The notes under the pieces are model-generated. The model saw nothing but the letters and a program-made list of their open reading frames with translations. It was not told the DNA's origin and searched no databases. The translations under genes and the position numbers were made by a program. From Antedon mediterranea (taxonomy: Eukaryota > Echinodermata > Crinoidea > Comatulida > Antedonidae): a DNA stretch of 64,000 bases. This document shows, piece after piece, positions 1-64,000 of this stretch (positions are counted from its first letter, which is position 1; every line of letters begins with the position of its first letter). The DNA lies in NCBI RefSeq assembly GCF_964355755.1, contig NC_092670.1:21575201-21639200 (forward strand), written 5' to 3'.

Positions 1-132
1 AAGCCTAACAAATCGTTTAGTAATCACCACAATATATTACGAAGAGAATTAAACCGAGGGGAACTAGTAGATCTAGATGGTGGTATTATTGTAATTAAAC
101 ATCGTCTTTTTAAACATAATTTTAGGGTTTAG

Positions 133-3100
133 CTGCTGCAGCTAACTATGTAATATTGTCGAAGTGGACTGTCCCAAGTGAGCGAACTACCATGATATCG
201 ATTTCTGTCGGCGGTAAGTAAACGTTGACTATCCAATGAATCCGAATGCCAAATTCATTTGCCTTTTGCTAATTGTCAATTCAAACTTAAACTCTGTTTA
301 CATTATCAAAATAGTGCGATGTGCCCAAATGTGGTAGCGATATGCTTAAATATAGTAGTGATATGCCATCATCATGTCCATATATGGCCACATCAGATTT
401 TGTTGTCACATAAAGTTTGATAGTGTAGACAGAGCTAAAAACTTCAAGAATGTTGTTTAAAATGACAGACAAAAGTTTACGATTATAAAGGCAAAACACT
501 CGCATTAGTCTTTTGTACAATTACATACAAGGTAAGTATGCTTACTTTGCAACTTTATTAGCAGGGTTTTTACAAGTTATTTATAATTTCGGTTGATTCA
601 ACAGGAGTGACGCTTGGTTTGGTTATATCCAATTGTCTATCTGGTTGGATTTGTTCTTCGTACGCCATTGGTGGATGGCCTACATCATTTTATACATACA
701 GTAATTCAACTTTTAAATATTCTACGTTAAATAAATGTTGTAGATAACAATGTATTGTTTAACAATTTGTAACACTAACAATACAATGTTATCAATCTAC
801 CGAATAAAATGTTATCAATCTACCGAATAAAATGTTATCAATCTACCGAATAAAATGTTATCAATCTACCGAATAAAATGTTATTAATCTACCGAATGAA
901 ATGTTATCAATCTACCGAATAAAATGTTATCAATCTCCTAATAAAATGTTATCAATCTACCGAATAAAATTTTATCAATCTACCGAATAAAATGTTATCA
1001 ATCTACCGAATAAAATGTTATCAATCTACCGGATAAAATGTTATCAATCTACCGAATAAAATGTTATCAATCTACCGAATAAAATGTTATCAATCTACCG
1101 AATAAAATGTTATCAATCTACCGAATAAAATGTTATCAATCTACCGAATAAAATGTTATCAATCTACCGAATAAAATGTTATCAATCTACCGAATAATTT
1201 TTTTTCCTACCAAATTTTCATGACGATTGCTTGCGACCTTGCTTTATCAAAATGAAAGCAATGTAGTCCTACTTATAACCCCAACCATAGTGTGCGAATA
1301 TATCGCTAAAACAATCAACCGAAATACGTTACTGCAATAAACAAAAATGTTCTTATGTTCAACACAATAATTAATATTTTTTTAAGGTATATTAGGTGTG
1401 ATTTGGGTGATTATATGGGTTACACTGATCTATGAAACGCCGAATGAGGACCTTTGTATCTCAAAAAAAGAAGTTGAATATATAAATCGTGGTGTCACCC
1501 AGTCTCATCAAAAGGTGATTTATAATGAAATAATCTTTCTTTTGCAAAAAGATATATTTCAATATTGTATTTGCACCAATGATTAATAATAATGAATGTA
1601 TTTTACTGCAAACATTACCGTATATAGAACGTTCCATGGCGGGCTATTCTGATGTCACCACCAGTCTGGGCAATTGTAATCAGCGACACAATGTTTGAAT
1701 TCGCATGGAATCTTGTTTTATTAGAAATACCGATGTTTTTGTCTACAATATTTGAATGCGACGTCCTAACGGTAAGGAATATTTCACATTTCCCATCTTT
1801 TCTGTTTAGTTGTTGGTTTTACCTTTACACTCATTTTGGTGTATCAAACTGTCCTCGTAATAGGACGCGTTCGATTTCCCATGACATGGATATAACAATA
1901 GTAATTCTTTATTGTGGACTATAATTAGAATCATGCGCGGAACTTGCCCGTCCCTATGTCCTAACAAAAGCTCCTTTAATGATGATGCATTCTGAACCAA
2001 TTGTTTTCAGTAGGCTGCCGTGTATCTCACTTAGTTTGTATTACCTTCTCTAAATCCAGACAAGCCTCAGAGCCACTCTTTAAGAGACTAAAAATATTAA
2101 ACGTTTATGATATTTACAAAGTAAACGTCATAGGATTTATGGCAAACGTAAAATTCAATGAATTACCACATCACATTTTAAATATTTTTAATTACTGTGA
2201 CAGTATTAGGCCTACTCATAACCTCAGAACAGAAACTGAATTCGAAATTCCCTTCACAAGACTAACTTGCAGTCAACAGTTATATACACATTATGGACCA
2301 AAATTGTGGAAAGAATTCACTTGTAATGGTGGTAATATTAAACCGGTTATCTTAAAGAAACAAAATAAATGTTTGTTTGTTTGTTTGTTTTTATTTTTTG
2401 CTCATATAAAAATCAACAGTGGTACAGAAAATATATATACATCAAAAGTCGCAGACTTAACAAACAACAAAATCAGAACAAAGACAACAAAAAACGAGTA
2501 GGAGCAAAGGATAACCCTCTAAACCCGGAGGTTTGTATCCTGAGGGGTCCCGTATAAAATGTATGAAAAAACAGGTCAAAAAATACATTTTATCACTTTA
2601 TGCTGATTAACAACACCTTTGTTTATTTAAGTTCTATATACTTGTTCTTATGTAAAAGGGTCCTACAAAATACGAAGCTAACAACACCTTTAATGCAGGA
2701 TCCCTGTTTTCAGTTGTACTGTAATTATGATGTACTGTAATTGATGACTAAATAAAATTATGTGGAATAAATGAAATATACACTTAAAAAAAGGTTTTTC
2801 CTCTAGGCCGGTGGCTTAACGTCAGCTCCACTTGCTGCTCGGTTTATAACATGTTTACTGACGGCTGTCGCTGCTGACTACATCATTCAAAGAGAATACT
2901 TGAGTATTTTAAAAACCAGAAAACTATTTGCCATTATAGGTACGTAACCGTATTTGTAAAATGATGCGCATTATTGTTGCACAAAAAAGTGCATAATTAG
3001 GCTACTGTGCGACATAATAATAATTCTAAGTTGTCTCTCTGATTTTTTAAAAAACATCATCAACATTTTTTCTGCCTCTGTTAAGTATGACTTTTAATCT

Positions 3101-4132
3101 ATTCCTATGAATCAAAGTAATATAAGTTTTTTTCTCCTAGATCTTGGTGTTTCTGCTGCCTGTTTCTTCATAATGAGCTATGTAGGCCACTCTCTCGTAG
3201 CATCAGTCGTTCTACTTATCATCTCGTTTAGTGCACTTGGTTTCAACACCTCTAGTGTTGACACGAACCCTGCAGATATCAGTCCGAATTATGCCGGTAT
3301 TATTGCAGGACTCATGATGTCTATTTCGAGCTGCACTGGATTTGTTGTTCCAATAATTACTGGTCTTTTACTTGAAGAACACGTACGTAATAATCATTTA
3401 AATATTATTAAATAGGCCTACCCCTCGTCGAGTTTTCAATCTACTGCTGCGGTAAACAGCATCAAACTTTTATGTTAATTAGCTATCACGTATGTAAGCG
3501 TCTCCCCAATCACAAACGAACACTTTTGATTATCTCTAGGCTGAACTTGAGAGCATACAACAATGGTTTGCTCTCTGCTCGATCCGACTTTGCACGCGTA
3601 TACGTACAACTAGGCCTACTGTAGCATAGCCTACGTTTATGACGTTTTGACAAACCTCTTTCTTGAATCTGACTTACTCTTCTAGGTCAGGATTGCACAG
3701 ATTACAACTTAATAGACTCCTCGTCGTAAACATAAACAAATTATAACCCAAAAACTTACAATAATATTGTTTGTCCATTCTTATGTTTCGTCGTCGGCTG
3801 ACATTTTAGGCAGTCATTTTCCGCACATTACGTAGCTAGAGCTCGAGAGAAGTTTCTGATTGGTCGGTAGTTCATTGCCATGACAACGGATTTTTTTTCA
3901 TATTTTTAGATTAGAAGAACCGAACGTTATTTTGATCCAAATTACAAATAGATTATTATTTTTATTTTACGTTCAGAATACATTTAAAGAATGGTCAGTG
4001 CTTTTCCAATTAACTGCCGGGATTGAATTATTTGGATTGGTTTTCTATCTTATATTTGCAAAAGGAGAAGAACAAGAATGGTCTAAAACTGAAGCAATAG
4101 AAGAAACAGAAAACTTGGTTATTAAAGAATAA
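133..4132 (+). CDS. SLC17-family (sialin/VGLUT-like) anion transporter, 3' half
   Basis: Exons by phase-consistent splicing: 133-213, 605-700, 1396-1514, 1628-1771, 2807-2939, 3141-3382, 3977-4132 (TAA). The 5' half lies outside the window. The peptide carries SLC17 landmarks: SKWTVPSERT corresponds to the WAPPLER segment of sialin and VGLUTs, followed by ISVGG, IIWVTLIYETP, VPWRAILMSPPVWAIVI, then several hydrophobic transmembrane stretches including SPNYAGIIAGLMMSISSCTG, which matches the conserved 'APSYAG' region. It ends with FYLIFAKGEEQEW, the typical SLC17 C-terminal membrane exit. Members are proton- or sodium-coupled transporters of sialic acid, glutamate, phosphate or nucleotides in lysosomal, vesicular or plasma membranes; the substrate cannot be told here. 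Introns hold a MITE (288-438), a 23-bp minisatellite and a LINE fragment. Family assignment is confident, subfamily is not. Confidence 0.85.
288..438. mobile_element. MITE, family B, copy 1
   Basis: About 150 bp with inverted ends of the type CTCTGTCTACACTATCAAA, degenerate at the left end and clean at the right (GTTTGATAGTGTAGACAGAG). The internal motif 'AAATATGGTAGTGATATG' is present in degenerate form, with TGTCCATATATGG beside it. The element lies in an SLC17 intron. The same family recurs at 17327, 29797, 30284, 30897, 35110, 50995 and 57910. It has no coding capacity. Confidence 0.75.
784..1197. repeat. 23-bp minisatellite, about 18 copies
   Basis: Tandem unit AATGTTATCAATCTACCGAA plus TAA, period 23 bp, almost perfectly conserved with a few single-base variants and one shortened copy near 935. 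It lies in the SLC17 intron between exons 605-700 and 1396-1514. The high identity points to recent expansion. Confidence 0.95.
2040..2345 (+). mobile_element. LINE C-terminal fragment (dead)
   Basis: One frame reads EPLFKRLKILNVYDIYK, then RPTHNLRTETEF and YTHYGPKLWKEF. This is the signature of the region after the reverse transcriptase of CR1/jockey-like LINEs, where 'YNTR' and 'GPKLWN' motifs are usual. The fragment is 5'-truncated and sits in an SLC17 intron between exons 1628-1771 and 2807-2939. It differs in sequence from the intact LINE at 6878, so it is an older or different family. Confidence 0.6.
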
Positions 4133-4215
4133 CAATTATTATATTGTATACTGTTCATTACCAATACTTAACGGCAACAATGAACAACGAAAGCAATTAT
4201 AGAACTGCGTATGTC

Positions 4216-4415
4216 ACAAACTGGCGCTGTGTTTGGTCAAATTGTAATGCAAAACTTGCAAGAAGAATGTTACTTTACGCAGATAATAAAACACCAGTTA
4301 TAGATATTTTAAGTTCTTTGGATTGGTTTAAATTTAGTGATAAATGGGAAGAACAATTACTTATAATGTTATTCAAGTGTCTAAATGATCATGCTCCCTG
4401 TTACTTATCGACAAA
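4216..4415 (+). mobile_element. LINE C-terminal fragment (dead)
   Basis: The frame LARRMLLYADNKTPVIDIL followed by LDWFKFSDKWEEQ and MLFKCLNDHAPCYLS matches the post-RT region of CR1/jockey-like LINEs ('QNRAARI...TPS..L..L.W..L..R....M.YK...G.AP.YL'). It begins about 90 bp after the SLC17 stop codon. It is too short to be functional. Confidence 0.6.
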
Positions 4416-4459
4416 ATGTATTCTTATATTAATGATTGCTTGCATACATTAATATTACT

Positions 4460-4495
4460 AGATGGTACGCTCGCTTCGCTCGCGTACCATCTAGG
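4460..4495. repeat. Perfect hairpin with TCGCTTCGCTC loop
   Basis: Arms TAGATGGTACGC and GCGTACCATCTA flank a loop TCGCTTCGCTC, so the whole is a near-perfect short foldback. It is probably the tip of a foldback transposon; the rest of such an element was not identified. Confidence 0.6.
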
Positions 4496-6877
4496 TCGTG
4501 CCCACAGATGGTTCTCGAATACATAATAATTTCAGTGTTAAAAAACTGGTGATTTCAAATGTACGTACAATAATACATGTCGTTTACAGGAATGAATAAA
4601 TAGACACTGATTTATGTACTCAACTAAAATTAGCACCCTGGGAATTACTTCCGAAAGAGAAACTTGTCACAAAATGAGACCAATTGTTTAAGTCAAATTT
4701 AAACAAACTTAATTTGTGTTTTGTATGTAACATTAGGAGTGAGGGATGGGGAAGAGAATGGGTGCAGAGAGGAACAATTTTTAAATATATTAAATATATT
4801 CTTTATCCATTTAGTAACGAAATATTAATTGTTTTCATGTTTTACAAATAATATATCACTAAACACAGTAAAACATTGCTATGTAATACTTTGTTGAAAC
4901 TATCACCGTCCTAGTCGATTGAAATAGTACAGTACATGTAACGATACATCACTGCGACGTGTATGTTTATATAATGTAAAACAATTTGTGAAAACCACCT
5001 CTATTCGGGGAAAATCATAAAATCGATTTAATCGTCAAATAAAAATTAAATTATCTAACTCAACTTTATTGGTAGGCCTAATGGTTTTCAATTGTTTCTT
5101 AGAGCAAATTCATACTTAAGTTGGTTCCTACCCTACCCACCAAAGTTGTTCTGCGTTTAGGGGATGTGATGCACCGTCTCCGTAGGCCTATCCTCTACTG
5201 GCTTTACAACGCTACTCATGCCAGTGAGGGAAGGGTGATGATGTGGGTGGTTTAAATGCAATAATAAAGATTTGTACATAATATACGGCGACTGAAAACG
5301 CTAGCTCATTATCCGTTTAAAAAAAATTATATCCAACCTCTGCAGCACAGATTGAAAAAAAAAATGGATCGAATTTCTGTTATGAGTAGGCCTATACAGT
5401 ACTTGCCTTTACGACGCCTGATAAATGAGGGAAAAGACACTTGTGGAACAGAGATTGGAATGTTCCATTCATCGCAAATCAATACATTTGTATAAACGTA
5501 TATTAAATCTTCCGTTAAAAAACAATTATAACCAACCTCTGCAGCACAGATTGAAAAAAAAATGGATCGAATTTCTGTTATGAGTATACAGTACTTGCCT
5601 TTACGACGCCTGAGGGAATAGACACTCATCGCAAATCAATACATTTGTATAAACGTATATTAAATCTATCAAAATAGTATTTTTTAAAGAAAAGCGGCCT
5701 GTCTTCAACATTATGATGCTGTACTCGAGCTGTTCAACCGGTTTTCAGCCATTAAAAACAATTATCGTAGGAGGAGATAGGAAAATGCGAAGCATCCTCG
5801 TATTATTGTCTGTGGGTATTTTTCAAGACGGACATCCATTAGACAGTGTATACCACGATCGAAAAACACCCCTATTTGGGGCAAATCGTTGAACCTAAAT
5901 TCGTTTTAATTGTCAATAACTAATTATCTAACTCAATTTAATTAGTAAACAGGGTTACATCAGGTGGTTAAAATCAGTACCGAGATTCTAACCAACTTTA
6001 TATACCATCGAGTAAACATTCTAGAAATAACGCGCGATTTACCGAATTTTGCCCTTACGTAAATTTATATATAGATACACGTAGTCAGAGTAATAATACA
6101 CTTATTGAACCATCATGAAAAAATACAAAGGTAAAAGAACTTTGTATTGTATATCGATCAACCAAATTATGGAACAAACTTTAAAATTACACAAAAGCAA
6201 ACTATAAATCTATAGGCCTATAAAATTACAAAATGTTGTAGGAGGGATGAAAATCGAAGGTGACGTGAGTACTAACATAAATTGTGAAGTTTGTATGTGT
6301 GTATACTACTCATGTAAGTTGTCTGAATTATTATTTATTATATTGTTAATGTTCTCTGCAGCTGAACAACTTTGGAAATCAATGCATTCAGTATAAAGAC
6401 AGAATAAAAAAATAAATGCTTACAAAAGAGTAATTTTTTAGAAAAATGAACAATGTTTTATTTTGGTTTTTAACTACCGAACCAATTTCACGAAATAGCC
6501 TACACACTATGTTTTGATGACAGCGGCGCTATACAATATGCCAATTCAATTCAAAAACATGGTAAGACAAATAATACAAATAATACAAGAATAATAAACA
6601 ATAAGAAACATAAGATAACAGAAAGTACAGTTATCGTAATATTTCTGCGCTATGCGTACTATAGATTCTGGTATCCAAGTAGTTGCGCGTACATGTTGAA
6701 TGCGCCAACAAAAAGCATGTGTTGCCAAGTATGTCAGTAACATCAAATGACAGCGCAAAGAAAAGGCAGTATACGTGTGCTTAATAATGAGTTAACTTGA
6801 AACAAATAACATGCAGTGTTTAGTACCGTGTAAAACATGGTAGGCCTTTATATTATGAAGTAAACTAGACCCAAACC
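4496..6877. other. Gene-poor interval with decayed repeats
   Basis: No convincing exon was seen. Two stretches share diverged sequence (about 4985-5060 and 5865-5945, both with a CC[T/C]CTATT.GGGG motif and 'ATTATCTAACTCAA'). Around 6120-6215 one frame reads VYRSTKLWN, like the extreme C-terminus of a LINE protein, followed near 6400 by an A-rich tail with AATAAA words. This may be another 5'-truncated LINE scrap. Confidence 0.4.
5310..5665. repeat. Local tandem duplication (~190 bp unit)
   Basis: Two adjacent copies (about 5310-5508 and 5510-5665) share 'CAACCTCTGCAGCACAGATT', 'ATGGATCGAATTTCTGTTAT', 'TTGCCTTTACGACGCCTG' and 'CGCAAATCAATACATTTGTA'. The second copy has an internal deletion of about 35 bp. 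Confidence 0.85.
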
Positions 6878-9800
6878 ATGAACGAAGACGTGTCGAAAAT
6901 CTTGTATAAGAAAGTTTGCGTTTATATGAGAAATCGGAAGAAACGCGTACAGTTTCCACTGAATCACAATCTTTACCGATCGGAAAGTTTGTCAAAAGAT
7001 TTGAGGTTGCTGAAATGTGATAACTACGAGTCAGCGGGACCTTATGAGTCGCACGTGTTTGGGGAGAGATATGACTTGGATCATTTGAAGGCCCATGTTA
7101 CCTTAACAGATATAAACCAAATAGTTAAAAAAGATCCTCATATATTTGAGGAACTTAATCAAAAGGGTTTTATATTTGCACATTTAAATATACGTAGCCT
7201 AGACTTACATTTTGATGAATTGCAACGTATTCTAAATAACAACAATTTCAATGTTTTTGGCTTAAGCGAAACATTTCTCGATAATACATTTATTGATGAA
7301 GATTTTCATGTTGACAACTATATATTACACAGACTAGATAGACGTAAAACTAAAAAAGGTGGAGGTGTAGCACTCTATATAAATCTAAAAACCAACCACA
7401 AAATTAGGAATGATCTAATGTGTAGGCCTAATGAACTCGAACTCCTATCTATTGAAATAGTACGTGATAAATGTAAAAATCTAATTGTTCTATTGTGGTA
7501 TAGACCTCCAAATACTACAGCAGTTCTTTTTGAATATTTACAAAATATATTTCAAAAGATTGAACTGGAACACAAAGATATTATGATGATGGGAGATTTA
7601 AACTGTGACGTTATGTCTGACAATCCACATTGCTACACAAAGAAACTAATTGAATTAAGTGAAAATTTTAATCTAAAACAGATCATTGAAGAACCAACAC
7701 GTATAGAAAAACATTCCTCTACATTAATAGATGTCATGTATTTCTCAAATGTTTCTAAAATATTAAAGTCTGGAGTTATCCACGTCGGCTTAAGTGACCA
7801 CTCAATGCCATTCGCTATAATAGGGAAAGGGGCGAAAAATAATAAAGATTCCAAAAAAACAAATAAAATTATTAAACAGGATCATAATTATAAAATGACA
7901 CGAAACTTTAAAAAATTTAATGAAGACAGTTTTTTAAACGATTTATTAATGGTAAATTGGAATGGTATTACAGCCAGTGGCGACGTAAGTCAGAGTGCCA
8001 AACTTCTCGAAACTACACTAACCAACATTTTAGATAAACATGCTCCTTGGAAAAAACACAGGGTACGTAAAAAAACAGCTCCTTGGCTCTCTGATGATGT
8101 AATTGAAAATATGAGAGAAAGAGATAAACTCAAAAGAGAATGTAAACATTCTAAAAATGAATCACTCTGGAAAAGGTACAGAAAGTATAGAAATATGTGC
8201 AATAAATTAATACGTAAAAGTAAAGCTAATTTTATTCAAGAAAGTATAAAAGAAAATAAAAACGATGTAAAAAAAACATGGGATACCATAAGATATATTA
8301 TATCGTCAAAAAAGAAAACTCAAACTATTCAAACAATTTGCAATGATAATGGCGATGTCCTCTATAAAGCCAAGGACATCGCAAATGAAATTAATACATT
8401 TTTCTCAAATATAGGTTCAAATCTTGCATCACAAATACATGAGCCGATAAATGATATAAATTATGATGAAATCGATGCTTTCACCGAAAATAATTTTGAA
8501 TTCGAACACATCACATGTGAATTTGTATATAAATACTTAAATAATCTTTCAAAAAACAAAGCCACTGGTCATGATAACTTACCACCGGGCATTCTAAAAC
8601 TGTCTGCCCCGATTATATCCCCAACAATTACAAGAATTATAAATCACTCCTTCACAACATGTAAATTCCCAAATACGTGGAAAATAGCAAAGGTCACGCC
8701 AATTTTTAAGAATGGTGAAAAAACTAACCCTAATAATTATCGTCCCATTTCCGTCCTACCTATACTTTCAAAAATAATTGAACGAGTCGTTTTTAATCAA
8801 CTTTATGCTTTTTTGAATAATAATAATCTGTTATGTATAAATCAATCAGGTTTTCGACCATCATACTCAACATCTACTGCACTTACAAAAGTGACGGAAG
8901 ACTGGTATAGTGCAATAGACGAGGGTAAGCTGGTCGGAATCTGTTTACTAGATTTTAAAAAGGCCTTTGATACGGTAAACCATAACATACTATTAAGCAA
9001 ATTGAGACTTTATGGTTTAAGTAAATATGTTTTAAAATGGTTCGAGAGCTATCTGTCTGAGCGAAAGCAATTCACAAATGTAAATAATACATTGTCTGAC
9101 TATACACACATCCAATGTGGAGTGCCTCGGGGGTCAATCGTGGGCCCACTTGCTTTCCTCTTATATATAAATGACCTATCGAAAGTTGCAAACAAATGTA
9201 AAATAAGTATGTATGCTGACGATACTATAATTTATTGTTCTTCAAAAAATGAAAATGAAATATACCAAAGTATAAATGAAGAACTTATACAAATCGACGA
9301 TTGGCTAAAAAATAATAAATTGAGTCTAAATGTCTCTAAATCCGAGTTCATGTTGATCGGATCGACAAACCGATTGGCAACCACCAAAGAAAAAAATAGA
9401 TCAGTTAATATAGATAACGATGTTGTACCACGCGTTCTATATTGCAAACATCTCGGTATCATAATAGACGAACATTTATCATGGAAAAATCAGATTGAAT
9501 ACATTCGAGGTAAAGCTCTAAATGGATTGGGTATGCTTAGACGATGTAGCTATTATTTTCCACAAAACATATTAAAACATATTGCAAACTCTATTGTAAT
9601 ACCTTACTTGAGCTATTGTAACATAATTTGGGGAAATAGTAGTCAAACTCTAATGAAAAGAGTTCAAACTATCCAAAACAGAACAGCTCGAATCGTGTGT
9701 GGTCTAACATGGGACACACCTAGTAGTGAGGCACTAAGGCAAATTAATTGGTCACCTTTATTTTATCAAGATAGATATGAATGTTGTATGGTTATATATA

Positions 9801-10030
9801 AGGTTTTGACAGATAATGCCCCACCTTACCTAAATAATGTATTTACATTCAATGATATAAATTATAATCTAAGGAACAGTGATACACATCTATTCATCCC
9901 AAAGCCAAAAACAGATTTTAAAAAACGAAGTCTGTCTTATCGTGGAGCAATTATATGGAATAGTCTCAATATTGATACCCTTCCAAAATCAGTTAAGTTG
10001 TTTAAAACGTATCTGAAAAATGCATTGTAA
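6878..10030 (+). CDS. LINE polyprotein: AP-endonuclease + reverse transcriptase
   Basis: An uninterrupted 1050-residue frame. The N-terminal apurinic-like endonuclease spans about residues 97-315 and shows FAHLNIRSL, LSETFLD, WYRPPN (~207), GDLNCD (~239) and the catalytic SDHS (~306). The reverse transcriptase spans about 555-830 with FKNGEKTNPNNYRPISVLP, DFKKAFDTVNHNILLSKL (catalytic Asp ~692) and YADD (~779). The C-terminal part has QNRTARIVCGLTW, APPYL and SYRGAIIWNSL. It would nick genomic DNA and prime cDNA synthesis at the target. No stops or frameshifts interrupt it, so it is young or recently active. The first ~75 residues are richer in CpG-containing codons than the rest and have no domain I recognise; the true start could lie further downstream. 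Confidence 0.9.
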   Translation: MNEDVSKILYKKVCVYMRNRKKRVQFPLNHNLYRSESLSKDLRLLKCDNYESAGPYESHVFGERYDLDHLKAHVTLTDINQIVKKDPHIFEELNQKGFIFAHLNIRSLDLHFDELQRILNNNNFNVFGLSETFLDNTFIDEDFHVDNYILHRLDRRKTKKGGGVALYINLKTNHKIRNDLMCRPNELELLSIEIVRDKCKNLIVLLWYRPPNTTAVLFEYLQNIFQKIELEHKDIMMMGDLNCDVMSDNPHCYTKKLIELSENFNLKQIIEEPTRIEKHSSTLIDVMYFSNVSKILKSGVIHVGLSDHSMPFAIIGKGAKNNKDSKKTNKIIKQDHNYKMTRNFKKFNEDSFLNDLLMVNWNGITASGDVSQSAKLLETTLTNILDKHAPWKKHRVRKKTAPWLSDDVIENMRERDKLKRECKHSKNESLWKRYRKYRNMCNKLIRKSKANFIQESIKENKNDVKKTWDTIRYIISSKKKTQTIQTICNDNGDVLYKAKDIANEINTFFSNIGSNLASQIHEPINDINYDEIDAFTENNFEFEHITCEFVYKYLNNLSKNKATGHDNLPPGILKLSAPIISPTITRIINHSFTTCKFPNTWKIAKVTPIFKNGEKTNPNNYRPISVLPILSKIIERVVFNQLYAFLNNNNLLCINQSGFRPSYSTSTALTKVTEDWYSAIDEGKLVGICLLDFKKAFDTVNHNILLSKLRLYGLSKYVLKWFESYLSERKQFTNVNNTLSDYTHIQCGVPRGSIVGPLAFLLYINDLSKVANKCKISMYADDTIIYCSSKNENEIYQSINEELIQIDDWLKNNKLSLNVSKSEFMLIGSTNRLATTKEKNRSVNIDNDVVPRVLYCKHLGIIIDEHLSWKNQIEYIRGKALNGLGMLRRCSYYFPQNILKHIANSIVIPYLSYCNIIWGNSSQTLMKRVQTIQNRTARIVCGLTWDTPSSEALRQINWSPLFYQDRYECCMVIYKVLTDNAPPYLNNVFTFNDINYNLRNSDTHLFIPKPKTDFKKRSLSYRGAIIWNSLNIDTLPKSVKLFKTYLKNAL

Positions 10031-10434
10031 AACATAATGGTATGGTAATCTACGATCTACATCCAACTTTTAAAATGGCTAAATACTATGTAAAATGTGT
10101 GTTTTATCACTATTATTTTAACGTCAATGAAATCCAAAAGATTTATTATGTATTACAGTTGAATCCCCATGAATTATACACTTCGATAAGGGTTTCCGTT
10201 TACACGGGAAGTACCGGTATGGTGTACCCTAAATAGAGGTGTCAGATGAAGGGGATTCTGCTGTAATTTTGTTTCTTTTCAATTTCAATTTTTTTCGTTT
10301 CTGTTGTATTTATATGGTGTTGATTTTTTTTGTTTTGTAATACAGTATCACGAACTTGTGTAAAAACAATCAATATTGATTGAACGAGTTGTACTGCACA
10401 TCAGTCTCGTGTCTAAATAAAGTTTATATATATA
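6878..10434 (+). mobile_element. Non-LTR retrotransposon (LINE), CR1/jockey-like
   Basis: A single-ORF element of roughly 3.5 kb. The 3' UTR runs from 10031 to the terminal AATAAAGTTTATATATATA near 10416-10434; a short simple-sequence 3' tail is usual for this superfamily. The 5' boundary is not defined: I saw no clear target-site duplication, and no separate ORF1 was found upstream. An endonuclease plus RT with no RNase H is seen. It lies in the intergenic stretch between SLC17 and the unidentified gene at 11102. Confidence 0.85.
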
Positions 10435-10625
10435 ACTGAAGGTAGGCCTAGTTATTTGCTATCTTTAGGTCTATACCTTAGTTCAATATTTATAAATCCA
10501 AGTACTTGTTTATTGTTTTTAGCCTAGTATGTATTGATGATTTCTCAAAGTTGTTGGATCGAAGACTAATAAAAGATGATTAGGTTCTCATCAACAAACA
10601 TGTCAAACTACCTATCCTATTTAGA

Positions 10626-10795
10626 CTAAAGATTGGTTCCGACGCGCAAGGAGGGATCGTCGGGAAGGACGACCGTAGGCGCAGCGCAAGTGAGTAATTT
10701 GACCAAAAACAAGAAACACTTCGGTCGATCCATCGCGTCGTGTGTATTATTACGTGGTCAAATTACTTGCGGTGCACTTACGTCTTTGCGTTGGC
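10626..10795. mobile_element. MITE, family A, copy 1 (diverged)
   Basis: Begins CTAAAGATTGGTTCCGACG and ends ACGTCTTTGCGTTGGCTCTAA, matching in reverse complement. 'GCGCAAGTGAGTAATTTGACC' towards one end pairs with 'GGTCAAATTACTTGCG' towards the other. It abuts the next copy directly. Confidence 0.65.
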
Positions 10796-10796
10796 T

Positions 10797-10983
10797 CTAA
10801 AGCGTGGTTCCCACTAGCGACGCAACGCAAGAACGTAACGCAACGCAAGTGAATTGACCAATCACAAGCGATGGCTTATTCGCTTGTGATTGCTAACTGT
10901 CTATAACTTCGCTTGTCATTGGTTAAAACGCTTGCGTTGCGTTTACGTCCTTGCGTTGCGTTCTAGTGGGAACCAAGCTTTAG
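10797..10983. mobile_element. MITE, family A, copy 2
   Basis: 187 bp. The ends CTAAAGCGTGGTTCCCACTA and CTAGTGGGAACCAAGCTTTAG are inverted, and the symmetry continues inward through repeated AACGCAACGCAAG words and 'GACCAATCACAAGCGA', so most of the element is one hairpin. Related copies lie at 61431 and 63336. Confidence 0.85.
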
Positions 10984-11101
10984 CATAGAAGTGGGACCAA
11001 TCTTATACAACGTAACCATCGAAAGCTTTAGCAGTCGTTATTTCAGATACGAGTTTAAACATTTTAGAATAGTTATAATATCGTTGTTTTTAATCAATTA
11101 G

Positions 11102-12867
11102 GAAACTTTTGGGAATTCTTGCACTCACCCGGTTGGAACGACTTCAGCTCAATCCGTGTAACTGACGGTTCGCTGATGCGCAGTCTTCTCTACACCTACT
11201 TTATGTTGGAGTTAAACAATAAACTTCTATCTTACACTACAGAAGTGTATGAACACAATATCAGCACAACACTTCAGGGATCAAAGGTAGGGACTGGTTT
11301 ATAGTTGAGTGAAGTTCATCCATTCAACCACTTCTAGTACTTTATCTCCACATACTATCTATTTCCGACGAAGTATCATAAGAATATTTGGTAATACAGC
11401 ATCTCATTTATATCACATGTAAGGTTACTAACCTACTCGATACATTGTGAAACACATGATGTTGTATTACCTATATATTCCTATGAAATTTCGGAAATAG
11501 ATACAGTACCGACAATCAGCTGATAACCAGATGTATTGCAAAACGCTTGCGTAATGTATGCATTAAGCAGTGTCGATTCTAATGGCTTCTTTTACCCCCT
11601 GCAGGTACATGACGAAAGTATCAAGATCACGTTCACCTACTATGGACGCAATAAAGATGCTTTACGCAGGATTCTTGAACGAGATGGCATTGACAATCCG
11701 TATACAGCCTTTCATGTGGATGACGATCTAAATAAAAGCATTATGAGTAGGAAGCATTACACGCACGTACATTTCCCAGACGTCGTCCTGCTTAATGAGA
11801 ACTCGCACGGAAGACAGAAAAACTTTACATCACGTGACTACGCGCGCAGACGACTTGCTTGTCCAATGAACTGTGATTTACGTCCAGGGACCGCTCCTGC
11901 TGAGTGGATGGTCGACTGTTATAGTCCGGATTCTGGGAATATAATGCCGGATAATCCACCAAACTCGCCTCTACCAGATTACCCACGACCAAGCACGATG
12001 GAAATGCTCCGACAACGGAAATCCGAACGGGTGCGAGTACTTGCGAGTTGTCGGCAACGAAAACGTAATTTTGACGACCTTCCACTTATAACACAAGCCA
12101 GACTGCAACGATCATGTGATGCAGAACTAACTAGCAACTTCGAAGTTATCGGCACTCGAGTAGTAAAGCGGGAAACAAGTGACGACGAAATTAGTTGGCT
12201 AGAAAAAGAAAATTTTGTTCAGGATCCGTTCTTAAAATCATCTATTCGACTTCCGAAGATCGATCCACCAAAACCAAAAACACCGACTTGTTTAACAAAT
12301 AAGAGTAAACCGTATAGAAAATTGAAACCAGAAATTCGAAAGTTTGGAAAACATTCACCAAAATTAGAGTTTATTAATGTTATAAATCCGATGAATACGG
12401 TAGCTTCTGTAACCCCGACAGGAGAATCTCGTTGTGGTACTCCTCAGTTATTTGACACTGGTAAGCTACGCATCAACTACAGCCTGGAGCACATACGGCC
12501 AGACATAGTTCGCAAACCAATGAGCGTTAAAAAAGAAGACAACCACGCCGAGGTATTGAAATTAACAACTAATATTCTACATGACATGGGGAATGATAAA
12601 CGGTATCAAACATGTAATGACTTTGCGGCCAGTGGCGACAAATGGACATGTGATCATAGTGATGACTGGTCAAATGTGGATAAACATTCTGTGCCGTCAG
12701 TACCGTTAGATGACCTCTTCAAAGCAAGACTACCAAGTGGGTTTGCTGCGTCATGTCTCAACGCAATTGACGAATTTGTTGTCAGAAAGGAGCAAGTGAC
12801 TACGTCACGATTGTATGTCACCGTCACAATGATCACGTTTAATAGGATACCCATGATGCCTTACTAA
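11102..12867 (+). CDS. Unidentified protein, last two exons
   Basis: Exon 11102-11286 (acceptor TTAG, donor AAG|GTAGGG) joins exon 11605-12867 (acceptor CTGCAG) in phase 0 and ends in TAA. Upstream exons were not found; the incoming phase at 11102 needs one base from an earlier exon. The 482-residue visible part begins NFWEFLHSPGWNDFSSIRV and VTDGSLMRSLLYTYFMLELN, followed by a helix-rich stretch and then KITFTYYGRNKDALRRILE. From about residue 200 it is Pro/Lys/Arg/Ser-rich and probably disordered. I recognise no family. Codon use looks coding and the long final exon is free of stops. The final ~20 residues may be read-through past a cryptic donor (GTGACT near 12796). It converges on ECD, whose stop is about 420 bp away. 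Confidence 0.6.
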
Positions 12868-13289
12868 TTACGAAATAACAAAAATCTTACAGTTTTGACA
12901 TTTAGTATATAAAGATTCACAATAATTGGAAATAGTTTCTTGGTTGTTATTTTATTGCACTATATACTGTATTCCATTACTGTACTTTTGTTTTCACAAC
13001 GCGATTACGTAGCTGTCGAGTCAAAAAGTCAGTCAGAAACAATTAAGAGCATGTACGAAAGGACTATTACACTCGATAGCTGCATAGTCGCGTGTAGAAT
13101 CATAAAAACGAAAGGTTGCTACACGATATGAATTCAATTACACTTACTTATCGCAGTATTTACCATTACAGTTACAAAAATAAAGATAAAAGTCTTAATG
13201 TCCTTTAAAACAGCCTATAGTAATGATGTTACTGCGAAATAACTCTACAGGTATATTTACATATTCAATGATGGGCAAGATGAAAATGA

Positions 13290-19220
<5,931 letters not shown>

Positions 19221-19363
19221 TACGTTTTTGGAAATCAATTGGCCATATATAATAATTGGTTTACTACGAGAGAAACCAAATGACGAATCGTTGTGGACCG
19301 TAAATCTAAAACTATTTACTGAATACTCTCAAAACACAACATCATGTGAGAGCTATATATCCA

Positions 19364-19397
19364 ATACCAAATTGGCGAGTAAATCATGTTTTACTTT
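19364..19397. repeat. 34-bp inverted repeat, left copy
   Basis: ATACCAAATTGGCGAGTAAA followed by TCATGTTTTACTTT. The exact reverse complement lies at 28693-28726. The left copy sits 143 bp upstream of the ECD start codon. It outlines the repeat composite between ECD and LAMTOR2. Confidence 0.9.
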
Positions 19398-19588
19398 AAA
19401 TTAAATTTATACGCTCTTCCACAAGGTCAATTGTTAGTTATACATACAGACTATATTAAAACAATGATTTTGAACACGTAGGGCATTTCTTTGAATTCTT
19501 TCCTATTGTCGTTTTGTGGTAATTTACAGCTTTTTATATGTTAAACAAAAGTACATAATCAATTGCGTCTGCATCATGCTAGACTACA

Positions 19589-19607
19589 ACTTCCGGTAGT
19601 GACGTAA
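19589..19607. promoter_or_regulatory. ETS and CRE-like sites near the ECD promoter
   Basis: ACTTCCGGT (ETS/GABP consensus) is followed 2 bp later by TGACGTAA (CRE/ATF-like). This pairing is common in housekeeping promoters. It lies about 370 bp upstream of the ECD ATG, outside the satellite array. Promoter activity is an inference from motif content only. Confidence 0.5.
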
Positions 19608-19741
19608 TCAGCATATTTTTGGTAATAAAACTTTTTCACTAAGCTAGGGAATCTTCTGATATCAATATTCATTAGACCGTACTTTAGTTAGCCAATCAAA
19701 ATAAACGTATAAACAATTTTGCGGCGATGTTGTTGAGGTAA

Positions 19742-22700
19742 AATATACTGTGTTTTACAATAACCAATTTGGTTAGAGTAAAACACAATGATAAAGAATA
19801 GGAAACATATAATAATATGATAAATGTCATTACATAGCAATTTATCACTGTGTTTTACTATAACCAATTTGGTTAGAGTAAAACACAATGATATAGAATA
19901 GGCAACATTTAATAATATGATAAATGACATTTACATAGCAATTTAGCACTGTGTTTTACTATAAACAATTTGGTTAAAGTAAAGCAGAATGATAAAGAAT
20001 AGGAATTTAATAATATGATATATGACATTTACATAGCAATTTAGCACTGTGTTTTACTATAACCAATTTGGTTAGAGTAAAACACAATGATAAAGAATAG
20101 GAAACATTTAATAATATGATATATGACATTCACATAGCAATTTAGCACTGTGTTTTACTATAACCAATTTGGTTAGAGTAAAACACAATGATATAGAATA
20201 GGAAACATTTAATAATTTGATAAATGACATTTACATAGCAATTTGCACTGTGTTTTACTATAACCAATTTGGTTAAAGTAAAACACAATGATAAAGAATA
20301 GGAAACACTTAATAATATGATAAATGACATTTACATAGCAATTTAGCACTGTGTTTTACTATAACCAATTTGGTTAAAGTAAAGCAGAATGATAAAGAAT
20401 AGGAATTTAATAATATGATATATGACATTTACATAGCAATTTAGCACTGTGTTTTACTATAACCAATTTGGTTAGAGTAAAACACAATGATAAAGATTAG
20501 GAAATATTTAATAATAATGATTATTTACATAGCAATTTAGCACTGTGTTTTACTATAACCAATTTGGTTATAGTAAAACACAATGATATAGAATAGGAAA
20601 CATTTATTAATATGATAAATGACATTTACATAGCAATTTATCACTGTGTTTTACTATAACCAATTTGGTTAGAGTAAAACACAATGATAAAGAATAGGAA
20701 ACATTTAATAATAATGATTATTTACATAGCAATTTAGCACTGTGTTTTACTATAACCAATTTGGTTATAGTAAAACACAATGATAAAGAATAGGAAACAT
20801 TTAATAATATGATATATGACATTCACATAGCAATTTAGCACTGTGTTTTACTATGACCAATTTGGTTAGAGTAAAACACAATGATATAGAATAGGAAACA
20901 TTTAATAATTTGATAAATGACATTTACATAGCAATTTAGCACTGTGTTTTACTATAAACAATTTGGTTAAAGTAAAGCAGAATGATAAAGAATAGGAATT
21001 TAATAATATGATATATGACATTTACATAGCAATTTAGCACTGTGTTTTACTATAACCAATTTGGTTAGAGTAAAACACAATGATAAAGAATAGGAAACAT
21101 TTAATAATATGATATATGACATTCACATAGTAATTTAGCACTGTGTTTTACTATAACCAATTTGGTTAGAGTAAAACACAATGATATAGAATAGGAAACA
21201 TTTAATAATTTGATAAATGACATTTACATAGCAATTAGCACTGTGTTTTACTATAACCAATTTGGTTAAAGTAAAACACAATGATAAAGAATAGGAAACA
21301 CTTAATAATATGATAAATGACATTTACATAGCAATTTAGCACTGTGTTTTACTATAACCAATTTGGTTAAAGTAAAGCAGAATGATAAAGAATAGGAATT
21401 TAATAATATGATATATGACATTTACATAGCAATTTAGCACTGTGTTTTACTATAACCAATTTGGTTAGAGTAAAACACAATGATAAAGATTAGGAAATAT
21501 TTAATAATAATGATTATTTACATAGCAATTTAGCACTGTGTTTTACTATAACCAATTTGGTTATAGTAAAACACAATGATATAGAATAGGAAACATTTAA
21601 TAATATGATAAATGACATTTACATAGCAATTTATCACTGTGTTTTACTATAACCAATTTGGTTAGAGTAAAACACAATGATAAAGAATAGGAAACATTTA
21701 ATAATAATGATTATTTACATAGCAATTTAGCACTGTGTTTTACTATAACCAATTTGGTTATAGTAAAACACAATGATAAAGAATAGGAAACATTTAATAA
21801 TATGATATATGACATTCACATAGCAATTTAGCACTGTGTTTTACTATAACCAATTTGGTTAGAGTAAAACACAATGATATAGAATAGGAAACATTTAATA
21901 ATTTGATAAATGACATTTACATAGCAATTTAGCACTGTGTTTTACTATAACCAATTTGGTTAAAGTAAAACACAATGATAAAGAATAGGAAACACTTAAT
22001 AATATGATAAATGACATTTACATAGCAATTTAGCACTGTGTTTTACTATAACCAATTTGGTTAAAGTAAAGCAGAATGATAAAGAATAGGAATTTAATAA
22101 TATGATATATGACATTTACATAGCAATTTAGCACTGTGTTTTACTATAACCAATTTGGTTAGAGTAAAACACAATGATAAAGAATAGGAAATATTTAATA
22201 ATAATGATTATTTACATAGCAATTTAGCACTGTGTTTTACTATAACCAATTTGGTTATAGTAAAACACAATGATATAGAATAGGAAACATTTAATAATAT
22301 GATAAATGACATTTACATAGCAATTTATCACTGTGTTTTACTATAACCAATTTGGTTATGGTAAAGCACAATGATATAGAATAGGAAACATTTAATAATA
22401 TGATAAATGACATTTACATAGCAATTTAGCACTGTGTTTTACTATAACCAATTTGGTTAAAGTAAAACATAATGATAAAGAATAGGAAACATTTAATAAT
22501 ATGATAAATGACATTTACATAGCAATTTATCACTGTGTTTTACTATAACCAATTTGGTTATGGTAAAGCACAATGATATAGAATAGGAAACATTTAATAA
22601 TAATGATTATTTACATAGCAATTTAGCACCATGTTTTACTATAACCAATTTGGTTATGGTAAAGCACAATGATATAGAATAGGAAACATTTAATAATATG

Positions 22701-23350
22701 ATAAATGTCATTACATAGCAATTTAGCACTGTGTTTTACTATAACCAATTTGGTTAGAGTAAAACACAATGACAAAGAATAGGAAACATTTAATAATAAT
22801 GATTATTTACATAGCTAGCAATTTAGCACAATGTTTTACTATAACCAATTTGGTTATGGTAAAGCACAATGATATAGAATAGGAAACATTTAATAATATG
22901 ATAAATGTCATTACATAGCAATTTAGCACTGTGTTTTACTATAACCAATTGGGTTAGAGTAAAACACAATGATAAAGAATAGGAAACATTTTAATAACAT
23001 GATAAATGACATTCACATAGAAATTTAGCACTGTGTTTTACAATAACCAATTTGATTAGAGTAAAGCACAATGATAAAGAATATGAAACATTTAATAATA
23101 TGATAAATGACATTTACATAGTAATTTATCACTGTGTTTTACTATAACCAATTTGGTTAGAGTAAAACATTTTAACTATGATAAATGATATTTAGCACTG
23201 TGCTGGATACAGTAAAACACAAATTAAGAATAGGAAACATATAATAATATGATACATTTACATACAAATTTAGTATTGTGTTTTACTATAGCCAATTTGG
23301 TTACAGTAAAACACAATGATAATGAAACATTTATTATATGATATTATTTA
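19742..23350. repeat. Palindromic ~100-bp satellite array, left arm
   Basis: About 35 units of roughly 100 bp. Each holds GTGTTTTACTATAACCAA, a central T and then the reverse complement (18-bp arms in the best units), followed by ATGATAAAGAATAGGAAACA, TTTAATAATATGATAAATGA and CATTTACATAGCAATTTA. Units vary in a few fixed ways (a shortened AGGAATTTAATAA form, a TAATGATTATTTACATAG form), and these variants recur in a larger period of about 993 bp. Units decay towards 23350. Confidence 0.95.
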
Positions 23351-23515
23351 CATAGCAAAATATTATATTAAACATATCTTATTATCTAAACGTTATGAAA
23401 AGAATAGGATACATATAATGTAATAATATAATAAATACAAGTTACATAGTTTATCATCTTGTTTTACAGAACCAATTTGGTGACACAGTTAAACACAGTG
23501 ATAAAGAATAGATAC

Positions 23516-23934
23516 TGTTTTAGGTTATATAACCCTAACCCTAGTTTGAAGCGACATAATAAATTCATCGCGAAAAAGTACGTATCGTATTTAGAAACTT
23601 TTGAAATTTGTTAGATATGTTTAATAGGTTCTTACGTCTATAAAACAAAAAAAAAATATAAATTTCACAAAAAATTCGTGATTTTAATAATTTGCATTTC
23701 TAAAAATGTACACTTATGAAATACCATACATTTTCTAACACATTTTTACTTCATTGATGATTCCCAGAAATCAAAATAAAACAAATTATGATATTTCTTT
23801 TACATTATAGATGTAAGAACCTATATTGAACATGTACCAAATTTCAAACGTTTTTTAAGACGATACGTATTTTTATCGATGAATTAAGTATGTGATCGCT
23901 TCAAACTAGGGTTAGGGTTAAATAACCTAACAGT
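23516..23934. repeat. Long palindrome with telomere-like ends, copy 1
   Basis: The left end reads TAACCCTAACCCTAGTTTGA and then AGCGA, with CGTATCGTATT further in. The right end is its inverse, ACGATACGTATT ... TCGCTTCAAACTAGGGTTAG. Arms are about 130-150 bp with an AT-rich centre. Degenerate satellite units flank it on both sides, so it appears to be inserted into, or a component of, the array. Confidence 0.85.
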
Positions 23935-24135
23935 TCCATTCTTTAACACTGTGTTTAACTTTTAACCAAATTGGTTTTAGTACAACACAATGATAAACTA
24001 TGTACATTTTATTTTTCATATTACATTATAGGATACATATAATGTAATAATAATAAATACAAGTTACATAGTTTATCATCTTGTTTTACAGAACCAATTT
24101 GGTTACACAGTTAAACACAATGATAAAGAATAGAC

Positions 24136-24563
24136 ACTGTTTTAGGTTATATAACTCTAACCTTAGTTTGAAGCGATCACATACTTAATTCATCGCGAAA
24201 AAATACGTATCGTATTCAGAAACATTTGAAATTTGGTAAATATGTTCAATAGGTTCTTACGTCTATAAAACAAACAAAAAATAAAAGTTTCAAGACAAAT
24301 TCGTGATTTTAATAATTTGCATTTCTAAACATTTACACTTATGAAAGACAATACATTTCCAACACATTTTTACTTCATTGATGATTCTCAGAAATCAAAA
24401 TAAAACTATTAGGATATTTCTTTTGCATTTTAGATGTAAGAACCTATATTGAACATATCTACCAAATATCAAACGTTTTTCAAGACGATACGTATTTTTA
24501 GCGATGAATATTAAATATGTGATCGCTTCAAACTAGGGTTAGGGTTAAATAAACTAAAACAGT
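24136..24563. repeat. Long palindrome with telomere-like ends, copy 2
   Basis: A second copy of the same palindrome, about 620 bp downstream. It has AACTCTAACCTTAGTTTGAA at the left and TTCAAACTAGGGTTAGGG at the right, again flanked by satellite-like sequence. A third, half-length version (about 24885-25165) keeps only the right-hand arm clearly (ATACGATACG ... TCGCTTCAAACTAGAGGG). Confidence 0.85.
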
Positions 24564-25570
24564 TCTATTCTTTATCACTCACTGTGTTTAACTTTTAACC
24601 AAAATGGTTATAGTAAAACACAATGATAAACTTATATGTCAATTTTATTTTTCATAACATAAAATGTTTGATATTCTTTATAATATTTAATATTATATTT
24701 TAGGCCTACTATTAATGACGTATAAATGCACACTACATCTGAAATAACTTTCTACTTCATTGGCGATTCTTACCAAAAAAAAAGAACTAATTTTGTTATG
24801 TATATAGAGCAACCTATTATAACATGTCTTGTATGATTTTTATCTCGTTTCAATGACATTTTATACTACAATTCAAATGAAAAAGCATCACAAAAAAATA
24901 CGTCTGGTATTCAAAAAGTTTCTAAACTCGGTACACAGAAAAAAGGAAATGTTGAAAATGTATGGTCTTTCATAAGTGTGAATTTTTAGAAATGCAAATA
25001 ATGGAAATCATCGATTTGTCTTGAAATTTATAATTTGTTTTGTCTTATTGAACATATCTATACAAAATGTCAAACGTTTCTGAATACGATACGTTTTTTT
25101 TCTCGATGAATTTATAATGTCGCTTCAAACTAGAGGGTAGGGTAGTAACCTAACAAGTATCTATTCTTTATCACTATGTTTAACTGTGTAACCATATTGG
25201 TTCTAATAAAAAACAATGATAAACTATGTAAATTGTATGTTTCATATAATTACATTTTTTCCAAAAAAAAATTATTGGGAATGTCAAATTTCTTTTTCAT
25301 GACATATATCTACAAATTTCAGAAGCTTTTGAGTACGAGTATTTTACGCGATGTTTTTTTATCCTCATTTTAATATTTTGGTAATGTAATTCACATAAAG
25401 TTTTGTATCCAAAAATTGTTTATTCTTGGGTAGAAATGAAGAAATAAATAGTATTCCTGTATAATATAATAATCAATAATAAAGTATTAAAAAAAATGTT
25501 GTGTAAACGAACGTTTTTTACGCTTCGAATTTTCTGTTACATTATGTTTGAATTGAAGCTACAGATATTG

Positions 25571-25611
25571 AATCATGGACCTATAAATTAGTAATTTATA
25601 GGTCCATGATT
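25571..25611. repeat. Perfect 41-bp palindrome
   Basis: Arms AATCATGGACCTATAAATTA and its exact reverse complement around a single central G. It lies near the middle of the composite, just before the 15-bp arrays. Confidence 0.95.
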
Positions 25612-25904
25612 GAACATATCGTCACTCACCACACATTTTTTGTTTTGTATTTCGAAAGTATTTATTCTAAAGAACAATTGATGCAAACATCAACTGCGTA
25701 TCTTATTTCATTAATTAATTATATTAATTATAATTTGGCGATTATTCGTCATACGAAGAGTCGAATATCGATTCGTCTCGTCATGGGAAGAAAACGTGCA
25801 TTGCGCACACTGTTTACGCGCCTCAACAATAAACGGCGAATATGCGATTCGTCACTTATGGAACGCCGTTTTACACAAGTTTTTGGCGATGATAAAAATT
25901 GCAT

Positions 25905-26100
25905 CGATGATGAAATTGCGTCGATGAAAATTGCATCGACGCAATGTAGATTGCGTCGATGCAATGTAGATTGCGTCGACGCAATTTACATTTCGTCGAT
26001 GAAAATTGCATCGATGAAAATTGCGTCGATGAAAATTGCGTCGATGAAAACTGCATCGATGAAAATTGCGTCGATGAAAACTGCATCGATGAAAATTGAT
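25905..26100. repeat. 15-bp GATGAAAATTGCGTC array, left arm
   Basis: About 12 tandem copies of GATGAAAATTGC(G/A)TC, preceded by TTTTTGGCGATGATAAAAAT. The array is the inverse of the one at 26515-26700. Apparent open frames through it are by-products of a repeat period divisible by three. Confidence 0.9.
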
Positions 26101-26514
26101 GTGATGAATTTGATTGATTATGAAAATTCCAAATGGTTTTAATTCAATCAATGATGAAAATGACTACTAGTAAAGTAAATGATGATGTTAATAATGATGT
26201 TAATAATGTTATTATGTTGCTAAAAATTGACGGTTTCTGAATATTTTGATATGATAAACATGTTTACCGCTTGCGCTAGCGCGCGTTATAGACAAGCGCA
26301 CAGTGATCGCGCACTAAAACAATGTTGAAATATATGCACTGATTAACATTTTAGTGATTTATTGTCAACACATTTTAGCAATGGATCCATTATTGTCCTT
26401 TCGGACACATTATATCTTCTAGCTAATTGCTTCCGTTAATCCACCAGTTCAGTACATAAAATCCAGATGTCCAGCATCCATGACATCATATTCAAATCAT
26501 ACCGGCAGGGAGAT

Positions 26515-26700
26515 CGCAATTTTCATCGATGAAAACTGCATCGATGAAAAATTTTTTTTTTTTCATCGATGCAGTTTTCATCGATGCAGTTTTCATCAAC
26601 GCAATTTTCATCGACGCAATTTTCATCACATTAACGCAATTTTCATTACATCGACGCAATTTTCATTGCATCATCGACGCGATTTTATCATCGCCTAAAC
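26515..26700. repeat. 15-bp array, inverted right arm
   Basis: Repeats of GCAATTTTCATCGAC, ending GATTTTATCATCGCCTAAAC, are the mirror of the left arm's outer edge. Within it, a local hairpin AACTGCATCGATGAAAAA / TTTTTCATCGATGCAGTT surrounds a T-run at 26552-26560. Confidence 0.9.
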
Positions 26701-27069
26701 TGGCATTCCATACTAATTGCGTGTGATCTGATTGGTGTATTATAAATAAATTCATCGCGATGAATTTTTCAGTAGATGTAATGAGACAGTTCAGTAGATG
26801 TAATGACAGTTAATTTAATTGTTCTGCTCTTTTTGTACAAATCTATACTACTTTATATTATGGATTTTGTAGTACTGTTAAAATTATTAAATCTCTGGAA
26901 GTGTGTTTTACGAGTATGTCCGCAAATTTATGCGTTTACGGTTTTAAAATGTGAGTTTTAAATAGCGAACATGATCTTGTTAGGTGCACTACGCACGCAG
27001 TATTCCAAAATGTCTTACTAATTGGGAGAAAATCATATTGTATCATATCATATTATATCCATTCTTTAA

Positions 27070-28510
27070 ATTCATATTCTTTATCCAAAACTAAATTGGT
27101 ATAGTAAAACACAGTGCTAGCAATTTATCATATTATTAAATGTTTCATATTCTTTATCATTGTGTTTTACTCTAATCAAATTGGTATAGTAAAACACAGT
27201 GCTAAATTGCTATGTGAATGTCATTTATCATATTTTTAAATGTTTCCTATTCTTTATCATTGTGCTTTACCATAACCAAATTGGTTATAGTAAAACACAG
27301 TGCTAAATTGCTATGTAAATGTTATATATCATATTATTAAATTCCTATTCTTTATCATTGTGTTTTACTCTAACCAAATTGGTTATAGTAAAACACAGTG
27401 ATAAATTGCTATGTAAATGTAATTTATCATATTATTAAATGTTTCCTATTCTTTATCATTGTGTTTTACTCTAACCAAATTGGTTATAGTAAAACACAGT
27501 GATAAATTGCTATGTAAATGTAATTTATCATGTTATTAAATGTTTCCTATTCTTTATCGTTGAGTTTTACTCTAATCAAATTGGTTATAGTAAAACACAG
27601 TGCTAAATTGCTATGTAAATGTTATATATCATATTATTAAATGTTTCCTATTCTTTATCATTGTGTTTTACTCTAATCTGATTGGTTATAGTAAAACAAA
27701 GTGCTAAATTGCTATGTGAATGTCATTTATCATGTTATTAAATGTTTCTTATTCTTTATCATTGTGTTTTACTCTAACCAAATTGGTTATAGTAAAACAC
27801 AGTGATAAATTGCTATGTAAATGTAATTTATCATATTATTAAATGTTTCCTATTCTTTATCATTGTGTTTTACTCTAACCAAATTGGTTATAGTAAAACA
27901 CAGTGATAAATTGCTATGTAAATGTAATTTATCATGTTATTAAATGTTTCCTATTCTTTATCGTTGTGTTTTACTCTAATCAAATTGGTTATAGTAAAAC
28001 ACAGTGCTAAATTGCTATGTAAATGTTATATATCATATTATTAAATGTTTCCTATTCTTTATCATTGTGTTTTACTCTAATCTGATTGGTTATAGTAAAA
28101 CACAGTGCTAAATTGCTATGTGAATGTCATTTATCATGTTATTAAATGTTTCCTATTCTTTATCATTGTGCTTTACTCTAACCAAATTGGTTATAGTAAA
28201 ACACAGTGCTAAATTGCTAAATGTCATTTATCATGTTATTAAATGTTTCTTATTCTTTATCATTGTGTTTTACTCTAACCAAATTGGTTATAGTAAAACA
28301 CAGTGCTAAATTGCTATGTAAATGTAATTTATCATATTATTAAATGTTTCCTATTCTTTATCATTGTGTTTTACTCTAACCAAATTGGTTATAATTTATT
28401 TAATTTCATTTCAAAAGACATTTACCTAAATTGCTATTTAAATGTCATTTATCAAATTATTAAATGTTTCCTATTATTTATCTGGTTATATAGTAAAACA
28501 CTGTGCTAAA
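27070..28510. repeat. Palindromic ~100-bp satellite array, right arm (inverted)
   Basis: About 13-14 units of the same satellite as 19742-23350 but in the opposite orientation: TAAATTGCTATGTAAATGT, ATTATTAAATGTTTCCTATT, CTTTATCATTGTGTTTTACT, then CAAATTGGTTATAG. The units near the inner edge (27070) are the most decayed. Confidence 0.95.
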
Positions 28511-28560
28511 TTGCTATTGTATTAAGGACGAGTTCCGAGAAGATGTATTCAAAGCTACAA

Positions 28561-28609
28561 CCAATCAGAACAGTGTTAATCAATATAGTCCATGGCTACA
28601 GCCAATCAG
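28561..28609. promoter_or_regulatory. Two CCAATCAG boxes upstream of LAMTOR2
   Basis: CCAATCAG occurs at 28561-28568 and 28602-28609, about 235-280 bp upstream of the LAMTOR2 ATG. Paired CCAAT boxes (NF-Y type) fit a TATA-less housekeeping promoter. No experimental support is possible here. Confidence 0.45.
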
Positions 28610-28692
28610 AAACGTCCAAATCGCAATAACCCCTAGGCTAATAGAAATTATTGGTCCGAGTAGCCTTTTCAACCAGACGTTGCGAGGTTTAA

Positions 28693-28726
28693 AAAGTAAA
28701 ACATGATTTACTCGCCAATTTGGTAT
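28693..28726. repeat. 34-bp inverted repeat, right copy
   Basis: Exact reverse complement of 19364-19397. It ends 116 bp upstream of the LAMTOR2 ATG. The bases outside the two copies show no obvious target-site duplication. Confidence 0.9.
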
Positions 28727-28842
28727 AGTTTATATACCTGCATGTGACCGGTTCACAATTCTTTCAACCTTTCCGTGTGTCACATTACCTAGCCTAATTA
28801 AGTGTTTTCTTAATTAATTTTTACTGAAATCCTGTTTCGATG

Positions 28843-29951
28843 ATGCTAAAACCGAAAGCTCTTACCCAAGTATTAAGTCAAGCTAATACAGGAGGTGTTA
28901 AAAGTACATTGTGAGTATTCAAAAGCATAAAAAAACAACTTAATTTAGTTAGGCCCTCGTCTAGTCTATCTACCTAGCCTACCTACAGTAGTTGCCGGGT
29001 AGGTTAACCAGGGAGGTATCCTCCCTGGGTTAACCCACTACTCTCTTGTACTCTAAACGGGTCTCTAACCTAGTAGTTATCAGTACTACTACTATAGTGT
29101 TAAGTTATTATTACCAGCATGATAATAGAATCAGCTAGACTAGTCTCTAGATCTAAAAATGAAATATCCTGACTCACTGTTGATATTTATTTATCGCCAT
29201 AAGTAATAATTGTAATGTACAGACTACAGTACAGTATATACTTTTTTTAGAAAATTTTACAAAATATAAAATTGATTAATTCCCTTCAGACTACTCAATC
29301 TTGAGGGTAACCTGTTAGCATTTTCCGGTTATGGAGACAAAGATGCAAGGGTGACAGCAGCCATTGCCAGCAATATTTGGTCTGCTTATGAGAAGAATGG
29401 ACGTATAGCCTTTAATGAAGACAACTTGGAGCTAATACTTATGGAATGTGAGGTAGGAATAAGTATGCATTAATTATCACTCTCAAAAATGTTGCATTCA
29501 TTCATTCATTATCAGCCTAAACATATATAGCTTTATAAACTTAATTAAGAAAGTAATTTCTTTTCAATTATATTTTCTTTTTTCCAAATAGGATGGTCGA
29601 GTGGCAATCAGTGAAGTTGCAAATCTTCTTCTGTGTATATACTCTGGCCCAGATGTAGGATTTGGTATGCTGAAGGCTAAGGTAAAAATAACTTATTATT
29701 TCTATAATCTAAATCAACAGTATATTGTATAAAGTTCACAAAACGGATGCACAGTAGTTCTGAAAAGAACTGTCAAGTCTTCTCAAAAGTTTACTTTAAG
29801 CTCTGTCTACACTATCAAACCTTCAAAAAATATACCTGTATATAAATATTTTTAATCAACATAATTTAATTCACAAATTGTTCTTTGTCAGATAAAAGCA
29901 CTGGTAGAATATTTAGAAGAACCTCTAACACAAGTAGCTGCTACAACATAA
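28843..29951 (+). CDS. LAMTOR2: Ragulator subunit LAMTOR2 (p14, roadblock domain)
   Basis: Exons 28843-28910, 29290-29452, 29592-29681 and 29892-29951 (TAA) give 126 residues; human has 125. An in-frame ATG also lies immediately before, at 28840; the chosen start gives the family's [19 protein letters not shown]. The protein is one roadblock/LC7 fold: [63 protein letters not shown] and the conserved tail [10 protein letters not shown]. In animals LAMTOR2 pairs with LAMTOR3 in the Ragulator scaffold on late endosomes and lysosomes, which tethers Rag GTPases and mTORC1, and also MEK1. AATAAA at 30467 is a plausible poly(A) signal about 500 bp beyond the stop. It is divergent from ECD across the repeat composite. 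Confidence 0.97.
29797..29820. mobile_element. MITE, family B, solo end
   Basis: Only AAGCTCTGTCTACACTATCA and a few more bases survive. It is in a LAMTOR2 intron and is probably a remnant. Confidence 0.5.
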
Positions 29952-30283
29952 TGTATTTTCCTCTTGGTAACATTGGTGTGCTACGAGACTACCAACTTGA
30001 AGCTGTGTGGGTGGTTAGAAGGAGGAATATTAACCATGAGGCAGGGGGGTTGGCATGATGGAAGTTGGGGAAGCTGGGGAAGCTGTGTCCAGCTATAGCC
30101 AGTCTATACTTCTCGATGTAATTACCTGTACAGACACTTCTTTGACAACAAATTTAATAGAAAATAGCAAATTTTGATCATCATTTTGGTGTCAACAAAT
30201 AATAAATAATACCTGATTGACATACATACAAACATTCTTTTGTACATTTGATTCAGGTATTTTTTACTCGCTTCTGAATTACT

Positions 30284-30390
30284 CTTAAGCTCTGTTCTAC
30301 ACTATCATACTTGGTGACATATCACTACCATATTTGGGCACATCACACTTTTGTTGTCAAACTAGTTTAATAGTGTAGACAGAGCTATAA
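30284..30390. mobile_element. MITE, family B, copy 3 (short)
   Basis: TTAAGCTCTGTTCTACACTA at the left, CATATTTGGGCACATCACAC inside, and AATAGTGTAGACAGAGCTAT at the right. It lies about 330 bp after the LAMTOR2 stop, in the probable 3' UTR. Confidence 0.8.
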
Positions 30391-30896
30391 ACAGAGTTCA
30401 AGATCATGATGTTCCAAAAAGGGATCCATGTTAACATGAGTAATAATGTATACAATGTATAGTTTGAATAAAATATTTAAGATTCAATATTACTGCCGTT
30501 TGTTTGTTATGTCAAAGTCATAATTATCCCAGGAGCAATACCTAAAAAGACCATGTAAGATTCACCATTCTAAATGTGTTGGTGAATGGTCATTACTGTA
30601 CAGCACACTATACAATTTTGGGTTTGGGTTTACACCAGGCATTCTAGAGAAGGATAAAAATAGTCATTAAGAAGTTTCTTTATGCAAATTTTGTCAGAAA
30701 AATTTTTGTCTTGTCATTTGTCGAGTCTTGCTCATCAGCGTCAAAAATATAGTGTACTTTCTACACCATTATTTTCAGCAGCACAGCATGCAACTAATGT
30801 AACTTCAGATTAAATTTTGTCCTTTTCTGCCATTTCATCTATTTGTCCACAAACTGTCCTTTTAACACAAATCACTCTAGTTATGGCCAACTCTAA

Positions 30897-31049
30897 GATC
30901 AGTTAACACTATCAAACTTTTTGACCAAAAAATGTGAAGTGCCCAAATATGGTAGTGATATCCTTAAATAAGGTAGTGATATGACATCATGTCCATATGG
31001 GCACATCAAACTTAGTTGTCACTGAGTTTGATAGTGTAGACAGCGCTTA
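30897..31049. mobile_element. MITE, family B, copy 4
   Basis: The left end is degenerate (AGTTAACACTATCAAACTTT); the right is GTTTGATAGTGTAGACAGCG. The internal AAATATGGTAGTGATATCC and CATCATGTCCATATGGGC words of the family are present. It lies between LAMTOR2 and the helicase. The rest of 29952-31900 holds the two 3' UTRs and nothing else I can name. Confidence 0.8.
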
Positions 31050-31900
31050 AGATCAATCAAGCAAGCAACAATATAATTACATACATTTAAAGGTTATTTA
31101 ATAATTCTATGATCGACACAAGTTTTGGCTTACAAAAAAAAGTAACATAACTGAGAACACACTGAATATCTTAAAACTTAATTAAAAGTCTGCAAAGAAA
31201 TGAATCTTCACAAGCTTAATTTTTCTTAAGTATACAATAAATAATCTTAAGATAAAAAATGAAGCCAAAATGAAGCTAGGAAATCACTACATAATATAAT
31301 AAAACCAGATCATTAACAAATCAATTATATAATATCTGATCTATCCAACTCACAATTGACATTTGAGTCTAATTTTTTATTACTAAACATTTCCAAATGG
31401 AGAGTGCACAAAGGTAACTCCCCATCATATATACAATTTGGTCTTCTATCAACTCCATAGGAAATGTTCTGTACTATGCAATAAATAACTTCAGACAAAA
31501 GGTGTGTAAAAAACTACTGTATAAAACTGAACAAAAAATTACCTGGGTGCAAATGTTAACATCTAAAAAGATTTTTTATACATTTTTCTAAAACTTTCCT
31601 CAAAGGTTTGTTGGTATTTGTACAGTAATTCAACACCTTAAAGATCAATACAAAATAGAATTCTTTTTTTCTTTCGGTTGTATGATTTGGCTGTTTAGAA
31701 TGATTACCATTTTATTTTTTATTCAAGTTTGGTAAAATTAAATTATTCATTGCCAAAATTCCATTTTTGTTTGAAAAAGTACATTTTTAAAGCATACAGT
31801 CTGTACTGAAGCAAATGTTAAAACAAGCATCACAAAATGTTGGGTTTGGAGATTTACGCAGGGTGAAGCAGGTCCTTGATAAGGAACATACAAAGCAGGT

Positions 31901-39807
<7,907 letters not shown>

Positions 39808-41875
39808 ATTTATGTGATTATTCAACACTATTTATTCAAATATTAAACTGTTTTAAACCAGGTATTCTGTCCTAATTTGACGTGATACTTTTGTTCTCAA
39901 CCGGTAAATGAGAATTCGTAGAAAAAGAACGTCGTGTGACGAAAAACGACGATCATCAAAGAGATTGACTGTGTACTTCCGCAAAAATATATATTATTCC
40001 GCACCTTTTCATTTAACAATTCCAAAAAATGTATTCTTTAACAATATAAATTTCCTTTAACATGATTATATTATAACTTTGTTAATTTTTTTATTGTTCC
40101 TACTTTCTTAAAAATTATTAATAATATTATTAACTTAAATATTAAGAACTATTTTGTTACTAATTGACATTGAAGTGGAGTGTACTAAGTCTTTAACAAT
40201 TTTGCCCCCTCTATTGTTTTTGATTTTTTAAATGGTTCCCGCTCGACCGACCGCCGTGAAAATGGTGTGAAGCTGAAGAAAGTCTGACTGGGTGTGGTGG
40301 CACATAATTGCGGGTGGGGTGGTTGTCACTTATCAATAGACATACTTAACACAACGTATTTAATAACTGGAGGAGGCGTTACCGTAAATTAGAACGCCGT
40401 GATGATGCCTTTTGGTAAAGAGTGCTTCCGAATATTCAGATAGCCTAATATTATTTTTTATACTTTTTATTTAACCTTATGCCTGAACGATTGGTTTTTT
40501 AACGCTGTTTGAAAAAATATAAATGTGCACACCATTAGGAATTTGAATCACGGCTTTTAATTTAAAATAAAGAAAATCATGTTGGTGTCTTTTCAAAGCA
40601 CTGAATTATGGCGCATTGTCATGAACACTAGTAATTATCACATATTTGGTTTGAGAAAATGAGTGTTTATGTGGTGGGCAATTTGAAAAAAAAAACACTG
40701 TTATTTAATTAAGTTAATCCAAGAAAATAATAACAGGTGTCCACCGACACTGTGGAAACTTAATCTTAATGAAACAGTGGGTAGAACAACCCTAACTGAA
40801 AATATGGATTTATATATTTTAGGTTATTATGTAAAGCCACTGATCGCTTTTTTTAACATAAGTTAAGATTTTACATTATTTGGAAACTAGCCGTGATCTC
40901 GGTAAAATCTGCCTATAATTTAATCCAGTGCGAATGAGGCTTTAAGTATGTAAAAATTCAATAAACTGAGCGCACCACTTGGTCATATCCCCACCAGAAC
41001 ATCGTTTGGAATAACACCACAAAAGCATTTTACAACACATTTATTTTTAGCAGAGTTTATTGATTGCAGATTTATATCTACAAATTTACAAAAGGTTTTT
41101 GATAACATTTTCTTCATACAGTAATTATTAATTTCTTTTTTTGTAGAGAATGCAAGAAGCTAGCAGCAGTTATAGTATATAAGGCCGACAGTTTTGCGAC
41201 TTTGTAAACTCGACTATAATTTATAGATCCCAGCTGCTGGACCAAAAAAAACGTCTGGGAAAAGCTCCGGTTGAACGATTTTGGATTATCGCCCTCTTGA
41301 TTGGTTGACGCGAATCAATAACAGACTGGGAAGAATTTTCGTGAAGTCACGTTGTCTCTCTAGAGGGTATTCAGTTGCATGCCAACAGGTTGAGGTCACA
41401 CACACAGCACATTAAGTTCAAAATTGACCATTTTTAAATGGGCACATCTTTTTAATAATTAATCATAAATATATCTGAAGAAAGAACAATGATTAATTTT
41501 AAAATGTCGAGCAGCGTTTGTAAAAAATATTTCTTGTTTTATAGAATCCCAATCAAATTAACGCCTCCCTTGAATAAACTCTTAAAGCTCCTGTGAGCAA
41601 TAACGCTGAGGCGTTCAAATAAAATTGAAATTCACGACCTAAAAAATGGTAAACACAAAAAATGCAGGGAGTCTAGTCCGATTTGATAAAAGCGGGCCGC
41701 CGGAAAAAGAGGGAGAGCAAAAAAGAGGGCGGTATTTACTGTCAATTTTACTTCCTGTTTTGGCACGGCAAACACACACACACACGAACGGGCTCCCTGC
41801 TAGAAAAATATGCGTTAGCCTACCCTAGTTTCTCCACCCTACATTTTTTGATTATTTACAGCAAAAACTGCAAAC
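39808..41875. promoter_or_regulatory. Divergent intergenic region, helicase / RhoGAP
   Basis: The helicase (-) and the RhoGAP gene (+) start 2.07 kb apart, head to head. A TATA-like TATATAAGG is at 41176-41184, about 700 bp before the RhoGAP ATG. The stretch 41640-41830 is free of stops in one frame by chance and lies in the likely 5' UTR. No coding exon or clear mobile element was seen. Confidence 0.4.
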
Positions 41876-44800
41876 ATGATTAAGAAAGACGCAGTAAAGA
41901 AACACATGAATCGTATGAGGCAGCTCGCCAATCAGAATTTGGGAAGGTAGGTTATGCTTTTATGTAGGTAGGCCTTTTACCTCCAGTCCTGACCTTAGCT
42001 AAACAGTTTAGGTGGCGGACGTTTCTCATCATCAATCAGGCCGGGATATCCCCCACGAGTGTGGTCCGCCGGTACGGTCACAGTACACGAATGTGTGGTT
42101 TGCAATGTTCTCTAGATACTTACTACAGGCAGATACGCCTTTTCTGTCTCTGAAATCGACAATTGAGTCTCACTCGTGAGTGCGTAAATTACATTAAAAT
42201 AACCAAATCATTTAAAATTGTTATTGTTTGTATTTTAATAATACTATTCTTATAGCCAGTAATTGAATACAGTATAATTAATATATCAGTATTTTCCTGT
42301 CATGGATGACATGCATCGATGATATTTAATATTGTAATTTGTTTCAACATCAAACAGTAAAGCCAACAAACACAATATTGTTGGATAAATAATTCATTTA
42401 TTGGATCAATATTTACTGCATGAAAACATACATACTGTAATCTGTATTGTCTATTGCATTATTCTATATTTATATTAAGGCCAAAAAAATTGTCAATTGA
42501 CCAATTGCATTGATTCTGCCGGAATCCTAACCACTTTGATAAAGATTAGCTATAACACATTCACAACCAAACCTATAAAGTTTCTAAAGCACTTAAATTT
42601 ATCTCTAATCAAGGATATACAGTAAATTAGTTTTATTTGTGACAAACTACCTGTGTCCTGACTAGCATATCGTCATGTATTTTATAATATATTGTTATTT
42701 ACATTGTAATTAATATCTGCAACAAATGATTCATTCAAATATTTTAACAGTTTTTATTGAGATATTAAATATGAGAAACTTCCTTAATATATAGAGACAA
42801 TAATATTGTTATTATTTGAGGGAAATTACAGTATGGTTTCATTTTGTGTGGAAAATGCTACAAAATAACAACAAAAGTGCACAAACAGAAATATTAGATT
42901 TTCTAATAATTGCAGTATAATACAGAAATTTGAATAAAAGAAAAACAAACAAGGAGGTTATCCACTAAAGTCTCCAAGTAAAGACCATATTATTCAATAA
43001 TAAGTAGATAATAGTTACCGGTACCAAACATGACATTATTTAAGTGATTCTATGTTACGACCATTCTGATAAATATTACTATTACTCCTACATTACAGTT
43101 GTTGTAGGCCTAGTTGTTTTTTTTTTAAAGTGTTCTTGAATTTTGCAATGCTTCCGATATTTATCCCAGTCACACTTCCTTATGGGAAATATGCCGTTTG
43201 GATAATTATTCGAAGGATTTCCTTTTTCACACTGAATGAGGAAAACCCAAATTTGGAAAATTCAATGGAATTTCCTTTTGGATACTGTAAAGTCTACTCC
43301 CTTTAATAAATCTCTTGTCTACTTATTAACAATCAATACCATTGTCAATTTAATTTATACAATCGCTCCAAATAATGTTTTTTATGTTAAAATCACTGAT
43401 TTTTAAAGCGCCATAGCAACAAGTACAGTTATTTTTGTATGTGTATGTAACACCTTATTTATGTCACAAAATATCAGCAAACGAAACATGTAACCACTAG
43501 TAGCTGACAGGAACGCTAGTAGGCCAAACCTAGTACCATTTTGATTACGATCATTTGGGAAATTACACCTCATGACACATGAATGTAGTTGCTATTGAGT
43601 AGCAGTACAATTGATACAATTTCTTTGAGACCATTTTTAATACCAGTTGGAGCCATTTTAGTCCGACAAATCAAAAGTTCCCAAATTCTTTTTTACCATT
43701 AAAAACACACAGACTTTTCGGAAAACCAAGCATTTATTTTAGTCATCCCAAAGGTGTCAGGTGGAGTAGTATTGGGAGAGTTGGGGATAAGTGTGTATAA
43801 CTTGTATTATCATTTTATTTAAGATAAAGTGAAAGTATGGATTTATATATAAATCTTTATCAGTATCAGTCACATGAACTTGAACTGTAGTGTGTGATGT
43901 CAATGTCTGCAGTAAATGTTGAAACTATAGACTTTGAAGAAATTAATACGGATGAATGAATAATATGGATTTTTACATGCATCAATGATTTTGGCAACAA
44001 TATACCGTTCGATGTCATTCAAAATGCTGAAAGTAATCGCATTTCTCACGCTACCAATTGTGTGACTGATGATAGGCGAATCTATGATTATTTTTATTGT
44101 ATTTTAACACTCCTATTTATAATGAGAATCAAAACTTTTGGTTCAATAAGGAATATGAAATTTTCCACCTGTTTTTTGAAGGAGGAGGACAGATACAGTT
44201 AGTACAATAAGGGTGGATAGAGGAGATGGAGTGTTGGCTAGCTCCAAAATTTGATAATAATATCAAATGTTTATCTCTGTCAATGTCAGAAAACTCTAAA
44301 TGTGAATTTTAGCAAAGATTTTTAAGAGGTATATGCCCTAAGTACTACTGTACACCTGCTGTATCTGACATAACCTTTTTTAAAGCGTCCCTACAGAGTG
44401 ATATGTATATTAATTATTCATATTATCAATTGACATTAAAATACCATTTTGTCAGTGTACACAGAAAATGGTTGACATTTACTATGCATTGGTTGATTTT
44501 TGACAGTGTATACAAAGATACACACAATTTACCTTACAATGCCATGACCTTAGATCTGATCTTATGTATATTTTTATGTAGTTGACTGGTAGTGTAGAAC
44601 ATTAACATGCAGTTGTAGCAAACACAAGCTGTTTGAATGCCATCAGTATTTTAATCTGACTGATGACACTTGTGGGTGCAGATGTTTTATTTTTTTTTTT
44701 TAAAGCACAAAAATTCATAGAATAGTTTCACCAAATAAAAACCTTACTTTTTCATTTCAATTTGAATTAGCACACAGTAATAAAGTATTAACTGTATAAA

Positions 44801-47800
44801 CTATAAGTTAAATTAAATAATTATACAGCATTATTTAGAGTTGTCAAAAGAGGCCACAAAAATTCATAGAATAGTTTAACCAAATAAAAACCTTACTTTT
44901 TCAATTTGGATTGGCACACAGTAATAAGGTATTATTGTAAGTTAAATTAAATAATTATACAGCATTATATAGAATTGTAAAAAGTGGTCATGCTTTACTG
45001 TACTGTACAAAATACAATATTTTGTCAAGTTGAGAACCGTGCATCTACTGTATGTATACTATATTTTCCCATATTAACCAGAAACTGGGCATATGACAAG
45101 GTTTAGATGTTTATAGGAGCAAAAGGGTAGAGAGTCAGGGGCTGGTGGATGGTTATTTGTTTAGTTGTACACTGTCACACAAGCAGTAACATGACTATAG
45201 GGGGACTATAGAGATGCATTTTTATTTACTGTGTGGTGGTATTAACACTGTTAAATAAATAAATTGGTTTCCTATGGAACATGCCTTATGTTTATGATCT
45301 GCATACCTCCTACAAGTAGTACTTTCCAATGATACAATTATTCTACGGTTTTATGTAGATTTCTATGTATCATGATCCCTTAAAAGGAATTTCTATTGTG
45401 TGTAATAGAAAGTGTAACTGCTACTGATTATTTAAACAAAGTTGTTGTTATACAGTAAACCAAAGACTATTCTCAATACATTAATAATATATCTTGCTGT
45501 AAGTCCGTAAATCATTAATGAATCTTGTATATATACTCTAATGTATGGTTTTAAAAGCATTGTGTCCTTTGAAACAGTATGATGAATTGACCACTTACTG
45601 TATATATTATACACTATAGAGGTAAACTAACTAACTCGGGTCAACTCTAACACAGTCATGCAGAAGGACTACCCCAATATGGCTGCATTATACTGTACAC
45701 CCTTACCCACATGTTAAGCATGAACACAAGCATATTTCATTTTGAAAGATATACTAGGTTCTTTATAGTGCACATGAGCTAGATGTGTACACTGAACCTA
45801 CGATTTATAGTAAGTCATTTTCCGAGAAGACTCCACCAGAACCAAAAAGCGAGTAAGCAAAGAACACTTGCTAATATTATGACTACGTGCGGTTCCATTG
45901 TCTTAAACAGCTCGGCCACTCACTCACTAACTTTTATTTTTTATAAAAATAATCAATTATATAATTTAATATCGTTTTTTTTCAGAGCTGAAAAGACAGA
46001 AGTCCTCAACGAAGATTTGCAGCATGTAAGTTGACTGGTGTTTACAATTGTTAAATTTCAAACCAAATGAAAACAAATTTATTACACGTTTTACAAATGT
46101 TATCAGTTGGTTTTATCTATTTATGCTATTTTTATTCATATTGCAGTGTGAAAAGAGAGTAGATCAAATCAAACATGCCTGCCAAAATACAACTAAGAAG
46201 TTGTCGGCATGTTTGCAGAGCCAAGGAATGGATGTTGAAAAACGAATGGTAAGGTCACCATTAGTACTCAGACTCCTGCTGACATTTAACGTCCTATACT
46301 GCCTACCTTTTGTTATTAGCCAATATACAGTAGATCCCCCTATTAAGGGGACACCTTTGGGACCCAACAAAGTTTTTCCTGAGTAGGGATTGGCCGTAGT
46401 GTTAAAACATATCTCCCTCAATTCCTATGCCTCCTGAATAGGGTGTACCATGGGAGATACTATTTTGGTATCAATTTATTCAAAGATCTAATTTTTACTA
46501 ATACACCGAAAAAACAGAAAAAAAATAATCAATGATGTAACATACACCTTTAACATAATGGGAAGAAAGAAAATATTATTGAAGTACAAACATGATATTT
46601 CTCTATGCAATCGCCTCGCCCGTTATTCCAATTTTTTGTTTCCTTCTTTCATTCTTTATTTAAAGCCTTTTAAAAATGTATTCACGCAAACCGAAAGCTT
46701 ACGCATATCATATTTCCATCTTCAAAAACTGGCTAATAGTTAGTCCAGATTTAATTGAACCACCTAAAGACTAACCCTTGAATATAGTAGTTCTTACATA
46801 AGGAAATACATTTTATATGTTTAAGCAGTTTGAACAAGGAAGAAGGAGATCACTCACACAGAACACTCACAGGGGATTACAACAGTGTTGTTGTTATTGT
46901 ATTTTCAATTATCTAAAAAACATTTCATTGAAAACCACCATTCGTACCACTGTATACATTAAAAATGAAATTTTTTTAAGGATTATTTATTTAGGCATAT
47001 TGCCAAGTCTCCAAGTGATAATCCAAGGAGGAAAAAATATTTCAATATTTGAATTTTATAAAATTACCAATAGAAATTACAAAATATAAAAATTAAGCAA
47101 TTTTCTCTTGTAATCTTTTATTTCATCATAGAAAAAGCTCCCACATTTTGCCTTAGCACAAACAATGGAAGAAAGTGGAAAGGAGTTGGGAGAAAACTCT
47201 ATATTTGGGTAAGCAAACAACACAATAATAATCACTTATTACATTCTATGGTAAAGTTCATTAGTTTTTAGGTTATATCACTAGTTCTATTTTTATATAC
47301 AGTACTGTATTATATGTTTGATTTTTGGATTCTTTTGTAACTTGTAGTTAGCCCTTGGCTACAAACAGTTACAAGTGTGTAATTACAAGGATATTTTACA
47401 ATAAAGGTGATATATATATAATACTATAATGTTTAATACTAAAACATTTTGTGACCTAAAAGTTTTTAGACAGTATCCACAGGGGAACAGAGGCCAGTGG
47501 AGTTGTGGCTTGGTGGTTATGATGCTTGGCTACCACTTCAAGGGTCCTGGGTTCAAGTCCCGTCACATGTCAGGATTTTTTCTAAGGACAAAATTACAAC
47601 TCCACTTTCAAAGACTTGTAATAAGACTTTGTTTATGTAGAGCATCTTGTGTATATGTTTGTCTTGTGAAACTCTGAGGGTCCCTAATGATCAGCAATTG
47701 CTGGATGGATCATCCTCATTAAATATGATAGATGATGATAAAAAAAAAAAAAAAAAAAAAGTGTAGGGGAAAAGCAAATAAGTTAAGCAGCCCTGTCATC

Positions 47801-50800
47801 ATGTGATACGCTTAAGCCTGTTTTTCACTAGGCACTTTTATTCATAATCGAAATTTAAAAAATAAATAAAGAGTTGTACTTTTTTTTCTAGGAATATGCT
47901 CGTACAGGCTTCGGACGTCTCTTCCACATTAGCACTTGAACTTACTAGCTTTGAGACAAGTTTGGAAAAATTTGTTATTGCCCCTTTAAGTGGCGTACTC
48001 GAGGTGAGTGTAACCCTGTCTACAATGTAACAATGTATGAAGTGTACACACACTTTGGTATAAGCCCACCATGGGGTAAAAGCCGACCTCTAAATTTGTT
48101 AAGATGAAGGTAATGATCAAATACTGTTTATTAGGCCTACCAACCATTTGGTTTTCTCACTCACTCTTAGGTTTTTGAACTTCTCTATATAACACACAGT
48201 AATCTAAAATTTGCACCAATTTGTATATCTTCAAGAAATATTAAATAATTAATATATGTTATTTATAATTTATTTAAACCTCGCTCAAAGACAAAAAGAT
48301 TTCAGGTTGGTCTAATGTGTACAAATAAATTTTTTATAATTTTGCAATTTTACAATTTTCTAATTAAGGGTGCATGCAAGAATATTAAGGGATGTATTGT
48401 ATTTTAATTTTGTATACAATGAATTAAATAGAGAGTGAAAATGAAACTGGAATTTGTTGAGAAGATCCTTACTTATTGAAAGTGAGATTTGTTTGCGAAC
48501 CATTGCTCGTCCTCTTTATGTCTTTGTTTGTGAAGCTAACAAAGAAAGTATGTCAAAATGACTGCCATTATTCTTTCATGCAATTCTCAGTGATTTTGAT
48601 TAAGGGTATGTTGTCATTAACAAATACATGCTCAAGTTTTTATTAGAAATATTAATGTGTTGTGTGGCGGCTGGCAGGCAAGCATCATGTCAGAAAATAC
48701 ATTACTATTACATACTTGAGTTCAATTTAATGTTTCAGATCTGACATTCATAACAGTCTGTCTGTCTTTGTCTCTTCGATCTTACAATACATCAAGATTT
48801 TTTAACAAAACATTTTTTTCTATATTTACTTGGTGTTCCTTCGGGCACATCAGCAATTATATTTTATTGCAATTCTTTTAGTCTGAGAAAAAAACAATGT
48901 TTATTAATCATCTTTGAATTATTTGTTCATTACTTAAAAAAAAGTCTAAGTATATTATTTACTGCTTTATATGTTGTTTTGAATTTTTTTTTGTAATGTA
49001 TATACCAACATACAGTACCATGTATTATATTGAAAACATCAAATAAGCTTGTTAAAATCTATTATCTGTATCCTTGATATGGGCGTAAATATTGAATAGG
49101 GTGCCCTCTGTCGCTCTCTATATTTCGCTCAGTTTCTAGGCGCTTAATGTTATTAATTGTTTACTTATATTTATCTAATAGCGCGTGTAAGTTAATTTAT
49201 ATACAGTGGTAATAATATATTAAGCTTTACATTGGTGTTCTTTTCTTTTCAGAATGAAATTCCAGCAATTTCAACCGTAAAGAAAAAATTGACCAAATTA
49301 ACTCTCGATTTAGACTCTTCAAAAAGCAGGTACTTTCCAGATCAATCATTTTCCTTGATTTTTTTTCCAATTAATTATAAAATTTTGGAATTAAATTTCA
49401 GTACACCGTTATATTATTGAAAAGATATTTAAGATATGTTTAAAATTGCATTTCTTGTTACATTAATTAGCTTGGGTTCAGTTTGTTTTTGATTCAATTA
49501 CGTTGACCTAGATATGATAAGTAAATACAATGATTAGCTTCTTTACTTAGTGCACTCTAATAATAGCGCTGCATAATATACTCAAGAAACTGTGAAGATT
49601 TTACGAACCTTATGAACTTAGCTATACCATTAACCCAGACGAATGGCATTAAATGAGACATTGTGATTGGTCAGCTACAAGGCCGTTATGTTAATTCGGA
49701 ACATTTATTATTGAACATTAGCAGGCATTAATGTTAGCATTGGTTAGCATTTTTATCACTATAGTAGTATTTAATTATTAATCCAAGTTTTAGTCACTAG
49801 TATAATATCATTTCATACACAAACAATCCATAGTGTTCATACTGTATTTGCATACTCTTTTTGATGTTTTAATAACAATAATTACTGCATATTTTTTAAT
49901 TTGAACAACCATATTTTATATCCAATATAAAAAAACAATGTCTCTCTTGTATACTCACCTCAGAGACACACAACTAAAATACAAAAACGAATTTCTATAC
50001 AATGTGTATGAAAGGAGATGTAATAAAAATAAATAAAATAGTAACTACAAATTCATTTATTGTTAAATTGATCATTATGGTGGTTCCAGGTATCACCAGG
50101 CAGTAAGAGGTACGCAGTACGGAAAAACAAATTTTGCCGAAATGGCAAGTAAAACGGAGGTTCTAAAAGTAGAGCAAGAAGAATCGCAAAAAAAAGTAAA
50201 CCAAACAAGGGACCAACTATCGATGGAGATGATGACGTTAATAACGAAAGAAGGAGAACTGGCAAGGACGCTAATAGATGTAAGTTTACAATTGAATTTA
50301 CTGTAGAATAAGCCAAGGGTAAATTAACATTTTGTTTATTATTTTTCAAAGGTTGGTGCACTGATTAAATGGTTTGCAGCAAGTATAATATTGGGTATGC
50401 TGAAACATTATCAAGATCCAAAGCTCCCTATACATACAAACAAATACTTGCAGTTACTGCAGTAATCATTTTTCATTTCAGTACGTAGAATCACAAGCGC
50501 AGTACCACAGAAACGCGCTGGCAAAACTCGAGAGGATGATTCCAGCAATGAAGCAGATTCTGGAACGTGACGTACTGCAGCCAATATTTGGCTGCGCTCT
50601 AGAGGATCATTTGAAAGTTACAGAACGCGAGATCGCCTTGGTTATTGAGGCATGTGTTATTACGCTTGTGACCTTTGGCCTTGAGGAAGAAGGACTGTTC
50701 CGGTTGGCAGGTAGTCAATCAAAAATTAAGAAATTAAAAGTAAGTTTCTACCTTTTATGTTGAAAAAAAATACCAAAAAAAGAAATTAAATCACTAATTT

Positions 50801-53800
50801 TGGTGATTGTAGTAGTGATGAGTATAATTCTATGTTTAATGTTCAACCTTCTGATTTAGACTCAATTGAGACATCATGGCCAGGATTAAATGCATTGGAT
50901 GGCATTGTGGCAATGATATTTAAAAAGTCACATGATGGTAATGTGTTCAAGCCCTACTTTCACTATGGTAGTGGTGTGATGCTTCAATTCCCTAAAGCTC
51001 TGCTCTGTCTACACTATCAAACTAGTTTGACAAAAAAAAGTAAGATGTGCCTAAATATGGTATTGATATGACATGACCATGTCGAAATATGGGCATATCA
51101 CATTTTTTTTTGTCACATAAAATTTGATAGTGTAGACAGGGCTTTAGATATATTAAATACCATACAAAAATGTTAACTGTTCTAGCATCTTACGGTAGTA
51201 TAGATGTCCCAGGGAACTGTTTGAGAAGAACATTGGGGATAGAGAATAATTTATGTATGTTGTTGTGGAAGTTGTACAATCTTCTTACTGTCTTGTTTTT
51301 TGGGTTGTTTTTTTCAGGCAATGTTCGATTCTTGGGTAGAGATCGACATGGGAGAATATGAGAAAGACTTGCATACAGTTGCTGGTAAATAAGTTACATT
51401 TTTAATTTAGGAAAGAAAGTTTAAATCAATGAATAAATATCATACTAGAATAAAATATCCTGAAGTAACCAAGTTTTATTTGCTCTACCAATGATATCAA
51501 TCACTGTAACCAGATGATCTAGTATCTCTAGTCACATAAGTTTTAATAGTATCTAAAAATGTAATCCCTCCAATTTTGTTTTTGTAATTAGGAGTTTTGA
51601 AAATGTATCTTCGTGAGCTTCCAGAGCCTCTTTTGACTACCGAACTTTATGATGAATTCCTGCAGGCAGGAAGGTAAGACTGTCATAACTAATGATAATG
51701 ACAAAAATGATGATATATGTTCAGTATTCCAAAATATATAAGACTATTTTCTTTATTTAATTTGTAGTATACAAGACTCAGACACAAGACTTCAAACATT
51801 ATGGACTATTGCAAATAAATTACCAACTTACAATGATAAAAACTTTAGGTTAGTATGGAATTTCACTATTATTTATTTAACCCTATTTATAAAGGGTGAC
51901 CCTAAACAGCGTATGCTGACAATCAAGGGCGCCTCATGATAATTTATGAAAAGTGTCTGTGTGTGACAGTGGTAGTGTGTATACTAGTACACCGGGGTAA
52001 CCCCCTACTCGTCTCGATGTACTATGTTCTTTAAAGTGCACATGAGCCAGATGTGTACACTGGACCTACGGTTTATAATCCTTGTCCGAAAAGACTCGTT
52101 TTACCACCAGAACCATGAAGCGAGTGAGGCTCGAAATCCTTGGCCTTTTGTGCTCAGTTCCTGTTTTTGGCCAAACTATTGTATCTGTATCAATTTTGAG
52201 TTTATGTGTGTAAGTTAATCAGAAAGTTTTATGGTGGTTTGGTCATGTGGAGATATCTTAAAGTGGGGTACTGTAATATTCAGAAGAATTAATGTACTGA
52301 AATTTAAGAACTTTGCATCAGCTAAAAAAGGAATCTTGGTTTTAAGTTTACTCTTCAGATAAGCATAAATCATCAAGTTATTAAATCTAATCTCATTTTT
52401 TTTAGGTATTTGATGAAATTCTTAAACAAGGTATCCCAGCACAGTGAGGTAAACAAAATGAACACGTCCAACTTAGCACTCGTTATTGCGCCAAACATTT
52501 TATGGACTGAAAAAGAAAGAGGGTAAGTGTAGTGTTTTATCATAAACGCTTCCTTAAAAACTCAATTATATTACCAATTTAGGAAACGTAATCCTGTCCT
52601 GATAAATATAAAAACATAGAGGTTTGTCTAAACATGAGATATAAAATGAATTTTTATAGCCCTATGGTCTGAAGAAACCAATACTTTGAAAGGCAATATT
52701 TATTGTTGAACTAGTTTAGACTTCATGTAGCCGGGCCGGGCCTAGCCTAGCCGGGCCTAGCCTAGCCAGCCCTAGCTTACCCTATTCTCTTCTAGATTAT
52801 TATATCTATTCACTATAGTGAATGGATAAAATATAATTTTGTTTATGAAGTTATTGTGCTGATTTATTTTGTATGCAAATTTATTTTTCTTTATCTTTTC
52901 AGAGTTTCAGTGACATCGACAGCAATGGCATCACTAATTATTGAATCTTTTATCGCATATGCTGATTGGTTCTTCCCAGAAGGTAACCGTTAACCAAAAA
53001 TCCATTTGATAAATTAACATGAATAGGATTTTAAAGAATGTTATGTTAAATATAAACAACTCAATATTTATTGTGATATTTTTTAATCCGTACAGTTATT
53101 GAATTTGAGTTATCGGATGCCGCAACTAAACGCAATTCCTTAGAACGCAATTCAGCCATGCTGGACCAAACAGATTCAAGACACTCTCCGTCACCAGAAA
53201 GTAAAGATTCTCCGCTGCAAACACATGTGGCAAAGGAGCACCAAACAAAGGAACACGTCCACAGCCAAACTCCTACAATTTTAGCCCCTCACGTTAACAA
53301 TAGCACAACCACACCAGTAGAAAGGTAAGTGGATGTTTATTGTGCAAAATATTTATTGTTTTTTTAATATTTGAAATTATGCTTGCTTTTTTCTGGGTTA
53401 CAAGCTATTTTTTTTCTTGTGTTTTAAAAATGAATTAATATGAAATGTTTTTGTTGGTTATCCGCACTTGGCGGATAACCTCTTGTTATTGTCAGGATCT
53501 TTTTTTTTTTTTTCTATGTTATTCTTCTTTCTTTCCCAAAATTTTGTGTCACGTGTATCTCAAATTCTGATCAACATTACATCGTATAACTTTGTCAGAA
53601 GATTTACCTCTATCTGTAGAAGTGCAGGACAGCTCGTTTTTTTACTTTAGAGTCGCGCAGCGTAAGCTACGCGCGATTTTATGAATTTCGCGTATTTAAC
53701 ATATACTAAAAAGCAAAAGTCATTTTGTAATGACACTTGGTGAACATTTAAGTCATATCAAGGGCAAACTTTCTATGGATTAAAAATGGCATGTTTGACA

Positions 53801-56800
53801 TAAAGTTACGCGCGCACGCGCGTTTAAAATTTCAAATTGCGAAAAATCCATTTCTAATCAACTTTCTACGCGTTTCAGGTCATTTTGAGCATTTCAAAAA
53901 TTCCCACGCGTGCGCATTTTTTTTACGCGCGCGTGCGCACGTAACGCAAAAACATCTTTTTTTTGCTTGATTTTTGTTTTTTCAGCCTTTTCTAGTAAAT
54001 TTACCAATTTTCAATCAATTTTGACTTAAAATCACGTCATACGAGCACGTAGAATTAAACAATTTGCGCGCATTTTTTAAGAAAAAGTTCCAAAATTCGT
54101 CAAAATTATGCCTTTTTTAAAACAGTCATAGATTGTAAACTACGAGGAGAACTTTTTTTAAATTACACATTCTGGAAGATAATGAGTTGTAGATATCGAA
54201 TCATGCATCGATATGGCTAACCGGACATTGTGACGTCATCGTTTGGCCACTCGAATATGAAATATAGGATTTTTGTCTCTTTCGTCATAGCTCGTCACAT
54301 TTAATAGAGCGCATCTCCACTTATCCGTATTCCATTTCCCTCAATTTTTTTATTTTGTCTAGGTCAATCAATTATCTTTCGCATGATTTACCATTTTTTA
54401 AATTGTGATGACGTCATCATGTCCAAAAGCGTCAATAACTTGGGCCACTTATTTTCACATATTCTTCACTGTATGTAGTACGTATACAATATATAGTGTA
54501 TACTGTGTATACTTAGACGTGACGTAAAATAGAGAGCGCACTAACATTTTTTCAATGGCATAATGTTTTTCTCTGCGCAATATTCTAACGTATGACGTGC
54601 ACGTGGCTTTTGCTCTGCGGATAACCTAACTCGTCCGTAGTGACGAGTTCAAATCTAGTTTTTATTTGAAATTTATGCGATTGCAAATTAGAAAATAGAT
54701 GCTGTTTATTTTAATTATTTTTTATTAATTTAACAATTTTTAAATTGTTACCTAATTGTTTGGTTTTAAATAGTGAAAAGAGGAATAGTGCCCCAAGTGA
54801 TAAACAACAAAGTTAAGTATTTAGGATGTGAGCATTTTCCAAGTACCATAATTGATCAAACAAGTGCTACTGTTTGAAATAAGCATGGTTTTGTTTTATT
54901 TGTAAGATGCACTTCCTGGTTAAGTTGATTTTAAAAATTTTAAAAATCAGTCAAATATTGAAATTATTTTACACTTTTGATATAAATTTTAATGTAACTT
55001 AGTAAATATAACATAAATGGAGTTTCCCGGAGGTTGAGAGTAATATAAATGATAACCATTCTCAACATACAAATATGTGCTATCGCTGTAACCTAAAAAG
55101 CATTTGGTGGTAAGCGTTTGATCATTTGTGGTACTTAAAACATGTGTTCATGCGTTATCACTAAGAATGTTAACTGATATTGATGTGATTTGTATACATC
55201 TGGTTTCATCGTGAAGATTGTCATCTGTCATGTTGCAGACATTGATTCATGACATTTTTAGTAATGTCTTTACTGCAGTTTGTCACTTATTTTCAATCCA
55301 TTTCTTTCTCAAATCATCCAATTATAACAATATGTAATAAAAATGGAAATACCAGTACTAGTGTATAAACCAAACTAAAGATTACATAATATACAAATAA
55401 TGAATGTTTATGAGTACAAATAATGGCACGAGGTGAATGATGAAAGGTTATATCAACGAGGCAAAGCCGAGTTGATATAACCTTTCATCATTCACCAAGT
55501 GCCATTATTTGTACCATTACACGAATACAAAACATTCATTATTTGTTTTATATAACATCTAGACGTTTTTTTTTTGTACACAAAAATGTTTCAAAAAGTA
55601 CTATTTAACGATCGTTGAATAGTGCGTACTATTGCACGCCATGTGACCCACATTCGTCCAATCAAATGACAGGAATTTATATAGGTGTTATATAATTTAC
55701 AATAGCAAAGAACAATACATTTATGACCAGTGTACATCATGTACACATCCTATAACGTGGAGTAGTTTTTAACTGGGGTACCAGGTTTAGGCATTTTGTA
55801 GCTCACACTCATTTGAAGTGAGTGAGCCCTCTACAATCTACCCTCTACAATGCAAGTTTTACTCGTTTATGAGAACATGGGTATTCACTTTCAGTTACAA
55901 TATTTCATTCATATTCATATTGTTCATCTTCAAAACCTCAGATATTGTGTCTTTGAAACTTGCTTGTTGTGTATTGCATTATAAAGGTCAAAGGTCAATC
56001 TGTTATAGTATTTTATGCAAATAAGTCGTGTTGGTATTCTATGAGTGCCTAGTTTATTGCACAATATTCAAATATTGATAACTTCATGCTTCTATTTTCG
56101 ACTGTCCCACATGATTAGCTCGGTAACAACAAAGCAAATTTTGTATATTTTATGGACATAATAGACTGAATCATCCTTTCTATTTTGTCATCATTTGCTT
56201 TTAGTTTTTTAATGTTTTACATGACTTGCTGCATGCCATCTGAGTTTGTGTCTTTCATTTCATCAGTGATGTCATCAATTTCATAAGTGATGTCATTAAT
56301 TTCATCAGTGATGTCATCAATTTCATAAGTGATGTCATCAATTTCATCAGTGATGTCATCAATTTCATAAGTGATGTCATCAATTTCATAAGTGATGTCA
56401 TTAATTTCATCAGTGATGTCATCAATTTCATAAGTGATGTCATCAATTTTGCCAGTGATGTCACCAATTTAATCAATGATGTCATTAAACTCATTGATTT
56501 ACTTTATAATATTCCAAAATCAAGCAAAAGGAGAAATATACATTTTTATAAATTTATATAATTCATTAGAAAAAAAGAATAAATATGATAATATTCATGA
56601 AATAAAAATGATATAAAATTACAGAAAAAAATCATGTCATTAATACATTTGTTTTCTCTTTTTGTTATACAGTACTTTCATTGTCATATTCTAATGATAT
56701 GCTTGATTGATTTTCTAATGATTTCATTTGCATTGTGCTTCATATGGAAATGTTTGTGCATGTCATTAAAATCAACAGAGGCTGGTAACCATCTTCAAAG

Positions 56801-59800
56801 ATATTAAAATTATTTATGGAACTTGTCAGTAGAGCGATAACAATGATTATGTGATTATGCTTACTGATGCGTAAAGCCGCTATGTAATCCTGTTTGAATG
56901 TTATATCACATTCTGATACATCATGTTGGTGTTTGTGAGATGACATGTACAGTTCATCTAAGGACATAACAATTTAAATATAAGATTAAATAGGATTTAA
57001 TAAGATACGGTATGAACCATTGCTTCAAAAAAAAAAATTCATTTGTCAAATTTTATCAAAATTTGAATTCAATTTTTGCATCCATAAATGTCTGTAGTTT
57101 TTCCTCATTCTGCATAATATTAATAACAAACGTCCATTTTACAACTTCTGCGAAAACTTTAATGTCTTAGTTTTCTTGAAGTGTACGTATTGTTGCTGAT
57201 AAATGTTGATTGTAAACATAGAATTTATTGCTCCCTCTGAGCTTTTTATTCTAAAACTGGATACATTTATTATTAATGTTTAGCTTTGTGAAGGATTTGT
57301 GTAATTTAAAAAAATATATCCAGATTTAGAAAGTAGAATTCCAGCAAAATAATATTCTAAATATATTCTATGCTATGAAAGGTTTTAGAATATGACTTGA
57401 TGAACTCCTGAATTTTAAACTTGTCTAACTTTCTGGAAGTTGCATTAGATGAAAACTGGTTACCTGATTTTATATAGAGAAGCCATTACATGTCAAATTA
57501 TTTGCAGTAATGTAATTGCAATTCATAGTGTACATCAAACACTACATATACTGCAGTAACTACAGTAATCAACAATCTGTAATATTAATCTCAATTTTGT
57601 ATGCATGCTACTAATTTCCTTCAGATTTCTACAAGTTTTGTATTTTTTTTATCCCATCCAATTGTTATGTAATGATTTGTTATTATGATTATTTATGTAC
57701 TCATGTAATTTTTTTTTTTTCGTTATGCAGTCCTAGACAAAAGCGGCGTGCCCCGCTGGCACCCGGTAGAGGCCCTAAACCTCATTCCTCGGCGGAGCGA
57801 GACGTCGCAGCTAAACCCGCCCTTGCCTCCAAACCTAATAAACATTCACTGTAGTAAATCTTTCGTCCTACTTACACAGCAGGTACCCTTACTTTCTTTC
57901 TTTCCTTATTAATCTCTGTCTACTATCAAACTTTATGTGACAAAAAAATGTGATCTGCCCATATATGGACATGATGATATCATATCACTACCATATTTGG
58001 GCACATTACTACCCTATCTGGGCACATCACACTTTTTTCTCAAACTAGTTTGATAGCGTAGACAGAGCTTTAGGGTATTTTTGATTGCATAACGCATCAG
58101 CAAATGGTATGAAACAGTAGAGGAGTTGACTAACATCTGTGCATGCTTACAAACCAATTGATGTTATGATACCTTTCCATTCCACCCCAATTTCAGAAAG
58201 CTATCAAAAATAATTTCTAAGTGTCACAGGGCCGTAGCCAGCATGAGGCAGCTCACCTCGTCTGACATTTTCAATTTTCACCACCCATGACCCACCCCAA
58301 TTCCCCAGCACAGATCGTCATATTTTATATTAATAATTACATTAAAAGTATCTTTGTCTCGTCTATTTTTAAACTTTCACTACGGCCTTGATGCTGATAT
58401 TCTATATAATCTACTGTTTCCTCATCTTTTGTGCTGTGTTATGCAATCAAAATGGCTCTGTTATATTATCATTTTATTAAAGATATATTGTTCTATAAGA
58501 AATGACAATTGTATTAAAATTATAATAGCAGTTTATTTATGGTTATCAATGATAAAATAGTAATCTTAAAGGATAACTACTGTACTGTATGTGTACAGAT
58601 AGCTATACTATTAGCCAAATTTGAAACATAATAGTATTTTGTCTTCATTTCTTTAGGAACAAGTTATCTTTGTCACCAATCTGGGTGGATTTATAATTAA
58701 TATCATGATATGAATGCAAACAATTATGTTGTTTTGTAAAGTGTTTATATATTCATTTCATTTAGTTGTTGTATTTCTACAGTGGCGGGTCCAGTGACAA
58801 CATTTTGGCATGTTTTTTTTAAAAACCAAATTTAATGAGGGTGATCCATCCAGCAATTGCTGATCATTAGGGAACCTCAGAGGTTCACAAGACAAACATA
58901 TACACAAGATGCTCTACATAAACAAAGTCTTATTACCAGTCTTTGGGAGTGGAGTTGTAATTTTGTCCCTTGAAAAAATCCTGACATGTAGGAGACTTGA
59001 ATCCAAGACTCTTGGTGTTATAGCCAAGCATCATAACCACAGCCACAACTCCACTCCGTATCACTGTGTCACCCACTTTTGAAAACAAATTTCAGAAATA
59101 TATAATTTAAAATCATTAAAAATTGATGTCCAGAATCTTTTTAAAATCCTAGATTCGCCACTGTCTTGTATTCTACCATTTGTTTCTTTTTGATAATGAA
59201 ATATTATACTACATACTGTCATGTATTGTAAAGTGTTAGTCTTGCAACATTTCTAAATGTTTAATGTTTTCATCTCATTAATATTTATTATATTTCAGAC
59301 AGAATGTTTTGCATATTCATAATATAGTATTTAGGTATGTGGATTATTAAGTGACATTTGTTTCAAAGCATAGGGTGACTTATATTAATTATTACTCGCT
59401 TCTGTAGTTGTACTTATATTTCCTTGAATATCATACTAAAACACTTCCTCTAATTAAAGACCTATCAACTAGTTCACTTATGTATATCCTTAAATCTCCT
59501 ACTATGAAAACTTCTCTAATGAAAGACCTATAAATCGAAAATTTAAATACATGTGTCTGAATAATCAAATTGGTCTTTAATTGGAGGCACTCAATCTGCT
59601 ATACTGAATTCTTAAATGCTTCCTTGCGCTGACAAATGTTCCGAGTCACTTTAGTCACAATGTCAATATTGTCTCCTCAGTAGTAAGTTATGATATACTT
59701 ATAATAATATTCTATTGTTGTGTAATGAATGTGAAGGGTAGTATTAATACTGTAATGTATAATTAACATGTATTGCTATATGCCGGTGGCCAGCAATTAA

Positions 59801-62085
59801 TCATTGTACTACTAATATACAGGTTTGCTTTATAAGCACTTTATTTTAAGATTGACTCCTAAGTCCTTTTATTATACACTTGCCCAACAATGTATTCCAT
59901 AATATGGATGTAACAGACCTAAATAAACCCACACATACATCATATTAATTTAGAGAGAGACAATTGAACTTGTGCTTTATAAGCACTTTGGTTTAAGATT
60001 GAATCCTAAGCCCTTCTATTATACACTTGCTCAACAATATTCCATAATATGGATGTAACAGACCTTATTAACCCACACATACATCATATTAATAATTTAG
60101 AAATAAGACAAGTGAACTTGTGCCTTATAAGAACTTTGTTTTGACTCCTTTCATTATCAACTTGGCCTATAATTTATTCCATCTTACATGGGGGTAACAA
60201 TAACCCTAATTAATAAAGCCAAACATACATCATATTAGTTATATTATTGAGACAATTGAACTTTGTTTGAATCCTTCCATTGTCAACTTGGCCTATAATA
60301 TCATGCATCTTACATGGCAGTAACAATAACCCTAATTAATAAAGCCAAACATACATCATATATTAAGAATTTAGAGAATTAAACCTAATTAATACTTGTG
60401 CAAAAACATGTGTTTTCGAGACATAAAACAATGGTTAAAGCTGTCTATGAGTAAGTATTAGGCATGTGCACTTTGGATGGTACATTTTATCTGCATCTTG
60501 GCATGACAACAAGAAAATATCATTGGGATATTTTCAAACTTCTTTTTCTTTAATGTGTGTCTAAAGAAAAAAATGTGTTAATGGACTACTTTGCTATATG
60601 CTTTGCTTGCTTGTTTTACTAAACCTTTGCTTGATTATATTTGCAATTATGTTATTGTTTTTCATTTTTCATAATATAACTGTTAATCTTAATTTAAAAA
60701 TTAATTGACATGATTTAACTAACTTTTATATAGTTTTACTACATTTAAATAGCTTCTCTTTTCCACTTTTTTTTTTTAATGAAACATAGGGTTTTCACGC
60801 TTTGTTTGAATTAAGCAATCTATTTTGCAGTATTACAGTTTTTACTAGAGTGTGTCTGCTAATAAGTTACAATGTATTATAATAGAAAACAAACTCTGAA
60901 CAAAAAGTGAGGCAACCCATTGTAAAATTCAAACTTAATTTCTTTATCCTCAAGAATAGCATCAAAGTTGAGGTTTTTCACAATTTCAGATCTTCCACAT
61001 ATTTAATAATAATAACTCCTGGATATTTCTTGGTAGTTTTTCATTACGCTTGCTGAATATTATGGTTCAAAGACATTATCTGTTAGGGTTTATTTATGCT
61101 TCTTTTTTTTTTACATATTTATTTAACCAATTTATTCATTGAACTCGATTCGTTTGTGTTTCTTTTTATTACCAATATTACAAAGTCATTAGTATATTTT
61201 CAAAGGTAAATTATGTTTTCTGGTTGTATAAGAATTCATATATTGATGTATTATTATGATACTCTGTCATTACCATATGAATATATGATTATTGGTAATA
61301 TGATATGAGCATGGACAATTCAAACCAAAGTGGAATATATGTGATCTATTATGTAATCTCTTAAATACGAATCCAATCACTTCTTTTTTTCATTTCCAAG
61401 CTGGGTCTTTAGTCTTTATAGCTAGTCAAGGCTTTAAGCTTTGTTTCTCTTTGGAACGAAACGCAATGACGTAGGTGCAACACAAACACAAAAGTGAGTT
61501 GACCAATTAGATGTGACAGGTCAGATGATACATCGCGTTGTGATTGGTCAAAATACTTACAGTGAGCTTGCGTCCTTGCGTTGTGTCCAAGTAAGAACCA
61601 TGCTTTAGCACAAATAGGCTTTACCTTTACATTAAAAGTAGAAAAACAAGATATTTTCCTCCTAAATTGTATTGTTTAAAGATGTTTAATATTTCAACAG
61701 GAGCAGACCTGTACCTGCAAAAAGACCAAGCAAACGAAAAGCACCAAAGGCACCAGCAGTGGGTGCTTCTCTGTCCTCGCCGACATCAACACTGACACGG
61801 CAAGGTGACAGCGCAACATCGCTCAATACCAGCAACCATTCGTCAAGTGAGTCCGCAGAACTGCTTCTTGAAGATGAAGTTGAAAGTAAGATGCATCAAG
61901 TTCCACCAACGAATCTGGCCACGTCGCAACCTGTCGCACAACCAGAGATGGAGACATGTATGTCACCAACTTCACCTCTAGGGAAAACAAGAACACAGTC
62001 TATCAAGAAACCATTAGCATCTCCTCCACCTCCTCCTAAACCATTAGAAACAAGAAATTCAGATCATTTTGAAACAAAATTTTAA
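41876..62085 (+). CDS. BAR-domain RhoGAP, ARHGAP17/ARHGAP44 (RICH/nadrin) family
   Basis: Exons: 41876-41946, 45986-46025, 46147-46248, 47132-47208, 47892-48003, 49253-49329, 50090-50279, 50482-50739, 51318-51384, 51592-51673, 51768-51848, 52406-52522, 52903-52982, 53096-53324, then a terminal exon, here 61701-62085; all phases agree (655 residues). The start MIKKDAVKKHMNRMRQLANQ matches the family N-terminus. Residues ~10-245 form the BAR domain (AEKTEVLNEDLQ, YVESQAQYHRNALAKLE), which senses membrane curvature. The RhoGAP domain spans about 265-450: arginine finger in EEEGLFRLAGS, LKMYLRELPEPLL, NKMNTSNLALVIAPNILW. The tail is Ser/Pro-rich, with the SH3 ligand PPPPPKP and a C-terminal ETKF that fits a class I PDZ ligand. 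The family inactivates Rac1/Cdc42 at junctions and in vesicle trafficking. Which vertebrate paralogue it corresponds to is not resolved. Confidence 0.95.
43500..43590. repeat. Dispersed repeat, copy 2
   Basis: Shares TAGTACCATTTTGATTACGA and the following bases with 15790-15910. It is in RhoGAP intron 1. Confidence 0.5.
44703..44985. repeat. Tandem duplication, two ~140-bp units
   Basis: Both units contain CACAAAAATTCATAGAATAG, CCAAATAAAAACCTTACTTT, GCACACAGTAATAA(A/G)GTATTA and TTAAATTAAATAATTATACA. The second unit has a short deletion. Confidence 0.85.
45753..45855. repeat. Dispersed repeat C, copy 1
   Basis: Shares GTGCACATGAGC(T/C)AGATGTGTACACTG, CCTACG(A/G)TTTATA and AAGACTC...CCACCAGAACCA with 52021-52131. 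It may be a SINE fragment; no Pol III boxes were seen. Confidence 0.6.
47491..47760 (+). mobile_element. tRNA-derived SINE, copy 1
   Basis: The head carries a Pol III A box (TGGCTTGGTGG, ~47507) and B box (GGGTTCAAGTCC, ~47549) at tRNA-like spacing. A unique body follows (TTTGTTTATGTAGAGCATCT), ending GATGATGATAAA and a run of about 20 A. It is in a RhoGAP intron, in sense orientation. A second copy lies at 58832. Confidence 0.85.
50995..51146. mobile_element. MITE, family B, copy 6
   Basis: CTGTCTACACTATCAAACTA at the left and ATTTGATAGTGTAGACAGGG at the right, with CCTAAATATGGTATTGATAT inside. It is the most complete copy, flanked by CTAAAGC/GCTTTAG. It is in RhoGAP intron 8. Confidence 0.85.
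52021..52131. repeat. Dispersed repeat C, copy 2
   Basis: Matches 45753-45855 and is followed by AGCGAGTGAGGCTCG. The sequence upstream (51890-52020) may belong to the same element. It is in a RhoGAP intron. Confidence 0.6.
53455..54660. mobile_element. Unclassified 1.2-kb element, possibly Helitron-like
   Basis: Begins with the palindrome GGTTATCCGC acttg GCGGATAACC and ends with GCGGATAACC followed by the hairpin ACTCGTCcgtagtGACGAGT and TCAAATCTAG|T. The hairpin and CTAG end resemble a Helitron 3' terminus. The interior has blocks of CGCG-rich words (ACGCGCGCACGCGCG) within AT-rich DNA. No Rep/helicase coding was found. It is in the RhoGAP intron after exon 14. Confidence 0.4.
54774..54816 (+). 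other. Possible RhoGAP alternative terminal exon 1
   Basis: Acceptor TTTTAAATAG. In the phase left by exon 53096-53324 it reads SEKRNSAPSDKQQS and stops (TAA). It would give a 541-residue protein. The upstream region is T-rich, as an acceptor needs. Splicing is not shown. Confidence 0.35.
55391..55550. repeat. Long nested hairpin (~160 nt)
   Basis: The inner stem is perfect over 26 bp: 55432-55457 (GGTGAATGATGAAAGGTTAT...) against 55471-55496, with the loop GAGGCAAAGCCGA. After a 2-nt mismatch the stem continues through TACAAATAATGGCAC / GTGCCATTATTTGTA, and after bulges through ACAAATAATGAATGTTT / AAACATTCATTATTTGT. Confidence 0.9.
56258..56490. repeat. 21-bp minisatellite, about 11 copies
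   Basis: Unit ATTTCAT(C/A)AGTGATGTCATC plus A, alternating between CAG and AAG variants. Each unit carries a GTGATGTCA word, close to an ATF/CRE site. The open antisense frame (MTSLMK repeats) exists only because 21 is divisible by three. Confidence 0.9.
57731..57854 (+). CDS. RhoGAP alternative terminal exon 2
   Basis: Acceptor TTTTTTTTTTCGTTATGCAG. It is in phase with exon 53096-53324 and reads SPRQKRRAPLAPGRGPKPHS, then SAERDVAAKPALASKPNKHS and L before TAG. The basic, Pro/Ala-rich composition and GC-rich codons stand out from the AT-rich flanks. It gives a 568-residue isoform without the PPPPPKP and ETKF tail encoded at 61701-62085. Confidence 0.7.
57910..58073. mobile_element. MITE, family B, copy 7
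   Basis: ATCTCTGTCTACTATCAAAC at the left and GTTTGATAGCGTAGACAGAG at the right; internally CACTACCATATTTGGGCACA. It lies 55 bp after the alternative stop codon at 57854. Confidence 0.85.
58832..59060 (-). mobile_element. tRNA-derived SINE, copy 2
   Basis: Reverse complement of the SINE at 47491: GATCCATCCAGCAATTGCTG, AACATATACACAAGATGCTC, and the degenerate B box GACTTGAATCC read on the plus strand. It has several substitutions, so it is older than copy 1 or has diverged independently. Confidence 0.8.
59828..60378. repeat. Tandem repeat, four ~120-145-bp units
   Basis: Units share TGC(T/C)TTATAAG(C/A)ACTTT, TATTCCATAATATGGATGTA in the first two or CATCTTACATGG in the last two, and ACATACATCATATTA in all. 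The units are diverged, so the array is old. It lies in the last RhoGAP intron. Confidence 0.85.
61431..61609. mobile_element. MITE, family A, copy 3 (diverged)
   Basis: GCTTTAAGCTTTGTTTCTCT at the left, GTGAGTTGACCAATTAGATG and GTGATTGGTCAAAATACTTA as the inner arms, and AAGAACCATGCTTTAGC at the right. It lies 91 bp upstream of the terminal RhoGAP exon. Confidence 0.75.
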
Positions 62086-64000
62086 AAACATATAGATATA
62101 TATATTAGGGACAATTTATTAGAGCTCAAATCTATCTTAAATCATGTATTATATAACATGTAACAGTGGAAAGAAGGAATGGTCCCTCATCTCAAATACC
62201 TGATCGGAGATAATATACAACATTTTTTTTTAAATGATAACGATGTGTTTTCCATTTTATAGGATAATTGCAATCACTGTATTGAATACATTGTTAGCAA
62301 GTTAGTGTTAATATGGATTATGAGTCTATAACTTTAAATTTAGTCCAGAATTGAATGATTATTTCACTATTTTAATTAAACCATAGAATAGTATATCCAT
62401 GAATAAACATATATCTGTATGCAAGTCTATGAATGATTCCTCTTATCCTGTCACAATTTAATTTCCTTTTCGTCTATAATTTCCAAAAATGAATATTGTC
62501 TTTCCATAATATTGCCACTTTATATACAGTGTTTGTGGTTATATAGTTTTAGTAATACATCAATTATTGCCATGTAGAATGTAGACTTGTATATAAATCC
62601 AATATATATCATGTTGTTGAGAAATTGGATTTCTCTTGTTCCAAATCTCGCAAATATTAACGGAACAAGCAAGACTTCTCGTGCGTCTGGCAACAATGTA
62701 CTAGCAGACAGCACAGTAATATTGGTGCTGTAACATTTCTTACAATTTTTTAAGACGCGCACTTTGTTGTTTTTCTTTGCTTTAACTTTAAGGGTGCATA
62801 TTGTGTATTTGCCGGTTTTTATTTTATATAATCCTCCTGGAATTGCATACAATTATCTCAGTGTGGACACACCATGAGTTAAAGTTCTAAATCTGACGAA
62901 TCCACACTCAAGTCTTTTTCCATCAAACTTCTCCAATTTGTAGTACAATTTGAATACAACAGTAAAAATAATGATTGATTGACAGAAAATGTAATACTGT
63001 AGAAAATTATATTGTAGATCAATATTTTAGAATAGCACTAACGATTTTTCTAAGGAAGTGTTTTCTACGGCATTAAACTATATTTTGCTGCAGTAACTAA
63101 CTGTTTCCAATTTACTGAAGTTACAGCTGTGTACACACTTGTGTTGTGCTGCGGTAACTACAGTAAAATAATGGAGGTACTGTAGTGTATTGTTTATGAC
63201 AGTTATACTCCTGCAAAAAAACAGTTATAACTATTTCAAAACGTATTAAAGTAGAAAAGTCTATCAGACAATAATGGTAATTGTTCTTGTCACCACTTGT
63301 TATTGAAGCAACACACATAACTATCTTGCTTGTTCTTAAAGCTTGCTTCTACCGCACCAATTACGAAGCTTCGATCATCCGAACTGGCGCTTGTGATTGG
63401 TCAACTCATTCGCGTTGCGCCTACGTTGTTTAGTTGCGTCCAGCAGTGACAACTTTAGCAATTTTGTGTGTAATTCATCAAATCGCACGCGACATCTCTC
63501 AATTGTGGTTTCTAATAACATCGCGTAATGATTATGTTTCCTATACACATGAATCGGTGTGCGTCTAGTAAAATGATTATTAAAACGGACAAGAAAAACA
63601 ACGTTGAAGAGTTGATGTAGATACTGTCGTTTAACGGAGATTGATTGTGCTCATACGTCAACAATCGGCTAAGATCATTAAGCGTTGTAATAAATCCTCA
63701 CATAAATCAATTCCATGTACATAATTTTACGGAATAATTCAGTTAAAACTAGAAAAACTTATTGCTTTTGTTATAGATACAGTAGTAGCAGTAATTGAAT
63801 GACAATGTTTAACGTGTTGGTAACGAAGATTTCTTGCGTTTCTTTATTTCGTTGAAACGACTTAATTGACGGATTTTAAACATGTTAACAATTCTTTATA
63901 CAATTTATAGTAACTCATCGGAAAAGAAAATCAACTGGAATAATTGAAATTCATGATGTATGATTATTAGAGTGGTTTAACTGTCAGACCTATTATATCT
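62086..64000. other. RhoGAP 3' UTR and downstream flank
   Basis: AATAAA at 62402-62407 is a plausible poly(A) signal about 320 bp after the stop. A weak antisense open frame (62520-62852) shows no coding character. Apart from the MITE at 63336, nothing recognisable is seen to the end of the window. Confidence 0.4.
63336..63458. mobile_element. MITE, family A, copy 4 (short, diverged)
   Basis: TTAAAGCTTGCTTCTACCGC at the left, CTTGTGATTGGTCAACTCAT in the middle and AGTGACAACTTTAGC at the right. The ends are degenerate and the internal GCGTTGCG words are kept. Confidence 0.55.

Follow-up and report, generated by a model that had tools for sequence, protein, structure and literature searches.

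The window analysed here, a stretch of 64,000 nucleotides from Antedon mediterranea (contig NC_092670.1, positions 21,575,201 to 21,639,200), contains a 9.4-kb block of nested inverted repeats between ECD and LAMTOR2, and the question is what this block is and how it came to lie between two housekeeping genes. The initial annotation had suggested either a very large non-autonomous foldback element with terminal inverted repeats (TIRs) or a replication-generated palindrome, and had considered the possibility of an assembly join.

Extent of the block and its position between two genes

The identity of the flanking genes proposed initially was confirmed by PF07093 in three exons of ECD and by PF03259 in LAMTOR2, the latter matching PDB chains with E=2.8e-51. 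The first coding exon of ECD occupies 18984-19220 (minus strand, start codon at 19220) and that of LAMTOR2 28840-28908 (plus strand, start codon at 28840).

The perfect 34-bp inverted repeat described as bounding the block is present at 19364-19397 and 28693-28726. The assembly (354 Mb, 18 contigs) was searched with its inner 29 bp, allowing at most 3 mismatches, and gave 120 matches, compared with 0 for a control pattern. In an alignment of 30 loci the similarity runs 14-16 bp further outwards and then stops abruptly; the element therefore comprises 19350-28740 (9,391 bp, plus strand; G000:C1:21594550-21603940), its ends being the points at which left-end and right-end loci diverge. The anatomy first proposed was thus retained, but the extent of 19364-28726 had to be enlarged by 14 bp on each side.

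The TIRs of the window element are 48 bp long and imperfect as a whole, only the inner 34 bp being perfect. The left one (GAGCTATATATCCAATACCAAATTGGCGAG...) lies at 19350-19397 on the plus strand and the right one (CAGGTATATAAACTATACCAAATTGGCGAG...) at 28693-28740 on the minus strand. The left end reads GAGCTATATATCCAATACC and the right end, read inwards, CAGGTATATAAACTATACC; in short form the two ends are GAGCTATATATCC and CAGGTATATAAAC, respectively. The 34-bp repeat is perfect in the window copy because this copy belongs to a subgroup of five that carry ACCAAATTGG in the right TIR, where most copies carry ACCAAACTGG.

The element is flanked by two copies of the target-site duplication (TSD) CATGTGA, at 19343-19349 and 28741-28747 (both plus strand). 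Long near-identical arrays are hard to assemble and array copy numbers may be imprecise, which would speak for a collapsed or misjoined contig. However, both junctions with unique gene DNA show exact family ends and one matching 7-bp TSD, which cannot come from array-length errors; the assembly join is hereby refuted and an artefact of this kind is hardly credible.

The element lies 129 bp from the start codon of ECD and 99 bp from that of LAMTOR2, and after removal of the element and one TSD copy the two start codons are only 221 bp apart. The window copy has split the bidirectional promoter of two conserved housekeeping genes. Since both genes are of this kind, either the promoter halves that remain or sequence from the element must be sufficient, unless the haplotype is harmful. 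The insertion of 9.4 kb into a bidirectional promoter of only 221 bp that serves both genes constitutes a natural experiment.

Dispersed copies and their insertion sites

The left-end pattern was found at 57 places in the assembly and the right-end pattern at 58, with 54 of the left ends identical over 36 bp. Properly oriented pairs of ends define 53 elements and a further six with shortened or diverged ends bring the family to about 59 loci, spread over eleven contigs. The shortest measures 1.4 kb and the longest 22.8 kb, with a median of 8.8 kb and a total of 542 kb. The 34-bp end facing the satellite, as seen in the window, was searched for genome-wide and was seen in the copies read; the condition named initially as refuting the element, a 34-bp sequence that flanks the satellite nowhere else, was thus checked and did not hold.

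TSDs were analysed in the 39 elements for which both flanks were available. A perfect direct duplication of 7 bp was present at the called ends of 32 elements and at those of C5:240731 (ACATATC) once its right boundary had been shifted by a few bases, which gives 33 of 39. Most of the six elements without a perfect TSD have a truncated or diverged end; in C2:11106978 the ends are intact, yet the TSD match is only 5 bp. The TSD length is constant at 7 bp, and TSDs and flanks are different at every site.

TIRs on a dispersed repeat together with a constant TSD length characterize a TIR-type (class II) DNA transposon, and the block in the window is almost certainly a transposon. Of the two origins put forward in the initial annotation, the very large non-autonomous foldback/TIR element is the one borne out by the dispersed, TSD-flanked copies. 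The symmetry could in principle have arisen in place, by replication error or fold-back amplification at the ECD-LAMTOR2 locus, as palindromes nested at several scales at one place would suggest. The recurrence of the same structure with the same ends and with TSDs, at about 59 loci spread over eleven contigs, refutes a replication-generated palindrome and makes any origin in place scarcely conceivable.

The target sites share a two-fold symmetric motif that is centred on the TSD and extends beyond it, with a pyrimidine at 9 and 6 positions from the TSD centre in 59/64 and 53/64 half-sites, respectively. The CpG ratio near insertion sites was 0.93 vs 0.75 in the window (p=0.03), and GC content was raised in only one of two tests (p=0.006; p=0.17 in the second); the background was a single window, so no preference for promoters is claimed. 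Most family copies (40/58) lie in the outer halves of contigs, and most matches to P-type transposases (27/32) in the central halves. At G000:C10:7470200-7471000 two left ends face each other approximately 0.5 kb apart without a right end.

Internal structure, age and variation of the copies

The internal features listed in the initial annotation were recovered at the expected positions. The left TIR is followed by a subterminal domain of 344 bp (19398-19741, plus strand), which is 97-100% conserved among copies and, beyond the TIR, has no homology to the right subterminal domain of 182 bp (28511-28692, plus strand). Next come the oppositely oriented satellite arrays, the left one with a unit of approximately 101 bp at 19742-23350 (plus strand) and the right one, inverted relative to it, at 27070-28510 (minus strand), for which TRF reported 34.4 x 101 bp at 19747-23169 and 12.7 x 101 bp at 27122-28393. 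The arrays measure 3.6 and 1.4 kb and are 92-95% complementary, with inverted arms of up to 491 nt that are 94% complementary. Each unit of the left array includes a near-palindrome of about 35 bp; the palindrome of the satellite unit is hairpin-forming (z -3.2) and in 42 of 47 units has no more than 2 mismatches among the 16 arm positions.

Between the arrays lies a tandem pair of approximately 620-bp units (23351-24550, plus strand; about 90% identical), each consisting of satellite spacer and a telomere-like palindrome. The two palindromes (about 23531-23935 and 24141-24550) have arm-to-arm scores of 78 and 87, whereas 20 dinucleotide shuffles of each reached no more than 19 and 20. They are followed by the 41-bp perfect palindrome with an odd centre (25571-25611, no strand; fold z -9.97), the 15-bp array GATGAAAATTGCGTC (25891-26098, plus strand), its inverted counterpart TTTTCATCGACGCAA (26560-26686, minus strand) and an internal non-coding segment (26701-27069, plus strand), which is 98-100% identical across the full-size copies read and was the source of a family marker. 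The palindromes and the inverted 15-bp arrays greatly exceed chance expectation. The telomere-like motif is only two units long. A telomeric origin of the CCCTAACCCTA palindromes was considered and rejected: all 100 of the matches listed fall inside elements, so the motif belongs to the family of the window element. Unrelated tandem arrays with units of 23, 21 and 147 bp occur elsewhere in the window, at 780-1197, 56257-56485 and 59826-60142, respectively.

The window copy has a sister, C2:6978715 on another chromosome, 99.88% identical over 9,391 bp (7 mismatches and 4 gap positions) and flanked by a different TSD, CTGTCGG. Elsewhere in the family, single-copy segments mostly show 97-100% identity to their counterparts in the window copy, and by these identities the family is young and recently spread. 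The near-identity of the sister copy suggests a very recent insertion at the ECD-LAMTOR2 locus. This argues against co-option of the element as a regulatory or insulating region for the two genes, which its proximity to both start codons might otherwise favour and which is very improbable.

Ten full-size copies, the window copy and nine others, follow one non-coding plan segment by segment, bar small deletions and rearrangements: imperfect TIRs of 48 bp, subterminal domains unrelated to each other, a palindromic satellite of about 100 bp in two inverted arrays, nested palindromes and inverted 15-bp arrays. The marker from the internal segment was detected in 55 of the 59 elements, the other four being an old relative of 1.4 kb, two copies with deletions and a copy into which a Gypsy-like retrotransposon has inserted. 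The lengths of the arrays vary from copy to copy. C8:7072726 carries an inverted block that runs from the left spacer almost as far as the 41-bp palindrome, which is what recombination between inverted arrays should produce. The longest copies read owe their length to other elements inserted in their arrays, not to transposase genes: C7:22800567 contains one copy of a second giant foldback element, C4:31171059 contains two, and C11:16928063 contains a 2.6-kb TIR element.

This second giant foldback family is a near-perfect palindrome of 7.2 kb, with two arms of approximately 3.5 kb (96% identical) around a 182-bp centre, the ends TATGGCAAGCCTCAGCTG and 6-bp duplications (AGGAAA, ACACAG and AAATTG). 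Its three occurrences lie in satellite arrays of the first family, at G000:C7:22800460-22817090 and C4:31170960-31193950, and its centre shares about 77% identity with the telomere-like palindromes seen in the window copy. One family copy harbours an LTR retrotransposon with long open gag-pol frames (G000:C10:8098000-8113500).

The satellite appears, from the matches found, to be confined to this family, as 98 of the first 100 exact matches listed fall in known copies. The two matches outside them are at G000:C1:58771-59104, 58 kb into the contig. No array is present in the diverged 1.4-kb copy, which carries a satellite-like motif once per side in opposite orientation, which suggests, from this one copy, that the arrays may have grown out of a single inverted pair. 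The family is a clean, young, multi-copy example of a transposon that harbours satellite arrays and disperses them. Since array lengths, internal inversion and nested insertions are all readable within one assembly, the role of arrays in foldback elements becomes testable.

Probable mobilising transposase and relation to known foldback elements

The absence of a transposase gene, noted from the outset, holds for the window copy, whose longest open reading frame (178 aa) runs into a 15-bp array and gives no Pfam match. No transposase is encoded in the copies read, including the open reading frames of the longest ones, and a search of the assembly with PF21787 gave 35 matches, none of them inside any family copy. 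Given also the marker in 55/59 elements, the family looks non-autonomous, though a coding copy that keeps the marker may exist among the about 42 of 53 paired copies that were not fully read. A relaxed TIR search with the inner positions excluded revealed no family end adjoining a P-type transposase; at 3 mismatches it gave 16 matches vs 4 in the control.

One P-type element of the same genome, present in three near-identical copies, encodes RNase H and GTP-binding domains and has 32-bp TIRs, with the TSDs CGGACAC and GTTTATA in the two copies read. Its TIR (CTGAGACAACA), the only P-type TIR compared, is unrelated to the family TIR, so this element is not shown to be the partner.

To mobilise the family, a transposase acting in trans, most probably one from the P superfamily, would bind the element ends, excise the element and insert it at a 7-bp staggered cut. 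The 7-bp TSD is within the 7-8 bp of the P superfamily, which fits since both Galileo and P-type elements of the same genome make 7-bp duplications. We infer mobilisation by a P-type transposase only indirectly, because no mobilising copy with matching TIRs was found. A cut-and-paste transposon of foldback-like, non-autonomous type, with the P superfamily as the most likely source of its transposase, is nonetheless the reading well favoured by the data; the P-superfamily assignment taken alone is probable, with somewhat less assurance.

The same non-autonomous transposon could have been moved by another transposase making 6-8 bp duplications, from Dada, hAT or an undescribed superfamily. Dada elements generate TSDs of 6-7 bp. 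The TSDs of hAT elements are 5-8 bp long and some hAT ends begin with CAGG, as does the right end here; that no P-type element with matching TIRs was found also points this way. On the other hand, the TSD length is constant at 7 and not 8 bp, and P-type elements of this genome make 7-bp TSDs. Dada is the less likely candidate, given that its families insert at fixed sites in small RNA genes, whereas TSDs and flanks vary by site in this family and the sites share only a weak symmetric motif. A non-P transposase is accordingly the considerably less likely source of the mobility.

In the P-type reading the inverted arrays might serve as additional transposase-binding sites, like the tandem repeats in Galileo ends, or might be a by-product of unequal exchange. 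The former is possible but rather doubtful: homology between the TIR and the satellite unit (ACCAAATTGG, GTTTTAC) was dropped as an argument, since the score of 11 was equalled or exceeded by 63 of 200 shuffles and is not significant, and the binding-site role is left without statistical support. Should there be no autonomous partner, an unrelated P-type transposase might mobilise the family through the satellite arrays, array growth raising transposition; the satellite, not the tip sequence, would then be the main recognition signal, which seems improbable.

The element falls within an established class of mobile DNA: it is a foldback-like, non-autonomous DNA transposon whose long inverted arms consist of internal tandem repeats and are able to fold back. 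The arms do not form a continuous long TIR from the tip, as non-homologous domains of 344 and 182 bp intervene. It is unusual in its size, copy number and homogeneity, and in the unrelated subterminal domains that lie between its short TIRs and the inverted arrays.

The closest precedents are Galileo and Tetris of Drosophila. Galileo, a member of the P superfamily, produces TSDs of 7 bp, and its long, repetitive inverted ends contain multiple sites for THAP domains, whose binding to the tandem repeats of the ends has been shown. It resembles the window family also in its non-autonomous copies, in the varying number of its tandem repeats and in the inverted middle segment of some copies. In contrast, the TIR of Galileo is one continuous repeat of about 0.3-1.2 kb, while the TIR here has 48 bp and is followed by unrelated subterminal domains and kilobase-scale inverted satellite arrays; related Galileo copies encode P transposase, while a coding relative was not found here, and the Galileo TSD consensus GTAGTAC was not seen in the family of the window element. 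Tetris, a foldback element of Drosophila virilis, is likewise non-autonomous, modular and without conserved ORFs, and the inverted arrays inside its ends (tandem repeats of ~220 bp) change in number and can become satellite DNA. It differs in TSDs of 8-10 bp, three structurally complete copies and repeats placed within long TIRs, as against 7-bp TSDs, about 59 copies and far longer arrays in the window family.

Foldback (FB) elements of D. melanogaster and TU elements of sea urchin, likened here by description alone, also consist of inverted arrays of short tandem repeats flanking a middle segment, but their TSDs are 8-9 and not 7 bp long. Tm1 of root-knot nematodes (Mutator/foldback) is a further foldback-like TIR element family; being of Mutator type, it differs in its longer TSDs.

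The genome contains near-identical P-superfamily elements of approximately 5.55 kb at G000:C1:2819415-2827858 and C8:6204861-6213304, with 32-bp TIRs, 7-bp duplications, an open frame of 794 aa (PF21787 and PF21788) and a second, opposite open frame; these P-type transposons appear to have been active recently. Another P-type element of recent duplication is present at G000:C3:12880554 and C6:31439164, and its 616-aa frame matches PF12017 and PF21787, with a weak zf-AD-like match at the N-terminus.
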